Of a DNA stretch of 64,000 nt, positions 1-64,000 are shown in pieces. The position numbers and the translations under genes were made by a program. The DNA lies in the IMG/VR virus record IMGVR_UViG_3300010373_000039, positions 1-64,000 of that record. One strand, 5' to 3'. Numbering within the stretch: position 1 is the first letter of the stretch; each line of letters begins with the position of its first letter. The stretch comes from a virus. The notes beneath the pieces are model-generated. The model searched no databases and was not told the origin of the DNA. It saw nothing but the letters and a program-made list of their open reading frames with translations.

Positions 1-26
1 CCCCCCCCCCACCCCCATCTCAAGAT

Positions 27-62
27 ACCCCCTCCCCACCTTTGAAAAATACCCACAGGGGG
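27..62. terminator. Hairpin near the window start
   Basis: ACCCCCT (27-33) can pair with AGGGGG (57-62). No T-run follows. It lies before the first promoter and could end a transcript entering from outside the window, or be chance in a C-rich contig end. The window opens with ten C residues. Confidence 0.3.
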
Positions 63-92
63 CGGTAATTCCTTAACACAACCTATCTTGTC

Positions 93-98
93 TATAAT
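93..98 (+). promoter_or_regulatory. Promoter -10 box (TATAAT) of the first gene
   Basis: A perfect TATAAT lies six bases before the ATG at 105, so transcription would be expected to start at or next to that ATG. No good -35 is seen at the usual spacing and no Shine-Dalgarno site fits between, so a leaderless message is possible. It lacks the TACGTTG element of the structural-gene promoters. Confidence 0.45.
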
Positions 99-104
99 TC
101 CTAT

Positions 105-437
105 ATGCAACACAGCGGCTATGACAAACCGACCAATGAATTGCATGAATTCATGTACCGGCAATTTCCACCCAAACCCACCACATTCAATTTCCAATCG
201 GAGATGTCCCGTTTCATGTCGGTGGGTCATGGGATCAACGATGACAAATCCGAGTATGTGTTAATCACCGACGCGTTCCGAATACCGATGCCCGGTGCGG
301 CCCAACAATTGTTCCAAATTGCGTGTTGCCGGGAATTGATAAGACGGGTTCAATTCAAATGGTTCCCGATGCCGATCCATTTGACGGTGGATTGTGGTCC
401 GGGCGGTGAAGATGACGGTTTGGCTAGCGGTGTATGA
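105..437 (+). CDS. Hypothetical protein, 110 aa
   Basis: This is the first gene of a long co-directional run. The soluble product has no motif that I recognise. The ATG sits directly behind a TATAAT box and has no visible ribosome-binding site. The 3' end overlaps the next gene by about 26 bases, as is common in this early region. Confidence 0.55.
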   Translation: MQHSGYDKPTNELHEFMYRQFPPKPTTFNFQSEMSRFMSVGHGINDDKSEYVLITDAFRIPMPGAAQQLFQIACCRELIRRVQFKWFPMPIHLTVDCGPGGEDDGLASGV

Positions 438-678
438 TCGCGATACCGGCGAACCCATGTTGCTCCGGTCCGAATGCATGGCAAGGGAATTATTCATGCC
501 CGGATCGTTCGCGATCGCAATACAATTCCTTCGGGACTACGTCCGCGATTTGTTGTTGCACGAATTGGACGAATGCATTTTGGTCGAGGGTGTGCGGTTG
601 TACGATCCCCACAAACCTAAACCGCCGGCCAAGTATGCCGGCATGGTTATGCTGCCCCCTAACGTGGTAACACCATGA
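412..678 (+). CDS. Hypothetical protein, 88 aa
   Basis: I chose the ATG at 412; an in-frame GTG at 394 is an alternative with a longer overlap into the preceding gene. The product is a small mixed alpha/beta protein with no recognised family. Its stop overlaps the next start in an ATGA arrangement, which implies translational coupling. Confidence 0.55.
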   Translation: MTVWLAVYDRDTGEPMLLRSECMARELFMPGSFAIAIQFLRDYVRDLLLHELDECILVEGVRLYDPHKPKPPAKYAGMVMLPPNVVTP

Positions 679-884
679 ATATTTACATGATCGTTTTAAC
701 CATCGGATTGATCGGGTTCGCCGCCGTTTGTGTGGTTTGGATGTTTGTGTTATCGATAGAGGTGTGGCGGTATAGTCATTGGAGATCAATTTTGATGTTT
801 GTGGGAAGTGTACTGATGACCAATGCGTTGGTGTCGGCGGTCCTGTTTTTCTTCAAGTGGGCGGTTTTCCAAAGGATAAAGTGA
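675..884 (+). CDS. Small membrane protein, 69 aa
   Basis: Two hydrophobic segments (about residues 4-27 and 38-60), with a short polar stretch between them, predict a two-pass inner-membrane protein. The start overlaps the preceding stop by four bases (ATGA). Function is unknown; a holin-like or superinfection role would be speculation from size and topology only. Confidence 0.6.
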   Translation: MNIYMIVLTIGLIGFAAVCVVWMFVLSIEVWRYSHWRSILMFVGSVLMTNALVSAVLFFFKWAVFQRIK

Positions 885-915
885 CCCTTTTCCATTTCTA
901 TTTGAAGGTAATTTT

Positions 916-2094
916 ATGAGCGAACGTGTCATCGTATTTACGCCGCGCGAGGCCAATCGCTACCGGGAACGCTATCATCGGGTGTGTGACACCGAGCATG
1001 TCGTGGCGGGGGATGGGTTAATCATCCCGGTTGCGGACATCGACGCCGTTTTGGACCAACGCGCCCAAACTATCACCGCCGAAAACGAGCAATTGAAGGG
1101 GGATTTGCGGGTGGCGGTGTCGTTTCTTAACGATTTGACCGATTTGTTGGACCAATTCGTGCCGGTCCGTGAATTCATCGCCAAAATCCGGTTCCCCAAA
1201 CCCAAGAAAAATATCATGGAAACACCGACGCCCACCGATCCTACCGCCGTGTCCGAAATCACCCGTGGGTTGGCCATGTTCCTTCGGCACCGCAACATCT
1301 ACCGCGTGCCGGAGACCATCGACGTGACCGGTAAATCGACCCCGGATCACATTAAAAAGGGGGTGTACGGTGAAACCCGGTTTGATTGTGACAACGCCAA
1401 AAACCTGAACGTGTATTTGGACGGCATCAAACAGGATGCGGTGGAGGTGGACGTGAAGGGTGGGTGGGCGCGTTGCCAGGATCGTTGCATGGGGGCCCTG
1501 TACATCATCAACAACCAAATAAAGGAATCTATTCGGTTTGGCGAGGTGACGTTGGAATTTATGGACCCCGTTGCGGAAAAGGTCACAACCATCGCCGATC
1601 CGGCCGCAACCGTTGAAAAGGTGGTGGGCACCGAATCGACCACGGTTGCGGCGACCGCCAAACCGGAAACGATCGCTAAAAATACCGACGCCAAAATCAT
1701 GGTGACCGATTGCCTGGCCCGCATTTGCCAATTTGAATCGTGGATGCGCAGCTACAATTTCCTGCGTTCGCCTCTTGGGGAACAACAGGAATCCACCTCG
1801 TTGGACGGCATCCGGATTTTGGTCCATGGATTGGATGTGGCGGTGCAATTGGAAAAGGGTGGCCGGATTATCACCGCCACCGAATTACCCAATAGCGAAC
1901 ACACCGACAACATCGAGTTGTATCAAACCATCGTCAAAGCGCTGCCGATCCTGGGAAATCTATTGGTCAGCAACCATCATGCGATTATGAAGGATCAAGC
2001 TAATGCCCTCGATGTTTACGATGGGTGGTTTAAGGAGAATCGGCTACTTGAGAACGTGCCGAAAATAAAGGAGAGCCAATGGCCTACCACATAA
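916..2094 (+). CDS. Hypothetical protein, 392 aa
   Basis: This soluble protein has a predicted coiled segment near residues 45-85 and an alanine/threonine-rich linker near residues 215-260 that separates two regions. I recognise no family. The 3' end overlaps the zinc-ribbon gene at 2079 by 16 bases, so the two are probably one transcription unit. An early host-interaction or regulatory role fits the position but is inference. Confidence 0.65.
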   Translation: MSERVIVFTPREANRYRERYHRVCDTEHVVAGDGLIIPVADIDAVLDQRAQTITAENEQLKGDLRVAVSFLNDLTDLLDQFVPVREFIAKIRFPKPKKNIMETPTPTDPTAVSEITRGLAMFLRHRNIYRVPETIDVTGKSTPDHIKKGVYGETRFDCDNAKNLNVYLDGIKQDAVEVDVKGGWARCQDRCMGALYIINNQIKESIRFGEVTLEFMDPVAEKVTTIADPAATVEKVVGTESTTVAATAKPETIAKNTDAKIMVTDCLARICQFESWMRSYNFLRSPLGEQQESTSLDGIRILVHGLDVAVQLEKGGRIITATELPNSEHTDNIELYQTIVKALPILGNLLVSNHHAIMKDQANALDVYDGWFKENRLLENVPKIKESQWPTT

Positions 2095-2492
2095 CCTGCG
2101 AACGATGCGAAAAGAGGTGCCCGCAAAGGGCGAATTTTTGCCCCGCATGTGGGTATCAATTGGTTTCCTGTAGAACGGTTACCCGGTCCTTGCGGCAACA
2201 ACGTAAAATGCTGGACAAACAAAAACAATTGTTCGGACAGCCCCATTTGGTTGCGTTTGGCGAGGAATTGGAACGATTGGCTGCGGCGGGGGCGGTTTCA
2301 AAACAACATGAACCCAATGCGCGTGAATTGTTGGTGGGGTTTCACCAACGACGTATTGACAGGCTTGAAAAAGAACTGGCCGAGGAAAAACAGGAATTGG
2401 AAAAGGCCAAACAATCCGATCCGAACGCCCCCGTGATCCGTTGCCCGGTTTGCCGTGGCTACGAAAAACCCTATTGGTCATGCGATTGTTAG
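2079..2492 (+). CDS. Zinc-ribbon and coiled-coil protein, 137 aa
   Basis: CxxC pairs at the N-terminus (C7/C10 and a second pair near residue 22) and a further CPVC...CDC cluster at the extreme C-terminus flank a charged helix (about residues 85-118) rich in E, K and L. This gives two zinc-binding ends joined by a coiled coil. Nucleic-acid or protein binding is likely; the specific role is unknown. Confidence 0.6.
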   Translation: MAYHITCERCEKRCPQRANFCPACGYQLVSCRTVTRSLRQQRKMLDKQKQLFGQPHLVAFGEELERLAAAGAVSKQHEPNARELLVGFHQRRIDRLEKELAEEKQELEKAKQSDPNAPVIRCPVCRGYEKPYWSCDC

Positions 2493-2503
2493 AAAGGACA
2501 CCC

Positions 2504-2686
2504 ATGCGCGCAATGATGGTCAACCGTGGATTGCGGTTTTTCCAAGTGGCAAAGGCCTGCAATTTTTCCTTGAAGTCCCCGGCCCGGAAACGGGCCATTA
2601 GGAAAATCATCGCCCGTCGTGCCGGAACGGAACCGGCCTATGCGATTTTGGCGGCATCGATCCCCCGGCATCTTGTTTATATTTAG
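2504..2686 (+). CDS. Small basic hypothetical protein, 60 aa
   Basis: The start at 2504 is preceded by GAAAGGAC at a good distance; an upstream in-frame start at 2441 would overlap the previous gene. The product is strongly basic (many R and K in the central third), suggesting nucleic-acid contact. No family recognised. Confidence 0.5.
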   Translation: MRAMMVNRGLRFFQVAKACNFSLKSPARKRAIRKIIARRAGTEPAYAILAASIPRHLVYI

Positions 2687-2689
2687 GTC

Positions 2690-2983
2690 ATGGACGAACA
2701 ACAACTAAATCAATTGACCCACGTGGCCCGCGACGGCGCGTTGACCAAGGAACAGGGGTTGGCGTTGATCCGGGAAATCCGGGAACACCAACATCATGAC
2801 AACCAAATGATGGAATTGCTTCTTTGCATGGTCCGCTACGCCGGTCATCCGGTGCCCAACACGGAAAACACCTACCGCGTGTCCATCCCGGTCAACCATG
2901 ACGTGCGCGACCACGATCAATTGGAAACCGGCCGGGACCTGGACAATAAAACCTTTACCTACATCCGTCGCAAAGGAGCATAA
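2690..2983 (+). CDS. Hypothetical protein, 97 aa
   Basis: The start lies four bases after the preceding stop. The histidine-rich helical N-terminal half is followed by a polar C-terminus. No recognised domain. It belongs to the same compact early operon as its neighbours. Confidence 0.5.
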   Translation: MDEQQLNQLTHVARDGALTKEQGLALIREIREHQHHDNQMMELLLCMVRYAGHPVPNTENTYRVSIPVNHDVRDHDQLETGRDLDNKTFTYIRRKGA

Positions 2984-2986
2984 ATC

Positions 2987-3367
2987 ATGTGCGCAAAAGA
3001 GGAAACAGCATCGGACCCCAAACCGGCACCACAGCCGATTCCCAATGACGCGAAGAAATTCGTCTCCGACGTGATCGAACGGTTCTACAAATCGTGCCGC
3101 GAAAAATCGACCGCGTTATCCGTCAACGAGATCCAATTCGATTTGATCCTGTTTCATTTTACGAAAACGGAAATGGAATTGGGCAAAATCGCCCAATTGA
3201 TAGGAATCGACCGCGCGCACCTCGATGAGTTGGTCGGTTTCATGTTTCAATCCCGTGGGTCCGTCCTTCGGTGTTACCAAACGGTTAAGGAAAACCACCA
3301 CGTCACCGATGCCCAATTGGAATCGGTTATTTCCGAGGTTATGGAGAAGGTTATCAAGGATACGTGA
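2987..3367 (+). CDS. Hypothetical helical protein, 126 aa
   Basis: AAAGGAG precedes the ATG. After a proline-rich start (residues 8-20) the protein is largely helical. Residues 65-95 resemble a helix-turn-helix-like arrangement (IAQLIGIDRAHLDELV), so DNA binding is possible but unproven. Confidence 0.55.
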   Translation: MCAKEETASDPKPAPQPIPNDAKKFVSDVIERFYKSCREKSTALSVNEIQFDLILFHFTKTEMELGKIAQLIGIDRAHLDELVGFMFQSRGSVLRCYQTVKENHHVTDAQLESVISEVMEKVIKDT

Positions 3368-3371
3368 ACCC

Positions 3372-3986
3372 ATGACGTTTGAAAAAACCGCCGCGATCGT
3401 CGCCCAAAAACTCATGGAAGGGTTAAAGGATTTTCCGTGGGTGACCGAAACCCCGGAAACGTATTTGACGTTCACCGATTTATTCACGATCAACATCTAC
3501 CCCAAACGGGTGATCGGGGACCGCCAATGGATGGAATCGCTGGATCGGGCAACGGCTAAAATCGTCGCGGCGGTTCAAGAATATGCCTCGGTCCATAAAA
3601 ATATCCTCATGGTGGCACCGCCGAGAACTCCATTAGGTCTTGGCGTTAAAATGACGCAAATCGGTGGACCGTATGGGACCGTCGAGTATCGATTTGATTA
3701 TGTTGCACACGAACGGCTTCCACGATGTTGGGTTGGTTTTGTACTGGGCCATATCATACCGCCCGCACGGCCCACACCGGAGATGATCGACAAAATTCTC
3801 AAAAACCTGTTGCGGGACCATCGGGCGATCATCCAACACCGTTGCCGGGAATTTGAAAACAACCCCCATCCCGGCAAGGATAAAACCATGTGTCCGGTGT
3901 TGTCCGGCGATGGTCCGTGCGATAAATGTGAGGAGCGATCGTTGTATGTCCGGCTAAACCATCTTTTGGATTTGATCGAGGGATAA
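3372..3986 (+). CDS. Hypothetical protein with C-terminal Cys/His cluster, 204 aa
   Basis: I place the start at the ATG at 3372, four bases after the preceding stop; a longer frame back to 3225 would overlap that gene completely. The C-terminal quarter carries a CPVLSG..CDKC pattern that could bind zinc. No family recognised. Confidence 0.55.
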   Translation: MTFEKTAAIVAQKLMEGLKDFPWVTETPETYLTFTDLFTINIYPKRVIGDRQWMESLDRATAKIVAAVQEYASVHKNILMVAPPRTPLGLGVKMTQIGGPYGTVEYRFDYVAHERLPRCWVGFVLGHIIPPARPTPEMIDKILKNLLRDHRAIIQHRCREFENNPHPGKDKTMCPVLSGDGPCDKCEERSLYVRLNHLLDLIEG

Positions 3987-3988
3987 TC

Positions 3989-4192
3989 ATGGGACGCCGG
4001 ATGCCACCCGATTTTCAAAAGCGGATCAGCGAGGGGATGAAACGGTATTGGCAGCGCCGCAAGGAAAATGAAAAATACTGCCACGCGCAACACAACGATG
4101 GGGAATGTGATTGGGCGAAATGTCCCAATCCGTCGAGGGATATTTTGGTGGGGCGATGCCCGTTGCCGCGACGGGAACGTTACGAATGTTGA
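3989..4192 (+). CDS. Small Cys/His-containing protein, 67 aa
   Basis: Residues 6-22 (PPDFQKRISEGMKRYWQ) resemble a NUMOD3-type DNA-binding helix found in homing endonucleases, followed by spaced C, H, C and C residues that could hold a metal. There is no nuclease domain, so it may be a captured DNA-binding module or an independent small protein. Confidence 0.45.
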   Translation: MGRRMPPDFQKRISEGMKRYWQRRKENEKYCHAQHNDGECDWAKCPNPSRDILVGRCPLPRRERYEC

Positions 4193-4203
4193 AGGAATTT
4201 CGG

Positions 4204-4581
4204 ATGTCATTTACGTTCCATTTTGAGAAAGGCGTTCCCACTTGGACAAGGAATTTTGTCCAATCGGTTTGCCGTAAAATGGAATCGATAACCGATATCC
4301 GTCACGATGTTTTGGTTTACGTGGTTCCATCCACCGCCGTTACCTTCAACAACACCGGATGTGGGTTTGGTTGTTTCACCCATCGGGTTAAGGGAAAACC
4401 CGCAATTATCCTGGCCGGACGCCGGTTACCGGAAATACCCGTTGCGGAGTGGGTGGACCATCTAACCGACACGATCATTCATGAGATTGTTCACTACGAG
4501 CAATTCCGTGATGAAAAACCAATCACCGAACGCGGCGTGGCCGTTCGCATCAAAAATCTTATTAGGATTGCAAACCAATGA
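4204..4581 (+). CDS. Putative HExxH metalloprotease-like protein, 125 aa
   Basis: The C-terminal half contains HEIVHYEQ, the HExxH zinc-ligand and catalytic motif seen in SprT-like and IrrE-like metallopeptidases, in a helix preceded by a short beta-rich region. I chose the ATG at 4204 because AAGGAA lies before it and it avoids overlap with the previous gene. The third ligand is not obvious. The last four bases overlap the next start (ATGA). Confidence 0.5.
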   Translation: MSFTFHFEKGVPTWTRNFVQSVCRKMESITDIRHDVLVYVVPSTAVTFNNTGCGFGCFTHRVKGKPAIILAGRRLPEIPVAEWVDHLTDTIIHEIVHYEQFRDEKPITERGVAVRIKNLIRIANQ

Positions 4582-5162
4582 ACCGTTTGACCGATGAACA
4601 AATCACATGGTTGGAAACCCAATCGTTCCCGGACGCGGTCCCCCAACCCGGTCCCGAGGGGTTGCCACAATTCCTGACCCATTGGGGCAATAAAGACCAC
4701 CCGACCCCCATATCGGCACTAGCAAACGCTCTTCGTGCCGCAAACGCGACCCTGGATCGTCTGCGCATGGATTCCACGGCGATTCAATTCGCCCATTGGT
4801 TCCCCAAATACGCCGGGTCCGCTACGTCATTTTGTCATAGCGATATGATGGCCGCATTTTTGGCCGGGGTCCGCGCCGCGTCGCGCGTCGATCCGTTACC
4901 GCTAGTCGCTACCGAAGCCCCGCCGTCATTGACCGGGGAAACGGCGTGGGAAATCCATCGGATGCCCCCGCGCAAATCGGACTACTACCACGGCGAACAA
5001 CCCTTTACTGAGGAGATGCGCAAATTCCTTAAATTGGGAAGATTGTATCGGGCCAAACTTGGCAAGGGTCGATACTACTATTCGACCACCGCCATGGGTG
5101 CGGTGAATGCGGCGCTGGTGGCAAAGGAACGTTTGATGTTGCCGACTAAGGCAAAGGAATAA
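4578..5162 (+). CDS. Hypothetical protein, 194 aa
   Basis: The start overlaps the preceding stop (ATGA). Residues 60-100 look like the short 'A..FAHWFPKY..A' segment common to phage proteins of unknown role. The C-terminal third is basic and tyrosine-rich and may form a small winged-helix-like fold (inference). Confidence 0.5.
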   Translation: MNRLTDEQITWLETQSFPDAVPQPGPEGLPQFLTHWGNKDHPTPISALANALRAANATLDRLRMDSTAIQFAHWFPKYAGSATSFCHSDMMAAFLAGVRAASRVDPLPLVATEAPPSLTGETAWEIHRMPPRKSDYYHGEQPFTEEMRKFLKLGRLYRAKLGKGRYYYSTTAMGAVNAALVAKERLMLPTKAKE

Positions 5163-5166
5163 TCCA

Positions 5167-5448
5167 ATGGTTGTGGACACATACGAATTTGCACAATCCT
5201 TGCGCGACAAAATTTACCGGATGGAATTGCCGGCCGGTTCAAAACCGTTGACAGCGAATTACATTAAGTTTTGTGGTGCCTTTGTTCTTTATTTTGAGCG
5301 CACGCAGGAATTGGCCAATCCGGTGGATGTTTATGATATTGGATTCTTCCACCCCCGACATGAAATTCCCGAAGGGATGATTTATCTTAATACGATCGTC
5401 CATGAGGGAAGCATTTTCGTGTACTACAAGAAGTTTTCGAAGGAGTAG
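5167..5448 (+). CDS. Hypothetical protein, 93 aa
   Basis: A compact soluble alpha/beta protein with no recognised motif, four bases behind the previous gene and two bases before the next, within the early co-transcribed block. Confidence 0.5.
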   Translation: MVVDTYEFAQSLRDKIYRMELPAGSKPLTANYIKFCGAFVLYFERTQELANPVDVYDIGFFHPRHEIPEGMIYLNTIVHEGSIFVYYKKFSKE

Positions 5449-5450
5449 TT

Positions 5451-5810
5451 ATGGCAATCGACACCGACGGCGAGGGTGGGTTTATTATCCCACAAAACAT
5501 AACCAATGCGTTACCGCGAACGATTAGCGTAGAGATCGAACCCAACAAAAAGATTTTTCTTCGGACGCGGATCAACGACGAAAAGCTCGAGCATGAGGTT
5601 GAAATATCACGCAAGGCAATTGATTCGTTGATCCGGGAATTGCGGAAACACTCAACGATGACGGCGCACCAATGGGTTATGGAGGAGCTTGCGCGGATGG
5701 GGGTTGGGATGGTTCCCGGCAAGACGATTGTATTGGAATGCGTGGCGACGGTTCATGCACGAACGATAGAAAACGAAATCCAGCGCGCCGGCACCGTAAA
5801 ACATGATTGA
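5451..5810 (+). CDS. Hypothetical protein, 119 aa
   Basis: The start follows AAGGAG at good spacing. The N-terminal half is beta-rich and the C-terminal half helical. Its 3' end overlaps the glycosyltransferase gene by eight bases, so the two are probably coupled. No family recognised. Confidence 0.5.
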   Translation: MAIDTDGEGGFIIPQNITNALPRTISVEIEPNKKIFLRTRINDEKLEHEVEISRKAIDSLIRELRKHSTMTAHQWVMEELARMGVGMVPGKTIVLECVATVHARTIENEIQRAGTVKHD

Positions 5811-6387
5811 CGACCTTTCATTTTTTACCATCGTCCACAACGAGGAATCGTTGTTGCCGGGGTTGTTGTCGATCATGCGACCGGTAGCGGCGGAAATCGT
5901 TGTGGTGGTGCAGGAAAGCACCGACAAAACCCTTTACCATGCATGGCAATACGCGGATCGGGTGATTGGGGACAATCACTATGGGTTCATGGAACCATCG
6001 CTGAATCTTGCTCACGCCCAATGCACCAAACCATGGTTGCTTCAATTAGATGCCGATGAGATGCCTACGCCGCATTTATTAGAGGATCTTCATTGGATGG
6101 TTAAGTCGGGCAACAATGGTTTTCATTTGCACCGGATAAACTATGTGGATGACCGGCATTGTATCGATCCTGAAAACCCCCACGATATGCAGATGCGGTT
6201 ATGGCGGCGGAACCGTGTAAAAGCATTCCCCGGACGCCGAATCCACCGCACCGTAGAAATCCACCCGCCTATATCCAGCATTCTGTATGAATGCATCATC
6301 CACCGCAAAACCCGCGAACGATACGACGCCAACCAACTTCGATACAATCAATTGATAGCGTCCGGCGCTGCCGTTCAATGGCGTTAG
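5803..6387 (+). CDS. Glycosyltransferase family 2-like protein
   Basis: The N-terminus (FFTIVHNEESLLPGLL) is the nucleotide-sugar binding strand-turn of GT-A enzymes. LQLDADEMP (about residues 80-88) supplies the DxD metal site. At 194 residues it is short for the family and has no membrane segment. Family 2 enzymes transfer sugars from nucleotide-sugar donors; the acceptor (host envelope, DNA or virion protein) cannot be told. This is one of four glycosyltransferase-like genes in the window. Confidence 0.75.
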   Translation: MIDDLSFFTIVHNEESLLPGLLSIMRPVAAEIVVVVQESTDKTLYHAWQYADRVIGDNHYGFMEPSLNLAHAQCTKPWLLQLDADEMPTPHLLEDLHWMVKSGNNGFHLHRINYVDDRHCIDPENPHDMQMRLWRRNRVKAFPGRRIHRTVEIHPPISSILYECIIHRKTRERYDANQLRYNQLIASGAAVQWR

Positions 6388-6413
6388 GCCGGATTTAACA
6401 ACAGGAGCGACCG

Positions 6414-8222
6414 ATGAAATGGAAATTGGATGTTTTTGACAATCGGGTTTTGATTAGAACCAAGGACGGTCAATTGGTAGGTGACCTTGCGAAGGATGGC
6501 AAAATTGCGTCCGATCTGCGTTGGTTGATTGCGGCCCACAACCGCAAATCGGAACGATCGGCGCACCAACAACGGGTGGATGAATTCATGCGGTTGGCCG
6601 GCCGCACCCTTCCCCAAACCCCAACGATCCCGGACGTGGACACGCGGCGATTGTGCGGCGCATTGATCTTGGAGGAATCGTTGGAAACGATCGAGGCGTT
6701 GGGATTCCTTGCCTCGGTTGAAATCAATCGAAATCCGGATGGCGTAACCCAGGAAATGGTTTCGTACCTTTACGAACATGGCAAACCGGATTTGGAAAAG
6801 TCGGTGGACGGCTGTATCGACACCCGCTACGTCTGCACATACACCCTTTCATCATTAGGGGTTTCCGACCGCCGACCCCAGGAATTGATTGACGCCGCCA
6901 ATCTCGCCAAATTCGATCCGCCCCATTGCCCGGATTGTGGCAAGGTTTTAACGTGGTCCGGCGTTATTGAGAATGGTGGAGGATGGGTTTGCACCTACCA
7001 CGAATGTAAACGAACCGGTTTTCCCAAGGAAATTGGCCCCTACACCCGCGAGGATGGTAAACACATCAAACCGCCCTATTGGAAACCGCCGGCGCTGGAC
7101 ATGGAATTGGTCCGGCAATCGGAGGGGTGCCCGACGTGTGCGCAATGCGGCGCGATCATGGTCAAACACGACCCCAACGAAACAACCACCTATGCCGGTT
7201 GGTGGGTGTGTTTCGAGCATGGATCGGAACATCGGATCGTGAGTACGAGTGCCCTTAATAGGGGAATCGTAAACCAACGCATCGCCGATACGATGGTGGT
7301 AAAAGAACCGGTCCAGGAATTTGCGTCCCGTCAATGGCTTGAGTTGTTGGTAAAGGAAGGGAAACGACTCCGCGCCACGGCCATTGTTGATGATGATTTT
7401 CCAAACATCCGATCCATATTCGACAGCACCTTGGCAAGTGCTGATAAGTATCTCCAGGATGGTGTATTTTGCGCCGATAAAGAAACGGTGTCCAAATTTG
7501 AGAAATCCATGGCGTTCGCCGAATGGTGGAAATCCCATCCGGAATTGCACCATAATTCCCAATCCGAGGAATTGGCGCACGCGGCATTCGACGCCGGACG
7601 CAACGCCCCGGTGGTAGGTGAGGTGCCATGGACGATCCGGGGTGGTGTCCGTCCCGACCCGACAACCGTTCATGGTAATCCGGGTGAACCGACACCCTTC
7701 GAATTTGCCTACATGAACCATCGTGGGGAATTTTCCAATCGTCGGGTCATTCCCCGTGCCGTGGCTTATGGCATCACCGACTACCACCCGCAACCGGGAT
7801 GGTTTTTGATCGCGCACGATTTAGACAAAAATGAGATCAGGACGTTTAGTCTAAACGGCATCAATGACACACGCCGTCCTGCTCAAATCATCCCTTCCGA
7901 ATCGATCAAACCCTATGTGCAGGAAATATCGACCTGCTCCGAGGAGTACATATTGATCCATCATCCGGGATGGTACGCGATCATCACACAACCCTGGTGC
8001 AAGCTCGGTCAACCGATCCATTTCGTTAATAACGGTAGGTTTATCGCCTCCGGCACTATTACCGCGATCGACCGGCCCGAAAACCACGACATTAAGGAAT
8101 TTCCGGGTTGGTGGATCATTCGCTACAAACCGGACCAGGTAGTTGAATCCTCGCCGGCCCGCACTACCGAATCACAAGATATGTCGATGTCCCCGTTCCC
8201 GGATCAAGGAAGTGGTGGGTAA
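6414..8222 (+). CDS. MazG-like NTP pyrophosphohydrolase with zinc ribbons, 602 aa
   Basis: Residues about 45-170 match the all-alpha NTP-pyrophosphohydrolase pattern of phage MazG-like proteins: RVDEFMRLAG, then LILEESLE (EExxE) and VDGCIDTRYV (the second acidic pair, DxxxD). The usual ending DGKHIKPPYWKPP follows, but a zinc ribbon (CPDCGK...CTYHEC) is inserted just before it. A second ribbon (CPTCAQCG...CFEH) comes next. Residues about 280-600 are unrecognised. MazG-like enzymes hydrolyse (d)NTPs to monophosphates. The metal ligands look intact, so activity is plausible. ACAGGAG precedes the ATG. Confidence 0.6.
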   Translation: MKWKLDVFDNRVLIRTKDGQLVGDLAKDGKIASDLRWLIAAHNRKSERSAHQQRVDEFMRLAGRTLPQTPTIPDVDTRRLCGALILEESLETIEALGFLASVEINRNPDGVTQEMVSYLYEHGKPDLEKSVDGCIDTRYVCTYTLSSLGVSDRRPQELIDAANLAKFDPPHCPDCGKVLTWSGVIENGGGWVCTYHECKRTGFPKEIGPYTREDGKHIKPPYWKPPALDMELVRQSEGCPTCAQCGAIMVKHDPNETTTYAGWWVCFEHGSEHRIVSTSALNRGIVNQRIADTMVVKEPVQEFASRQWLELLVKEGKRLRATAIVDDDFPNIRSIFDSTLASADKYLQDGVFCADKETVSKFEKSMAFAEWWKSHPELHHNSQSEELAHAAFDAGRNAPVVGEVPWTIRGGVRPDPTTVHGNPGEPTPFEFAYMNHRGEFSNRRVIPRAVAYGITDYHPQPGWFLIAHDLDKNEIRTFSLNGINDTRRPAQIIPSESIKPYVQEISTCSEEYILIHHPGWYAIITQPWCKLGQPIHFVNNGRFIASGTITAIDRPENHDIKEFPGWWIIRYKPDQVVESSPARTTESQDMSMSPFPDQGSGG

Positions 8223-8482
8223 TGAAACCAACGACCCCCGTTTTACCGTCCCATCCGGAATTTCCGGAGATGACGTTGGCCAAGGACCAACCGGAGTACG
8301 AACCATTGCCGGTATGCGTGATCCGCTACGGCAACGGGGATATTTCTACGATCTCGCGTTGGCGATTCACGTGGCGGGAACGTTTACGGGTATTGTTCAC
8401 CGGAACCATGTGGTTGGAGCAACTTACCTTTGGTAGTCGTTTGCAACCTCAATTGCCCCACACGCGGGAACCATTGACATAA
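8222..8482 (+). CDS. Conserved phage protein with W-R-x-x-W-R-E-R motif, 86 aa
   Basis: The central motif SRWRFTWRERLRVLFTG, followed by WLEQLTFG and PLQPQL-like residues, is a short signature I have seen in many phage genomes. Its role is unknown. The ATG overlaps the preceding TAA (TAATG), indicating coupled translation. Confidence 0.7.
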   Translation: MKPTTPVLPSHPEFPEMTLAKDQPEYEPLPVCVIRYGNGDISTISRWRFTWRERLRVLFTGTMWLEQLTFGSRLQPQLPHTREPLT

Positions 8483-8491
8483 GGATTATTT

Positions 8492-9343
8492 GTGCTGCCT
8501 ATCGCCGTTGGCATCCCGACGTACACGAACCTTGCCGGATTGTCGCAGTTGGTCCCCTCGCTATTCAAACAGGGGGATGTGGCGGTTGATTTGATGATCG
8601 TTTGTAACCACCCCGACACATGGGGGTTCGTGGACGATTGGCGCAACGAATGGGGGGCGCATGTGTGGGCACCGACCGACAACCGGGGCGTAGCCGCGTC
8701 ATGGAATATCCTGGCCAAACATGCGTTCGCGACCGGTCACAACCAAATTATACTCCTTAATGACGACGTGGTTTTAAAATCGGATAAGGTTTTGTCCGAT
8801 TTGCTGTGGGCCAATCGACTATGGGATGGTCGTGCATTGTTCACCGCCGGCGTGAACGGTTGGCACACATTTAGCTTGTCCAAGAAGTTGTATGACGCCG
8901 TGGGGAATTTTGACGAGGGGTTTTGGCCCGCCTACTACGAGGATAACGATTATTCCCGCCGCATTGCGGTTTGGAGGAGTATGGAACAGATCATTTGTGA
9001 TTTTACCGGCTTGCCCTATAGACCGGTTGCCGGCGCGCGATTGATAGAGGAGGTGGGAATCATGTTGGGGGGTAAATATGAAAAACCGGTAACCCCTCTA
9101 AAGGAACGGTTTGAGGAATTAGCGATCAACGTTCCGGTCGAACACAACCTTCGTGGATCGCAAACAAACCATCCCGACGTAAAAACGTGGTTGGAAAAAA
9201 CCCATGACATCGTTCATGCCCGCTACATCGCCAAATGGGGCGGTCCGGCTAAACAAGAACGATTCACCCAACCATGGGACGGCAAACCGGGCTTGGACAC
9301 ATCCCGCTATATCTTAGAGCAAATGGGCTTGGGCAAACCCTAA
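8492..9343 (+). CDS. Glycosyltransferase family 2-like protein (rhamnosyltransferase-like)
   Basis: The protein begins with a GT-A strand (IAVGIPTYTNL). It has an LLNDDVVL metal-site segment near residue 92 and an FDEGFWPAYYEDNDYSRR acceptor-side segment near residues 140-157, the pattern of rhamnosyltransferase-type GT2 enzymes. The start is GTG, preceded by AAGGA. It is the last gene before the first TACGTTG promoter. Substrate unknown; envelope or virion glycan modification is inference. Confidence 0.75.
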   Translation: MLPIAVGIPTYTNLAGLSQLVPSLFKQGDVAVDLMIVCNHPDTWGFVDDWRNEWGAHVWAPTDNRGVAASWNILAKHAFATGHNQIILLNDDVVLKSDKVLSDLLWANRLWDGRALFTAGVNGWHTFSLSKKLYDAVGNFDEGFWPAYYEDNDYSRRIAVWRSMEQIICDFTGLPYRPVAGARLIEEVGIMLGGKYEKPVTPLKERFEELAINVPVEHNLRGSQTNHPDVKTWLEKTHDIVHARYIAKWGGPAKQERFTQPWDGKPGLDTSRYILEQMGLGKP

Positions 9344-9377
9344 TACGTTGCCTATCCCCTTAAAATTCGTGTACCAT
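9344..9377 (+). promoter_or_regulatory. TACGTTG-type promoter before the terminase genes
   Basis: TACGTTG (9344-9350) begins right after the stop codon ending at 9343. TTGCCT serves as -35, and TACCAT (9372-9377) is a -10-like hexamer 18 bases later. The same heptamer heads four other structural units. Confidence 0.55.
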
Positions 9378-9387
9378 CCCCGCCGCT

Positions 9388-9828
9388 ATGGCCAAGAAAC
9401 CAAAACGGGAACGGGTGAAATTAAAGCGCAACAAACCGGTGGCGGACCGGTCCGCGCCAGTGCGGCATTTGTCTAAAGAGGTAAGCAAAGAGTTTTGTCG
9501 GTTGGCCCGTAAGGGAATTCCGGCATCCACCATCGTCGATTATCTAGGCATCCCCGCCAGTGCATTTCACGAATGGTTGGCCAAGGCCAAATCGTTCGAT
9601 GCCACCAACGATCCCAATTTGGCGGTTTACGGCCAATTCGTGCGCAATTTCAAACGGGCGTGCGCCCGGTATTTGATCGACCGGCAGGCATTGATGGAAA
9701 CCGGCGACCCCAAGGAATACTACCGCGAGGTGGTGATTTTGGAACGACGCGATCGCAAGAATTGGGGCAAGATAGAGCAGGCCGGTGGTGAAACCGAGGC
9801 CTACGATCCCGACGAGAAGTTTATTTAG
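9388..9828 (+). CDS. terS: Terminase small subunit
   Basis: A basic N-terminus is followed by a helix-turn-helix segment (about residues 35-65: KGIPASTIVDYLGIPASAF). The C-terminal stretch ALMETGDPKEYYREVVILERR is typical of phage small terminases. It should recognise phage DNA and hand it to the large subunit, which begins 15 bases downstream. Its place directly before terL supports the call. Confidence 0.75.
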   Translation: MAKKPKRERVKLKRNKPVADRSAPVRHLSKEVSKEFCRLARKGIPASTIVDYLGIPASAFHEWLAKAKSFDATNDPNLAVYGQFVRNFKRACARYLIDRQALMETGDPKEYYREVVILERRDRKNWGKIEQAGGETEAYDPDEKFI

Positions 9829-9843
9829 TCCACGGGATGCACC

Positions 9844-12687
9844 ATGCCACGCACCTCACGTCCGGCCCTTAGTTGTTGGGATCGGGACATTAACAACGTG
9901 GAGAAACCGTCGCCGTCCGCGTCGGATCGTTCCCCGTTTTGGTCCAAGGAGCAACCGGAATTCGAGTGTGGTGGTCGAATCTACTCGGCGTCCGAGTACG
10001 CCAAATTACCCGAGGAAATTCAAAAACATGGCCGGGTGGTGCGGGGCGGCATGTTTCCCCATCAACGCAAATGGTGGGAATTAAACACCTTTATCAAAGC
10101 GCTGATTGGAGGATTTGGTGCCGGCAAGACGTTGATCGGCGCTAAACGGGTCATCGCGTCGGCATTGGACAATTCCGGGTGTATGGTCGCGGCCGTGTCC
10201 CCGACGTTCCCATTGGCCCGCAAAACCATCATCCCGACTATCAGCAACCTTCTAGCCGGCAAACAAGCGAGATACGGTCGTGGGTTTTGGTGGAAATACA
10301 ACCGCACCTCCCATGAATTTTTCATCCGACATAAGGGACGTGACGGATGGATTCAAATCATGTCGGCCGAAGATCCGGATTCGTTGCGCGGACCCAATAT
10401 CGCATCGGCATGGTTGGATGAACCGTTCCTGATGGAGGAAACGGCATTCCGGCACATGGCGGCACGTATCCGCGCCGGCAATTCCCGTGAATTGCTTCTT
10501 ACGGGATGCGTCACGCGGGACACCCTGGTTTTGCCGAGATCTGGCATGACGCCGATCGGTGATTTGGACCCTGGAACCCTTCCAAAACAATATCGCCGGA
10601 TCGCGACCGATTTGTATGGTTCGCATCGATCGTTCCACCATGCCACGTCGTTTTTCAACAACGGGGTTTCCGAGACCAGGCGCATTACCGTTACCAACAA
10701 CTATCAAATCGAGGCCACACCGGACCATCCGGTTTTGGTCATGGGTGATGATGGTAAACCGCAATGGCGTCCGGTGGGCCAATTGCAAATCGGGGATCGT
10801 GTGGCGATTGGTCGTGGCATGGAGGTTTGGGGTAACGTCGATCCGTGCGAAGGATTTGTACCTCAACAACGGCGAAAAGTTAAAAAACCGTTGCCACAAA
10901 AAATCCAAATGACCAAGGATTTGGCCTATTTCCTTGGTTTGTGGTTGGCCGAGGGGAGCGTAGAACCGGGTCGGTTGACGATTACATGCGGCGATCCCTG
11001 TGTTATCAAGTATTTGTTGACTAAGGGTGTTTTGGGACTTCGGTTCCGTAAACAAAGCCGTGATAAACTTCACGTTCGACTTAGCTCGGTGGAGCTAATC
11101 GATTTGATGAGGCACCTTGGGATGCCATTGGTTACGGCTATAAATAAATACATTCCACAATGGGTTTGGAACGGTCGCCGCGAATGGGCGCTGTCGTTTT
11201 TGGCCGGAATGTGGGACGGTGACGGTTGCGCAATGCGTGATGGAGGGGGAATCAGCTACCGGACCAATTCTCCTCGATTGGCTCGCGACGTTCAATGTCT
11301 TTTATTGAATCTTGGAATAGTGTCGATCCGGCAGCGCACGGTTGAAAAAGAAATACAACCGGATGCGTTGGTGCAAACCCCAACGGTTGGTTATTACGTT
11401 GAATGTCGTGCCATGAACGCGGCCAAATTGGCCAAAATCCTTTCGTTCCGTATTCGGCGTAAAAAACAAAACGCGTCAATGCACATTCGGTCGATGCGTT
11501 GTTCGGATGTGTTGGCCGGATCGTCGGCGCTGATTTTGTCGGCGTGGCGTAAACGGTCTAAATTGACGTGGAGGAATTGGGACGGTAATCTTCAACCCAA
11601 CGTCATTCGGGAAACCGCCGCCGGACGCCCCGGCGTAGCCTATGGTACCGTCCGGGATTTCGTCCGTTATTGGGAAATGAACGAAGGAACGGCTTGCCCG
11701 GAAATTGAAATACTTAAGCAAAATCTTGGCGATAACTACTATTGGGCCAAGGTCCGCAAAATCGAACGGGGATTGGCCGAAACCGTTGATTTTGTCGTGC
11801 CCGAAACCCACTCATTTTGGTCCAATGGGTTTATCAGCCACAATACGCCCGAACAAATCAATTGGGGTCACGATTTATTGATGGGGGAAACGCGGGAAGA
11901 ATTTGAATCGCGTGAGGTTACGATTGGGATGGTTCAAGCATCGTCCCGGCAAAACCCCGCGACCGGCAAACAATACATCCGGCTACTAGAGGGCGCATTC
12001 ACCCATAAAATGGCCGAGGCGTTCATCGACGGTGGATTCGTCAATTTGTCTAAGGGACAGGTATACTATGGGTTCCAATCCATCGGCGATGAATCGAACG
12101 TCCGGGCGATAGACATACCGGACGGTGCGGAATTGGGCGTGGGGATGGATTTCAACGTGAATCCTATGTCGGCCGCCGTGTTTTGGCGGTTGGGCGAACG
12201 GATGCATTTCTTTGATGAGATCGAGTTGCCCAACGCCGATACCGACATGATGTGCGCCGAGTTGTACGACCGCTATGTAAATAAAGAAACCAAGGTCGTG
12301 CCCCCGCAAATCGCGCCGTTGGACGACATTTTTCCGGATGCATCGGGACAATCCCGGCATACCTCCAGCGCACGGGGTAAAACCGATTTCCACATTATCC
12401 GCGAGTATGGGTTTAGCGTCCGCGCCCCCCACGCGAACCCGAAGGTACGTGACCGGCAAAACGCGGTGAATGGCAAGCTTCGTCCGGTTAATGGTGAGAT
12501 TACCCTGACCATCTCGCCCAAATGCAAAAAATTGCAACGTTATCTGTTGACCTACACCCACGAATTGTCCAACCGGCCGGAACAAAAGGCCATGTCCCAT
12601 TTGTTGGACGCGTTTAGCTACCCGATCCATTACCTGTTCCCGTTGGCCCGCGCCCACACCGGGGAGTACCGGTTGACGGGCCTTTAG
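9844..12687 (+). CDS. terL: Terminase large subunit interrupted by an intein
   Basis: The packaging motor ATPase-nuclease. Walker A GGFGAGKT is at residues 89-96 and Walker B WLDE at 190-193. The intein occupies residues 222-667, inside the LLTG|TP coupling motif. The nuclease domain follows with acidic residues D769 (GMDFN), D832 (PDASG) and D922 (HLLDAFSY), the usual RNase H-fold triad. Removing the intein leaves 501 residues, a normal TerL length. All motifs look intact, so activity after splicing is expected. Confidence 0.92.
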   Translation: MPRTSRPALSCWDRDINNVEKPSPSASDRSPFWSKEQPEFECGGRIYSASEYAKLPEEIQKHGRVVRGGMFPHQRKWWELNTFIKALIGGFGAGKTLIGAKRVIASALDNSGCMVAAVSPTFPLARKTIIPTISNLLAGKQARYGRGFWWKYNRTSHEFFIRHKGRDGWIQIMSAEDPDSLRGPNIASAWLDEPFLMEETAFRHMAARIRAGNSRELLLTGCVTRDTLVLPRSGMTPIGDLDPGTLPKQYRRIATDLYGSHRSFHHATSFFNNGVSETRRITVTNNYQIEATPDHPVLVMGDDGKPQWRPVGQLQIGDRVAIGRGMEVWGNVDPCEGFVPQQRRKVKKPLPQKIQMTKDLAYFLGLWLAEGSVEPGRLTITCGDPCVIKYLLTKGVLGLRFRKQSRDKLHVRLSSVELIDLMRHLGMPLVTAINKYIPQWVWNGRREWALSFLAGMWDGDGCAMRDGGGISYRTNSPRLARDVQCLLLNLGIVSIRQRTVEKEIQPDALVQTPTVGYYVECRAMNAAKLAKILSFRIRRKKQNASMHIRSMRCSDVLAGSSALILSAWRKRSKLTWRNWDGNLQPNVIRETAAGRPGVAYGTVRDFVRYWEMNEGTACPEIEILKQNLGDNYYWAKVRKIERGLAETVDFVVPETHSFWSNGFISHNTPEQINWGHDLLMGETREEFESREVTIGMVQASSRQNPATGKQYIRLLEGAFTHKMAEAFIDGGFVNLSKGQVYYGFQSIGDESNVRAIDIPDGAELGVGMDFNVNPMSAAVFWRLGERMHFFDEIELPNADTDMMCAELYDRYVNKETKVVPPQIAPLDDIFPDASGQSRHTSSARGKTDFHIIREYGFSVRAPHANPKVRDRQNAVNGKLRPVNGEITLTISPKCKKLQRYLLTYTHELSNRPEQKAMSHLLDAFSYPIHYLFPLARAHTGEYRLTGL
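10507..11844 (+). mobile_element. Intein with LAGLIDADG-type homing endonuclease in terL
   Basis: The 446-residue insert starts with Cys222 (CVTRDTLV). It has a block B TPDHPV segment and ends FISHN, with Thr668 as the first C-extein residue, as protein splicing requires. The middle carries two LAGLIDADG-like helices (LAYFLGLWLAEG and SFLAGMWDGDG), so both splicing and homing functions appear complete. Boundaries follow from joining LLLTG to TPEQINWG. Confidence 0.92.
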
Positions 12688-12691
12688 ACGG

Positions 12692-12725
12692 TACGTTGCC
12701 GGTTGGACGAACGCTCGGTTATTTT
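12692..12725 (+). promoter_or_regulatory. TACGTTG-type promoter after terL
   Basis: TACGTTG (12692-12698) starts four bases after the terL stop. TATTTT (12720-12725) lies 18 bases after TTGCCG. The gap has no other obvious function. Confidence 0.5.
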
Positions 12726-12736
12726 CAAGCAAAGCT

Positions 12737-13354
12737 ATGGGTGATGTAATCTGTTTCATGTTGAATCCCACTAACCGAATCCGACGCGAATTGCGCCGGT
12801 ATGGCGGTAGCGTGGGTGATTGGACGCAAAAGGTTTGCCCCAAGTGGGGTTACTACCATAACGCATCTACATTTTTGGATGTAGTTGAAGATACCGACAA
12901 AACCAACGATTGGCCCCGCAATGATCCACGTTGGCCTACGACGTGTGATTGTGGCGAATACAACTTTACCGAAAAGGACAATTGGCAACTTTTCACCGAG
13001 CATTTGTATCGTCGCGATACCGGTGAGGAGTACACACTTCGTAAAGCGCCGCCCGGTGCAATGTGGTACGCCGATTGGCTAACCGAGGGTCGTCCGGCCT
13101 CTGGTAATTTGTATCGTGGTCCGGATGGTCGATGCTTGGTTGTGGTGTGTCCGGACGGTCATCAATGGATGGTGGACAGCCGTTGTTCCAATTGCACATT
13201 ACCCGACGACAACATTCATAAATGCTGGGTGCGACACGGGACGCCGCCCAACATCACCGTGGACAAAAATGGCGTTACGTGTGCCGCTGGCGCTGGGTCG
13301 ATCCAAACGCCAACGTGGCATGGATTTCTTAGGAATGGGGTTTTAACCCAATGA
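12737..13354 (+). CDS. Conserved phage protein downstream of terminase, 205 aa
   Basis: Two parts are visible. An N-terminal region has CDCG-type cysteines. A C-terminal region (about residues 100-205) contains GAMWYADWL, GPDGRCLVVVCPDGHQW, SNCT, CWVRHG and AGAGSI, a pattern I associate with a widespread phage family found near terminase and portal genes; its function is not known to me. The stop overlaps a possible upstream start of the next gene. Confidence 0.7.
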   Translation: MGDVICFMLNPTNRIRRELRRYGGSVGDWTQKVCPKWGYYHNASTFLDVVEDTDKTNDWPRNDPRWPTTCDCGEYNFTEKDNWQLFTEHLYRRDTGEEYTLRKAPPGAMWYADWLTEGRPASGNLYRGPDGRCLVVVCPDGHQWMVDSRCSNCTLPDDNIHKCWVRHGTPPNITVDKNGVTCAAGAGSIQTPTWHGFLRNGVLTQ

Positions 13355-13371
13355 AACGGAGAGTATTCTCT

Positions 13372-13533
13372 ATGGCACGGAAACCGAAGCTTGGAACCGG
13401 TAAGCGATTTTCAAACCTCAAGAAAAGCCTGGCGAGGAAGGGTGCCCGCAAGAGCGCCGGGATTGGTCGTAAGAAATTCGGCAAAAAGAAGTTTGCCAAG
13501 TTGGGTGCCAAGGGCCGACGCCGGCGTAAGTAG
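13372..13533 (+). CDS. Small, highly basic phage protein, 53 aa
   Basis: Nearly half of the residues are K or R. The segment ARKSAGIGRKKFGKKKFAKL resembles small basic proteins often placed between terminase and portal genes. I prefer the ATG at 13372 (GGAGAG upstream) over 13351, which overlaps the previous stop. DNA binding or virion packing is likely but not shown. Confidence 0.65.
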   Translation: MARKPKLGTGKRFSNLKKSLARKGARKSAGIGRKKFGKKKFAKLGAKGRRRRK

Positions 13534-13569
13534 AATCTAACCGCCAACCACGTAAACGAGGCGCGCAAA

Positions 13570-13914
13570 ATGTCATTCGAGGTTTTTCACCCTACCCGTG
13601 TAAACGTGATGATGGGCCAGGCGTCGTTGGACGCCGCCGGAAACGTCACGTTCAACGCCGTTGATTTGCAAGGTGTTGGCGTTCGTGACGCGGTGACGAT
13701 TATGGTGGACCGGGAATTGAAACGGATCGCGGTTCGACAGCCTACGAGCCGCGATCCGTCCAAACGATTGACGTTCAACAAATCCAAAAACGCGGCGAAA
13801 ATAAACCTCAAAAGCGCGTTGAAAAACATCGGCATCCAAAATAAAGAGGTTGTCGGAACGCGACACGCCGTGATTAAGGACAATTTGATTATCCTTAATT
13901 TCGGCGGAAAGTAA
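13570..13914 (+). CDS. Hypothetical protein, 114 aa
   Basis: A basic soluble protein with a DNA-packaging-region position, ending five bases before the portal start. The C-terminal half alternates short beta strands. No recognised family. Confidence 0.55.
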   Translation: MSFEVFHPTRVNVMMGQASLDAAGNVTFNAVDLQGVGVRDAVTIMVDRELKRIAVRQPTSRDPSKRLTFNKSKNAAKINLKSALKNIGIQNKEVVGTRHAVIKDNLIILNFGGK

Positions 13915-13918
13915 CAAC

Positions 13919-15457
13919 ATGCCGATCGATTCAAAAAACCCCGAGTACGACAAATTCGCGTTCCAATGGCAGAAATGCCGTGACGCGGTCGCCGGCGAGG
14001 ATGCGGTGAAGGCCGGCAATCAAATCTATTTGCCCCAATTGGAGGGGCAAACGGACTATGATTATCAGGCCTACAAAAACCGCGCGCTGTATTTCAGCGC
14101 GTCGGGCCGTACCGTCAAGGGTTTGGCGGGCGCAATCCTTCGCAAGCATCCGGTGATCCAATTCCCCAACGAGGATTTGTTGTTGACCATCGGCCCGGCC
14201 GGCGAGTCGTTGGAACACATGATTAAAACCATCGTGGAGGAGGTCATCACCACGGGTCGTGTGGGGGTTTTGGTGGACAGCGCCGCCGGTCCGGACAATC
14301 AAAACGTCGAACCGTACCTGGCGATCTACTATCCAGAAAACATCATCAATTGGGATGAGCGGACGGTCGCCGGCCGCCGGCAATTGGTCATGGTGGTGTT
14401 ACAGGAATCCGGACCCCGCCGCGACGATGATGGAAACGACCCGTTCGCATGGAATTCCCGGGTGGACACCTATCGGGTTATGGAATTGATCGGTTGGGAC
14501 ACGCCCAACCCGTTCCTTCGTGTTTCACTTTACGAACGTGTGCAATCGTCGGACGAAAACCCGACCGATCAAACCAAGGAAAATGAGGACGAGGACGGTT
14601 ACAAGGGTTTTGAGTTGATCGATCAGGTTGAGCCCAAATTACCGGGCGGCATCCCAATCGATTACATTCCGTTTGTCATCATCAACCCATCCGTTGCCGG
14701 GTCGGAATGCGAACCGCCGCCGATCATCGATTTGGTGAACGTCAATCTTTCCCACTATCGAAATAGCGCCGATTTGGAGCACGGGTTGCATTTTACCGCG
14801 TTGCCCCAGCCATGGGTGGCGGGCGTGGAATCACCCAACATCCGGTTGCGGATCGGATCGCAAACGGCGTGGGTCATCGCGGACCCGCAGGCCCGTGCCG
14901 GGTATTTGGAATTCTCCGGCAATGGTCTTCGCGCGATCCAAGCGGCGATGGACGAAAAGAAAAAGATGATGGCGATTTTGGGGTCGCGGTTGTTGGAGGA
15001 TCAAAAGGCCGATGCCGAAGCCGCCGCAACCGTTAAGCTTCGTCATAGCGGCGATGAATCGGTTTTGGCCAACATCGTTCACGCAATCGATGAGGGATTG
15101 GCGTTGTCGCTGATGTGGTTCGCCCAATGGGCCATGTTGGACGGGGAAATCACCGTCGAATTGAACGACGACTTCAACCCACTAGGCATCGACTACCCGA
15201 CGTTAATTGGTTTGATGTCGGCGGTCCAGGCCGGTCAATTGTCGTGGGATACGTGGTTCTACAACGTCAAGCGCGGCGAATTGGTGCCGGACGGCCGCAC
15301 GGCCGAGCAGGAAAAGGCATTGATCGAGGCCGGTTACCCGGTCCTTCCGACCCCCGATATTTCCGAGGATACCGCCGTGGGCGGTGGCAAGGTGAAATCG
15401 GGTGGTGCGGCCCGCATGTCGGGTGCCAACGATACCGGGGATGTCGGACCCTCGTAA
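13919..15457 (+). CDS. Portal protein (DUF4055 type)
   Basis: The 512-residue product shows the DUF4055 pattern: an N-terminal helix, YLPQLEGQTDYDYQAYKNRA, GLAGAILRK, a central region with GVLVDSA, and PFVIINPS before the long helix. Portals form the dodecameric DNA gate at one capsid vertex and dock the terminase. Position between terminase and the Mu F-like head protein agrees. The disordered C-terminus is glycine- and alanine-rich. Confidence 0.82.
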   Translation: MPIDSKNPEYDKFAFQWQKCRDAVAGEDAVKAGNQIYLPQLEGQTDYDYQAYKNRALYFSASGRTVKGLAGAILRKHPVIQFPNEDLLLTIGPAGESLEHMIKTIVEEVITTGRVGVLVDSAAGPDNQNVEPYLAIYYPENIINWDERTVAGRRQLVMVVLQESGPRRDDDGNDPFAWNSRVDTYRVMELIGWDTPNPFLRVSLYERVQSSDENPTDQTKENEDEDGYKGFELIDQVEPKLPGGIPIDYIPFVIINPSVAGSECEPPPIIDLVNVNLSHYRNSADLEHGLHFTALPQPWVAGVESPNIRLRIGSQTAWVIADPQARAGYLEFSGNGLRAIQAAMDEKKKMMAILGSRLLEDQKADAEAAATVKLRHSGDESVLANIVHAIDEGLALSLMWFAQWAMLDGEITVELNDDFNPLGIDYPTLIGLMSAVQAGQLSWDTWFYNVKRGELVPDGRTAEQEKALIEAGYPVLPTPDISEDTAVGGGKVKSGGAARMSGANDTGDVGPS

Positions 15458-15472
15458 TCAAAGGAGTTTCAC

Positions 15473-15802
15473 ATGGCGGGCGGTCAACCGGGGGCCGACG
15501 ACGGCAAACCCGTTTTGGATTTTGTCACGACGCCGGAATTGATGGGGGAATTACAGAAACGGTTCCGCGGCAGTATTTTGGTGTTGGAAAGTGATGGGGG
15601 TAATTTTTTCGTTACCACCCATGGCGGCAAATCCATGGCATTGGGTTTGAATCTTCGCCTACAAAACTATTTCAAGGATTGGATGGAAACCGACACCCAA
15701 TTTGACGCCGACCAAGAAACCTGTGATAATTCCGTCCCTAAAAACAACGCAGTAGATGAGGATTTTGACGACGAGGACGACAATGCCGAACAACCACACT
15801 AG
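15473..15802 (+). CDS. Hypothetical acidic-tailed protein, 109 aa
   Basis: AAAGGAG precedes the ATG. The last 20 residues are dominated by D and E. It lies between portal and head-morphogenesis genes, so a capsid-assembly role is possible; no family recognised. Confidence 0.55.
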   Translation: MAGGQPGADDGKPVLDFVTTPELMGELQKRFRGSILVLESDGGNFFVTTHGGKSMALGLNLRLQNYFKDWMETDTQFDADQETCDNSVPKNNAVDEDFDDEDDNAEQPH

Positions 15803-15956
15803 CCGTGAGTATCGACGGGTCCAGGCCACGCGCCCGGTCGGTTTCGATAAAAAAGAAAACCCGGTGGCACGTCCTAAACATCCGTCCACCGTTCCGGTCG
15901 TCGGTCCCCGCGCGGTCGTGGACGCCAACGCCGGCAATTTTCCTCAACGCAAGTGA
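15783..15956 (+). CDS. Small hypothetical protein, 57 aa
   Basis: This frame starts inside the 3' end of the previous gene and ends three bases before the next start. The product is basic and proline-rich without secondary-structure signals. Kept because it fills an otherwise empty 150-base gap in phase with the operon. Confidence 0.4.
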   Translation: MPNNHTSREYRRVQATRPVGFDKKENPVARPKHPSTVPVVGPRAVVDANAGNFPQRK

Positions 15957-15959
15957 CAC

Positions 15960-17834
15960 ATGGCCGGCAACCTTTCGGATCAATTTCACTCCGAAATGAT
16001 CGGCCGGCGTGTCGATATCAACCGGGCGGCGGAAAACATCCGTCAGCAGGTTTTTTCATTTTTGCAGGATTTGCAAACCGAATTCCAGTCCCAAATCGGG
16101 TCCGCCGATTTGGCCGGTTTGACCCCGCCGCGACGGCCCAAGGGGGCCGAGCAATTGATTAAAAATGTTTCCGGCCCGATCAACAATGCCTATGATGGCA
16201 TGGAAACCGTCCTCGCCGATTCGTTGGTGGGCGTCGGCAAATCGGAATCCATAGCCATTCCGCAAATCATGGGGGACGCGATCCGGGGCGACATCAACAG
16301 TGTCCGGTTGTCCAACATCGAATTGCAAACCCTGGCGTCCGATTCATGGATCAATGGTTCGCCGGCGGCGCAATGGTGGGCGTCCCAATCCAATACCCTT
16401 AAACAACGATTCTCCCAGCAAATACGGTTGGGCGTGGCGATGGGGGAAACCAACGATCAATTGGTTGCCCGGATCATCGGCGGCCGGACCGGTGCCAAAA
16501 TTCCCATCACCGATCCCAAAACCGGTAAAACGGTGATGGTCGATCAATACGCCAAGGGGATTATGGATCTGAGTCGTCGTGATGCCATGAATTTGGTGCG
16601 CACGGCGGTACAAAGTATTTCCAACGAGGTGGCGTACCAAACCTATTTGGCCAATGCCGACATTTTGAAGGGATTGCAGGCGGTGGCGACGTTGGACAAC
16701 CGCACCACCCCCTACTGCCGCAAAATAGACAAGGGGGCATGGGATTTGAAGGGCGAACCCCTCCCACAATCGCCGGTGCAAACCAAATTCCCCGGCAAAC
16801 CCCCGTACCATTTTTGTTGTCGGACGTTTCTTATCCCGGTGACAAAATCGTGGGATCAATTGATCCATGACCAGCACGGTTCTAAGAAAACCGGGGTATC
16901 GTCCGATGAGGCCATGTCGCGGATGGATCAAACCAAGGGAACCGACGCGCGGAACAACAACGCGGCATCACCGTTGCCGGTAATCGGTGTTGATCTTGGA
17001 CCCGGCGGTAAAGCAATCGTGTCGCGCGCCGCCCGTGCGACCATCGCCGTGGACGTGACCCCGACCGAATTGTATTTGACCACCCCCACGCTGGACTATG
17101 GGGACGTGGCTACCGCAATCGACAACGGCAATCGGGCCGGGATTATCGCGGTGCGCAAAAATGGCCGACTCATCGTGGTATCCAACCCCGAACGTGCCGC
17201 TGCCGCCGTTTATGCCAACGAGGCAACGGTGCCGATCCGGGTAGCGGATTTCCCGCAATCAGGGCGGCTAATAGGCGACGAGATCGGCGCACCGGTAGTC
17301 CCGGCCCCTTCACATGGCCTTATTGGTCCCAAATCGCCCGCCATGCCGGTATCCACCCGTGCCTCGATGGATGGTCAGGTGGCGTCCGATCTATCCTATT
17401 CGGATTGGTTAGCCGGCAAATCATCGGGGTTCCAAGACGAGGTATTGGGTCCGGCCCGTGGCAAATTGTTTCGCGCCGGCGCAATCGGGTTATCGGATTT
17501 GGTGGACACGACCGGTCGGGCGTTGACGTTGGAGGAGATAGACTCAAAGGTAAATCCGATCCGGGATGAAAGCGCCGAACCCACGTGGAACGATTACACC
17601 GCTAATGAGCTGGTCCGGTTTGCCGGCAAAATGGGTTTGACCCCGGCGCAAACCCGGCTAATGCTTTCATCGTTGGGCGTGGATATCCCGGCCAACACAA
17701 CCCTTTATGATAATTTGGACGCCGGTGCGGCGGGTCAAAACGTGCCGGTGTTGTCGCCGGGGGATTTGCAAACGATTCAATCGTTGGTCGAACGGATCAA
17801 AAACGGCAAGATCATTAAAGGAAAAACCAAATGA
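15960..17834 (+). CDS. Mu F-like/SPP1 gp7-like head morphogenesis protein, 624 aa
   Basis: Residues about 110-300 carry the minor-head-protein pattern: NLVRTAVQSISNEVAYQTYL, GLQAVATLDNRTTPYCRKID and PPYHFCCRT. Such proteins are internal or portal-associated head proteins. The C-terminal half (from about residue 330) has no counterpart I recognise and makes the protein longer than usual. The stop overlaps the next start by four bases. Confidence 0.8.
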   Translation: MAGNLSDQFHSEMIGRRVDINRAAENIRQQVFSFLQDLQTEFQSQIGSADLAGLTPPRRPKGAEQLIKNVSGPINNAYDGMETVLADSLVGVGKSESIAIPQIMGDAIRGDINSVRLSNIELQTLASDSWINGSPAAQWWASQSNTLKQRFSQQIRLGVAMGETNDQLVARIIGGRTGAKIPITDPKTGKTVMVDQYAKGIMDLSRRDAMNLVRTAVQSISNEVAYQTYLANADILKGLQAVATLDNRTTPYCRKIDKGAWDLKGEPLPQSPVQTKFPGKPPYHFCCRTFLIPVTKSWDQLIHDQHGSKKTGVSSDEAMSRMDQTKGTDARNNNAASPLPVIGVDLGPGGKAIVSRAARATIAVDVTPTELYLTTPTLDYGDVATAIDNGNRAGIIAVRKNGRLIVVSNPERAAAAVYANEATVPIRVADFPQSGRLIGDEIGAPVVPAPSHGLIGPKSPAMPVSTRASMDGQVASDLSYSDWLAGKSSGFQDEVLGPARGKLFRAGAIGLSDLVDTTGRALTLEEIDSKVNPIRDESAEPTWNDYTANELVRFAGKMGLTPAQTRLMLSSLGVDIPANTTLYDNLDAGAAGQNVPVLSPGDLQTIQSLVERIKNGKIIKGKTK

Positions 17835-18046
17835 GCAACGACAATCCATACGCACAGGGTCATTCGGTCCACCCCACGGCGCTGTCCAAATCCGGGGCCA
17901 AACATTCACATGTTAGCGGTCCCCACCCGGCGATGCGTCCGGCTCAACAAAACGTGGTGAACATCGCCGAAACCGGGATGCACGACGGATCGGAGGGGAT
18001 GTCACAATCCGGAAATGCGATCGGCGACAAAGGAATCAACGCTTAA
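17831..18046 (+). CDS. Small protein, paralog of the one at 46336
   Basis: The 71-residue polar product shares the core H.(S/T)ALSKSGAKH..VS.P and a following QNVV with the 90-residue protein at 46336-46608. It starts in an ATGA overlap with the head-morphogenesis gene. It is low in hydrophobic residues and probably disordered. Function unknown. Confidence 0.6.
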   Translation: MSNDNPYAQGHSVHPTALSKSGAKHSHVSGPHPAMRPAQQNVVNIAETGMHDGSEGMSQSGNAIGDKGINA

Positions 18047-18413
18047 GTCCTTTGGCAAATTCATCGTATTCGGCGATGGCACGGTTGATTTCATCGACCT
18101 TATCCAATTGGGACTTTTCAGTTGCCTCAAGCATTTTCGGGAACAACCGAACCGCCGCAATTTTTATTTTAAGAGGAGCATCCTTCAGCGGCGTGTAGAC
18201 GATATGATCAGCTAGGTTGTCGCTGGTGGATTGGCTGTATGAAATAATCCACGACGAACCGTCCCGATGCCATTTCAAAACTAGCAATCCATGGTCCGGG
18301 TGGGGACCGGTACAAATCGCATCGACCCGACCCGGAATTGTGTTGAGGTGGTTTTGAAATCCCACGATCCGAATCATTAGTTGGTTCGCCGCGTCTTGTA
18401 CGGTCATGTTCAT
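18036..18413 (-). CDS. Hypothetical protein of the reverse-strand island, 125 aa
   Basis: I chose the ATG at 18413, two bases after the stop of the upstream gene at 18416; a longer frame to 18539 would overlap that gene. The protein has a beta-rich core and a helical C-terminus. Its 3' end overlaps the convergent plus-strand gene by 11 bases. No family recognised. Confidence 0.6.
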   Translation of the reverse strand: MNMTVQDAANQLMIRIVGFQNHLNTIPGRVDAICTGPHPDHGLLVLKWHRDGSSWIISYSQSTSDNLADHIVYTPLKDAPLKIKIAAVRLFPKMLEATEKSQLDKVDEINRAIAEYDEFAKGLKR

Positions 18414-18415
18414 AT

Positions 18416-18697
18416 TTAATTTACCTGTTGAGGAAGGTCCAACCACAATGATACGACCCGCCGCTGCCACTCCGGCAATTCCGACATATCCTTTTTGTAG
18501 GGAATTCGTGCGTTGATGACGGTTTGCACGTCGCCCCAATGTTTCCGGTCAATTTGTTCCGGGGCGATGTACGCAATCCTTTCCCCTATTTGTTTTAATT
18601 GATTGGCCAGCAACTCACCATCCTTGCCGCCCTCCTCGGCAAGGCGAATCAATTGACCAACCAACGGGACTAAATATCGTGGTTCTTTCATACCCAT
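18416..18697 (-). CDS. Hypothetical helical protein of the reverse-strand island, 93 aa
   Basis: This short helical protein starts at ATG 18697, or at 18691 two codons later. A TATAAT hexamer (18704-18699 on this strand) sits directly before it. With its partner it forms the only reverse-strand unit inside the structural half. Function unknown. Confidence 0.6.
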   Translation of the reverse strand: MGMKEPRYLVPLVGQLIRLAEEGGKDGELLANQLKQIGERIAYIAPEQIDRKHWGDVQTVINARIPYKKDMSELPEWQRRVVSLWLDLPQQVN

Positions 18698-18698
18698 A

Positions 18699-18704
18699 AT
18701 TATA
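18699..18704 (-). promoter_or_regulatory. TATAAT box before the reverse-strand gene pair
   Basis: A perfect reverse-strand TATAAT would place the transcription start next to the ATG at 18691, giving a leaderless or near-leaderless message. No convincing -35 is present. Confidence 0.35.
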
Positions 18705-18712
18705 CCGCAGGG

Positions 18713-18745
18713 TACGTTGGCCGTGTTTAGCAGGGTCGTTATAAT
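18713..18745 (+). promoter_or_regulatory. TACGTTG-type promoter of the scaffold gene
   Basis: TACGTTG (18713-18719) gives a -35 of TTGGCC (18717-18722). After 17 bases comes a perfect TATAAT (18740-18745). It is the best-formed member of the family and points to the scaffold gene at 18803. Confidence 0.8.
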
Positions 18746-18802
18746 CCCCGCCCGGTTGAGGAATTTTCCTCGAAAACACGTTCATTTACAGGAGACCGAT
18801 CG

Positions 18803-19606
18803 ATGAAGTTCAATATCAGTGCCGATGAGTACGCCGCGCTTCCCGATGCCCTCAAGTCGGCATACAAGCCGCAGGGCGATGGGTATCAACTGCAGGTAGA
18901 GGGGTTGGACACCGACCCCAAGAAGGTCAAGGAATTCCGCGACAACAATTTGAAGTTGGAGCGGGAGAAGCGGGAATTGGCCGCGCAAATGGAAAAGTAC
19001 AAAGGGATTGACCCCGAGGAATACGCCCGGCTGCAGGAGGCGGCGAACAAACTTCGCGAATTAGAGGAGAAAAACCAAATCTCCGCCGGCAACCTCGAGG
19101 AGGTCGTGGCCAAGCGCACCGAAACGATGCGCCAGGATTACGATAAGCGGTTGGACGCCACCAAGAAATTGTTGGACGCAACCACCGCCGAGCGTGACCG
19201 TTACAAATCCGGTTTCCACAACCAAAAAATGGACGCACACCTGCGATCCGCGCTCAACAAGGCCGGCAACCTCAAGAACGGTGCCGATAACCTTCTGATC
19301 CGCGAGGCGCGGGAATTGTTCACGTTGGACGAGGAGAACGATACCATCGCGTCCAAGGACCTGTACAATGACAAGGGCGAGCCCATGACCGCCGAGGAAT
19401 GGGGTAAGCGCATGGTCATTGAACGCCCCTATTTGTTCGAGCCGGCCCAGGGTTCGGGCGCATCGGGCGGAAGCAAGGGCAATGGCGGGGCCAATCGCGG
19501 CCAATCGAAAATCAAGGTGTTGTCCAATCCCTCGCCGGTGGACTTCGGCAAAAGCTTGGAAGGCATCGCATCCGGCGAGGTTGAGGTACAAACGGCCGAC
19601 GAATAG
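18803..19606 (+). CDS. Scaffolding-like protein, 267 aa
   Basis: After a short N-terminal globular part, residues about 40-140 form an extended charged coiled coil rich in E, K and R. A mixed region follows, then a glycine/serine-rich linker and an acidic end. This is the architecture of phage capsid scaffolds, and the gene precedes the capsid gene, although the nucleotide island separates them. AGGAGA precedes the ATG. Lysine codons are mostly AAG, unlike the neighbours. Confidence 0.6.
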   Translation: MKFNISADEYAALPDALKSAYKPQGDGYQLQVEGLDTDPKKVKEFRDNNLKLEREKRELAAQMEKYKGIDPEEYARLQEAANKLRELEEKNQISAGNLEEVVAKRTETMRQDYDKRLDATKKLLDATTAERDRYKSGFHNQKMDAHLRSALNKAGNLKNGADNLLIREARELFTLDEENDTIASKDLYNDKGEPMTAEEWGKRMVIERPYLFEPAQGSGASGGSKGNGGANRGQSKIKVLSNPSPVDFGKSLEGIASGEVEVQTADE

Positions 19607-19625
19607 GCAGAGGATTCATCGGTCG

Positions 19626-19668
19626 CCGGTGGGGGCGGTTCGGGTTGAATATCCGGCCGCCCCACCGG
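19626..19668 (+). terminator. GC-rich hairpin after the scaffold gene
   Basis: CCGGTGGGGGCGG (19626-19638) pairs with CCGCCCCACCGG (19657-19668) with one bulged G. No T-run follows. It begins 20 bases after the stop and could slow or end transcription, or protect the message. Confidence 0.45.
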
Positions 19669-19684
19669 ATATAAATTGGGGTGG

Positions 19685-19764
19685 TGTCCGGGTGCATGGT
19701 GTACAGGGAGAGCCTGTTTCCGGGTCGATGCCATAGGATGGCCCTCATGAAACACACCCGGACA
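19685..19764 (+). other. Long-range inverted repeat in the intergenic gap
   Basis: GGTGTCCGGGTG (starting 19683) and CACCCGGACATC (ending 19766) can pair with one G-T wobble. They enclose a small hairpin ACAGG...CCTGT near 19704-19718. The 176-base gap between the scaffold gene and the gene at 19783 holds no open frame, so a structured RNA is possible. Confidence 0.35.
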
Positions 19765-19782
19765 TCATTTTAAGGATTTTGG

Positions 19783-20115
19783 ATGACCCCAACCGATCAC
19801 ATTTGCCTGGATGCCACGATCCTTGGTGGAAACCAAAAAACCGAGGTACAAATCTTTGATCGTGGGGAAAAACGATGGTTTCGGGCCATGATTTGGCGTA
19901 ATGGCCGCAAGTGTCGCCCGGCCGAATTCCGCGTGGATGCCACGTTGACCATCGAGGAATTATTAGTTGCGGCGTTGTTGGAAATCCAACCCAACACCAA
20001 CGAACCACAAAAACCAGGTTTCACCACCGGATGGGGATTATTTTGTTTAGGCATCGCTACCGGTAGTGTCCTTTCATCCTTTGTTATTTGGTTGCTTTGG
20101 TTACTTCACAATTGA
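19783..20115 (+). CDS. Membrane-anchored hypothetical protein, 110 aa
   Basis: The first 75 residues are soluble and beta-rich. A single strongly hydrophobic segment (about residues 85-108) forms a C-terminal tail anchor. AAGGA precedes the ATG. Function unknown. Confidence 0.55.
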   Translation: MTPTDHICLDATILGGNQKTEVQIFDRGEKRWFRAMIWRNGRKCRPAEFRVDATLTIEELLVAALLEIQPNTNEPQKPGFTTGWGLFCLGIATGSVLSSFVIWLLWLLHN

Positions 20116-20146
20116 CGGTCTAACCAAGGGGTATAAATGGGGTTGG

Positions 20147-21073
20147 ATGATCGAAACCAAATGCACATGTCTGGTCGATGGTAACTTCATTTTTTGGCGG
20201 GCGTACCACACGCCGGGAATGAACCTTTCTCATCGGTGCGATCGTTGCCGGGTTGCCGGCGCAAACGATCCCAAATGCCCGGTATGTGCCGGAACCGGAC
20301 GCGAACCCACCAAGGCAACCTATGGGTTTATCCGTGAAATTCTTTCAATATTAAAGGAATCGCGGCCGCGACAATTGGCGGTGGTGTTTGACGGTCCCCG
20401 TGGGGAATTGCGCCGGCGCGCCATTTGGCCGGGATACAAGGCCAACCGCGATGATAACGACGATCCGGGGGTGACGTGGCAAATGATCCGTATCAAGGAA
20501 ATCCTCCGGACGATGGGGGTTTGTGTGGTGGAGTGTCGGGGACACGAGGCCGATGATGCGCTGGCGACGTTGGCCGTCCGGTGCGCAACCCAAAACCGGA
20601 CGGTGACGATTATCACCCGCGATAAGGATATACGGCAATTGTGTTCGGACCGTCGTATCAAATGCTTCGATCCGGTTTCCAAAACCACCTACGATTGGAT
20701 CACCGCCGGCAAGAAATGGGGCATTCGCACCCGGCAAATTTTCGATATGCTGGTTTTATCCGGGGATGGCACCGATGGGATTCCCGGAATCATGGGGATT
20801 GGCGAGAAAACCGCCGCCAAACTTCTTCAATTGTATCGGAATGTGGACGGGGTGATTGCGGCGGCGAATGGTGGGTTATTGACGCCCAAAACCGCCGAAT
20901 CGATCAAAAACGCGGTGGCACGGGGGTACATTGACCGCAACAAAACCCTTGTCCAATTGGATCGTAACATTTCATTCCAACCCGGTACGTTGGTGATGCG
21001 GACGAAACGTATTAACTTAAGTGCATCGGTCCCGTTGTTCAAAGCACTCGGGTTCCGGAGTTTGTTGGGCTAG
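20147..21073 (+). CDS. 5'-3' exonuclease (PolI N-domain/FEN-like) with zinc insert
   Basis: Flap-nuclease motifs are in order: DGNFIFWRAY near residue 11, VFDGPRGELRRRAIWPGYKANRD, GHEADDALAT, TRDKDIRQL and the helix-three-turn-helix SGDGTDGIPGIMGIGEKTAAKLL. These enzymes remove RNA primers and 5' flaps. A CDRC...CPVC insertion (C31, C34, C44, C47) is an added zinc site. The phage PolA has no 5' nuclease domain, so this gene probably supplies it. I chose ATG 20147; its Shine-Dalgarno site is weak. Confidence 0.85.
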   Translation: MIETKCTCLVDGNFIFWRAYHTPGMNLSHRCDRCRVAGANDPKCPVCAGTGREPTKATYGFIREILSILKESRPRQLAVVFDGPRGELRRRAIWPGYKANRDDNDDPGVTWQMIRIKEILRTMGVCVVECRGHEADDALATLAVRCATQNRTVTIITRDKDIRQLCSDRRIKCFDPVSKTTYDWITAGKKWGIRTRQIFDMLVLSGDGTDGIPGIMGIGEKTAAKLLQLYRNVDGVIAAANGGLLTPKTAESIKNAVARGYIDRNKTLVQLDRNISFQPGTLVMRTKRINLSASVPLFKALGFRSLLG

Positions 21074-21076
21074 AGA

Positions 21077-21514
21077 ATGGCAAATAAAAATCAAAAATGT
21101 GAAACGGTGGCGCACGCGGTGAATCGATTGTACGCAACGTGCGAATTTCTTGCATCTCAAGGTTTCGTGTTGACCGGCGCGATGTTTGTTGTGAAACCCA
21201 AAGGGGATTTCAAGCAAAACGCGGTCAAACATGTTACCGACGACGGGCGTGTGGGTACGGTGCGGATCATGCCGCCGGATGGAATGAAACCCCCGGCCGA
21301 GGGAAATGGCGGTCCATTGACCCCATTAAAGGCGGCGGTGGTGGTCACCGCCAGCGCAATCGCATCCGGTGCCGTGACGGCGGCGGTCCATGCCCATGGC
21401 GGCGGTAAACCGGTAATGGGCGAGATTTGCAAGAATTGTGGTGGTGCGAACCTTCAACGAATGGGTACGTGTTTGTATTGTCAGGATTGCGGGGAGTCGA
21501 ACGGGTGCAGTTAA
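21077..21514 (+). CDS. Protein with NrdJ-type C-terminal zinc tail, 145 aa
   Basis: The last 30 residues (CKNCGG...GTCLYCQDCGESNGCS) match the Zn-binding tail of class II (B12-dependent) ribonucleotide reductases, also seen on some phage proteins. The rest is not a reductase: a helical N-terminus, a TVRIMPPDGM stretch and an alanine-rich hydrophobic segment (about residues 85-105). It sits between exonuclease and nucleotide-kinase genes, which suggests a nucleotide-metabolism link (inference). Confidence 0.5.
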   Translation: MANKNQKCETVAHAVNRLYATCEFLASQGFVLTGAMFVVKPKGDFKQNAVKHVTDDGRVGTVRIMPPDGMKPPAEGNGGPLTPLKAAVVVTASAIASGAVTAAVHAHGGGKPVMGEICKNCGGANLQRMGTCLYCQDCGESNGCS

Positions 21515-21524
21515 TGGAGTAGCG

Positions 21525-22154
21525 ATGACGACCCTTAACGACATGGCGAACGGACGGCCGTTGTGTGATCCTTTGATTGTCTATCTGATAGGTCCATCGT
21601 GCGCCGGCAAGGGAACGTTTATCGCATCCGAACGCAACCGTGAAAACGTGGCGTTTGTCGAGGTGGGTCGGGAATTCCGCAAACGCTATCCCCCCGAGCA
21701 TTTCCGTGGGTGCGGGTCGCCGGACCATTTGGAGGCCGAGGCACTTCAAATCTTCCAAGAACAATTCACGGCCGCGTTGACCGATTGTCCCGACATCATT
21801 TACGTGGACGGTCAACCCCGCCGAACATCCCAGGTTATTCCCACCGCACCGCCCCAATTCAATCGCCGGATGTATTTGATTATCAGCGCCGCGGACACGG
21901 TTTTGGCCGCACGCGCTTTGCAACGATTCGGCGGTGAGAATAATGAGGGTTATGCCATTTGCCGTAAACGTGCGGTCAACGATCGGGTCGATTTATTCGA
22001 TGTGCTTCACGCACTGATTTTGAAGGGCGAACGGGTTTTCGCTATTGACGGCAGCAAATCTCCGGACGATGTAGCCGAAGATATTCGCGCCACGATCTAC
22101 AATCACGTAATGAAGGATCACCTTTATTGTCGCGCGGATGGGCATCCGCGATAA
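21525..22154 (+). CDS. Adenylate-kinase-like nucleotide kinase, 209 aa
   Basis: The P-loop GPSCAGKGT (residues 23-31) and YVDGQPRR (residues 93-100, the GxPR element of adenylate-kinase folds) define a nucleoside monophosphate kinase-type enzyme. I place the start at ATG 21525, eleven bases after the previous stop. A role beside ThyX in making dNTPs is plausible; which monophosphate it uses cannot be told. Confidence 0.7.
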   Translation: MTTLNDMANGRPLCDPLIVYLIGPSCAGKGTFIASERNRENVAFVEVGREFRKRYPPEHFRGCGSPDHLEAEALQIFQEQFTAALTDCPDIIYVDGQPRRTSQVIPTAPPQFNRRMYLIISAADTVLAARALQRFGGENNEGYAICRKRAVNDRVDLFDVLHALILKGERVFAIDGSKSPDDVAEDIRATIYNHVMKDHLYCRADGHPR

Positions 22155-22218
22155 CGATTGGGACCGCCGGTTTGGGCAAAACCACCGGTGGGTGTTTGCG
22201 GGTTGTGGGTTGGCAACC

Positions 22219-22245
22219 GGTCGTCCCGGATCGTATGGGACGACC
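22219..22245 (+). terminator. Perfect 9-bp hairpin upstream of the gene at 22273
   Basis: GGTCGTCCC (22219-22227) and GGGACGACC (22237-22245) form a perfect stem with a nine-base loop and no T-run. It could be a terminator or an operator. Its presence argues that the following gene starts at 22273 and not upstream. Confidence 0.4.
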
Positions 22246-22272
22246 GCCCAATCCTTCGTTGGGAGGTTATTT

Positions 22273-22635
22273 GTGTTCTTCAGTGCAGCGCAGATTCGCG
22301 AGCGCTCTCGCGAAAATCGGAGGAATTTGGTTCGGTTGGATGAAGCCTTGACGGCATCGCGGGAATCGGAGTTGGCCAAAAGGGCATCCGAAACCGTCGT
22401 GTCCGTGGGACGTGCCCGCGTGGAGTTGGGTTGGTTGGCACGGAACAACCCGGTGGAATTGGAACATTTGATGGATTCGTGCCCGCCCGACCACAAGGAT
22501 TTTTGGGCAATTACCCTGGTGTACGAACGCTATGAAAAGCGCATCCGAAATTCGGTCAGTAAGCACCGGAGCGATCGACGCCGCGACACCCTCGCCGGCC
22601 TCGCCGCCGTTGGACGCGCCGCGGCGGTTTGCTGA
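22273..22635 (+). CDS. Hypothetical helical protein, 120 aa
   Basis: The start is GTG 22273, six bases after GGGAGG. The product is basic and mostly helical (a charged coil in residues 8-55). Its last 104 bases overlap the next gene in another frame, an unusually long overlap, so the true end of one of the two may differ from the open frame. Confidence 0.5.
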   Translation: MFFSAAQIRERSRENRRNLVRLDEALTASRESELAKRASETVVSVGRARVELGWLARNNPVELEHLMDSCPPDHKDFWAITLVYERYEKRIRNSVSKHRSDRRRDTLAGLAAVGRAAAVC

Positions 22636-22846
22636 TGCAATCGCCACGTGGATTCGGGCCGAATGGTATTTCCGCGCCGGTCCCCGTGCGTTCCAAACGC
22701 CGGAGGACACGTGGTTGTTGAACGCCGAGGACAATCTTCGACAGGTGTTGACCGGGTGTCGTGGGTTGCAGGAGGCGTTCGAGACGGTTTGCGATCACGA
22801 GGAAATGTCGTTGTTGTACTATTTGGAATTAGGAGGAAAACCGTGA
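22532..22846 (+). CDS. Hypothetical protein, 104 aa
   Basis: The conserved-looking part is residues 35-104 (AIATWIRAEWYFRAG...). The only in-frame ATG is at 22532, inside the preceding gene. The stop overlaps the next GTG start. No family recognised. Confidence 0.5.
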   Translation: MKSASEIRSVSTGAIDAATPSPASPPLDAPRRFADAIATWIRAEWYFRAGPRAFQTPEDTWLLNAEDNLRQVLTGCRGLQEAFETVCDHEEMSLLYYLELGGKP

Positions 22847-23001
22847 AACGCGGCAACCACCCGTTCGGGTTCGGGGATTTGTTGTTCATGTCCGGATTGG
22901 CGGCATTGGTTGGCGCGTTCGTTTTTCTTAGGTTTCACAATAATCGGGAACCATCATCGGACCGTTGGCAATCCTTCGTACACCTTCTTTCAAATAACTG
23001 A
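22843..23001 (+). CDS. Small single-pass membrane protein, 52 aa
   Basis: GTG at 22843 follows a perfect AGGAGG six bases upstream and overlaps the previous stop (GTGA). The product has a basic N-terminus, a hydrophobic segment (about residues 12-30) and a polar tail. Function unknown. Confidence 0.6.
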   Translation: MKRGNHPFGFGDLLFMSGLAALVGAFVFLRFHNNREPSSDRWQSFVHLLSNN

Positions 23002-23003
23002 TC

Positions 23004-23741
23004 ATGAGCACAAAGTTTGCCCATAGCGGGGATTTGGGAGATATTATCTACGCAATGCCCGCGATCCGGGCATCGGGTGGCGGTTCCCTTCAATTGTGGA
23101 ATAACCAGGGTGTCACCACCCATGCCATGACCCCCCAACGGGTGTCAATCATCTACGATTTTTTGATTTCCCAGGACTACATCACGGCGGTTGAATTCGG
23201 CCCCCGGGCCAACCATCCCCTCAACAATTTCCGTGCGTTCAACAACGGTCGTCGCAATTTGGTGGACATGCATTTGGCCGCAATGGGGTTGCCGGTGGCC
23301 GAGCGGCGTTTCCCGTGGATTAAGATCGACGAGCCCCGTCGCGTGGCCGAGGTCATCATCTGGCGAACCCCACGATGGCACAGTTTTGAATTCCCGTGGG
23401 ATCATATTTGGGAACGGTTCGGCAAATTGTCGATTGGTTTCATTGGCTATCCCGACGAACACAAAGAATTTGTCCGGAGAACCGGACACAGGGTCGATCA
23501 CATCCCAACGGCTAATTTGTACGAGGCGGCGAGGGTCATTGCCGGCAGTACCGTTTGTGTTGGCAATCAAACATGTCTTGCCGCAATCGCCCACGGTTTG
23601 CGACACCCCATGATTTTGGAGATTTGTGGTCACGAACCCGTGGCCGTTTTTCAGTACGATGGTTTGTTCAATGCATATGATGCCGACTTTACACTTCCAA
23701 CCTTAACCAAGGAAAAACATGCGCGCGTTTCTAGTGTATGA
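23004..23741 (+). CDS. GT-B-type glycosyltransferase (family 9-like)
   Basis: The N-terminus (FAHSGDLGDIIYAMPAIR) is the first strand-loop of ADP-heptose/family 9 glycosyltransferases. The C-terminal donor-side part keeps VCVGNQTCLAAIAHGLRHPMI. At 245 residues it is shorter than LPS heptosyltransferases. Similar short forms occur in phages with unknown acceptors. The 3' end overlaps thyX by 23 bases. Confidence 0.65.
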   Translation: MSTKFAHSGDLGDIIYAMPAIRASGGGSLQLWNNQGVTTHAMTPQRVSIIYDFLISQDYITAVEFGPRANHPLNNFRAFNNGRRNLVDMHLAAMGLPVAERRFPWIKIDEPRRVAEVIIWRTPRWHSFEFPWDHIWERFGKLSIGFIGYPDEHKEFVRRTGHRVDHIPTANLYEAARVIAGSTVCVGNQTCLAAIAHGLRHPMILEICGHEPVAVFQYDGLFNAYDADFTLPTLTKEKHARVSSV

Positions 23742-24789
23742 TGGTGGCGATTCGGTCTACGTTCCGCCGACGATGGGAACCCCCCGTGCCGATCAAATGC
23801 ACGGAACGCCGGGCGAGCAATTGGTCGAAATCTCCGGGCGCGTGTGCTATGACTCGCTGGGCACCGGCCGCAACACCCCCGAGTACCATAAACACCTTTT
23901 AGGTGTTAAACACTATTCGGTGCATGAGCACGTACATTTCACGGTCGAGGTCCAAGATTGGATGGACCCAACCCCGTGGATTGGTATTCCGGATGTGGTG
24001 TTCCGACCCATGCGTTCCGTCGCCCGTAACCGATTTACCTTCAATCTTCGTCACGCTTTGGAGTGGCCTACCCAACTTCCGCCGAATCTTTACAACGAAC
24101 GTGTTATCAAGGATTGGGGGCGCATTCTACAATGGGCGGCGCATGGGGTGGTGCCCAATTTGGTTCCCACGCCGGAAACGCGAATGCCACCGTCGTTGGA
24201 AATGCGTTTGGTGCGGCCCGAAACCGACCGGGAATGCTTCGTGTCACTGTTCCTTGAGGATTCGTTGGTGTGGTCGCACGAGCAGGTACGACACCGTTTC
24301 AACATGTCCCAACGATCCGGACGGTTCTGCGATCAAACCGACCGCGAATACGCCATACATCCCTTGTTGAAAAAATACCTCAACGAGGCCGGGTACATGG
24401 CATTGAACCCGGAGGACGGCGAGCAATTGTTCATGCAACCGACCGTCAACGATGCCGCCATACACGCCCGGACCCGGTTGGGCAATGACATCGGGTCGTT
24501 AATAACCCAAACCAAAATGGTCTACGAGGCCACGGTGGACGCGCTGCAAAAATACATCGGCGAAACCATGTCGGTGGATGCGACCACGGCCCGCAAACAG
24601 GCACGATCGGCCGGACGCTATTACCTTGGCCAGGGACTTTCCACCGAAATGATTTTCACGGCATCGGTCGCGTCGTGGCGGGGCATCTTTGAAAAACGGG
24701 TCAATCCGGCCGCCGACGCCGCGATTCACGAATTGATGTCGCAGGCTAAGGATTGTGTGTTAAAATCCCGTTACGGCCAATTGTTCTAA
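23719..24789 (+). CDS. thyX: Flavin-dependent thymidylate synthase ThyX
   Basis: It converts dUMP to dTMP with FAD, NADPH and methylene-tetrahydrofolate. Family features in order: HYSVHEHVHFTVEV (64-77), QVRHRFNMSQRSGRF (189-203, the signature loop), and ARSAGRYYL...TASVASWRGIFEKR near the C-terminus. At 356 residues it is longer than usual (about 220-250), with extra segments around residues 80-180. The signature has six, not seven, residues between RHR and Ser. Probably active, with altered dUMP-loop geometry. Confidence 0.88.
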   Translation: MRAFLVYDGGDSVYVPPTMGTPRADQMHGTPGEQLVEISGRVCYDSLGTGRNTPEYHKHLLGVKHYSVHEHVHFTVEVQDWMDPTPWIGIPDVVFRPMRSVARNRFTFNLRHALEWPTQLPPNLYNERVIKDWGRILQWAAHGVVPNLVPTPETRMPPSLEMRLVRPETDRECFVSLFLEDSLVWSHEQVRHRFNMSQRSGRFCDQTDREYAIHPLLKKYLNEAGYMALNPEDGEQLFMQPTVNDAAIHARTRLGNDIGSLITQTKMVYEATVDALQKYIGETMSVDATTARKQARSAGRYYLGQGLSTEMIFTASVASWRGIFEKRVNPAADAAIHELMSQAKDCVLKSRYGQLF

Positions 24790-24799
24790 GCGAGGGAAC

Positions 24800-25123
24800 G
24801 TGCATTTCAATCAAGCCATGGACGCGGTTGTGGACGAATACACGTCGGACGCCGATTTGGATCGGCTATGGGTATTCTTGGGTTCGTACAAATTGGCGAT
24901 GCGCAAACTGTACTACGAACAACGACCCAAAATGAAATGGCGACCGCTGGTCCCCATCTTTCGCAAGGTGAACAAGAAAATCGATTTGATTTGGGACGAG
25001 ATGCTTAAACGGCAATTTTGCCCGTCCTACTACCGTTACCGTTATCGCGAAGGTTTACAACGTCCGGAGTGGATTCCGGAACGAAACTTCCTTCGCCACG
25101 AGATCCCCTCGGCGTTCGATTAA
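24800..25123 (+). CDS. Hypothetical protein, 107 aa
   Basis: It starts with GTG after GAGGGA, ten bases behind thyX. The product is helical, basic and tyrosine/tryptophan-rich. It ends the nucleotide island just before the capsid promoter. No family recognised. Confidence 0.5.
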   Translation: MHFNQAMDAVVDEYTSDADLDRLWVFLGSYKLAMRKLYYEQRPKMKWRPLVPIFRKVNKKIDLIWDEMLKRQFCPSYYRYRYREGLQRPEWIPERNFLRHEIPSAFD

Positions 25124-25136
25124 AAATTTCATTTCC

Positions 25137-25170
25137 TACGTTGCACGTATATTTTCTTGTGGTATATATC
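25137..25170 (+). promoter_or_regulatory. TACGTTG-type promoter of the capsid unit
   Basis: TACGTTG (25137-25143) gives TTGCAC as -35. The TATATATC run at 25163-25170 offers -10 hexamers at spacings of 16 to 18. It lies 14 bases after the preceding stop. Confidence 0.65.
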
Positions 25171-25364
25171 CCATCTCGTGAAGATGATTTCGGTGGCTAT
25201 GCCGATCATCTAACCACCAGAAACTGAGTCCCGACAGAATCCGTGGGCGGCGCTCATGGATTGCCTATAGACGGCGTTTGTAGGCAGCTCTCCGGCGGAG
25301 GGCCAAGAGGATCACTGGTTGCACCAGCGTTTCATTTGGTCCCTTTCCGAAATGGAGATCTGTC
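25171..25364 (+). other. Structured 190-base leader of the capsid unit
   Basis: No gene lies here. AGATGAT (25182-25188) pairs with ATCATCT (25205-25211), with an inner CGG/CCG. Further possible stems are TGCCTA/TAGGCA near 25260-25285, CTCC/GGAG, and CTGG/CCAG enclosed by GGGCCAA/TTGGTCC. It could be an mRNA leader, an RNA element associated with the downstream homing endonuclease, or the core of a degenerate intron; I could not identify group I core motifs. Confidence 0.4.
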
Positions 25365-25883
25365 ATGGCTGCGGCCAAGTGCTACCTCGAACGAAGGCAA
25401 AAAGGCTGCTTGCCCATCCTTTGCGGTGGTGGCAGGCACTTTTTGATGCCTTTGGGTCGCGGGCACTTTGCCAAGGTTGATGTCGCCGATTTCAAAATCG
25501 TGCGGTACATGCCCTGGCGTTCATCCCCCCAAACCAACGGCGTTTATGTTTTCGGACAAAACGCGCCGCTTCACCGGTTTTTGATGAATCCGGGCAAAGA
25601 TTTTGAGGTGGACCATAAAAACGGCGACCCGCTTGACAACCGCCGTTCAAATCTTCGAGTAGTTTCCCACGCGGTCAATCAGCAGAATCAACGTGTACGT
25701 CGGAATAGCAAAACCGGCGTCCGAGGCGTTTCGTTTGAACGCCAAACGAATAAGTACAAAGCCTCCTTCAAAGTTGGGAATCGTGTAGTCACATTAGGTC
25801 GGTTCGTCAATTTGGCGGATGCCGCCGAGGCCCGTCGCGAAGCCGAGCTAAAGTTTTGGAACAGGACATATGCGGTTCGCTAG
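25365..25883 (+). CDS. HNH homing endonuclease with AP2 domain
   Basis: Residues about 60-110 form the HNH core (LHRFLMN, VDHKNGDPLDNRRSNLRVV, H and N ligands). Residues about 118-170 form an AP2 DNA-binding domain (TGVRGVSFERQTNKYKASFKV...LGRF). GGAG precedes ATGGCT. It stands between the capsid promoter leader and the capsid gene, in the same reading frame as the capsid gene with only one TAG between them. Confidence 0.85.
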   Translation: MAAAKCYLERRQKGCLPILCGGGRHFLMPLGRGHFAKVDVADFKIVRYMPWRSSPQTNGVYVFGQNAPLHRFLMNPGKDFEVDHKNGDPLDNRRSNLRVVSHAVNQQNQRVRRNSKTGVRGVSFERQTNKYKASFKVGNRVVTLGRFVNLADAAEARREAELKFWNRTYAVR

Positions 25884-25904
25884 GTAAAACTGGCTGGACC
25901 GGTT

Positions 25905-27074
25905 TTGAAAGGTAAGGGTATCTATATCGCTAACATTTTAACCGCCGTTACCCCCAAACTGCTCGCCCAGGGCCTTCTAGCGCTTCGCCAGGTTGCGATC
26001 ATGCCGCAATTGGTGAACCAGGGCTATTCCCAGCTTGCCGGCGAACGCGGATCGTCGATTGACGTTCCGATTCCCTCCGCAATCACGGCGCAGGCCGTGG
26101 CCCCCGGCAATACGCCGCCCTCGACCGCCGATGTGCAGCCCACGTCGGTGAGTATCGCGCTCAACAACTGGTACGAAGCCCCGTTCTATTTGACCGATCA
26201 GGACATGATGACCGCCATGGAGGGAACCATCCCCATGCAGGCATCGGAAGCGATCAAATCGCTGGCCGTCCAGGTCAACAGCGACATTTTCTCGCTATAC
26301 AAGAACATCTATGGTTTTTCGGGCACCCCCGGCACTACGCCGTTCGCGTCCAACACCACGGATGTCACCACGACCCGTAAGATTTTGAACACCCAGCTCG
26401 CGCCGATTTCCGACCGCCGGTTTATGCTGGACCCCAGCGCTGAGGCCAACGCGCTGTCGCTCGCCGCGTTCCAGGCCTATCTTAACACCGACGACACCGG
26501 TGTTATCAAGGACGGTAACCTGGGCCGCAAACTGGGATTTGATTTCTACATGTCCCAGCTCGTTCCGACCCACACGGCCGGCTCGATCACCACGGGACTG
26601 ACCGCCAAGGCATCGACGGTCCAGGCGGTGGGCACCACGGCTATCGTTTGCACGACCGCCGCCTCTACCGGCGCCTGTGCGCTGGTTATCGGCGACATCA
26701 TCACGTTCGCCGGCGATACCCAAACCTACGTCGTGACGGCGGCGGCAACGCAGGCATCGGCCGCAACCGATGTGACGGTGAACATCTCCCCGGGTAAGAA
26801 GGTTGCCCTGGCCGGTGGTGAGGCCGTTACGCTCAAGGCATCGCACACCGTCAACCTCGCGTTCCATCGTGACGCGTTCGCATTTGCGACCCGTCCGCTG
26901 ACACAGGCGGCTGAGGGATTGGGCAACATCATTCAGAGCGCCGTGGACCCGGTTTCGGGCCTTAGCCTCCGGTTGGAAATCAGCCGCGAACACAAGCGGA
27001 CCCGATTCAGCTACGATATCCTTTACGGTATGCAATGCATCCGTAAGGAATTGGCGGCGCGATTGGCCGGATAA
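25905..27074 (+). CDS. Major capsid protein (P22 coat-like)
   Basis: The stretch ANILTAVTPKLLAQGLLALRQ and the following IDVPIPSAITAQAV and WYEAPFYLTDQD match phage coat proteins of the P22 gp5-like group, which normally begin MANI-like. Here no ATG or GTG is present: the codon before GCT-AAC is ATC, and the nearest start is TTG 25905, adding about eight residues. Residues 245-310 hold an inserted Ig-like region. Leucine and glutamine codons (CTG/CTC, CAG) differ sharply from the neighbours, as expected for very high expression. Confidence 0.82.
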   Translation: MKGKGIYIANILTAVTPKLLAQGLLALRQVAIMPQLVNQGYSQLAGERGSSIDVPIPSAITAQAVAPGNTPPSTADVQPTSVSIALNNWYEAPFYLTDQDMMTAMEGTIPMQASEAIKSLAVQVNSDIFSLYKNIYGFSGTPGTTPFASNTTDVTTTRKILNTQLAPISDRRFMLDPSAEANALSLAAFQAYLNTDDTGVIKDGNLGRKLGFDFYMSQLVPTHTAGSITTGLTAKASTVQAVGTTAIVCTTAASTGACALVIGDIITFAGDTQTYVVTAAATQASAATDVTVNISPGKKVALAGGEAVTLKASHTVNLAFHRDAFAFATRPLTQAAEGLGNIIQSAVDPVSGLSLRLEISREHKRTRFSYDILYGMQCIRKELAARLAG

Positions 27075-27114
27075 TTCCCCGACCAACCAACAATTTTCTG
27101 CACTCAAGGAGCGG

Positions 27115-27155
27115 CGACCCCAAGGGAATTTTAGGAAACCCTTGGGGTCGTTTTG
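27115..27155 (+). terminator. Rho-independent terminator after the capsid gene
   Basis: CGACCCCAAGGG (27115-27126) pairs perfectly over 12 bases with CCCTTGGGGTCG (27139-27150) and is followed by TTTT. It closes the capsid transcription unit. Confidence 0.93.
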
Positions 27156-27187
27156 ATAAACACAAACCCTTTTCAAGGAGTCCGTCA

Positions 27188-27934
27188 ATGCCCCCGATTT
27201 TTAGCCAGAAGTCCTCGATCGTCAGTTTGGTGTTGATCGGTGTCGGTATTTATTGCCACATTAAGGGCACGACCCTTTCCAGCGCCAACGAAAACATGAT
27301 TACACAGGCCATTGGATTGATCTTCGACATCTTGGCCGGCAACATTGCGTATTTCGTCAGCCTTCACAATAAAAACAAGAGCGCGATCAACCAACACGCC
27401 GACGTGATTAACCAATCCACGGCGACGGCATCCAACCCCGGTCCGTCCACAACGGCCACCGTTTTGAAGCTTTTGTTTATCGGCGGCATGGCGGCGGCGA
27501 TGACCGGTTGCCTGGGTGGATGCGCCCAATTCAATCAAATGTCCGACCAGGACAAAGTATCACAGGCGGAAACGGTATTCACTACCGCCGTAACGGCCCT
27601 TAGTGCCGCCAAAACGGCCAACCTGATCGATGCTCAGGATTACCACACCATCGTGGGGATCGAAACAACGATAAGCGCCGCGTTTGACACGGTCCACGCG
27701 GACCTGGACGCCGGCGGAAAACTGGACGGCAATACCGCATGGTCGGTGCTTAACACCACTCTGCAGCAATTAGCCGTCTTCCAATGGAGGTTTACCAATG
27801 GACGCGGCAATAATAGCGGCAATCGAGGCCCTGCCAGCCTTCCTTCAAGTAGTCGATCAACTGATTACTCAACTACAAAAGGGTGGGCAGTCATTGACTA
27901 CCGAACAACGCGATACCATCGAACAGCAGCGTAA
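27188..27934 (+). CDS. Membrane/lipoprotein-like protein, possible lysis function
   Basis: Residues 8-27 and 40-60 are hydrophobic, a holin-like hairpin. A third hydrophobic stretch (about 92-106) ends in AAMTGCLGGC, which looks like a lipobox. The helical region after it ends near residue 198. The last 48 residues are low-complexity and overlap the gene at 27798, so they may come from a lost stop or frameshift. AAGGAG precedes the ATG. Two ancestral genes may be fused here. Confidence 0.5.
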   Translation: MPPIFSQKSSIVSLVLIGVGIYCHIKGTTLSSANENMITQAIGLIFDILAGNIAYFVSLHNKNKSAINQHADVINQSTATASNPGPSTTATVLKLLFIGGMAAAMTGCLGGCAQFNQMSDQDKVSQAETVFTTAVTALSAAKTANLIDAQDYHTIVGIETTISAAFDTVHADLDAGGKLDGNTAWSVLNTTLQQLAVFQWRFTNGRGNNSGNRGPASLPSSSRSTDYSTTKGWAVIDYRTTRYHRTAA

Positions 27935-27977
27935 ATTGGCGGTCGCCGCCGCCGTTTCGTTGGATAAGCTCGCCTAG
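27798..27977 (+). CDS. Small helical protein, 59 aa
   Basis: ATG 27798 is eight bases after GGAGG, and the frame runs to TAG at 27975-27977. The product is a continuous amphipathic helix (MDAAIIAAIEALPAFLQVV start, then ..TTEQRDTIEQQRKLAVAAA). It overlaps the 3' end of the preceding frame by 137 bases, but its strong Shine-Dalgarno site and composition favour it as the real gene there. Confidence 0.6.
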   Translation: MDAAIIAAIEALPAFLQVVDQLITQLQKGGQSLTTEQRDTIEQQRKLAVAAAVSLDKLA

Positions 27978-28005
27978 TCGGGTGCCACCGGGAGGGTTTT
28001 TGGAA

Positions 28006-28368
28006 ATGCTTTCGTTCATTCCATACGAATTGGATAAAAACCCTTCCGGTGGATACCTTGTACTAACCGCCATGGTGTTGATGTTGGGGGGAAACGGCGT
28101 GATTACCCGACTCCTTCGCTATCGTAGTAAAAATCTGCTTTCCACTAACGAAACGATCCAAAAACTGTTGATACGTATGGGGGCGCTGGAAACCAAGGTA
28201 GATTTACTCAAGGATCAATTGGAAGAGGAACGAAAAATCCACATTGAGGAATTGACCCGGTGGCGTCGGATTTGTAGCAAGCTTCGGTCGCAATTGGAAA
28301 CCGCCCAAAAACGCATAGCCGAGTTGCTAGCCGAGAACGAAAGCCTGCGGGGAATGAAAAAGGACTGA
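28006..28368 (+). CDS. Membrane-anchored coiled-coil protein (spanin-like candidate)
   Basis: A hydrophobic segment near residues 16-38 is followed by a long charged coiled coil (about 45-118). This topology matches inner-membrane spanins, but also any Rz-like or anchoring protein. I prefer ATG 28006 (GGAGG upstream) over GTG 27982. Together with the lipobox-containing gene at 27188 it could form a lysis set; no separate endolysin is visible nearby. Confidence 0.45.
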   Translation: MLSFIPYELDKNPSGGYLVLTAMVLMLGGNGVITRLLRYRSKNLLSTNETIQKLLIRMGALETKVDLLKDQLEEERKIHIEELTRWRRICSKLRSQLETAQKRIAELLAENESLRGMKKD

Positions 28369-28370
28369 CC

Positions 28371-29480
28371 ATGCTGCGATTTATTTGTAACGTATTTTTT
28401 GCGGTCATGTTCGCGTTGACCGCCGACGCCCAAACGACCCAACCGTTTGCCCAGCAACTTGGTTCGCTGGGCAATTCCATTGATGCGATCGTCGCGGCCA
28501 AGAACCAACAAATCACCGCATTGCAATTGCAAAACGCCACGCTGGCCGATCAGGTCGCGGCGTCGTTAAAATTGCAGGCATTGCCGGACGGCACCGATCT
28601 TACGCCGATCCTATCCAATCCGATTTCCGGGCAGTTGGTGGTGTTGAAGGAGGATGGTAGCTATCCGGTCCTTCACCCGACTATCAGCGCCACTAAGGTA
28701 GTTTTGGGGTTCAATTCCACCCTAAGCATGGTGTCGGTCAATCCCGGTGGTACGGGGATCGGTATTCGTGCCCCCAATTGCGTGTTTTCGGGGTTGAATC
28801 TGATCGGTAACGTGACCGCGTTCCATGTGTGGGCGGCGCACGCCCAAATCAATAACTGCCGTTTTGACAAATCGATTGCGGTAGGCATTCAAACCGATGT
28901 TGGTGGTGATAGTACGACCATCGACGGTTGCAATTTTGGGATTACCCAGGCCCAGGGCATTTACGCCACCGCCGACAATCTTACGATCATCAACAGCTTT
29001 TTTGCCGGGTCGGTGGGGGAACACCCCATCCGGGTCGATAAAAACAGTACCACGGGGCATCGACCCAATAACATCTTGATCGCTAATTGCAGCATCACCA
29101 ACCACAATATTTATGGGAAGGAGGCAATTGCTCTTCGAGAATGTGATTTAGTTACATTGCATAATTTGGTGGTTGATGGTTGGGTCCGTCCGGGCAACGT
29201 CATAGGCAACCCTGATTCGACGGTGCATTGCAGCGATTTGATTATCCACGGGTTGACCTTCGCCTCGCTTCGCCCGGGGGGTTCCCTTTTGCAAATTGAG
29301 CACGATGTAAACTCGGTAATCAGCGACATTTCCGGACCAGGAAGCTTAACCGATCCGCTGATTAGTAATCAGGTCCGTTCGGTACTGTCGATCCACAACG
29401 GGTCTTTGATAGGGAATCCTCCACCGGGCAAACAATGGTTTCCGATGATTAGTGGTCCCGGCGCTGCTAACGCGATTTAA
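28371..29480 (+). CDS. Exported beta-helix protein
   Basis: The start codes for a Sec signal peptide (residues 1-20, cleavage after ADA). A short coil (35-65) follows, then a right-handed parallel beta-helix with repeated short turns containing N, G and C (about 95-360), as in pectate-lyase-like folds and tail spikes. The signal peptide argues for secretion from the host rather than ordinary virion assembly. A catalytic site is not visible. Confidence 0.6.
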   Translation: MLRFICNVFFAVMFALTADAQTTQPFAQQLGSLGNSIDAIVAAKNQQITALQLQNATLADQVAASLKLQALPDGTDLTPILSNPISGQLVVLKEDGSYPVLHPTISATKVVLGFNSTLSMVSVNPGGTGIGIRAPNCVFSGLNLIGNVTAFHVWAAHAQINNCRFDKSIAVGIQTDVGGDSTTIDGCNFGITQAQGIYATADNLTIINSFFAGSVGEHPIRVDKNSTTGHRPNNILIANCSITNHNIYGKEAIALRECDLVTLHNLVVDGWVRPGNVIGNPDSTVHCSDLIIHGLTFASLRPGGSLLQIEHDVNSVISDISGPGSLTDPLISNQVRSVLSIHNGSLIGNPPPGKQWFPMISGPGAANAI

Positions 29481-29492
29481 GGTGGTGACGTA

Positions 29493-29921
29493 ATGCCCCG
29501 TAAAACGACCGCAAAACCGTTGACCGAGGAACAAAGGAAATTGGCGTCCAATGTGGAAAAACTGGTTAATTACTTTGTGAGTAAAAACCCACGGCCCCGT
29601 TATCTGACGCCCGACGATTACCGGGCCGAGTTGTACCTGGCGGTGGTTCGTCGGTCATCGCAGTTTGATCCTAAAAAGGGAACGTTTGACACGTGGGCGT
29701 ACCGGGCGATGGAACAACGATTGAAAGGGTTGCACTATGCGGCGTACCAAAAGGCAACATATCGGGTTGGCAAAGAACGACATTTTAGAGAGGTCCGGGT
29801 GTTTTTCGTCGATGCGAAACTTTTCGATGTGTCTAGGTTCCGTCGTATTGATGGTGTCTATTACGGCAGTATTCGCAACACCGCAAGCCGTGGCCTCCGT
29901 AAGCTACAATGTGATGATTGA
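29493..29921 (+). CDS. Sigma-70 region 2-like protein, 142 aa
   Basis: Residues 38-80 (YLTPDDYRAELYLAVVRRSSQFDPKKGTFDTWAYRAM) have the region 2 pattern of sigma factors (acidic helix, FDP.KG, TWAYR), which binds core RNA polymerase and the -10 element. There is no region 4. The last 37 codons overlap the signal peptide of the next gene, so the C-terminus may be truncated. It is the best candidate in the window for a phage transcription factor. Confidence 0.55.
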   Translation: MPRKTTAKPLTEEQRKLASNVEKLVNYFVSKNPRPRYLTPDDYRAELYLAVVRRSSQFDPKKGTFDTWAYRAMEQRLKGLHYAAYQKATYRVGKERHFREVRVFFVDAKLFDVSRFRRIDGVYYGSIRNTASRGLRKLQCDD

Positions 29922-30465
29922 CACCACCAATCTTCCCACCGCCCGGGATTACACGGTTCAATTCTACTTGACCAATTCCGACGCTACGGACAATTGGAGT
30001 CGGATCGTTCAACCCGACAGCTTTTCAATCGATGGTGATTTGTATCGGGACAATACCCACTACTATGCTGATCAACCAACCCTTGATCCGGTGCCAGCGC
30101 CAATCCCAATCAATTTCTACTTAACCCTCAACGGCGCTGCTGGAAGCAATGATGTCTTTTTGATGTCGATCCGGACCCCCGATGGGATTATCGCCGGTCC
30201 GGATGGAAGCGATTGGTTGGCGTGGGCGTCGATGGACACCGATTCGCCGGTTCTTAATTTTGACATGCCGGCCGGGGTGTCAATGACATCGGCCATTGTT
30301 CCCGAAACATCGTCGGCAATTTTGATGTTGGCGGGGATCGGCATCATCCTTTTGCTGCGTTCGCGCCGTCCAAAGGAACATGTCCGATGGATAACCAACC
30401 GTCCTTCAAATTTCATCCGCAAGTACGCGAATAACTATCCGGATTGTCCCCCGCGTCGTCGATAG
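29812..30465 (+). CDS. Secreted PEP-CTERM-type protein
   Basis: A signal peptide (about residues 1-29) leads into SYNVMIDTTNLPTARDYTVQF, the opening strand seen in PEP-CTERM family proteins. The C-terminus has VPETSS (163-168), a hydrophobic helix (169-182) and RSRR (183-186): the three parts of a PEP-CTERM sorting signal, with T in place of the second P. A further 31 residues follow, which is unusual. Exosortase would cut at this signal. ATG 29812 is the best start; 29827 is an alternative. Confidence 0.65.
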   Translation: MRNFSMCLGSVVLMVSITAVFATPQAVASVSYNVMIDTTNLPTARDYTVQFYLTNSDATDNWSRIVQPDSFSIDGDLYRDNTHYYADQPTLDPVPAPIPINFYLTLNGAAGSNDVFLMSIRTPDGIIAGPDGSDWLAWASMDTDSPVLNFDMPAGVSMTSAIVPETSSAILMLAGIGIILLLRSRRPKEHVRWITNRPSNFIRKYANNYPDCPPRRR

Positions 30466-30479
30466 GCAGGGTTTTACCA

Positions 30480-33400
30480 ATGAAGCACACACGATTTCTT
30501 GTTTCGTTTGTTTTGGCCGTTGCATCCATGGCCGGCGGCGCATTTGGTGCCGTAGGCGATGTCACGCAATGCATTATTGACAAAAGCGCATTTGTCGCGT
30601 TTTTGAAGATTAGTGGTGTTTCTCCGGGTGGAACGTATGTCCCGACAAATGCCACCTTTACCGTCACGTCGATGGGGTTCGACAACACCGGTGCCGCGAC
30701 TACCAAAACGCGCACGTTGACCGGTGGCCACCAAATGCTTTGCCCGACCGGCGATGGCTCAATCGCTATGTCGAAGGTGCAGATTGGTCCGGTAACCGGT
30801 GGTATTTTTGTCGATGGTGACACGGTAACACAGGCCGGTGGCGCTACGGCGGTGGTAGACAGCAATTCCCCGTGCAGCCCTCTATTGCTTCGAAATATCA
30901 CCGGAACACCGAACCTAGGCGCATGGACCGACAGTACCACCGGCGCTACGGCTACGCCCACAACCACACCCACCGTCTATACCGGCTCGCCCGTTCGCGA
31001 GGGTGTGGACGGCTTCGATCTATGGATTGCGATTAGTCTTAGTGACCCGGTTTATCAAAAGGACAACACCGGTGGGGGCAACAGTGGCACCGCCCCGACC
31101 GTCACAACCACCGCCGGTCTTTATAATGACGGCACCCATAACTCCAACGCCGTCACGGCCCTGACATGCACTAACGATTCCACCCTCGCCTATCCAAAGG
31201 CCCTTGCGCATTGGGCGGTGGTTGGTGGTCAGAGGTTTAATGCCCCCATTGATATTGAGGTAATCGGCGTTCAAAAGTTTGCCGGGAATCAAGAGCCCCT
31301 GGCCTGCGTCATTATCTCGGGTGCTGATGCACATTCCCATACGACTACCGCCACGCTTACATCAATGGTCCTTAGTGCGGCGGATAATGTCCCGGTTTAT
31401 AAAACCGTGGCCGATCCGACCAGCTTCACGCAGCTTGATCGCGTTAATTACAACTTCAAAGCATATCCCAATATTGGCGATTCCAGTTGCGTGGTCGATA
31501 CGTCCGGGGGCGCGGCATGGCCACAGTTTAATGCGACGGGGAACCCGGCCTTAGGTCCAATCACCTTTACCGACAATCAGGCCAATGCACAGATTTATCC
31601 GGTAGCGGTGGTCGATTCGACCAGCAACATTACCGGGACGCTTGGTGGAACGGGAACCTTCGCCGATCACGAGCACCTTACCCAACCAAACACTGGCGCT
31701 ACGGCTTGGGTTATTGGTGCGCAAAGTAGTAGTCCGATCAAGGTTTCAAATATTATCGGAAGTCCTGATGGCACCGTTTGGAACGGGACCAGCGCAAGCA
31801 TCACCCCGACCGGACCTCCGACCGCGAACGCCGCCGGTGGGACGGTCTATAAGGACGCAAGCCTTGTTCCTGGAAGTCCCGGAACCTATGCCAGTTTGTC
31901 GGTCGCAGCGGCAAATTTAGCAGCTTACAACAACACAAATAATGGACATAACGATCCGGGTAATGGCACAATCTGGATGACCGAGCAGGCCTACCACACC
32001 GGGGACACTACCTCGGCGTTTGTTTGCTCGGATTGGTTGACGATCACCCGCAAACCCGGCCTTGCGACCGGCAAGGCGGTTATCATCGGTTACCTTAGCT
32101 TAGACCAGCTAGGACCGACACTCGATCGTTACTATGACCTCGATTTTGCACCGGTAGATGACTATTGTGTTTCGGACAATTGGGGCGTCTGGTTCGATCA
32201 CGATCGGTTTGATGGTACAGCGCACGCTAATGCCCAACCGTCATTTCAGGCGGCGCATCTTGTAACTACCAATTGCACCTTCTCTAATGGATTTCGTCTT
32301 TGTGCCTATGTTTTCAGCACCGGCAATTGGCCCTACATCACCCGAAATAATACCTCGGATCGTGGCGCGGTGATGGCCGGTCTTGTTTGCGCCGGCAATA
32401 CGTTGGTGCAGGGATCGGGGGAAACCGGCTCAACCGCTGCTATAGTGCAGGATACCGCGATCTATATCAACAACACATACCGGATTTACGGTGTGTTTGT
32501 CCAAACCGCGCCCACATTGCCCACGGGAATAGCGTTCATCAACAACCTGGTGGAGAAGGTTGGCACCGATACCCAAACCGCCACGGCGATGTGGGCCGAT
32601 GGTGTGACCGTCGATGCCGAACAGGTAATTTGGTGGTACAACACGGTTGTCGGAGAGCGAAGTAATACCGGGTACAATGATAAGACGCCCGCCAGTTTGC
32701 GAACCAATTGGAGCTACATTGGCAATAGTTGTGATTGGATTCCGACCAAGCACGACATATTCAACCAGGGAACGGGTGGTGAGGGCCCTAATCCAACACG
32801 AATCAAGGGGTGGCCGGTAAACTATGGCGTAGGTTTTCATCACAACCACTCGGTTCAGGCGGATGGCGGTACTTTCGCACCGATCTATTTTGGTGTGGAT
32901 GGAACCCGCCAATCGTCGGCCGGATACACCCTAAACGCGAGCGAATCGGGGACAAATGCGGGGGGCGGCAACTACACCCCCGCCGTGGGATCGACCCTGA
33001 TTGGCCGTATTCCATTCGCAGAGCAACCGATTGCGTTTGACCGTGCCGGGAACACCCGTAGCACCTCTTCGACGGCCGTAGGGGCGTTTGCGGCCCAAAG
33101 TGAATTGATTGCCACCGCGTTTGAAATATCCGGTGGCGCAACCGCGACCCCGGGCGTTTCCTATCTAGGCTCGGTCACCCCCAACGGCCCGCTTCCATCC
33201 GGTGAAACGGTTGTCGTAACCGACGATTTGGGTAACACAATTGCCACGCTTACCTTTGCCAATGGATCATCGACCGGTCAAAACTTTAATTGGACCCCCA
33301 CCAACGCACAATCGGGTTCGCGGACCCTGACCGCAACGGCAACCCCGGCATTGGGAAGCCCGCCGACGATGAGCGTTGGGGTTGCCGCCGTTGCACCGAC

Positions 33401-33968
33401 ACTAAGTGCCGGCGGATCGGTGGGAACCATTTCCCTTTCATGGGGCGCAATAACCGGCGCGGCGACCTATAACGTCTACCGTGGAACGACCCCGGGTGGG
33501 GAATCGGGAACGCCGGTGGCCACCGGGATTACCGGGACCACCTACAACGATACCGGGTTGTCGCCTAGCGCTACCTTCTATTACACGGTTAAATCGGTGA
33601 ACACGGGTGGAACCTCATCGTCATCGAATGAGGTAATCGCCACGACCGTGGCAAGGAAATTATCCGCGATTCCCGGCGCGGTGAAAACCAACGGAACAAA
33701 TATTGTCGTTACCTTAGTGGACAATTACGCAACCACGTTCACGACCGGAACGCCCGGATCACCCACGGTCACCGTGACGGGCGCTACCAAGGTAGGTCAA
33801 CAGGTAACGGCAAACAACCAAATCAAGGTTACAATCAATACGGGTGGGGTGGGAACCGTCACGTTCGATCCGGGAACCGGATTTACCGCAACCGTTTTGA
33901 TTAGTAACAGCGGCCTTCGCGATCGAAGGACGGACCCGTTTGGAAACATCAGGCATCGACCATTTTAG
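30480..33968 (+). CDS. Large exported adhesin-like protein, 1162 aa
   Basis: A Sec signal peptide (residues 1-23, ending GAFGA) is followed by Thr/Gly-rich beta domains. A region near 470-830 reads like a beta-helix with aromatic turns. An Ig-like domain (about 880-965) and a fibronectin type III-like domain (about 968-1055: ISLSWGAITGAATYNVYRG) follow. It could be a receptor-binding, surface-display or secreted protein. The signal peptide makes a conventional tail fibre less likely. Confidence 0.6.
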   Translation: MKHTRFLVSFVLAVASMAGGAFGAVGDVTQCIIDKSAFVAFLKISGVSPGGTYVPTNATFTVTSMGFDNTGAATTKTRTLTGGHQMLCPTGDGSIAMSKVQIGPVTGGIFVDGDTVTQAGGATAVVDSNSPCSPLLLRNITGTPNLGAWTDSTTGATATPTTTPTVYTGSPVREGVDGFDLWIAISLSDPVYQKDNTGGGNSGTAPTVTTTAGLYNDGTHNSNAVTALTCTNDSTLAYPKALAHWAVVGGQRFNAPIDIEVIGVQKFAGNQEPLACVIISGADAHSHTTTATLTSMVLSAADNVPVYKTVADPTSFTQLDRVNYNFKAYPNIGDSSCVVDTSGGAAWPQFNATGNPALGPITFTDNQANAQIYPVAVVDSTSNITGTLGGTGTFADHEHLTQPNTGATAWVIGAQSSSPIKVSNIIGSPDGTVWNGTSASITPTGPPTANAAGGTVYKDASLVPGSPGTYASLSVAAANLAAYNNTNNGHNDPGNGTIWMTEQAYHTGDTTSAFVCSDWLTITRKPGLATGKAVIIGYLSLDQLGPTLDRYYDLDFAPVDDYCVSDNWGVWFDHDRFDGTAHANAQPSFQAAHLVTTNCTFSNGFRLCAYVFSTGNWPYITRNNTSDRGAVMAGLVCAGNTLVQGSGETGSTAAIVQDTAIYINNTYRIYGVFVQTAPTLPTGIAFINNLVEKVGTDTQTATAMWADGVTVDAEQVIWWYNTVVGERSNTGYNDKTPASLRTNWSYIGNSCDWIPTKHDIFNQGTGGEGPNPTRIKGWPVNYGVGFHHNHSVQADGGTFAPIYFGVDGTRQSSAGYTLNASESGTNAGGGNYTPAVGSTLIGRIPFAEQPIAFDRAGNTRSTSSTAVGAFAAQSELIATAFEISGGATATPGVSYLGSVTPNGPLPSGETVVVTDDLGNTIATLTFANGSSTGQNFNWTPTNAQSGSRTLTATATPALGSPPTMSVGVAAVAPTLSAGGSVGTISLSWGAITGAATYNVYRGTTPGGESGTPVATGITGTTYNDTGLSPSATFYYTVKSVNTGGTSSSSNEVIATTVARKLSAIPGAVKTNGTNIVVTLVDNYATTFTTGTPGSPTVTVTGATKVGQQVTANNQIKVTINTGGVGTVTFDPGTGFTATVLISNSGLRDRRTDPFGNIRHRPF

Positions 33969-33977
33969 GAGGATACT

Positions 33978-34493
33978 GTGGATACGATTGTTCAAACAAC
34001 ATTGGTGGACGGTTTCAAACGTTTGTTTGCGACGGATGTAACCACCACGAACAATTTTCCGGTGGCCACCACGCAGGAACCGAGCGGTGACGGTGTTTTC
34101 GTCATCGGTGAGGGGGATGGGATAACCAGCGGGGCCAACGCGGCGTTGCTGGCATTTTTCGGCACCGGCTCGGCTACGCAAACCGCAACCGCCAAATTGG
34201 TGGGGTGGCGCAAAATCGATCAATTGTGGGTGCCGATCCAATTTCTGAGTTTGAATTTGGCGCTGGGATCGGGCGCGGCGGTCAACCATCCGGACCTGCA
34301 AACCGGTGTGGGTGAAATCCTTGTCGATACGATCACGGCGGTGGCGTCGTTGACGATGGCCGATGAAATCGTCAGCCCGGCGGATGGAACCCTGGCATAC
34401 GTCAAGTGTGACATCATCGGGTGTCACAAATACCAGGTTGTGTTGTCCAAGGGAACGGCGACCTCGATCAATTGTCTGGCCGGCGCGTTCTAA
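33978..34493 (+). CDS. Hypothetical structural protein, 171 aa
   Basis: The start is GTG after TTAGGAGG. The product is beta-rich and small-residue-rich, typical of virion accessory proteins, and heads the connector block. Alanine and threonine are abundant; no family recognised. Confidence 0.55.
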   Translation: MDTIVQTTLVDGFKRLFATDVTTTNNFPVATTQEPSGDGVFVIGEGDGITSGANAALLAFFGTGSATQTATAKLVGWRKIDQLWVPIQFLSLNLALGSGAAVNHPDLQTGVGEILVDTITAVASLTMADEIVSPADGTLAYVKCDIIGCHKYQVVLSKGTATSINCLAGAF

Positions 34494-34505
34494 AAACGGT
34501 GAAAC

Positions 34506-35201
34506 ATGAAACGCCAACTTAATTCCACCAATCACCCCATCGGATTTTATATGGTCCTATCCGATGGGGTGACGCCGGCCACCGGCAAAACGGTTACCCT
34601 GAACATCATTAAGAATGGGACAGGGGGCGGTGCGTCTGCGACGGGGGCCATAACCGAATTGGATGCCGTCAACAATCCGGGTTGGTACACGTGGACCGGC
34701 AATGGCACCGATCGAAACACGGTTGGTGACATCCTGTGTTCGGCCACGGCCGCCGGATGCAACACAACCACGTTCACGGTGGGGATCGTCAATTACGATC
34801 CGTTCAATCAATCGCAGGTTGCGGTGTTGGTTACCCAATCCCTGTTGACCAATATGGCGACCACGACGGGGGGAACCGTCATTCCCATTTCGGTGTTCCA
34901 AAACACCCAGGTGAATTTGGCGTTTAAGGTGGTGGACGCATCCAATAACCCGGTCAATTTGAACGGGGATTCGGTAGAATTCTTGATCCATAACGTCAAC
35001 GCGTCCACCGCGACCGCCACGATTGCGGCGACCCTTAGCCAATCCGATCCCTCGGGGCATCCGGGGGTGTATGACACGGTGAACGTTTCGATTGCGCCGG
35101 CAAACACGGCGACTAACGGCAATTTCATGTACAAGGTGCGGGATACGACCGCCAACGCGATTTACGCCAGCGGATCGTTCAACGTCATTGTCTCGCCCTG
35201 A
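34506..35201 (+). CDS. Ig-like virion decoration or structural protein, 231 aa
   Basis: Two beta domains are visible: residues 1-98 (ending DILCSATAAGCNTTTFTVGIVNYDPF) and residues 125-231. The GWYTWTGNGTDRNTVGD segment is a recurring feature of phage Ig-like structural proteins. It probably decorates the capsid or tail. Confidence 0.6.
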   Translation: MKRQLNSTNHPIGFYMVLSDGVTPATGKTVTLNIIKNGTGGGASATGAITELDAVNNPGWYTWTGNGTDRNTVGDILCSATAAGCNTTTFTVGIVNYDPFNQSQVAVLVTQSLLTNMATTTGGTVIPISVFQNTQVNLAFKVVDASNNPVNLNGDSVEFLIHNVNASTATATIAATLSQSDPSGHPGVYDTVNVSIAPANTATNGNFMYKVRDTTANAIYASGSFNVIVSP

Positions 35202-35205
35202 TCCC

Positions 35206-35238
35206 TACGTTGGAAGGTGGATTGAGTCGGGTTATAAA
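35206..35238 (+). promoter_or_regulatory. TACGTTG-type promoter of the connector/tail unit
   Basis: TACGTTG (35206-35212) gives TTGGAA as -35, and TATAAA (35233-35238) follows after 17 bases. It starts five bases after the preceding stop and leads to the gene at 35289 and the downstream connector and tail genes. Confidence 0.75.
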
Positions 35239-35288
35239 TCGGCTTCGTTTTTCAAACAACCGCCCTTTGGGCAAAAGGAGAGTGTCCG

Positions 35289-35471
35289 ATGAGTTTCGAG
35301 GTGCCAACGGTCAAGGTTCGGTTCAAGGAAACCGGCCACGAATGCAAAATCAACAAGGACGAGTTCGACGAAAACCTTCACGAATTGGTCCGACCCAAGC
35401 TTGCCCGCGCCGAGGACAAAAAGGACGACGGCAAGAAGGACGAAAAGAAGGGTGACGCGGACAAGAAGTAG
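35289..35471 (+). CDS. Small charged protein, 60 aa
   Basis: AAGGAG precedes the ATG. The N-terminal 38 residues form a small folded segment with a conserved-looking VRFKETGHECKINKDEFDE, and the rest is a K/D/E tail. Similar small proteins occur between capsid and connector genes; role unknown. Confidence 0.6.
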   Translation: MSFEVPTVKVRFKETGHECKINKDEFDENLHELVRPKLARAEDKKDDGKKDEKKGDADKK

Positions 35472-35491
35472 TCCCGCGCTGAAAGGCCCAA

Positions 35492-36025
35492 ATGAGCGTG
35501 ACGCTGATTGCCACCGATGGTTCGCCGCAGGCCAACGCATATTGCGACGTGGCCTACGCCGATAATTTCCTGACCACCCAACGCCCGTTTGTGGGTACGG
35601 AGTGGACGGGCCTGACCACGGATCAAAAGGCGACATTGCTCATTTGGGCCACCACCTATTTGGATGACATGGTGGATTGGAACGGGTACAAGGCAACCCG
35701 TGACCAAGCATTGCGATGGCCGCGTTCGGGTGTCTACGATCCGGATGGGTTTTACGTGGACAAATCCACCGTGCCCGATCGCATCCGCCAATGGACGGCG
35801 GAAACCGCGTGGGAGTATTCTAAGGTAAACCGCCAGGCCGAACCGACGGCGCTGGGACAGGGGATTACCGATGTCACGGTGGGACCGATCCGGGTCAAAA
35901 TTGATCCGAACATGCAACTACCCTATTTCCCGCCCTATCTAGCCACCAAGATTTCCCGCTACGGAATCCTCATCGCCGAGGGCGGTCCGGGCGCGTTCAC
36001 CATGGCCCGATTGCTTCGCGTGTAA
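35492..36025 (+). CDS. Head-tail connector (DnaT-like domain family)
   Basis: The pattern ANAYCDVAYADNFL, then ATTYLDDMVDWNGYKATRDQALRWPRSGV and a helical C-terminus matches the phage family annotated as DnaT-like, which occupies the head-tail adaptor position in many genomes. Place between the charged protein and head-closure genes agrees. Confidence 0.65.
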   Translation: MSVTLIATDGSPQANAYCDVAYADNFLTTQRPFVGTEWTGLTTDQKATLLIWATTYLDDMVDWNGYKATRDQALRWPRSGVYDPDGFYVDKSTVPDRIRQWTAETAWEYSKVNRQAEPTALGQGITDVTVGPIRVKIDPNMQLPYFPPYLATKISRYGILIAEGGPGAFTMARLLRV

Positions 36026-36028
36026 CCT

Positions 36029-36403
36029 ATGGGTGTCCTCGATAAACCACTTTTGTCGATTGTTCAAAGGGTGTTGAAATCCTTCGGTGGAACGTGCGTA
36101 CTTAAACAGGTCAACAATGGATCGTTTGATCCCCGGACCGACCAGCAAAATTCCCAAACGGTCCAAACATGGACCCTCCCATGCTCGCCGCCCTACCCGT
36201 TCGACGTGAAATTGATTGACAACACGATTGTTAAGGTCGGTGATTTCAAATTGTTGGTGTCGGTATCCGCCGCAACACCCCCCGTGGTGCCGGACATCCA
36301 CATGAACATTATCCGCAATAACCGCGAGTACAGCATCATTCGCGTGTCCCCCATCAATTCCGGGGATCAGGACGTTTGCTATGAATTGCATTGCCGGGGG
36401 TGA
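36029..36403 (+). CDS. Head-closure/stopper-like protein, 124 aa
   Basis: A small beta-rich protein in the head-closure position between the adaptor and the gp10-like neck protein. I call it by order; sequence motifs are not diagnostic. Confidence 0.5.
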   Translation: MGVLDKPLLSIVQRVLKSFGGTCVLKQVNNGSFDPRTDQQNSQTVQTWTLPCSPPYPFDVKLIDNTIVKVGDFKLLVSVSAATPPVVPDIHMNIIRNNREYSIIRVSPINSGDQDVCYELHCRG

Positions 36404-36406
36404 TGC

Positions 36407-36862
36407 ATGAGCAGCGCCGGCACGTTTAGCGCGGACATTACTAAATGGGTTATGGCGGTCCAAATCGATTTGGACCAGTTGGTTCGCAAGATTGCCCTTG
36501 ATGCCTACGCCGGGTTGATCCTTCGTTCCCCGGTGGACACCGGGAGGTTCCGGGCATCGTGGCGAATCTCGGTCGGTAGTATTGATTCGTCGGTTGAGCC
36601 GGATCGTGGCACCGCACCCTCGCAATACAAGGGCATGGGCGGATCGGTGCCACCGGACTCGGCCGAAATGGCCTATGCGTTGGGCAAAATCGCCAGTGCC
36701 CAATTTGGTGACATGATTATCTATCTCACCAATTCATTGGACTACGCCCAAGAATTAGAGGACGGTTATTCACAGCAAGCGCCGGCGGGAGTGTTGGCCC
36801 TGACGTTTATTGAGATCGTGAATAAATTGAACAACGCCATTCGACAAATGCAAGGATACTAG
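36407..36862 (+). CDS. HK97 gp10-like neck protein
   Basis: SPVDTGRFRASW (residues 41-52) is the hallmark of the HK97 gp10/tail-completion family. It should join head and tail. The C-terminus ends in a helical segment. Confidence 0.75.
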   Translation: MSSAGTFSADITKWVMAVQIDLDQLVRKIALDAYAGLILRSPVDTGRFRASWRISVGSIDSSVEPDRGTAPSQYKGMGGSVPPDSAEMAYALGKIASAQFGDMIIYLTNSLDYAQELEDGYSQQAPAGVLALTFIEIVNKLNNAIRQMQGY

Positions 36863-36864
36863 CC

Positions 36865-37383
36865 ATGTTGGATACAACCGGAATTCGCCAGGCATTTCGC
36901 AACGTACTGCTGTCAATCCCCATCCTTCCGGGAACCGGGGATAACCACAACGACCGTGTATGTTGGGAAAACATCGATTTCACGCCCCCACAATGCAAAA
37001 AGGATGATCCGACCGGATCGATGTGGGTCCGCGAGGATTATTTAAAGGGATCGGAACCCCAGGTTGCCTATGGGTACGTTGAGCAAACATCTATTATGCA
37101 GTACACTGTCTATTGTCCTGCAGGTAGTGGGACAAAGGATGCCGATGCGCTGGTTAAGGCTATCGGCGATGCGTTTGGTCCGGCCAAGGGACTAACCTCG
37201 ACCGGAATTCCGGGTGTGACGGCGGCAACGCCCTCGGCACAATCCGGAAACCCGATCCAAATTTCGATCGAACAGGTCGATCCAATGTCGGGTCGGGTAA
37301 CGACGGTCAAGAATATCGAAGGAACCTGGTGGGCTACCGGGGTCCGGATTACGTTTCGGGCGTATGGGACGGTAAAGGTTTAG
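36865..37383 (+). CDS. Tail terminator-like protein, 172 aa
   Basis: The alpha/beta protein, with IRQAFRNVLLSIPIL at the N-terminus and a late beta hairpin, fits the tail-terminator (DUF4128-like) position directly before the tail-tube gene. The call rests mainly on order. Confidence 0.55.
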   Translation: MLDTTGIRQAFRNVLLSIPILPGTGDNHNDRVCWENIDFTPPQCKKDDPTGSMWVREDYLKGSEPQVAYGYVEQTSIMQYTVYCPAGSGTKDADALVKAIGDAFGPAKGLTSTGIPGVTAATPSAQSGNPIQISIEQVDPMSGRVTTVKNIEGTWWATGVRITFRAYGTVKV

Positions 37384-37392
37384 GGAGCAATC

Positions 37393-38370
37393 ATGAGCAT
37401 CGCACAAGGACCGCGTATTCGCATTTGCTACGGCGCTGAGGTCACCCGTGGCACGACGCCCCCCAATTTGAATTTACAGCAATTGCGGACGATCACCCGC
37501 GATATCGATTTGACCAAGGGTGGTTTGTCATCCGATGAGCAATACCCGGACGGGCAACGCCGCGATTTCCGCCAGGGTTTTAACCAGGTCGTGGGGTCGT
37601 TCAATTTCGAGTTGTCGTTGGCCCAGCAAAGCACCGGCACGATCACCAACACCGGCCACGATGATTTGTTTGAGGCGCTGTTGGGTGGTACGTGGTCCGC
37701 GACCGGAACGGCCGGCGGTTCCCCCGGCACGTTGAAATGCGGCACCAACCTCAAAACCAAATCGTTCGAGCGTCAATTCTTGGACATCGGACAATACGAG
37801 GCGTTTGCCGGTTGCATCCCCTCCGATTTAACATTGAGTTTCGACCCGGCCAAAATCATCGGCGGTACGTGGAACATCATGGGCATGTCCGCACCCATCA
37901 TGTCGTCTACGTCGATCCAGGGTTCGGGAACCCTGACCACCCCGACTACCGCGCCCCCGTGCGACACGTTCATTGGCGCAATCACCGAGGGTGGTTCGCC
38001 CATCGCCGTGGCCACGCAATGCCAAATGACCATTAAAACCGGCCGTTCCCTTTCGCCGGTCATCGGTTCCAAATTCTCCCCCGATATTTTCATGGGGACG
38101 ATTCTGGTTTCCGGAACGTTAAGCGCGTTCTTCCAGGACAATTCGTTGGCGACCAAATTCTACAACGAGGTCAATTCGACGTTGGTTTTGACCGCCAATG
38201 AGTTGCCCACGTCCGGACAGCGCAAAATGGTTTTCACCCTGCCGAATATCAAGTATTCGGGCAATAAGAAATCACCCCCGCCGCAGGGTGGTGTTGTACA
38301 GCAGCTTCCGTTTGAAGCGTTGTACGATGTTTCTTCCGGCACAACGTTACAGATCGACCGATACCTCTAA
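37393..38370 (+). CDS. Major tail tube protein
   Basis: The 325-residue beta-rich protein starts IRICYGAEVTRGTTP and includes a DLTLSFDP segment and a second half with KTGRSLSPVIGSK, typical of siphovirus tube proteins. It stands between the terminator and chaperone genes. It should polymerise around the tape measure. Confidence 0.78.
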   Translation: MSIAQGPRIRICYGAEVTRGTTPPNLNLQQLRTITRDIDLTKGGLSSDEQYPDGQRRDFRQGFNQVVGSFNFELSLAQQSTGTITNTGHDDLFEALLGGTWSATGTAGGSPGTLKCGTNLKTKSFERQFLDIGQYEAFAGCIPSDLTLSFDPAKIIGGTWNIMGMSAPIMSSTSIQGSGTLTTPTTAPPCDTFIGAITEGGSPIAVATQCQMTIKTGRSLSPVIGSKFSPDIFMGTILVSGTLSAFFQDNSLATKFYNEVNSTLVLTANELPTSGQRKMVFTLPNIKYSGNKKSPPPQGGVVQQLPFEALYDVSSGTTLQIDRYL

Positions 38371-38388
38371 TTTGGAGTGAATCCTACC

Positions 38389-38814
38389 GTGGCGAAATTT
38401 GATCTATCGAAAATGGATACCCGCGCCGCCGGCGCAAACGCCGTCGCGATGACATTGGAACACCCGACGACCGAGGAGCCGTTGACCGACGACGCCGGCA
38501 ATCCGTGGACCATCACCCTGTACGGTTCCGATTCCGAGGTTTACCGCAAGGCACAACGAAAAATCGTGGACCGGCGGTTGGCCGAGGCCAAGGCCAAGGG
38601 TGGTAAATTCAAAATGAACGCCAACATGGCGGAAGAGGAATTGACCGAATTGTTGGTGGAATGCACCGCCGGTTGGTCCGGGTTGGAGGAGAACGGCGCG
38701 CCGATCGAATTCAACACCGCCAACGTTCGCGGCGTCTACGCCCGTTACCCATGGATTCGCGAACAGGCCATGGCGTTTGTTTCCACACGAAGTAACTACC
38801 TGGGAAACTCGTAG
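38389..38814 (+). CDS. Tail assembly chaperone G-like
   Basis: This helical protein of about 141 residues precedes the tape measure, the place of the lambda G chaperone. GTG 38389 is preferred because GGAG lies 11 bases upstream; GTG 38377 is an alternative. Near the end a slippery GGGAAAC lets a fraction of ribosomes continue into the downstream frame to make a GT fusion. Confidence 0.75.
   Translation: MAKFDLSKMDTRAAGANAVAMTLEHPTTEEPLTDDAGNPWTITLYGSDSEVYRKAQRKIVDRRLAEAKAKGGKFKMNANMAEEELTELLVECTAGWSGLEENGAPIEFNTANVRGVYARYPWIREQAMAFVSTRSNYLGNS
38802..38808 (+). other. -1 ribosomal frameshift site (GGGAAAC)
   Basis: In the G frame the codons read CTG GGA AAC TCG TAG, so the heptamer is G_GGA_AAC, a proper X_XXY_YYZ slip site two codons before the G stop. 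After slipping, CTC at 38808 opens the frame that continues to 39224. Confidence 0.88.
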
Positions 38815-39224
38815 AGGCCTTGGTCGAGTACGCCGAGGCCGTATTTTTGGATGAAGCCCCCGCGCCGGGGGGAGCGACCAAGGGAGCGCATATACGGCAA
38901 GCGCAGATGTCGGCCGCGGCGCTGGGCATCACATGGTTGGACGACCGTTTTCCCGCCGCCGCCGATCCCATGGACCCCCCGTTTGAATGGGAGGGTTTGT
39001 GGGAAATGTTCCGTGAATTGAGCGCCGCCCGGACATCGGGGTTTTCCCCCAATCCGCTGTCATGGACCGATATCCGGTCCTACTGCGAATTGTTAGACAT
39101 CCGGTTGACGGGTTTTGATTTGATGGTGATTCGGCGTTTGGATTTGACGTGGTTGCGGGTGATGGGAGCGGCATACAATGACCTCAACACAACTGAACCT
39201 GATCATCAACTCCCAGCAGGTTAA
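38808..39224 (+). CDS. Tail chaperone T domain, made as GT fusion
   Basis: The frame has no ATG or GTG of its own near its start (only TTG 38820) and lies in the -1 frame relative to G. Its product ends with WTDIRSYCELLDIRLTGFDLMVIRRLDLTWLRVM, a pattern common in tail-chaperone second domains. The 3' end overlaps the tape measure by 47 bases. Confidence 0.8.
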   Translation, partial: LVEALVEYAEAVFLDEAPAPGGATKGAHIRQAQMSAAALGITWLDDRFPAAADPMDPPFEWEGLWEMFRELSAARTSGFSPNPLSWTDIRSYCELLDIRLTGFDLMVIRRLDLTWLRVMGAAYNDLNTTEPDHQLPAG

Positions 39225-41487
39225 TTCGGCCAATTCGGCGCTGCAGCAATTTAACCAAACCGGGCAACAAACCCAATCCGCCGCCGAAAAGCTTAACATT
39301 TCGTTTAGCACGTTGATCAGCACATTGACCCAATTGGCCGGCGTCTACTCGTTGGTCCAAACCGTCCGCGCGGCATTTGCTACGGCCGCCACCGAGGACC
39401 GGTTGCAAAAGGGTTTTGACAATTTGACGGGTTCGGTCAGCAAATCCAAGGACATGCTGAACGAATTGATTACGGTCAGCAACAATTCCCAATTCTCGTT
39501 GGCGGCGCTGGGTGACGCCACCCGGCAATTCATGGGGTTGGGGTTGGGTGCGGACCAATCCATCAAATTGGTTGAGGACATCGCCAACACACTGGAGAAT
39601 TTGGGTTCCGGTGAGGAACAAATGACCGGCATCGCCAACGCGCTGGGTAGAATCCTTGAAGAAGGACAATCCAATTTGTACGTGTTCCGTGCGCTGGCGG
39701 CACAGGGCATCCCGGCGGTTAAGGACGTTGCGGATACGTTGGGCATTTCGTTCCAACGGGCCATGTTCCTGCTTCGCAATGGTGCCATTTCGGCCAATGA
39801 TGCAATCGCGTTGATCCAATATAGCATGGAGAAATTCAACCATGATGCGATCGACACCGCCCCGACCTACACGCAATTGTGGACCAGTATCGGTAATTCC
39901 TTCAAAACCGGGTTTGGCGACATGGTTAAACAGGTTTTGGACATTGGTTCCAAATCGGCGCTGGAGCGGTTCAATGCCGAAATTCAAAACATGTTCCATA
40001 TCGTCGGGGATGCGATCCGTATTCTTGAGGGCTTGCCCCCGCAATTTGAACGGTCGTCCGAGGCATCAAAAATTCTTGCCGGCATCATCAAATTGTTGTC
40101 CGAGGCGTTTATGGTGTTGGTCGCCATTAAATTGATTACGTGGGCGTCCGACGCGTTCAACGCCCTTTTCAGTTTAATTAAGCAATTTGCCAATTTGGGG
40201 GTGATTTCCCAAGCGTTGATTGTCGGATTGATCGTATTGGTGGGAATCGAATTGGGCCGGTGGGCGTCGGAACAGGTTCCGGAATTGGCCAAACTCGCCG
40301 TCATTCTTCGTGCGGTGGGATCGTTCACCGGAAGTAGTTTGAGAAATGTGGGTGAATTCATTGCCGACAAATATTTGGGTGGTGCGACGGCGGGAACCGA
40401 CGCCCAAAACGACGCCGAGCGTACCGCCCACATGAATCAAGCGGATGACGCCACATGGAAGGCGTTCGATAAGGCCATGACCGACATCAATAACGGAAAC
40501 CTTGGCAAGGGACAGGGAACATCGTTTTTCCAATACATGGGGGAGGATCTTAAGAAGTTGGGGGAAAACGCCAAGGGCGCGCTGGGTCCGATTCAGGATT
40601 TGATGCGTTTCATGGAGGTGGCCAGCATCGGCAAACAGGGAAATTATTTCGACGGCAAACGACCGGAGGTCAGCACGGTCATTCCGGAAAACGAGGAATT
40701 GTCGTTACAGAAAATGATTGATTCCCTGAACCAAAAAACCTCGATCATCGGGTTGGACCCCGAATCCGCGTTCCGGTCCACCGAGGTTGCCAAAATGCAG
40801 GAAATTTTGGACAAATACAACATCGCCCCCGGACAAAACACCGCGGAGGGCGTTCAATTCCTGATGCTATTGAACCAAGCGATTGATCGGTTGCAGGGAA
40901 TGCAAACGTTGGACATCGTGGCCAAATCGGTAGGCCAATCGTTCGCAACCGCGTTCGGTCAATTCATCACCGGGGCCAAAAGCGCATCGGCGGCGGCTAA
41001 ACAATTTGTCACGTCATTGGAACAAATGATTTTGAAGGATTTAGTCCTTAACAAAATCGCGTCGTTGATCGAGGGCGGCATCACCGGGTTGGGAACCGGA
41101 TTGGGCGGTTTGTTCGGCAACAAATCCCCATCCTACACTACCGGTGTCACCGCCGACGATACGGGCGCTTCGCTAAACACCAGCGTTCAATTTGCCATGG
41201 GCGGGGCGTTCATGCGGGGCGTCCGCATGTTCGCCGGCGGCGATGTGGTGAACCGTCCGACGCTATTCGGCATGGCCGGCGGATTGGGCATGATGGGCGA
41301 GGCGGGACCGGAGGCAATTCTGCCATTGGTTCGCGGCCCCAATGGAAAATTGGGTGTGGCGGCGCACGGTGGGGGCGGTCAAACCGTTATCCATCAGCAT
41401 TATTGGAACATCAAAACCCCGGATGCCGACAGTTTCAAACGGTCGCAACGCCAGATCTCGGCGATGATGCAACGAAGTCTTCGGTAG
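39178..41487 (+). CDS. Tail tape measure protein, 769 aa
   Basis: Long helical N-terminal part, hydrophobic segments near residues 300-370 and a lambda gpH-like C-terminus (GGDVVNRPTLFGMAGGLGMMGEAGPEAILPL). At about 0.15 nm per residue the tail would be roughly 115 nm long. It sets tail length and is ejected with the DNA. Confidence 0.92.
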   Translation: MTSTQLNLIINSQQVNSANSALQQFNQTGQQTQSAAEKLNISFSTLISTLTQLAGVYSLVQTVRAAFATAATEDRLQKGFDNLTGSVSKSKDMLNELITVSNNSQFSLAALGDATRQFMGLGLGADQSIKLVEDIANTLENLGSGEEQMTGIANALGRILEEGQSNLYVFRALAAQGIPAVKDVADTLGISFQRAMFLLRNGAISANDAIALIQYSMEKFNHDAIDTAPTYTQLWTSIGNSFKTGFGDMVKQVLDIGSKSALERFNAEIQNMFHIVGDAIRILEGLPPQFERSSEASKILAGIIKLLSEAFMVLVAIKLITWASDAFNALFSLIKQFANLGVISQALIVGLIVLVGIELGRWASEQVPELAKLAVILRAVGSFTGSSLRNVGEFIADKYLGGATAGTDAQNDAERTAHMNQADDATWKAFDKAMTDINNGNLGKGQGTSFFQYMGEDLKKLGENAKGALGPIQDLMRFMEVASIGKQGNYFDGKRPEVSTVIPENEELSLQKMIDSLNQKTSIIGLDPESAFRSTEVAKMQEILDKYNIAPGQNTAEGVQFLMLLNQAIDRLQGMQTLDIVAKSVGQSFATAFGQFITGAKSASAAAKQFVTSLEQMILKDLVLNKIASLIEGGITGLGTGLGGLFGNKSPSYTTGVTADDTGASLNTSVQFAMGGAFMRGVRMFAGGDVVNRPTLFGMAGGLGMMGEAGPEAILPLVRGPNGKLGVAAHGGGGQTVIHQHYWNIKTPDADSFKRSQRQISAMMQRSLR

Positions 41488-41490
41488 GAA

Positions 41491-42477
41491 ATGTCTATGT
41501 CATTTGCAGAAATCCAATTCCCAACCGATGTGTCCTACGGATCGCGTGGCGGTCCCGGGTTCAACACCAACATCGTGGTGACCGATGGGGGTTCGGAGGA
41601 ACGTGTTGCCCGGTGGCAAAGTGCCAAGCGCCAATACGACGTGCGGTACGGCATCAAATCGCCGGACCAAATGTCCAAGGTCAAGGATTTCTTTTTGGCC
41701 CGCACCGGCGCGTTGATCGGATTCCGCTACAAGGATTGGCAGGACTACGATTCCACCGCCAAGGGGCATAGCTACATCAGCGACGGGTCGTCGGTAAGCG
41801 TCACCAACACCGATCAACAATTGGGTTCCGGGGACGGTTCCACCACTCGGTTTCAATTGATTAAACGGTACAACGACGGCCTTCAAACCGTCATCCGCAA
41901 TATCACCAAACCGGTGGCCGGTACGGTGGTCGTGGCACTCAACGGGGTCAACCAAACAACCGGTTGGACGGTGGATACTACAACCGGCCTAATTACCTTT
42001 ACATCCGCCCCGGCGTTGGGGGTCACGGTCACGGCCGGGTTCCAATTTGATACCCCCGTCCGGTTCGGGGCCGACGCCGACAAATCGTTGATGGCATCGC
42101 AGGATGATTTTGGTTACGGGTCGTTGGAACCCATTCCGTTGCAGGAAATTCCCGATGGGTTGGCGGTGAACGACGATGCCGATTGTGGCGGCGCGGTCAT
42201 GGTGTGTTTGACCGCCAACTATCAATTGAGCGCCGGCTATGCCCGTGGGTACGTATTTGAACCGCAGGCCGATGGGATCATAGTTTTCCTTCCGGACCCG
42301 TCCGCCGCCACGTTCCCCACCGGTGGACCGTTTTTCTATTTGATGAATTTGGGATCACACGCCCTGACCATAAAAACCTTTAGCGGTGGATCGTTCATCA
42401 CCCTGGCGGCCGGAACCGGCGTCGATGTGGTTTTGACGGTTGATGGTTCTTCAAACAAAGTATGGCTAGCTCTTTAG
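41491..42477 (+). CDS. Distal tail protein, DUF2460 family
   Basis: FAEIQFPTDVSYGSRGGPGF, RWQSAKRQYDVRYGIK and FRYKDWQDYDS are DUF2460 signatures (gene-transfer-agent-type tails). The family domain ends near residue 220. A further 100-residue C-terminal domain resembles the N-terminus of the protein at 42653. Confidence 0.88.
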   Translation: MSMSFAEIQFPTDVSYGSRGGPGFNTNIVVTDGGSEERVARWQSAKRQYDVRYGIKSPDQMSKVKDFFLARTGALIGFRYKDWQDYDSTAKGHSYISDGSSVSVTNTDQQLGSGDGSTTRFQLIKRYNDGLQTVIRNITKPVAGTVVVALNGVNQTTGWTVDTTTGLITFTSAPALGVTVTAGFQFDTPVRFGADADKSLMASQDDFGYGSLEPIPLQEIPDGLAVNDDADCGGAVMVCLTANYQLSAGYARGYVFEPQADGIIVFLPDPSAATFPTGGPFFYLMNLGSHALTIKTFSGGSFITLAAGTGVDVVLTVDGSSNKVWLAL

Positions 42478-42479
42478 AG

Positions 42480-42602
42480 TTAAATATGCGTCCATGTTCG
42501 TCGCAAAACTATCGAGGATACATTGGTTTGGCGAATGCCAAACTCTTTTGCCAACTTTTTTTGCATTTCGCCGTTTTTGTAGCGGTTGCGTATTTCCAAA
42601 AC
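42480..42602 (-). pseudogene. Remnant of a homing endonuclease C-terminal HTH
   Basis: The reverse strand reads 40 codons without a stop: EIRNRYKNG.MQKKLAKEFGIRQTNVSSIV.RRTWTHI, ending at a TAA. This is the helix-turn-helix ending found on many phage HNH endonucleases. A TAG stands directly before it, there is no ATG at its start and no nuclease domain upstream, so it is a decayed fragment. It fills most of the 175-base gap between two tail genes. Confidence 0.65.
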
Positions 42603-42652
42603 CTAGATTGGTTTGCATTATGAGGCGGTTGCAGGAAATATTCGGCGGTGCC

Positions 42653-43714
42653 ATGTTTGTAACCATGTCCGGGGACGTGGTTTTAAGCAATGCCGCGCCT
42701 CGTGTTATCATCGTCAACGCCACCGGCACCGGCCACAAATTCACGTTGCCGGCAACCGCCAACCAAATGTTCACCGACCCCCTTCGGTTTTTGTTTTTCA
42801 ACGTGGGATCGAACGCGTTTGATTTGGTTTACACCAATTCTATCGTTCACACGTACTATAGCATCACCGCCGACGCCGCCACTAATTCCTTCACCGCGGC
42901 CTCCGGTGGATTGGCTATTGCACCGCCGGGTAGCTACATCATCACGACCGGGTTTAGCAATTCGGCCAACAACGGCACATTCCAGGTTTTGCAACGCAAC
43001 GCCGCCGGAACACAGGTATGGGTGTCGGCATCGTTGGTCAATGAAACGGTCAATGTAACACCCCCGGTGCCCCCCGCCACAACGCCGCTTCCGCCCGTCA
43101 GCGTGTCCCGAGGAAAAATTACGACCCTGACCGGGGGAAATGCTCTTCGATTGATGCTGGGGCAAAATACGGTGTTTGCCGGGTTCCGGGAATATTACCC
43201 GTTGATCGTTGCCTACAACGCCGCCCGGTCGTTTAGCAGCGCCACGATGAACGGTTCGGCGATTACATCGATTTGTTCGGCCGTTCGTAATCCACCACCC
43301 CCGCCGCCACCCCCGCCGCCCTATGACGGCGAGACTATCGATCTGTCCTCATGTCCAACCACCAAAACGATCACGATCACCAATGGCATCGGATCGGGTG
43401 CGGTGTGGAACGGGGTTTGGACGGTGACTAAGGTTACGTCCGGGTCGGTGACCTATTACCGCTATGTCATCGACGCCAACCATTACATCGATCTTCGTTA
43501 CTACCCCGGTGGCCAAGGCTATGGCTATCAATGGCAGGTGGTTTGTACCGATTTGACGCGGACCATCAACAAACGTTTTGGAAACAACATCTCCGGATCG
43601 TGCCCACCCAACACCACCTATACGTGTTTTTCGGTGCCGATCGAGGGTGCGAATTGCACGTCCGGACAGGATAACGTGACGCCGACACCGATTGTTTGCA
43701 CGGTTTCGGCATAG
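42653..43714 (+). CDS. Tail protein with poly-proline linker, 353 aa
   Basis: Residues 1-60 align remotely with the C-terminal domain of the DUF2460 protein (GGAMFVT..., then LP.T and F.F.N.GS). A ten-proline run (about residues 211-220) joins it to a C-terminal beta domain with five cysteines. The start is uncertain: ATG 42620 and 42665 are alternatives. Probably a tail-tip or fibre component. Confidence 0.55.
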   Translation: MFVTMSGDVVLSNAAPRVIIVNATGTGHKFTLPATANQMFTDPLRFLFFNVGSNAFDLVYTNSIVHTYYSITADAATNSFTAASGGLAIAPPGSYIITTGFSNSANNGTFQVLQRNAAGTQVWVSASLVNETVNVTPPVPPATTPLPPVSVSRGKITTLTGGNALRLMLGQNTVFAGFREYYPLIVAYNAARSFSSATMNGSAITSICSAVRNPPPPPPPPPPYDGETIDLSSCPTTKTITITNGIGSGAVWNGVWTVTKVTSGSVTYYRYVIDANHYIDLRYYPGGQGYGYQWQVVCTDLTRTINKRFGNNISGSCPPNTTYTCFSVPIEGANCTSGQDNVTPTPIVCTVSA

Positions 43715-43725
43715 ACGAGGTTTTT

Positions 43726-43920
43726 ATGCCCCATGATTCGGACATCGTTTCGCTGGGTTTCAAATCGGGAAACGACATTCGGGAAAAGTCGCGGGCCGTG
43801 CATCCGTTGGGCCAGGTCCGCGAAAACGCCAAGAAGTACGTCCAACCCAAGGGCGTGAAACGTCCGGCCGTTCCGTGTTGCCACGGCACCGCCCGCGCCG
43901 AACCCCGAACGAACCGGTGA
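43726..43920 (+). CDS. Small hypothetical protein, 64 aa
   Basis: ATG 43726 follows ACGAGG at five bases. The product is basic, with a CC pair near the C-terminus. It lies in the block inserted between DUF2460 and DUF2163 genes. No family recognised. Confidence 0.5.
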   Translation: MPHDSDIVSLGFKSGNDIREKSRAVHPLGQVRENAKKYVQPKGVKRPAVPCCHGTARAEPRTNR

Positions 43921-43925
43921 GCCCA

Positions 43926-44372
43926 ATGCCGTTACCTTTGTTTGTTACCCAACCCTTTTGCTTGGAACGCCGGCATTGTGCCCAATGTCGTGGCCCCGAC
44001 CCATTGTATCGGCGGGAGTGGTCCAAACGATATCAAATGCCGCCGGAGTGGCCCAAGTGTCCGTTTGGCGTTCCGGACAACGCCGCCAATCCCCCCGCGC
44101 CGCCGCAACCCCATGAATTGGGGATCTTGGTCGATGCGCCCGGCAGCGCCGAGGCCCGGGAAATTGAACGTCGTTGCCGGGAACGGGCCGATCGGGTCCG
44201 GGGCATTTGCCTGGGTTGCCCGGAATTCATCGACATCAACGAGGACGGGTTGACCATCCATTGCAAACGCGGTTATTCGTGCGGGTGCGGCGGGGATCAA
44301 CCGTCCATGATGCGCGGGTTGGTCCATTTGGGCGTCGGACATTGTTTGTTGAATCGGTGGGGTGGCCTGTGA
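43926..44372 (+). CDS. Cysteine-rich protein beside a glycosyltransferase, 148 aa
   Basis: Cysteines are grouped in HCAQCRG, CPFG, ICLGC and SCGCGG, giving about ten possible metal or disulfide ligands. The ATG starts five bases after the previous stop, and the end overlaps the next GTG (GTGA), so it is coupled to the glycosyltransferase and may work with it. Confidence 0.55.
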   Translation: MPLPLFVTQPFCLERRHCAQCRGPDPLYRREWSKRYQMPPEWPKCPFGVPDNAANPPAPPQPHELGILVDAPGSAEAREIERRCRERADRVRGICLGCPEFIDINEDGLTIHCKRGYSCGCGGDQPSMMRGLVHLGVGHCLLNRWGGL

Positions 44373-45424
44373 GATTAGAATCTATTACGCCCCAAACGCC
44401 GCCATTTTCCATTTTCCTGGAATTGGATCGAATCCCGGTTCCCGGCGAGAAATGGCCGGAGGGTTTTGCCGGTTGGCCCAACGTACAGGCAGCGCACATG
44501 CACGGGATGCGCAATGCCGCCGCCAACGCCCAACCGTCCCCCGTTTCCAAATCGGGACGCGGATTTGTCATGTGCGGGGGCGGCATCTATCTCCCCACGG
44601 CGTATGTGTCGTGCCAAATCCTTCGAAAAACCGGTTCCAAATTGCCCGGTCAATTGTTCTATTTGGGCGATAACGAGATGGATGATTTCCATCGTCGGTT
44701 GTTCGCCGCCATGAATGTGGAATGCGTGGACGCTACCCAATACGCCGAATGGGGTACGCTGCGGAACACCGACGCCAAGGAACGGGGTTGGTTGCTAAAA
44801 CCTTTTGCGTTGCGGCACACCAAATATAAATCGGTGGCCGCGTTCGATGCCGATTGCTACCCGGTGGTAAAACCTGAGGATTTGTTCAACGTTACCGAGT
44901 ACTTCAAAACCGGCGCATTGTTTTTCGCCGACACCCCCCACCACGATTTGACGGAGGAAAAATGGCGGGCGCTGGGGTTCCCACCCCAAAATTGCTCGTC
45001 GTTCGAGTCCGGGCAAATGTGGATCGACACCAAAATGCATTGGCGCGCGATCGCGCTGACATTGTGGTTGAATTCCCACGCCGATTTTTACTACCAATGG
45101 TTTTGGGGGGACAAGGAAACGTTTTGTGTGGCGTGGCGGCAATGCAAAGAATTGTACGCCATGCCGGACGTGCGGGGATGCATCTACGAGGGTCAAATCA
45201 TCATCCACTATGGGTTTGGACCCAATGCCGCCCCGGTCACGGTCCACCGGTGCCGGTCTAAATTTTCGCCGATTGAGGGCGAGGTTTACCACCGGCTATT
45301 TTGGAACACCGACCAAACCGCCCGGACCCCACGACCCTATTTCCCTAACCTTCCCTATGAACGCGAGGCACACACGGCGTTCGCCAATTACCTCCGAATG
45401 TCCAAGGAGGAATCATGCCGTTAG
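44369..45424 (+). CDS. Mannosyltransferase-like protein (GT71/Mannosyl_trans3-like)
   Basis: RGFVMCGGGIYLPTAYVSCQILRKTG and LPGQLFYLGDNEMD match the opening of the putative mannosyltransferase family (GT71-like). AAFDADCYPV (about residues 152-161) supplies the DxD metal site, and SGQMWID lies downstream. The GTG start overlaps the preceding stop. A glycosyltransferase inside the tail-tip module suggests modification of tail or receptor-binding proteins (inference). Confidence 0.68.
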   Translation: MRLESITPQTPPFSIFLELDRIPVPGEKWPEGFAGWPNVQAAHMHGMRNAAANAQPSPVSKSGRGFVMCGGGIYLPTAYVSCQILRKTGSKLPGQLFYLGDNEMDDFHRRLFAAMNVECVDATQYAEWGTLRNTDAKERGWLLKPFALRHTKYKSVAAFDADCYPVVKPEDLFNVTEYFKTGALFFADTPHHDLTEEKWRALGFPPQNCSSFESGQMWIDTKMHWRAIALTLWLNSHADFYYQWFWGDKETFCVAWRQCKELYAMPDVRGCIYEGQIIIHYGFGPNAAPVTVHRCRSKFSPIEGEVYHRLFWNTDQTARTPRPYFPNLPYEREAHTAFANYLRMSKEESCR

Positions 45425-46323
45425 TGTTGTTTCCATCGTTGGACAGGTTGCGGCAACACGCAACACACCGGTTCGCGTTTTTGTGGCGATTGGAGCGGGT
45501 GGATGGCGTCACGTTGCTGTTCACCGACCACGATTGCCCGATTACCTTCAATTACACCCATGCGTTGGCCGAGGCATTGGCCCCGGGGAACGTAGGAAAC
45601 GCCGCCGGCACCGACGAGATTTATTCCCCAGTCGATTCGTTTGCCGGCACGGCACGGCAAATGCAAACCGGGTTGAAGGATGCGAACGTCGAGATGACGG
45701 GCGTTGTGTTGTCATCCGGATTGATTACCGAGGCCGATTTGTTCGCCGGCCGTTATCGATCGGCCCGGGTCATCGAAATGCTGGTCGATAGTCGATTCCC
45801 CTACGCCGGCTATTTGACCCATGCCCAATACTTCATCGCCCAAACCACCTACACCCGGGAATTTTGGAAAGCGCAAATGTCGGGGGTGACGGCATGGGGG
45901 AACAAGGCGGCGGGCAACGTCTATTCGGTGTCGTGCCGGTTCCAATTGTACGACCCAAATACCTGTGGCGTCGATCCGACCGGCCACACCGCGACCGGGA
46001 CCGTGACTATCGTAACCGATCGACAAACCTTCAACGCCGGGGGTTTGAACCCGACGCCCAATGCCTATCGCTCCGGTCATCTAACGTGGCTGACCGGTTT
46101 CAATCGTGGTATCACATACGAGGTTAAATCCTCGTCCGGATCATTGTTGACCACCCAATTGGGAACGCCGTTCGATATCGGCGTCGGCGACACGTTTACG
46201 ATCACCGAGGGTTGCGACCATTTGCGGGGCACGTGTTCGGGAACGTTTGCCAACCTTAACCGGTTTGGCGGTTACCCGTTCCTGCCCGGCAACGACGTAA
46301 TGCTTCGCGGTCCGGTAACATAA
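45415..46323 (+). CDS. Tail-tip hub protein, DUF2163/BR0599 family
   Basis: The N-terminal domain has FLWRLERVDGVTLLFTDHDCPI and the C-terminal BR0599-type part has GCDHLRGTCSGTFANLNRFGGYPFLPG. In gene-transfer-agent-like tails this gene precedes an NlpC/P60 peptidase, as it does here. Confidence 0.88.
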   Translation: MPLVLFPSLDRLRQHATHRFAFLWRLERVDGVTLLFTDHDCPITFNYTHALAEALAPGNVGNAAGTDEIYSPVDSFAGTARQMQTGLKDANVEMTGVVLSSGLITEADLFAGRYRSARVIEMLVDSRFPYAGYLTHAQYFIAQTTYTREFWKAQMSGVTAWGNKAAGNVYSVSCRFQLYDPNTCGVDPTGHTATGTVTIVTDRQTFNAGGLNPTPNAYRSGHLTWLTGFNRGITYEVKSSSGSLLTTQLGTPFDIGVGDTFTITEGCDHLRGTCSGTFANLNRFGGYPFLPGNDVMLRGPVT

Positions 46324-46335
46324 TTGGAGGTTACG

Positions 46336-46608
46336 ATGGGCGACACAATGGAAGGTTATATGCGGACGATTTCCTACAACACCCCACAGCAAACGCTTCC
46401 GTCCAACCCGACGAACATGGGCCACAACATTCACCATAGCGCGCTGTCCAAATCCGGGGCCAAGCACACCCCCGTTAGCGCGCCGGCGCGCAACACCGGT
46501 TCACGACAAAATGTCGTACCCAATCACCCCGTTCCGCCCGACAATGCCCCGGTGGACCGGCTGGACTCGCCGGTGCCGGGTGGCAAATCGTATGGAACCC
46601 CCGAATAG
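46336..46608 (+). CDS. Small polar protein, paralog of the one at 17831
   Basis: ATG 46336 follows GGAGG. The core HHSALSKSGAKHTPVS and a following QNVV are shared with the protein at 17831, 28 kb away. Both are small, polar and sit behind a virion gene. Function unknown; it interrupts the usual DUF2163-NlpC order. Confidence 0.6.
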   Translation: MGDTMEGYMRTISYNTPQQTLPSNPTNMGHNIHHSALSKSGAKHTPVSAPARNTGSRQNVVPNHPVPPDNAPVDRLDSPVPGGKSYGTPE

Positions 46609-46625
46609 ACGGCCCAGGATCGATT

Positions 46626-47045
46626 ATGACACGCGAAGATGTCATCCGATATGCCCGTATGTGGCTTGGAACCCCTTACGTCCATCAGGGACGATTGATG
46701 GGGGTCGGGGTGGATTGTATCGGGTTGGTGGCCGGCGTGGGCCAATACTTCGGGTTGCCCTATGAGGATCGTCGGGGATATGCACCGACCGGCCAAGGAG
46801 ATTTTTACCTTACCAATGAATTCGTCAAATGGATGGACCCGGTCTACACCGCCCATGCCCAACCCGGGGACGTGGCGTGTTTTTGGGTCCGCAAACCAAC
46901 GTTCATTTGCCATTGTGGAATTCTTACACCGGTTGGTTTGATTCATGTCCATTCGATCATCGGCCACGTGGCCGAGCATGTGATGGACGCCGGTTGGAAA
47001 AAACGTTTTGCGTGCGCGTTCCGGTTCCGTGGAATGAAGGATTAG
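46626..47045 (+). CDS. NlpC/P60 tail peptidase
   Basis: The catalytic Cys is C31 in GVDCIGLV. The His is in the FICHCGIL strand (near residue 96), with a third polar residue in IHVHS. These enzymes cut peptidoglycan stem peptides; as a tail component it would help the tail cross the cell wall. Confidence 0.9.
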   Translation: MTREDVIRYARMWLGTPYVHQGRLMGVGVDCIGLVAGVGQYFGLPYEDRRGYAPTGQGDFYLTNEFVKWMDPVYTAHAQPGDVACFWVRKPTFICHCGILTPVGLIHVHSIIGHVAEHVMDAGWKKRFACAFRFRGMKD

Positions 47046-47048
47046 TGT

Positions 47049-49442
47049 ATGGCAACCCTTGTTCTAGTCCCCATCGCCGCCGGCATCGCGGCCAACGCCA
47101 CGGCCGGGTTGGGCGCTACGGCCGCCGCCGTGGCCACCAGCGCTATTATCGGCGTTGCCGGAACCGTGGGTGCGCTGGTCGATCAAATGTATGTCTACCC
47201 GGCCATATTCGGCAACGGGGCATCGCAAATTAAGGGACCGCAACTCAACAACGTGGCGATTACCGGTGCCAGCGCCGGCACACCGATCAATTTTTGTCTA
47301 GGTCGCGAGAATCGGGTTGGCGGCTGCATCATTTGGGTCTCCAACCTTCGTAAAACGGCATCCAACGCCGGTTCAGGTGGCAAGGGCGGTACGAACGTCA
47401 CCACCTATCAATACTTTGTGGACATCGCCATTGCATGGGGCGAGGGAACCATCAATGCAATCCGCAAGATTTGGGCCGATGGAAAATTGATCTATGACCA
47501 GGCGTTGCAAAACAACAATTCGGGCCAATCGAACCTTTACGATTCATTGATTAACTATTTCGGCGACCAAACCACGCCCGATCCAACAATCAGCGCCGCG
47601 GAGGGTTCGTCCAACACCCCGTCATTCGTCAATACCTACTACACGGTCATCAACAATTTTGCCATTCACGATTGGGGCAACCGTATTCCCAATTTCACGG
47701 CGTTGGTCGAGGCCGAGGAACAAACGTTATTGGGTGATGCGATTGTCAAGATTTGGGAACGGACCGGGCGTCCGGGGTCCGATTTGGACGTGTCGTGGGT
47801 ATCGGATGTGGAGGTTCTTGGTTACACGTTGGCGGGACCGCAGAATCCGATCAATTCAATCGAACCGTTGATGATGGCCTATGATTTGATTACCCAGGAG
47901 CAGCATGGCGGGGTGATGCATTTCTACCATCGCAAGGATATGTTGCCGGTTTCGGTGGCGTCCAACGTCCTGGCGGCGGGTGCGGAAAAGGACACGCCGC
48001 TCCGCGCCTTTCAAATTACCGACAACGCCGATTGGGAGGTGGTGGATGAGGTGGATGTCACCTACACCGATCCGGCCACGTTTTGGCAACAGGGAATGCA
48101 GCGCGAGGTTAAATCCGACATCACCAACCGTTCGGTGTCGTCGATGTCGTTGCCGTTCACGTTGGATGCCAATAGCGCCAAACAAATCGCCGCGCGAGTA
48201 TTGTGGTCGGCCCAGGTGGAACGGTGGGCATCACAAATGACGTTGGCCCCGTCGCAATTGCACATCCTTGAAGGTGATGTGTTGCAATTGACCGCCGATA
48301 GTTTGACGTGGCGCAATCGGATCACCACCGTTTCACGGGGACAGAATTTTGTCTATGAATTGCATGGATCGGCCGAGCAATCCGGGGTGTTGGATCAATC
48401 CGGGTTGGTGGCCGATATCCCGATCATCCCGCCACAACCGGAACCGGCCGGCACGTCCACCCACACCGGGATTATGATGGAGATCCCAATCCTTCCATGG
48501 GAGGGGTATGATCGGGGAATCCATTTCGCGGTGTTCGCCGAGCCCGGGGACGATTGGCAGGGCGGTTCGGTCTATCTGTCCAAGACGGACAATGGCGATG
48601 GTTCCTATTGGTTGATGGCCGATTACCAAATCGAGGCCACGGGCGGGGCGGCGCAAAATATATTGCCGGCGTCCGGGCCGATCGGTTATTGGGACAACAC
48701 CACGACGTTGGTTGTCACCATGAACAACGGCCAATTCTTTAGCAATTTGGAATCGTTGGTGTTGACCGGGTACTTCAATCACGTGTACGTAGGAAAACCG
48801 GATGGAACGGGTGAGGTTATTGCGTTTTGCAACGCTACACTGACCGGACCCAATGAGTATACCCTAAGCAAATTACTTCGCGGCCGCATGGGAACCGAGG
48901 ACCGCATGGCCGGCCATTTGGTCGGGGATGCCGTGGTGCTGTTGCAACAGGATGGATCGATCCATTTCCATCCCTACAACACCGATGGGTTGGGTAAGAA
49001 TTTATTTTTCAAAACCGTTCCGTTGCATCGGCATTTGTCGGACGTGGCGGCCGCGAATTATTACCGATCGGCCCGTTCGGTTACCCCGTTCTCGCCGGTT
49101 AAAATCAAGGGTGTCCGGGACGGGTCCAACAACCTTACCATTTCGTGGTTCCGTCGAACCAACGAGTGGGCACCGATTTTCGATTTCCCGGACGCGGCCA
49201 ATTTGCCGGAAAATTTCCCATCCGACGAGTACGACATTTACATTTACAATGCATCGGGGTCCACCCTGTTGCGGACGTATCTAAACTATACGGGCGGCGA
49301 AAGTATTTTGTATTCCGCCGCCGTTCAAACGTCCGATGGGATCACCCCCGGGGATACGGTCCAGGTTATTGTGTATCAGGTCAACAGCGCATTGTCGCTA
49401 AATGGCGGCAAGGGCGTTGCATCGGCCCAAACAACCATTTAA
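47049..49442 (+). CDS. Tail tip protein (gene-transfer-agent type), 797 aa
   Basis: A small-residue N-terminal hydrophobic stretch (about 5-42) and the GGCIIWVSNLRK...YQYFVDIAIAWGEG region match large tail-tip proteins that follow NlpC/P60. Later residues include WWxx-type beta domains. It should form the tail tip or central fibre. Confidence 0.82.
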   Translation: MATLVLVPIAAGIAANATAGLGATAAAVATSAIIGVAGTVGALVDQMYVYPAIFGNGASQIKGPQLNNVAITGASAGTPINFCLGRENRVGGCIIWVSNLRKTASNAGSGGKGGTNVTTYQYFVDIAIAWGEGTINAIRKIWADGKLIYDQALQNNNSGQSNLYDSLINYFGDQTTPDPTISAAEGSSNTPSFVNTYYTVINNFAIHDWGNRIPNFTALVEAEEQTLLGDAIVKIWERTGRPGSDLDVSWVSDVEVLGYTLAGPQNPINSIEPLMMAYDLITQEQHGGVMHFYHRKDMLPVSVASNVLAAGAEKDTPLRAFQITDNADWEVVDEVDVTYTDPATFWQQGMQREVKSDITNRSVSSMSLPFTLDANSAKQIAARVLWSAQVERWASQMTLAPSQLHILEGDVLQLTADSLTWRNRITTVSRGQNFVYELHGSAEQSGVLDQSGLVADIPIIPPQPEPAGTSTHTGIMMEIPILPWEGYDRGIHFAVFAEPGDDWQGGSVYLSKTDNGDGSYWLMADYQIEATGGAAQNILPASGPIGYWDNTTTLVVTMNNGQFFSNLESLVLTGYFNHVYVGKPDGTGEVIAFCNATLTGPNEYTLSKLLRGRMGTEDRMAGHLVGDAVVLLQQDGSIHFHPYNTDGLGKNLFFKTVPLHRHLSDVAAANYYRSARSVTPFSPVKIKGVRDGSNNLTISWFRRTNEWAPIFDFPDAANLPENFPSDEYDIYIYNASGSTLLRTYLNYTGGESILYSAAVQTSDGITPGDTVQVIVYQVNSALSLNGGKGVASAQTTI

Positions 49443-49454
49443 GGAAACAACAAC

Positions 49455-49805
49455 ATGTCGTCCCCCACCATTCGCTGCACATTGGATACAATTGACCCGT
49501 CGCAATCCGGGGCCGATGTCACCCATAACCTGGCCCTCATCAAATTGGATTTTTTGGTGGGTGGTGCAATCAAGGTAATCAACTCCACGACCGCCGCCGC
49601 GCCCGGATCACCCACCAATGGGGATACCTATTTGGTGGCCACCGGGGGTTCGGGCGCATTTGCCGGCCATGATGGGCAAATCGCGCTATACAACGCCGGT
49701 TGGTATTTCTTTGTCGTGCAGGTAGGTTGGATGATTTACGATGCGGCCGCCGGCACGTTAAAACTTTGGAACGGCACTACCTACAAGACCATCACACTGA
49801 CATGA
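49455..49805 (+). CDS. DUF2793 tail protein, 116 aa
   Basis: SPTNGDTYLVATGGSGAFAGHDGQIALYNAGWYFF is the DUF2793 core, common at the ends of phage tail modules. It may cap a fibre. The stop overlaps the phosphatase start by four bases. Confidence 0.78.
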   Translation: MSSPTIRCTLDTIDPSQSGADVTHNLALIKLDFLVGGAIKVINSTTAAAPGSPTNGDTYLVATGGSGAFAGHDGQIALYNAGWYFFVVQVGWMIYDAAAGTLKLWNGTTYKTITLT

Positions 49806-50236
49806 ATCAAATCCGTCCAAATCTTTACATCGGCAATGCGCCCGATGCATGTTCGGCCCCACTGTTGGCCGACAACAAAATCACCGCCGTGTTCAATGTG
49901 GGGTTGGATTGCAACGACCCGTGGGATTGTCCGGGCGTTTTGTTTGTAAAAATTGGTTTGATCGACGGTCCCGGAAACCACCAATCCCAAATCCGTTTTG
50001 CATTGGATGTGTTGGACCGGTTATTGATGGACGGTCATCGGGTAATGATCCATTGCGTAGCCGGCCATTCCCGCGCTCCCTACATCACCGCCCGCTACCT
50101 ATCCCGTCGCGAAAACCGAAATTTCAAAATCACGTTGGCCGAGGTTATCCGCCTTCGCCCCGGTGCCGAAAACCCCAATCGGTTGGTTGCGTTGTATGGA
50201 ACCGGCTGGGAGGGGTTGCCCGAACCGGCGCAATAA
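49802..50236 (+). CDS. Dual-specificity phosphatase-like protein
   Basis: HCVAGHSR (residues 84-91) is the cysteine-phosphatase P-loop with C85 and R91; D55 in GLIDGPG is a candidate general acid. The length (144 aa) fits a minimal phosphatase domain. It is the last gene of the plus-strand half. The substrate could be phosphoprotein, RNA or nucleotide. Confidence 0.78.
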   Translation: MNQIRPNLYIGNAPDACSAPLLADNKITAVFNVGLDCNDPWDCPGVLFVKIGLIDGPGNHQSQIRFALDVLDRLLMDGHRVMIHCVAGHSRAPYITARYLSRRENRNFKITLAEVIRLRPGAENPNRLVALYGTGWEGLPEPAQ

Positions 50237-50238
50237 AA

Positions 50239-50267
50239 ATCCCCGGCCGAAGGCGTTCGCCGGGGAT
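50239..50267. terminator. Terminator hairpin between the convergent halves
   Basis: ATCCCCGGC and its complement GCCGGGGAT form the stem, with a further GAA/TTC pairing and one bulge. On the minus strand the hairpin is followed by TTTTT, a proper terminator for the replication operon. On the plus strand no T-run follows. Confidence 0.85.
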
Positions 50268-50305
50268 CAATCGCTGAGGGCTTATGTCAACGATTTTGGG
50301 TTTCG

Positions 50306-50776
50306 TTACGTGGTCTTGTCGGTCCCTCCGGACCCGGTTACGGAATCGGAACCCGATCCTCCGGTAACGGTGTCCGCGCCGGCGCTGTTGACGTTCGCGG
50401 TCGAGGCGCCGCCAGAAGTATTCGCCTGGCCGGTGCCGGTGTTGGTCCCGGTTGCGACGGGTGTAGACGCGCTGGGCATCAATGCGATCAAACCGGTGAC
50501 CTCGGATTGAATAGACGAGATCTGGTCGATGACCGGCTGCTCATCCGGCGCACCCCCGCCATTTTGAAGGACATTTTGGACCTGGGACTTAAGCGTGTCG
50601 AGCGATGCCTTGAGACCTGTCAGGGCCTGAAGGACCTGGGATTGATTTGCTGCCATTTCGATAAACCTCGATTCAAGGTTTTTAATGAACCGCACAACCC
50701 GGTTGTGATTTTCGATCAATTCAACAAGGGTTTTGTGGTCCTTAGCAACCCGTGTGATTAGTTCATGGGCGTTCAC
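50306..50776 (-). CDS. Coiled-coil protein with disordered tail, 156 aa
   Basis: GTG 50776 after AAAGGGG is preferred to TTG 50794. The first 75 residues are helical and leucine/valine-spaced. From about residue 95 the protein becomes a Thr/Ser/Gly/Ala-rich disordered tail. This is the last gene of the minus-strand operon. Function unknown. Confidence 0.55.
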   Translation of the reverse strand: MNAHELITRVAKDHKTLVELIENHNRVVRFIKNLESRFIEMAANQSQVLQALTGLKASLDTLKSQVQNVLQNGGGAPDEQPVIDQISSIQSEVTGLIALMPSASTPVATGTNTGTGQANTSGGASTANVNSAGADTVTGGSGSDSVTGSGGTDKTT

Positions 50777-50787
50777 GTTGAACCCCT

Positions 50788-50988
50788 TTAGCAATTGCCG
50801 GCGTGGTGGTGCCCCGCCGTCATGTTCTGCTGTGCCGTATTATAACCACGACCGTTCAACTTGGTGGTCGTCGCCATAATCCGCCCCCGTTTGCCCGATC
50901 CGGACGATTTCATTTCGGCCGCGCCGGTCGCGCCGGTTTTGCGTTTGATCCCTTGTGCGGGACGCTGGCCGATTTTTCCGTTAGCCAT
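50788..50988 (-). CDS. Small basic protein, 66 aa
   Basis: ATG 50988 is preceded by AAAGGAGGTGACC, the strongest Shine-Dalgarno site in the region. The product is basic and glycine-rich, ending HHHAGNC. It overlaps the end of the phosphoesterase gene by eight bases. Nucleic-acid binding is possible. Confidence 0.55.
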   Translation of the reverse strand: MANGKIGQRPAQGIKRKTGATGAAEMKSSGSGKRGRIMATTTKLNGRGYNTAQQNMTAGHHHAGNC

Positions 50989-52009
50989 GATGGTCACCTC
51001 CTTTCCCAATCGACTCGGCCAGGATATCCAATCCGGCCGCGATCCGTTGGGGGGTCATTCTACGCACCCGGCCGTAATTGCGCAACGTTTCGGTGGGGGA
51101 GACCGTCCGTTGGGTAACCCTAACCCGGTGTTGTCGTCGTTGCTCGTCTACCTCGGTCAACCGCAACCCGCCCAGCGTCACATTGTTTTTTCGACAGAAT
51201 TTTTCGATGTGCCGTTGGATCGGGTGCCATTGTTTGATGTCGGTACGCGGCAGCGCCACCTCGACCTTGACCATATCCCCGGGGATGTAGGCGCAGCGGT
51301 CGAATTCCTCGATACTGCCGATTTTGATTGAATCCTTGCGGATGGTTTTGCGGATCAGGTCGCGGAATTTACCATCCTCCTCCAGGATCACGCGCGGGGT
51401 GTAGGTGTCCCCATAGCGGACCGGGTAGGGTGCGCCGATGTAGGTGATGTTGCCAAGTGTTTGGGGAACATGGATGTCGCCGGCGAAAACCCGTTTGGCG
51501 CGGGCCAACGATTTGCGACGAATCCCATCATCCATTTTCCCGCCCGATTCGGTCATGGCCCCACGGATGGGTTGGTGCAAAAACACCTTGTCATATTTGG
51601 CTAGATCGTATTTGCCGTATTCGGACCGGAATCCCCGCGTGTGTGGTAGGAACAGCCACCGTTCCTGGAACATCCCGATTTCTACGGGCATGTGATAAAA
51701 CAAAAGTTTACCACGCAGCGAATTGTGCAGAAAACGAAAGAAAGGAACGTTGGCATCAACGTAGTCATGGTTTCCCTTCAACAGGAACATCATTTTGCAT
51801 CGCTTGGCCAACATGGACAGGTTATCGACTAACCGGTTGACCAATGCCGCGCTATGGTCATCCTTACGGTCGGTCATGTCCCCCAAAATGATGAGGTATT
51901 GCACGTTGTACCGAACCATGCGCTTTTCCAACCACGGGAACACATCCCAACGGTACTCGTCGTTGGGGCGGTCGGTTAAATGAAGATCGGCGGTGTAAAG
52001 AATGCGCAT
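50981..52009 (-). CDS. Metallophosphoesterase, SbcD/Mre11-like
   Basis: Motifs in order: D8/H10 (ADLHLTD), D44 (LGDMTDR), GNHD (79-82), HQPIRG and GDIHVPQ, the two-metal site of Mre11/SbcD nucleases. The C-terminal part is basic. No SbcC-like ATPase is present in the window. Likely a DNA end-processing nuclease in recombination. Confidence 0.83.
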   Translation of the reverse strand: MRILYTADLHLTDRPNDEYRWDVFPWLEKRMVRYNVQYLIILGDMTDRKDDHSAALVNRLVDNLSMLAKRCKMMFLLKGNHDYVDANVPFFRFLHNSLRGKLLFYHMPVEIGMFQERWLFLPHTRGFRSEYGKYDLAKYDKVFLHQPIRGAMTESGGKMDDGIRRKSLARAKRVFAGDIHVPQTLGNITYIGAPYPVRYGDTYTPRVILEEDGKFRDLIRKTIRKDSIKIGSIEEFDRCAYIPGDMVKVEVALPRTDIKQWHPIQRHIEKFCRKNNVTLGGLRLTEVDEQRRQHRVRVTQRTVSPTETLRNYGRVRRMTPQRIAAGLDILAESIGKGGDHHG

Positions 52010-52015
52010 TGTGGT

Positions 52016-52195
52016 TCAGTCTATCTTTGGTCGTCGTGCCATCGCGGCTTCGAAAAATTCGACAAGGTGCCCAACCTTCACCTGCTCCAACACCATGCTT
52101 AAGGGGTCGTTTTTATAGGGCTCCAACAAATCCTTTATCTTCTTATCGTCGTCGGTGTCAATCGCCTCGACCAATTGCTCGATAAACGTGGCCAT
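52016..52195 (-). CDS. Small acidic helical protein, 59 aa
   Basis: ATG 52195 is seven bases after AGGAG, and the stop lies seven bases before the phosphoesterase start. The product (MATFIEQLVEAIDTDDDKK start) is helical and acidic in the first half. It fills an otherwise empty 190-base gap. Confidence 0.65.
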   Translation of the reverse strand: MATFIEQLVEAIDTDDDKKIKDLLEPYKNDPLSMVLEQVKVGHLVEFFEAAMARRPKID

Positions 52196-52203
52196 GTCCG
52201 CTC

Positions 52204-52728
52204 CTATTTGATCTCCGAGAAAATGTTCAATTCCGCGTCACGGGGCAGATACAATGGATGACGGGGCATTCCCCCGGCCGTTTTTTGGCCCAAGCAATAG
52301 ATGCGTCGGTAGTGGCCGTGCAGAATCTCCAACGTTCGTTCGATACGACGGACCTTTTTATCCGACCCGAACGACGCACCCCATGCGGCCACGATCCGGG
52401 CCGCGCCGATGTTTTGAATGTGGTCGTCGTTATCACGGCCTACCGGATCACCCACGGTTGTCAATTGGGAAGGATCGGTGGCAATCCACGCGAACAGGTT
52501 TGCAACTACGATGCCGCCGTACCCCCATGTTTTGCCGAACCCGATGCATCGCCGGATGGTGTTGTCGTTTTCGTCCTCGTCGGCGTTAGAGGGGTTAAGC
52601 ATAATGAACCCAAGCAACGCCTCGTTGGGACGCCAAACCCGGTGAAGCAAATAACGATACCGCCGGCATGGGGAAAACACCGCGCCGTTTTGGGTTGGGG
52701 GCGTGAAAAACTTCCGGGTTTGTATCAT
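52204..52728 (-). CDS. DUF1643 family protein
   Basis: YRYLLHRVW, FIMLNPSNADEDENDNTIRRC and WGYGGIVVANLFAW are DUF1643 signatures, a family widespread in phages and bacteria with no settled activity. The gene lies within the recombination operon. Confidence 0.88.
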   Translation of the reverse strand: MIQTRKFFTPPTQNGAVFSPCRRYRYLLHRVWRPNEALLGFIMLNPSNADEDENDNTIRRCIGFGKTWGYGGIVVANLFAWIATDPSQLTTVGDPVGRDNDDHIQNIGAARIVAAWGASFGSDKKVRRIERTLEILHGHYRRIYCLGQKTAGGMPRHPLYLPRDAELNIFSEIK

Positions 52729-52743
52729 CGCTAGATTCCTTTC

Positions 52744-53127
52744 CTAACTACAACCGTCCCAATCCTTTACGATTGGCATACCTTTGACCGTCAACCCAAC
52801 CTCTTGTCGAAGGACGCGACACGATGAATTGCCTACCTCATAGTCACGGCAAACGGCGGGGCGCAATTCATAGTGCCTGCATTGACCGCTCGTCAAATCC
52901 AACCAAATGCAGGGATTTACGTTCCCGTCGTTGGCCACCATGAAATTGAAACGTGGTGAATTTTCGTCAAGCCAGTTGGCTAATTCTCGTTTTAATTCCT
53001 TGGATAACCGTTGCCAATCCGGATCGGCATCGCCCCCGAACGGCGGGGTGCGCATATGCATACAACATAACCCGCAGTTGTTGCACCAATTGTCATCCGA
53101 TGCGCCCATTGTCCTACCTATATCCAA
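52744..53127 (-). CDS. YkgJ-type cysteine-cluster protein
   Basis: C15, C18, C21 and C22 (CNNCGLCC) and a second set in PCIWLD..SGQCRHYELRPAVCRDY match the YkgJ-like cluster family, thought to bind zinc or an iron-sulfur cluster. Specific role unknown. Confidence 0.8.
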   Translation of the reverse strand: MDIGRTMGASDDNWCNNCGLCCMHMRTPPFGGDADPDWQRLSKELKRELANWLDENSPRFNFMVANDGNVNPCIWLDLTSGQCRHYELRPAVCRDYEVGNSSCRVLRQEVGLTVKGMPIVKDWDGCS

Positions 53128-53132
53128 GACAA

Positions 53133-53714
53133 CTATTTGGATCGCCGGATCAATCGGGGACGGTTGCGGATGCGACGGATCGCCAGGCGCTGGGCATAGG
53201 CCGACGCCCGTTTAATCAATTTCCAACGCAAACAAAACAGGGACGACAAACCGAATACGTACATGTTCTCGCGGGGGTGCATGATGATCGCGCGGGGTTT
53301 GGGGTTACCGGCCCACCGCAACCATCGCAAACCCCGTTCGGACGTGAACAACAATTCCCCGATATGGTTCTGCTTCATTATCAACAACGGTTGGCGTCGG
53401 CCGTCGCACTCGTCCAACAATTTTTCCCACCATTGAAGGATTTCCGGCCGGTAGCCGAAGAAAAATTTGTGGGTTTTCAAATCCTTGTAGAATTTGCATT
53501 CCAGCACAAATAAATCGACGAGCGGTTGGCCAAGAGGGTGGGTGCAAACGATGTCGCCGGCGTGGGCGTCGTGTTTCGATCCCTGTTTGCGGGCCACGGT
53601 GTTTCGGCCGCCGGACATGGCCGAACGCCAAAAACAATCCTTGCGGGTCATGTCGGAAACCCACAGGGAAAGTCGTTTGCAGGTGGCTCGTTCGTATTCC
53701 GGCCCTTTGCCCAT
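53133..53714 (-). CDS. PD-(D/E)XK nuclease (Holliday-junction-resolvase-like)
   Basis: E7, D54 (HAGDIVC) and ECK (72-74) line up as the acidic residues and lysine of a PD-(D/E)XK nuclease. Next to a RecA-like recombinase it may resolve recombination junctions. The C-terminal 60 residues are basic. Confidence 0.6.
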   Translation of the reverse strand: MGKGPEYERATCKRLSLWVSDMTRKDCFWRSAMSGGRNTVARKQGSKHDAHAGDIVCTHPLGQPLVDLFVLECKFYKDLKTHKFFFGYRPEILQWWEKLLDECDGRRQPLLIMKQNHIGELLFTSERGLRWLRWAGNPKPRAIIMHPRENMYVFGLSSLFCLRWKLIKRASAYAQRLAIRRIRNRPRLIRRSK

Positions 53715-53718
53715 TCAA

Positions 53719-54807
53719 TCACCCGTATTTCCGTCGTGTCGGCAAAAACTTCTTTTCGATCTCGAACCAGGCCGTGTCCACCGTCGCATGGACCCGTGCC
53801 ATTTCGGTATTGTACTCGTCCCGGTCCATTTTGGAAAGTTTCTTGATATACTTGCCGGCCGTTTTGTCATTCAACCCCAACCGGCCCAGCATCCCCACCT
53901 CGTCTAGCCACATCAACGATGCGTCCAAATCGTCGATGCCGAAGGCAAACCGGATAGGAAAATCACATTCACGGTAGGCCAACCCCACCTTGTTCTTTTT
54001 GCATCGCACACGGGTTTTGACGCCGATCGGCCGTTCCACCTTGTCAATGGTTTTCTTGATTTGGCCCATGTTGGCCAACCAAATGATTTGCGATGCGTAG
54101 TAATCCAGCGCCCGGCCACCGGAACGGGTTTGGGTTTCCCCGAACGTGACGCCGATTTTGTCGCGCAATTGGGAGACGATCAATAGCGTGACGTTCAACC
54201 GTTCCAACCGTTTGACGTTCCGGCGGAACAATTGGCCCATCAATTTGGGTTTCTTACCACCGTAGCTGTTCGCGCCGAATTCCGAATTGTTTTCCGCGTC
54301 GTCGCCAAGGGCATCCAACGAATCCAAAATGTACAATCCGGCCTTAGCGGGTTTTCCCGCCTTGACCAATTTACGTTCACCATCCTTGGTCACCGACGTA
54401 CACCGAACCCCCTCGACCCGATCGCAAAATTCCTCCAAATCGGCGTGCCATTCCTCCACCGTTAGGACCGAAACCTCCTCGTTGAAATCGACCCGATCGA
54501 CCGGCAACCCCACCGTTTCCGCGTAGGGGATATCGAACGCCGCCTCGGCCTCGCGATACCGGATTAACCCCTCCTTGGGGTCCGGGTATTTAATGGCGAA
54601 GTTGGCGCATGTTTCGATCATTACCAACGATTTGCCGGTGGATTTGTCCCCCACGATATTACCGACCCGTCCTTCGGCCCATCCGCCGCCCAGGACGCGA
54701 TCCAGCAACCGACAGCCGGTCGGAATACACCGGACTTGGCTTGGTGCCGTAAAATACAACCCTGCGCCGCCCCGTTTTAGCCGGGGGCGTTCCCGTTTTT
54801 TAGCCAT
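53719..54807 (-). CDS. RecA-like recombinase
   Basis: Walker A is GDKSTGKS (53-60). The Walker B-like strand is GLYILDSLDAL near residue 165, then LLIVSQLRDK and a GGRALDYYASQIIWL segment, the RecA/UvsX ATPase core. A C-terminal basic region follows. It should drive strand exchange with the SSB-like protein encoded just upstream. ATG 54807 follows AGGAT. Confidence 0.85.
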   Translation of the reverse strand: MAKKRERPRLKRGGAGLYFTAPSQVRCIPTGCRLLDRVLGGGWAEGRVGNIVGDKSTGKSLVMIETCANFAIKYPDPKEGLIRYREAEAAFDIPYAETVGLPVDRVDFNEEVSVLTVEEWHADLEEFCDRVEGVRCTSVTKDGERKLVKAGKPAKAGLYILDSLDALGDDAENNSEFGANSYGGKKPKLMGQLFRRNVKRLERLNVTLLIVSQLRDKIGVTFGETQTRSGGRALDYYASQIIWLANMGQIKKTIDKVERPIGVKTRVRCKKNKVGLAYRECDFPIRFAFGIDDLDASLMWLDEVGMLGRLGLNDKTAGKYIKKLSKMDRDEYNTEMARVHATVDTAWFEIEKKFLPTRRKYG

Positions 54808-54837
54808 GGCCGATCCTAGTTAGATGTGGAAATAGAA

Positions 54838-54868
54838 TGGGTGGTGGCTTTGACGTGACCACCACCCA
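54838..54868 (-). terminator. Hairpin between the SSB-like and recA-like genes
   Basis: TGGGTGGTGG and CCACCACCCA form a perfect ten-base stem. On the minus strand the following bases are TTCTATTTCC, a weak T-rich tract. It may reduce read-through from the SSB-like gene into the recA-like gene. Confidence 0.55.
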
Positions 54869-54897
54869 ACAAAACCCAAAGGATTGCGCGTGTTCGG

Positions 54898-56043
54898 TTA
54901 ATCCAGGTCGTCGTCCTCGTCGTCTAGGCTTTCTTTTTCCCGACGCGAGGATGGTTTGTGGGCAAGCCTTTTGCGTCTTTTGTGACGGCGGGAATCACGG
55001 GTTTCTTCCTCGTCTCCGCCTTGAAGCTCTTCGCCATCGTCATCTCCTTCTTCATCATCGTCATCATCCCGTTTGGACGCCGCGCGGCGCTTTTTACCAC
55101 GGGACCGGCGACCATCATCCCCATCCTCGTCCTCGTCGTCAACGTCCGAGTCATCGTCGAGATCCTCGTCGTCATCGTCCGCTTCGTCATCATCGCGGAA
55201 GGAACGGCGGCGGGACTTTCGGTCATCATCCTCGTCGTCATCATCCTCGTCATGCCGCCGGCGTTCGCGGTCGCGACGGGTGCGAGGACGATCATCATCC
55301 TCGTCGTCATCATCCTTGCGCTTTTTGTTGCCGATGCCCCCGACCAACGCCTTGGTGATGTGCTCGGCGTCGAAAAATTCGATGCAATCGGGGATCGGAT
55401 GTTTGGTGATGAACCGAAGCCATTTTTGCATCCGATCATCGTTGCGGTGCAGCGGGGTTTCGCGCGATGCCGGCTTGATGCCCTTGATTTCCGTGAAATC
55501 CCCCTTCTTGACACACTTGAAAAGAACATCACGGCCCTTGTAGGGATCATCGTAGAACACGGTTTCGTTGGTTTCCTCGTCCTCCGCCTCGGCGGCGATG
55601 TCACGATCCACGATCCATGACGGGGTCCATAGCATCGGACCATCCTCTTCACGGTCGCGGTCGATGATCCACATCACCTTGCGGGTTTTGGCCTTGGCAT
55701 CATCCGCCGCCTTGTTGTTGCGGTGTTTGATCAGCTCGTTGCGCTCCTCGCACACCGGGCATTCCTCGTTCTTCATCTTGGCCAAACACGCATATTGGTT
55801 GTTGTCCGCGCCGACGCCGTAATGGACCTCGACCGGGTACGCGTAGTGTTCCGCGCCGTCCCATGTGGGGGGCATGATCCGGATGCGATATTTTTCCCCG
55901 GCCTGCGGACTAAACGTCGGGAATTGGGCCTTGATAAACCCGTCCCGCGTCCCGCCCTTTTGATTGGCCTGGGTCTTAATCGTCGAGGCATCCCGTTGCT
56001 TGTACTCAAACCGTTTGCGTTCCCCACGATCACGATTCTTCAT
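54898..56043 (-). CDS. gp32-like ssDNA-binding protein with very long charged tail
   Basis: Residues about 40-240 resemble T4 gp32-like proteins: YRIRIMPP, a CPVCEERNEL zinc-type segment near residue 95, and aromatic residues. From about residue 245 to 381 the sequence is almost only D, E, R, K and S, far longer than usual acidic SSB tails. It sits upstream of recA, clamp-loader and polymerase partners. Confidence 0.68.
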   Translation of the reverse strand: MKNRDRGERKRFEYKQRDASTIKTQANQKGGTRDGFIKAQFPTFSPQAGEKYRIRIMPPTWDGAEHYAYPVEVHYGVGADNNQYACLAKMKNEECPVCEERNELIKHRNNKAADDAKAKTRKVMWIIDRDREEDGPMLWTPSWIVDRDIAAEAEDEETNETVFYDDPYKGRDVLFKCVKKGDFTEIKGIKPASRETPLHRNDDRMQKWLRFITKHPIPDCIEFFDAEHITKALVGGIGNKKRKDDDDEDDDRPRTRRDRERRRHDEDDDDEDDDRKSRRRSFRDDDEADDDDEDLDDDSDVDDEDEDGDDGRRSRGKKRRAASKRDDDDDEEGDDDGEELQGGDEEETRDSRRHKRRKRLAHKPSSRREKESLDDEDDDLD

Positions 56044-56282
56044 TTGTTCTCCGTTTTAGAATTTCCTACATGATAAATGGTCATTTCCGCCGCCAGCGCC
56101 AACGCTTCTTGTATTTGCGGATCGTCTATTTTGTTTTTGTTCAACACAATACGGGAAGTAACCCATTGTTGGATCGTGGAAAACGCCGCCAAATCCCTAC
56201 CCAACAACACGAAAATTGGTTCATCGTCCTTCGCCCGATTCAAACAACTGTTCGGATCGGATAATTCCTTTGATTTCAGCAT
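56040..56282 (-). CDS. Hypothetical phage protein, 80 aa
   Basis: DEPIFVLLGRDLAAFSTIQQWV resembles a recurring small phage protein of unknown function found in replication operons. The stop overlaps the SSB-like start by four bases. Confidence 0.6.
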   Translation of the reverse strand: MLKSKELSDPNSCLNRAKDDEPIFVLLGRDLAAFSTIQQWVTSRIVLNKNKIDDPQIQEALALAAEMTIYHVGNSKTENK

Positions 56283-56846
56283 CTACCACTTCCGTTGTTG
56301 TTTGGATCGTTGTTCGGCCATGGCGGTACGGTTACGTTCGGCCCGCATGTCCCGTTGGGCGAAATCGACGTGACCGGCGGAATTGGTTTGGAAATAGGCG
56401 GCGACGTGCAGGTTAGCCAATTCGCGGATCATAAAACCACGGTCCCGCCACACATCACGCATCCCCTCCCATTCGGCCAATTCCCGTTCCGCGTTCACCA
56501 ATTGCTGGAACCCCTCCCGGCGTTTGGGCGAAATTTGAACGATTGCATCCAAAAGCTTTTCGGTTATTTTCTCTCCCTTGGATTCAAATTCCGCCCGTGC
56601 CTCGAGGTACGCCATGGCCTCGGCCGTTTTCAGCGCGTCCTTACATTGATCGCGAACCGACCGGGCATGGGCCAATCGGTCACACACCTCCCCGAAGGAA
56701 TTGGGTTGTTCCATCAACTCCCGGTCCAAATCATGTTTATTGATTTGCAACCGGGCACGGATCGCACCCCGTTCCACGTCGTTGGTCACCGGTTCCACGG
56801 CGGGTGGGTTATCGCGTCGTCGTTTTAGTTTGGGACGTTTTTTCAT
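56283..56846 (-). CDS. Helical hypothetical protein, 187 aa
   Basis: A basic N-terminus, a long helix (about 30-160) and a C-terminal segment ending KQQRKW. Place directly before an SSB-like gene would suit a recombination mediator, but sequence does not prove it. Confidence 0.5.
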   Translation of the reverse strand: MKKRPKLKRRRDNPPAVEPVTNDVERGAIRARLQINKHDLDRELMEQPNSFGEVCDRLAHARSVRDQCKDALKTAEAMAYLEARAEFESKGEKITEKLLDAIVQISPKRREGFQQLVNAERELAEWEGMRDVWRDRGFMIRELANLHVAAYFQTNSAGHVDFAQRDMRAERNRTAMAEQRSKQQRKW

Positions 56847-57121
56847 ACGATAATCACCTCACGCATCACCGACCGCACATACCCCGGCTTACTATCCACG
56901 TACCACCACAAATATTTGGTGTCATTCCATCGATCGACCGATGCCCACATTTTCCCGGCATACGCGCCGGTGGGCAACGATGCGTCATACCGTTTAAGCA
57001 GTTTCCAATCATCCGCCGACATTATTGCGTGGTGGTCATCGATCAAAATGTTTTCCGTCGATGGTTGTTCCCAGTACCGTCCCAATGGATCGGTGATCGG
57101 CGGAATGATGTTACCCGACAT
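56843..57121 (-). CDS. Hypothetical phage protein, 92 aa
   Basis: TENILIDDHHAIMSADDWKLLKRYDASLPTGAYAGKMW is a compact conserved-looking region that I associate with phage replication operons. The stop overlaps the next gene by four bases. Function unknown. Confidence 0.6.
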   Translation of the reverse strand: MSGNIIPPITDPLGRYWEQPSTENILIDDHHAIMSADDWKLLKRYDASLPTGAYAGKMWASVDRWNDTKYLWWYVDSKPGYVRSVMREVIIV

Positions 57122-57143
57122 GGCCTAGTTATACCCAAGTCGA

Positions 57144-57503
57144 TCATTCCTTGACGTTGGTGCGGTCGTACAATTCCGGGGACCATTGCGGCAATTGGTT
57201 CGATCCGGTCGCATCCTTGCCACGTGTAGTCAATTTAACCCACGTGGCCGGGGTCATTTTGGCTTTGTCCTTGGGGAAAAATTCCCACACGTGCCCGTGT
57301 TCGTCCAACCCCACAATCAACCGCAATCCTCCGGACCGGGGATCGAATGATGGGTGGATGGATACCATGCGCGGAACCTGGCAATGACCCCGTTCGGCTA
57401 TTTGCTTCTCACCATGACGCCGATACTTCTTCCATCGCTTGGTTTTCTCCTTGGCCGACATCCTGCGGTTGCGTTCAAATTGTTTCCGTTTTTCCTTACT
57501 CAT
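57144..57503 (-). CDS. Basic hypothetical protein, 119 aa
   Basis: ATG 57503 follows AAAGGAC; an upstream frame to 57605 overlaps the clamp loader and is not used. The first 40 residues are K/R-rich and the rest forms a small beta domain (LRLIVGLDEHGHVWEFFP). Nucleic-acid binding is likely. Confidence 0.55.
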   Translation of the reverse strand: MSKEKRKQFERNRRMSAKEKTKRWKKYRRHGEKQIAERGHCQVPRMVSIHPSFDPRSGGLRLIVGLDEHGHVWEFFPKDKAKMTPATWVKLTTRGKDATGSNQLPQWSPELYDRTNVKE

Positions 57504-57525
57504 TGGTTTGTCCTTTGTTCCCCGT

Positions 57526-58455
57526 TCATAGCAACAAATTTCCAAGGGAAATGATGACCGGATACATCCCCGACACGTTGGGTGGATAGGGTTCGCGGAA
57601 CGCATCTAACACCGCAACCGTCCGTTGCGCCGCACGATCCGATTTGGCCCCCATCGCCACCTTGCCGAAATAATCAATCACGGTGTAGCGAATCGATTCG
57701 GGCGAGACCACGCCATTTAGTTTTTTCACGATCTTCATGGCCCGGACCCAATCCACCCCCTTGGCCAATGCCCGGCACAATTCAATCACCTCGCCCTCGG
57801 CCAACACCGACCGGATCAATTTCGCCGCCGTTTTGGTGGAGGTACAATCGCCGCATTGGGCCAGGAACGCAATGGCCTGCCGTGGTGATCCCTCGGATTT
57901 TTCGGCAAGGAAGTAGGCCACGTCGTCATTAGTGGTGAATTTCTCGGCGGCGATGATCCGCTTCAATAATTGGAATATTTCCTCGGCGTCCACCGGGGCC
58001 AATTGGTACTGCAAACACCGGGTCCGGATGTTTTTGGGAACCTTCATTGATTCGGTGGTACAAATGAACCAAAAACAATGTTCCGGCGGTTCCTCGGTGT
58101 CCTTCAACAACGATGCCCACGCGGCCGACGATAGTTTGTGCGCCTCGTCCAAAATGTAAGCGCGGTTATCGGAATCACCAATGGTGTTGTACGCCATGGT
58201 TTTGGTGATTTCCCGCATGGCGTCAATACCGGTGTTCACGGCGGCATTGATCTCGATTATGTCCTTCTTTGCGCATCCCAATTTTCGGGCCACGATCCGG
58301 GCCATGGTGGTTTTGCCAACGCCGGGCGGTCCCTCGAACAAAAACGTTTGGGCCGTGCGACGCTTCAACGCCGCCGTTATCGATTTGGCCACTTCGGTTT
58401 GGCCGATCAAATCCTTAAACATCTTCGGCCGGTACTTGTTAATCAATGCGTCCAT
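57526..58455 (-). CDS. Sliding-clamp loader ATPase (RFC-small-subunit-like)
   Basis: AAA+ motifs: GPPGVGKTT (42-50), ILDEAH (101-106), sensor ICTTE (131-135) and RTRC (144-147, the SRC-type arginine finger of clamp loaders). The N-terminal cysteine zinc module of bacterial DnaX is absent. It should load the clamp encoded at the window end. Confidence 0.85.
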   Translation of the reverse strand: MDALINKYRPKMFKDLIGQTEVAKSITAALKRRTAQTFLFEGPPGVGKTTMARIVARKLGCAKKDIIEINAAVNTGIDAMREITKTMAYNTIGDSDNRAYILDEAHKLSSAAWASLLKDTEEPPEHCFWFICTTESMKVPKNIRTRCLQYQLAPVDAEEIFQLLKRIIAAEKFTTNDDVAYFLAEKSEGSPRQAIAFLAQCGDCTSTKTAAKLIRSVLAEGEVIELCRALAKGVDWVRAMKIVKKLNGVVSPESIRYTVIDYFGKVAMGAKSDRAAQRTVAVLDAFREPYPPNVSGMYPVIISLGNLLL

Positions 58456-58457
58456 TT

Positions 58458-59129
58458 TTACCTTGGTTTAAGAACAGCGCCAAAATGGTCGGTCGCCTCG
58501 CCCGAATAACGATCAACCGTGGGTTGGCCGGCTTTGTCGAAAAACCACGCCGGTTCCCACTGTTGGTAAATAATACCCCAGGCATCGGTCCAATTTTTCG
58601 GTCGGTTTTCCAGGTCATCAAGCGCCCGACGACCGTAGACGCACAACGTTTTGGTCATTTTCCTTGAATCTTCCAAGAATTTGGCTAGAACATCGGGGTC
58701 CAAATGTTGCAAAACGTAGATGCACACAATGGCGTCGAACGAGCGGTAGTTTACCGATACCTTGGTGTATGAGGGTTCCAACACCCAACGAAATCGGTTT
58801 CGGGGATGGTTTAGTTGTTTCCAAAACAGTTTTTGGCCCCGCGCCAGCATTACCTCACTGTCGTGCGCCATGACCGCCCAATTGGGCGACATGTCCAACA
58901 ACCCTACCGTGTTGCGCAACATCCCGGCCCCGAAATCCAAAATCTGCAATTGTCGGGACGTATCCAAACCGAACGATCGAAGTATATCGGTATCCGGTTT
59001 GAATTGGTCCAATTGGGTGATGTCCGAACAAATGCTTTTGGCCACCTCAAAATCGGTTCGGTGGTACGCGGCATTGCGCCGCCACTCGTCGGATAATCCA
59101 TAGGGACCATCGTGGTTGCGGGCCATCAT
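58458..59129 (-). CDS. SAM-dependent methyltransferase, 223 aa
   Basis: Motif I is ILDFGAG (63-69), followed by a Rossmann-type strand order and an FDAIVCIYVLQHL segment. The target is unknown. Its gene overlaps the DNA methyltransferase stop by four bases, so the two are probably made together. Confidence 0.7.
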   Translation of the reverse strand: MMARNHDGPYGLSDEWRRNAAYHRTDFEVAKSICSDITQLDQFKPDTDILRSFGLDTSRQLQILDFGAGMLRNTVGLLDMSPNWAVMAHDSEVMLARGQKLFWKQLNHPRNRFRWVLEPSYTKVSVNYRSFDAIVCIYVLQHLDPDVLAKFLEDSRKMTKTLCVYGRRALDDLENRPKNWTDAWGIIYQQWEPAWFFDKAGQPTVDRYSGEATDHFGAVLKPR

Positions 59130-60202
59130 TCCACCTCATAGTTTCCGAAAAACCCCTTTTGTATCCGTGATTGCCGACGGTGCTGGATTTTCATGTACTC
59201 CGGATTCAATTCGATGGAGATACACCGCCGCCCTAGTTTGGCGGCGACCATGGCGGTGGTTCCGGACCCCCCAAATGGATCAAGGACAATGTCCCCGGGT
59301 CGTGACGCCATTTTGATACACCGTTCCGGCAGCGACGGTGGGAACACCGCAAAATGGGCATCCGAGCAGCTTATAGTTGGAATGTCCCAAACGGTTCGAA
59401 GGTTTCGTCCGTTGGGATTGGATGGGGTTTCGTGGTTATGGGCCACCGCGTATTGACCATCCTTGCCCTTGGTAATGCGGGTGTATTTATCCCGTTCCAA
59501 TGTCGTGGCGGCGACCGGCACACGCACCGCGTCCATGTCGAAATAGTATTTGGATTTATATTTGGAAAACATGAACACGTGTTCGTGGTCCCGATTGGGA
59601 CGATTGGGCGTGTTTTCCGGCATGGCGTTACGCTTGTACCAAATGCACTCGGAGCGAAGGGTCCAATTGTCCTCGCCGAACATCAAAATGGCGGTCATCC
59701 ATGGAATGCCGACCAATTCCTTTTCATGGTAGCTATCCCCCAAATTCAAGAACAATAGTCCATCGGGTTTCAGCACCCGGTATACTTCGGTCATTACCCT
59801 CCGAATATTGTGCATGTAGATGTACGCCGTAGGTTCACACCCCAATTCCCCCAGCCACGCCGAACACGTGTCCTTGAATTTGCAAAACCGTCCCCGGGAC
59901 ACCCCGCGTTGCCGTTGGGCCAACAGATTGGTGCGTCCCTTGCGTGCGCTGGTTTTTCCGGGCGTTTGTGCCGGGCCGTAGCGGATGATTTCCTCGCCCC
60001 ATTCGTGCCTGCATGTGGGCGAACCGCCCCATATTTGCGGTTCGGTCCCATAGGATCGCAATCCCCAATAGGGCGGCGATGTGACGGCCACTTGCACACA
60101 TGATTCCGGCAACCCGCGCAATACGTCGATGCAGTGTCCGGTGATGTTGCAAATGCCACGCTCATCGAAACGGACCAATCGCCGCCGGTTAGTTGTAGGC
60201 AT
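59126..60202 (-). CDS. DNA methyltransferase (N4-cytosine/N6-adenine, beta class)
   Basis: Motif IV TSPPYW (41-46) precedes motif I DPFGGSGTT (308-316), the beta-class order. Cys/His residues near residues 62-125 suggest a zinc-binding insert. The recognition site cannot be read. A solitary phage methyltransferase would protect phage DNA; no restriction partner is seen. Confidence 0.88.
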   Translation of the reverse strand: MPTTNRRRLVRFDERGICNITGHCIDVLRGLPESCVQVAVTSPPYWGLRSYGTEPQIWGGSPTCRHEWGEEIIRYGPAQTPGKTSARKGRTNLLAQRQRGVSRGRFCKFKDTCSAWLGELGCEPTAYIYMHNIRRVMTEVYRVLKPDGLLFLNLGDSYHEKELVGIPWMTAILMFGEDNWTLRSECIWYKRNAMPENTPNRPNRDHEHVFMFSKYKSKYYFDMDAVRVPVAATTLERDKYTRITKGKDGQYAVAHNHETPSNPNGRNLRTVWDIPTISCSDAHFAVFPPSLPERCIKMASRPGDIVLDPFGGSGTTAMVAAKLGRRCISIELNPEYMKIQHRRQSRIQKGFFGNYEVE

Positions 60203-62852
60203 AGTGCGCCGCCATATTTTCGTGGTAATCCAATTTGACCCGATCCGAACGGAACGTGCCTAATTTACTTTGTTCGTACCAATTGGGACCGTAGGACGCC
60301 TCGACCGCCAACGGCACGTTGATGAAATCGAATTCCGGATTGGCCATGGTGTTGGTGATAACCTCCACACCCTCGTCCAATTTGTTTTTGGGGATGAAGA
60401 AGGACAGGTCGTCGTGGATGTTCAACACCGGGGCCAACCACGGACGGTCCGTTTCGTAGGACATGTGGCATAGTTTCCGCCACGCCCACACCACCAATTC
60501 CGACGCCGTGCATTGGATTTTGGAATTGATGACCTGGTTTTTGGACATGGGACCGTAACGGCGCAACCCGTTCAACGATTCGCTGTAACCTAACCGGTTG
60601 TACTCCTTCATCTCCCATTTTTGGAATTTCAGCACCCCGGCGAACGTGTCCCAAAATTCATCCCAAATGACCCGCAATACCTTGACCGGCATGTTATCCA
60701 GCGCCCGCGCTGCCAATCCGATCGATGCCCCGTAGAACCACGGAAATATAACATCGGTTTTCAATTCGCCACGGAACGATTTCATCGCCTTGTAGTCTAA
60801 CGATCCGTGACGGCTGCGAACCACGGTGGGGTACACCCGCGCTATTTTCTCGGCCCAAACCATGTGAACGTCGTAATCATTGAACAACGAATCACATACT
60901 ACCTTATCCTTCGACGCCATGCCGATCACGCGGTATTCCAATTGGCCCATGTCGAAACACGCCATGTAATGGCCGGACGGTGCCACGACCTGTTTGCGAA
61001 TCCATTTCGATTTCCGCGACGGCCAATTTTGGTTGTTCGGATCGCTACTGCTAAGGCGTTTCGTGTCGGTGCGGGTATGGTTGAACCGGCAATGAATACG
61101 GCCGTCCGAGAACACCAACGGTTCGTCGGCGTCCATGGACATGCGTTCCACGTATGTTCCGAACAATTTTTTGTGTCCACGAAGCTCTAGCAGCATTTTA
61201 GCCAATGGAACCCGGTTGGCTATCGTAGTTAGTATTTCTTCTTTCGTGGAAAAACTTTTGGGGCCGGTTTTTACCTCCTTTAGTCCCAACATCTCCCAAA
61301 AAATCTTGATGTTGTTCGGGTGGCTGTCCTTGTATTTTCCGTACCGCGATTCAAATTCGCGGATCACCGGCAAATTAGAGATGTCCGATTCCAGCCGTTT
61401 GATTTCCGCCGATTCCCGTTTGGCGATTGCCGAATTCTCGTCGGCGTCAACCGGAATGCCGGTGGTTTGCGCCAGCGCAATGGCCACCACCCGTTCCACA
61501 AATTCACGGTAGGGTTTAATCATCCCCCGTCGTTCAAGAATGGCGATTTGCTTGAAATGGATTCGAAGGGTTTGTTTGGCGTCCAACGAGTTGTAATCCA
61601 ACACATCGTCTACGTTGGTTTCCTCTAAACGTGCCCGGTCGATTTCCCCGATTTCCTCACGACCCAAACCCATCCATCCCTTAATCGTGCGGCCCTTGGA
61701 CATCGATTTTAGTTTCAAACCAAAATGCAGGATGTTCAAGAAGTTTAACGACATCCCTCCCTCACGCTCATCGATCAAATAGGCCTCGGCCTGGGTGTCG
61801 AACCATTTGCCGGCAAACGCCAACCCCCGGCCATAGGAATAAATCAACCATTCCAATTCAAACGGGGCGTTGTGCGCAACCTTGTCGATGTCCGCATAGA
61901 GATATTCAATGAATGCATCCTCGATCCGTTTTAGGTCGGATGGGGACCACACGTGCCCGGGATGTCGCAATGGAAACGCGATGGTTTCCTTGGGGGAACC
62001 GATCGCAACCGATAGAATTTTGGCCCCGGCGCTGTAGGGGCGGGACCGGTTGGTTTCTAGATCGATCGCTGTGGGGTAGCGGTTGCGCCTGATGCGTCGA
62101 AGGGCGTCAATGATATCATCGGCCCGCTTTAGGACCCTTACGCCCGCAAATAGCCGTTTATCGTCGGTCTCGACCGGTGGCTCCGGCAATTTGTCGTACT
62201 CACGGAACGCCCGTTTGATATCCCGGCCGAAGAACCGTTCATGCTCGGTGCCGGGGATTTGGGCGTATTCGTCGGTGTTTAGTTGTCGGAGGATAAATGC
62301 GGGGTGGACGGTGGGATAAACCCAGCACCGGTGGCCGGCGATGTCGGTGGGGAATCGTCTACCACGACAGCATGTGATCGTTCCTGCCTCTTTGCCTAGA
62401 CACCATTGCGTGGCCACGTCCCCCACCGCGATAACGATCCGGGGCGTGGCGGCAACAATATCCTGTTCCACCGATGGTCGGTAGCATTCAATTTCGTGGT
62501 GGTTGGGCCGGTTCGATCCCTTGCGCTTTTTGGGTTGGGTTCCGCAAACGTTGTTGAACCGGATTTTGAAATCGTCGGGCAGGAACCGCCTAAGCAATTT
62601 ACCGGATGGACCGACGAACGGTTTGCCGATTTGATCCTCTTGTTTTCCCGGCGCTTCCCCAAGGACATAAACCTCGCATGGCGTCGGCCCGCTAGGTTTC
62701 ATGTGCCGGGTGCGGGCGGCGGGATTCATACGTTCCACCCCCTTTAGTCCGATTGCGTGTAGTCGGCTATCATCGACAATTGACGTGCGGGACGACCGCT
62801 GCGCGCGGTGTTCTACCTCAACCCGTGTAAAAAATCCGGTGGTGATCGGCAT
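60189..62852 (-). CDS. polA: DNA polymerase I-type polymerase fused to a UDG-like domain
   Basis: Residues about 50-235 have family 4 uracil-DNA glycosylase motifs (GEAPG...GPSGKLL and VHPAF). Residues about 260-420 are a 3'-5' exonuclease (DLETN, HNAPFELEW). The polymerase has FDMGQLEYR (motif A), a K...FYGAS motif B and IHDDLSFF (motif C). The 5' nuclease is supplied separately at 20147. The first cysteine pair of an iron-sulfur UDG is missing, so glycosylase activity is uncertain. Confidence 0.88.
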   Translation of the reverse strand: MPITTGFFTRVEVEHRAQRSSRTSIVDDSRLHAIGLKGVERMNPAARTRHMKPSGPTPCEVYVLGEAPGKQEDQIGKPFVGPSGKLLRRFLPDDFKIRFNNVCGTQPKKRKGSNRPNHHEIECYRPSVEQDIVAATPRIVIAVGDVATQWCLGKEAGTITCCRGRRFPTDIAGHRCWVYPTVHPAFILRQLNTDEYAQIPGTEHERFFGRDIKRAFREYDKLPEPPVETDDKRLFAGVRVLKRADDIIDALRRIRRNRYPTAIDLETNRSRPYSAGAKILSVAIGSPKETIAFPLRHPGHVWSPSDLKRIEDAFIEYLYADIDKVAHNAPFELEWLIYSYGRGLAFAGKWFDTQAEAYLIDEREGGMSLNFLNILHFGLKLKSMSKGRTIKGWMGLGREEIGEIDRARLEETNVDDVLDYNSLDAKQTLRIHFKQIAILERRGMIKPYREFVERVVAIALAQTTGIPVDADENSAIAKRESAEIKRLESDISNLPVIREFESRYGKYKDSHPNNIKIFWEMLGLKEVKTGPKSFSTKEEILTTIANRVPLAKMLLELRGHKKLFGTYVERMSMDADEPLVFSDGRIHCRFNHTRTDTKRLSSSDPNNQNWPSRKSKWIRKQVVAPSGHYMACFDMGQLEYRVIGMASKDKVVCDSLFNDYDVHMVWAEKIARVYPTVVRSRHGSLDYKAMKSFRGELKTDVIFPWFYGASIGLAARALDNMPVKVLRVIWDEFWDTFAGVLKFQKWEMKEYNRLGYSESLNGLRRYGPMSKNQVINSKIQCTASELVVWAWRKLCHMSYETDRPWLAPVLNIHDDLSFFIPKNKLDEGVEVITNTMANPEFDFINVPLAVEASYGPNWYEQSKLGTFRSDRVKLDYHENMAAHYAYN

Positions 62853-62856
62853 GGGA

Positions 62857-63519
62857 TTAAATACGTCGCAACAACTCTAAAAGATCTTCTGCAACCTTAC
62901 GAAGATGTTCGGGGGCGTGTTGGACGTAGGCCATGGCGGCAGCGCGACACGCGGCGATGTGTTTTGGATCGTCTCCGTCGTGATCCAAACGCAAAACGAA
63001 ATAGACGGCGTTCGGATCGACCGGCGTTCCATCGGCCTTGGTTACCTTGTAACGTTGGTGCAACCCCTCCGGGTTTTCCTTGGCGGTGGGGATAGGCGAG
63101 GAAGTAGCGGATTCAATATCGTATGTCCGTGCAAAAATATCCGGTTTGCACGGATAGAATTCACCTTTGACACCTTTGATGATCCAATCGCCATGCAGCG
63201 CGGTGTGGTTGCCTTCGAGCGTGGGGATCGTTAGTGCTATGTAATTTGGCCCTTGCTCCCCGCAGGTGTCTGAGGCCTCATCGGCGGGGATGTTTCTCGC
63301 GGGATTGTCCTCGCTAATGATCCCGCCAAGGAATTCGCACATTTCATTCCATGTGGACCATCGCAATTGGATTGCTTCGATAACGACCGGCTTCTTACGA
63401 AACCGCCGATTTGGCAGTGGTGGTTTAGGACAATCGCCGTTGTAGCCGTGGTACTTAAACATCTCCTCGCCGGGCGGCATCGGCTCACCACATATTTGGC
63501 ATTTTGGTTGTTCGGGCAT
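62857..63519 (-). CDS. Two-domain conserved phage protein with zinc knuckle, 220 aa
   Basis: C7 and C10 begin a small zinc-binding segment. FRKKPVVIEAIQLRW to GDWIIKGVKGEFYPCKPDIFARTY (about 40-135) is a widespread phage domain of unknown role. A final helical domain (about 160-220: YFVLRLD...HIAACRAAAMAYV) is also common in phages. Confidence 0.75.
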   Translation of the reverse strand: MPEQPKCQICGEPMPPGEEMFKYHGYNGDCPKPPLPNRRFRKKPVVIEAIQLRWSTWNEMCEFLGGIISEDNPARNIPADEASDTCGEQGPNYIALTIPTLEGNHTALHGDWIIKGVKGEFYPCKPDIFARTYDIESATSSPIPTAKENPEGLHQRYKVTKADGTPVDPNAVYFVLRLDHDGDDPKHIAACRAAAMAYVQHAPEHLRKVAEDLLELLRRI

Positions 63520-64000
63520 TTATTTCTCCTTTTTCTTGGTTTTAACCAACGTCCCGACCAAATAGGTGAACCCGTCACCGGAAAATTTAAGGCAGGCTTT
63601 ATGAACCGACATGGATTGCGCCACGCCTGATACACGCAAAACCTGTTTGGGGTCCACACCCACCGAAATGTCCGGTTGTTCTATGTCCATGGATTCCCGC
63701 ACGTCGGCGATTTCGGACAACGCCGTAACCTTCAATTTGTTGTCGGCGATATCCAAGTGAACCATTTTCTTTTCGTCCACCATGAAATCGAAAACCAAAT
63801 TCGCCTTGACCATCGACCTCTCGAAATTCTTGGGAATCAACACCTCGCCGTCCCGTTTCATGTATTGGGCCAGCATGGTGCGATAGTCGGACGGTTCGGC
63901 CTTGGCGAACGTGCGGGCGAACAAACGCAATCCGGACGCGAATTTAGCCTCCACCCATTTGTCGTTGAACGTGATGGTTTTGGCGGCGTCCGATTTGGAA
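63520..64000 (-). CDS. dnaN: DNA polymerase sliding clamp, partial
   Basis: The frame stays open to the window end (first complete codon at 63999), so the N-terminal domains lie outside. The visible C-terminal part, with FERSMVKANLVFDFMVDEKKMVHLDI and a DPKQVLRVSGVAQ segment, has the beta-clamp domain pattern. It follows the clamp loader and polymerase in the same operon. Confidence 0.7.
   Translation of the reverse strand, partial: SKSDAAKTITFNDKWVEAKFASGLRLFARTFAKAEPSDYRTMLAQYMKRDGEVLIPKNFERSMVKANLVFDFMVDEKKMVHLDIADNKLKVTALSEIADVRESMDIEQPDISVGVDPKQVLRVSGVAQSMSVHKACLKFSGDGFTYLVGTLVKTKKKEK

Follow-up and report, generated by a model that had tools for sequence, protein, structure and literature searches.

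Judged from their predicted proteins, genes for PEP-CTERM-tagged products are recurrent on phages and are not a lone oddity of one genome. The gene located at positions 29812-30465 of the window (the whole stretch of 64,000 nucleotides that was analysed, i.e. bases 1-64000 of the 97,455-base IMG/VR record IMGVR_UViG_3300010373_000039) has an even chance of being an accessory, moron-type phage gene that would encode an exported surface protein carrying a host-type PEP-CTERM tag. An earlier note on this DNA had attributed the gene to a phage, and this is borne out by the presence on the same contig of two phage hallmark genes, the first of which is the left edge of a variable slot:

25905-27074, + strand: P22-type major coat protein (PF11651, E 4.5e-24)
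9844-12687, + strand: large terminase (phrog_2, E 9.9e-25)

The coat protein is about 52% identical to capsids of Vibrio siphophages. Genes were called on the full 97 kb contig with a simple script. The phage also encodes an FAD-dependent thymidylate synthase. Exosortase and tRNA genes were looked for on the contig and none was found; no bacterial flank was noticed on the 97,455-base record. A planctomycete-like host, suggested by TTQP-type sequences, is only a guess. C-rich homopolymer-like runs occur at both ends of the record (window positions 1-60 and the end of L003) and are possibly assembly ends.

The ORF is present with the PEP-CTERM-type anatomy that had been described, and its VPET, hydrophobic and RSRR units can be read in the following arrangement:

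29812-30465, + strand: ORF for a PEP-CTERM-type protein of 217 aa, read from the DNA
29812-29895, + strand: predicted signal peptide, residues 1-28, with a cleavage-like site between AVA and S
29896-30297, + strand: body, residues 29-162, strand-rich, without Lys or Cys and with no recognisable relative
30298-30369, + strand: PEP-CTERM-like tail VPETSSAILMLAGIGIILLLRSRR, matched by TIGR02595
30370-30462, + strand: basic extension of 31 residues after RSRR, with codon-position GC unlike that of the phage's genes

The signal peptide was called from hydropathy and from the cleavage-like site: the N-terminus reads MRNFSMCLGSVVLMVSITAVFATPQAVA, followed after this site by SVSYN. Only two hydropathy peaks are found in the protein, at residues 6 and 166. 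In the tail, the hydrophobic stretch AILMLAGIGIILLL (hydropathy peak 2.32) is followed by RSRR, and the body between signal peptide and tail has 134 residues. AlphaFold run without an alignment gave a mean pLDDT of 45, which is not usable as a fold; this low-confidence model has one helix at residues 2-21 and another at 164-184, separated by a strand-rich body. Lysine and arginine make up 3.0% of the body against a median of 12.4% for the 103 other called proteins that reach 100 aa, all of which have higher values. Furthermore, the body has zero Lys and zero Cys, and S, T and N together account for 25% of its residues. Since bodies rich in these three residues and low in basic residues and Cys have been published for PEP-CTERM proteins (PMC1569441), this composition was counted in favour of a PEP-CTERM-type exported protein. 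That the ORF is a chance open frame and not a gene would agree with its lack of relatives and with the borderline score of its tail; it is very improbable for a frame of more than 200 codons that begins with an export signal, has a tail match near its end, is strongly non-random in composition and shows, in its body, codon-position GC like that of the phage's genes.

The earlier note had proposed a complete tripartite sorting signal, to be checked with TIGR02595-type models. The motif-helix-basic unit is there, but its score is borderline and the motif has T in place of the second P. The curated cut-off of TIGR02595 is 16 bits. In a six-frame search of the 97 kb record, the model matched positions 30298-30369 above it, with 19.2 bits (E 3.6e-4), whereas hmmscan gave 15.1 bits for the whole protein, just under the cut-off, and 15.4 bits for the protein cut after RSRR. 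The alignment spans all 24 model positions. Among 14 control genomes, above-cut-off matches were found in two at a loose threshold (E<=1) and in none at stricter thresholds. The match is thus best described as borderline on its scores. The likeness might also be convergent, the product being a periplasmic protein anchored in the inner membrane (acting in lysis, or in exclusion at DNA entry) that never meets exosortase. The borderline score, the PET motif, the long basic tail of cytoplasmic type and the membrane- or lysis-type look of two neighbours, 27188-27934 and 28006-28368, speak for such an anchor. We nevertheless hold it to be unlikely, as the match covers the 24 model positions in full, scores above the curated cut-off when six frames are searched and is of a kind rarely seen in the controls.

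The copy in the window departs from known PEP-CTERM proteins in several respects. Its motif is Pro-Glu-Thr, P-E being kept, whereas Pro-Glu-Pro is near-invariant in these proteins (PMC1569441); membership is therefore weakened, though not excluded. The 31 residues after RSRR, already pointed out as unusual, are indeed so: the tail is not at the extreme C-terminus, and 55 residues separate motif and stop, versus 24-33 in the cellular tails that we read. This distance is 23-39 residues in phage tails with a VPEPA motif, among the matches listed. According to Haft et al. 2006 (PMC1569441), 87% of PEP-CTERM proteins have fewer than 10 residues beyond the tail, and examples with dramatically longer tails were suspected to be non-functional. 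At the extension, stops lie close by in other frames. The start of the gene is also atypical, as it lies inside another ORF:

29493-29921, + strand: sigma-70 region 2-like ORF (PF04542, E 2.5e-5, 24.4 bits; also TIGR02937)

This sigma-like ORF, which is short and lacks region 4, shares 110 bases with the region that codes for the signal peptide; a scan with it as query gave no matches. The ATG at 29812 has no good Shine-Dalgarno, and an in-frame upstream ATG at 29737 has a better one and would give a longer product. In view of the PET motif, the 31-residue extension and the start inside the sigma-like ORF, decay has to be taken seriously as an alternative: the phage would have acquired the gene from a host, and it would now be functionless passive cargo whose PEP-CTERM motif has worn, whose stop has been lost and whose start is buried. 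Absence of the phage codon-position GC pattern from the extension, the nearby stops in the other frames and lack of conservation of the gene in related phages point the same way. However, the frame is intact from the signal peptide through RSRR, the composition of the body is still of the extracellular type and genes of this kind are maintained by selection in other phages. On balance, decay is somewhat improbable, though less so than a membrane anchor. The protein would be a borderline PEP-CTERM member that lacks two defining features, the PEP motif and a terminal tail; the copy may be a weak example that could be poorly processed, and it may be decaying.

Searches for relatives of the 217-aa protein found none in the viral contigs, phage records and genome contigs searched, and only a chance match in plasmids. 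Two marginal matches were obtained in 289 genomes of one phylum and no match in 396 and 251 genomes of two others. NF038129, a PEP-CTERM protein family, matched the whole protein with 29.9 bits (E 4.5e-7), below its 65-bit score. Membership in this family was rejected: the body alone gives no match, so that the signal depends on the tail, the body's score is not above that of shuffled sequences and hhalign of body against family gives a probability of 0.7. The SYNVMIDTTNLP opening, which the earlier note had listed as a feature, is no more than the beginning of the body, where a weak likeness to NF038129 proteins (YNVMIDT vs YxVTVDT) is seen besides the tail; without the tail it is not significant, and there is no significant likeness along the body. 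NF038129 loci were probed with a consensus-like sequence of our own making that scores 213.6 bits with the model. Furthermore, the window body joins no family of the phage PEP-CTERM bodies compared.

The gene lies between the coat protein gene and a conserved right edge, with two other ORFs beside it:

28371-29480, + strand: ORF with a signal-peptide-like start and a weak beta-helix match
30480-33968, + strand: ORF of 1162 aa with a signal-peptide-like start
35492-36025, + strand: DnaT_2-like gene (PF20557, E 3.7e-25), right edge of the variable slot

At 8.4 kb, the interval between the coat protein and DnaT_2-like genes is longer here than in phages whose coat proteins are related, where it measures about 0.1 to 5.4 kb. 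Since its size varies and since TIGR02595 at E<=1 has no match in 13 related phage records, several of which are fragments, this interval is viewed as a variable accessory slot. The two membrane-type ORFs directly after the coat protein gene (27188-27934 and 28006-28368) are possibly a lysis group, as one has a lipobox-like stretch (MTGC) and the other weakly matches an Rz-like spanin. Three unrelated phages have long tail- or virion-type ORFs with Sec-signal-like starts in the neighbourhood of their PEP-CTERM genes (28371-29480 and 30480-33968 in the window; L126:6660-8393 and 12589-13227; L086:4002-10098); two such ORFs of L126 match tail families.

A search of viral sequences for PEP-CTERM C-termini, which had been suggested as a check, was productive. 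A narrow alignment scan of viral contigs found seven loci; an alignment built from many tails varied too much to be used for scanning. The DNA pattern VPEPST plus hydrophobics found 52 stretches, 22 of them with signal peptide and tail, and the pattern VPEPA[ST] at least 56 loci with both. Together, these patterns, which are restrictive, give at least about 78 loci in IMG/VR contigs that encode a signal peptide, as called by a crude hydropathy rule, and a PEP-CTERM tail. Among the matches listed, tests for the phrog_2 large terminase were positive in 11 of 33 records and, in a second round, in 14 of 38. Moreover, G963 has a phrog_979 terminase and its relative G985 a homologous one (93% identical). 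Counting phrog_2 records, G963 and G985, at least 27 PEP-CTERM contigs, some of them near-duplicates, carry a large terminase. Direct phage neighbours of the PEP-CTERM gene include ribonucleotide reductase (L117), a phage exonuclease and Sak4 (L159) and a phage major head protein (L192). Two PEP-CTERM matches lie close together in five of 20 records (G956, G958, G966, G967 and G971); the two of G969, which are near-identical, lie at a distance from each other.

As in the window, these phage proteins (for instance G963 gene 16 and those of L084, L117, L131, L159 and L192) have a signal peptide, a body and a tail, are encoded among phage genes and mostly occur without a phage exosortase. They differ from the window protein by a canonical PEP, by mostly short ends (among the matches listed) and by unrelated bodies. 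Their bodies form several families, with many singletons. For two of the phage-family proteins, a search of 50,697 phage records yielded no relative. When a bare canonical tail was used as the query of a protein BLAST, neither phages nor plasmids gave a match, so this negative is uninformative. Host DNA or prophage flanks may account for some of the contigs; L083 has, by eye, integrase-like and relaxase-like ORFs. On another virus record, an exosortase-like ORF (G974:54485-55035; PF09721, 124 bits, partial) adjoins a PEP-CTERM gene, the pair being either host DNA or genes of a virus that owns both. The PEP-CTERM proteins of L131 (3804-4571, - strand) and of L100/L138 are about 31% identical and have cysteine-peptidase-like starts; a gene of this kind lies near an integrase-like ORF in G984. 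Those of L104 (228 kb) and L117 (157 kb) have similar openings (M-N-D/Y-D-G-C), with a short BLAST match.

Selection on such a gene could be assessed in G963 and G985, related phages in which most virion proteins are about 85-98% identical. Their syntenic PEP-CTERM genes (G963 gene 16, L145:12087-12623; G985 gene 32, L149) encode proteins that are 55% identical and keep the tail. A simple counting method gave a dN/dS of 0.38 for this gene. Among 25 genes compared, one is higher, a candidate host-recognition gene (0.57), and the remaining ones range from 0.03 to 0.24; in its divergence, the PEP-CTERM gene resembles genes of the tail or host-recognition type. The dS of the PEP-CTERM gene is 0.96 versus 0.3-0.8 for most others; recombinational exchange may therefore contribute. 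By this estimate, the ratio shows purifying selection and maintenance of the gene in that one lineage, which is not that of the window phage.

The window protein resembles the substrates of the PEP-CTERM/exosortase (EpsH) system in its signal peptide, helix-free body and motif-helix-basic cluster (TIGR02595; PMC1569441); it differs from them in being phage-encoded, in its PET motif and in the 31 residues past the basic cluster. Unlike cellular systems, the window phage would depend on its host for exosortase. Were the protein processed and displayed, host Sec machinery would export it through its signal peptide, and its C-terminal helix and basic residues would retain it in the inner membrane. 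Host exosortase would then recognise the P-E-T/P motif, remove the tail and hand over the strand-rich body, either to the surface of the cell or to exopolysaccharide. The displayed body would alter the envelope for the benefit of the phage, by masking receptors or by excluding competitors, as Ltp does. Among the surface lipoproteins by which phages achieve superinfection exclusion, the prototype is Ltp from phage TP-J34 (PMC3952083). The window gene would likewise be a phage accessory gene with an exported product, directed to the host surface as predicted from sequence, but a sorting tag replaces the lipobox and there is no sequence relation: no lipobox-type cysteine is found at the cleavage site and the mature body has no Cys. 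Alteration of the host envelope, i.e. exclusion or receptor masking, would be the most likely role, given the analogy with phage surface lipoproteins and the fast divergence in the G963/G985 pair.

Exosortase substrates have been regarded as proteins of bacteria that serve in exopolysaccharide, flocs and biofilm. The earlier note knew of no established phage use of the system. This holds for the open-licence literature, where no title or abstract describing phage-encoded PEP-CTERM proteins was found, which does not prove that no such paper exists, but it contrasts with the many IMG/VR phage contigs that encode such proteins. The most promising paper on PEP-CTERM and phages (PMC12642866) concerns host genes, and in Nostoc, exosortase is required for motility and biofilm (PMC12188702). 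The occurrence of PEP-CTERM-tagged proteins in many environmental phages suggests that they borrow the sorting machinery of their hosts. It is a balanced proposition, as probable as its contrary, that phages of exosortase-bearing hosts form a recurrent, undescribed class that supplies exosortase substrates of its own and, through the PEP-CTERM pathway of the host, re-dresses the surface of the infected cell with them, these genes being selected and diverging at about the rate of a host-recognition gene. If phages regularly encode exosortase substrates, this pathway would also be a phage route to change the host surface. It could then be tested which phage proteins decorate the envelopes of environmental bacteria that have exosortase, whether mutants in exosortase differ in phage sensitivity and whether some PEP-CTERM genes that are tallied as bacterial are in fact carried by prophages.
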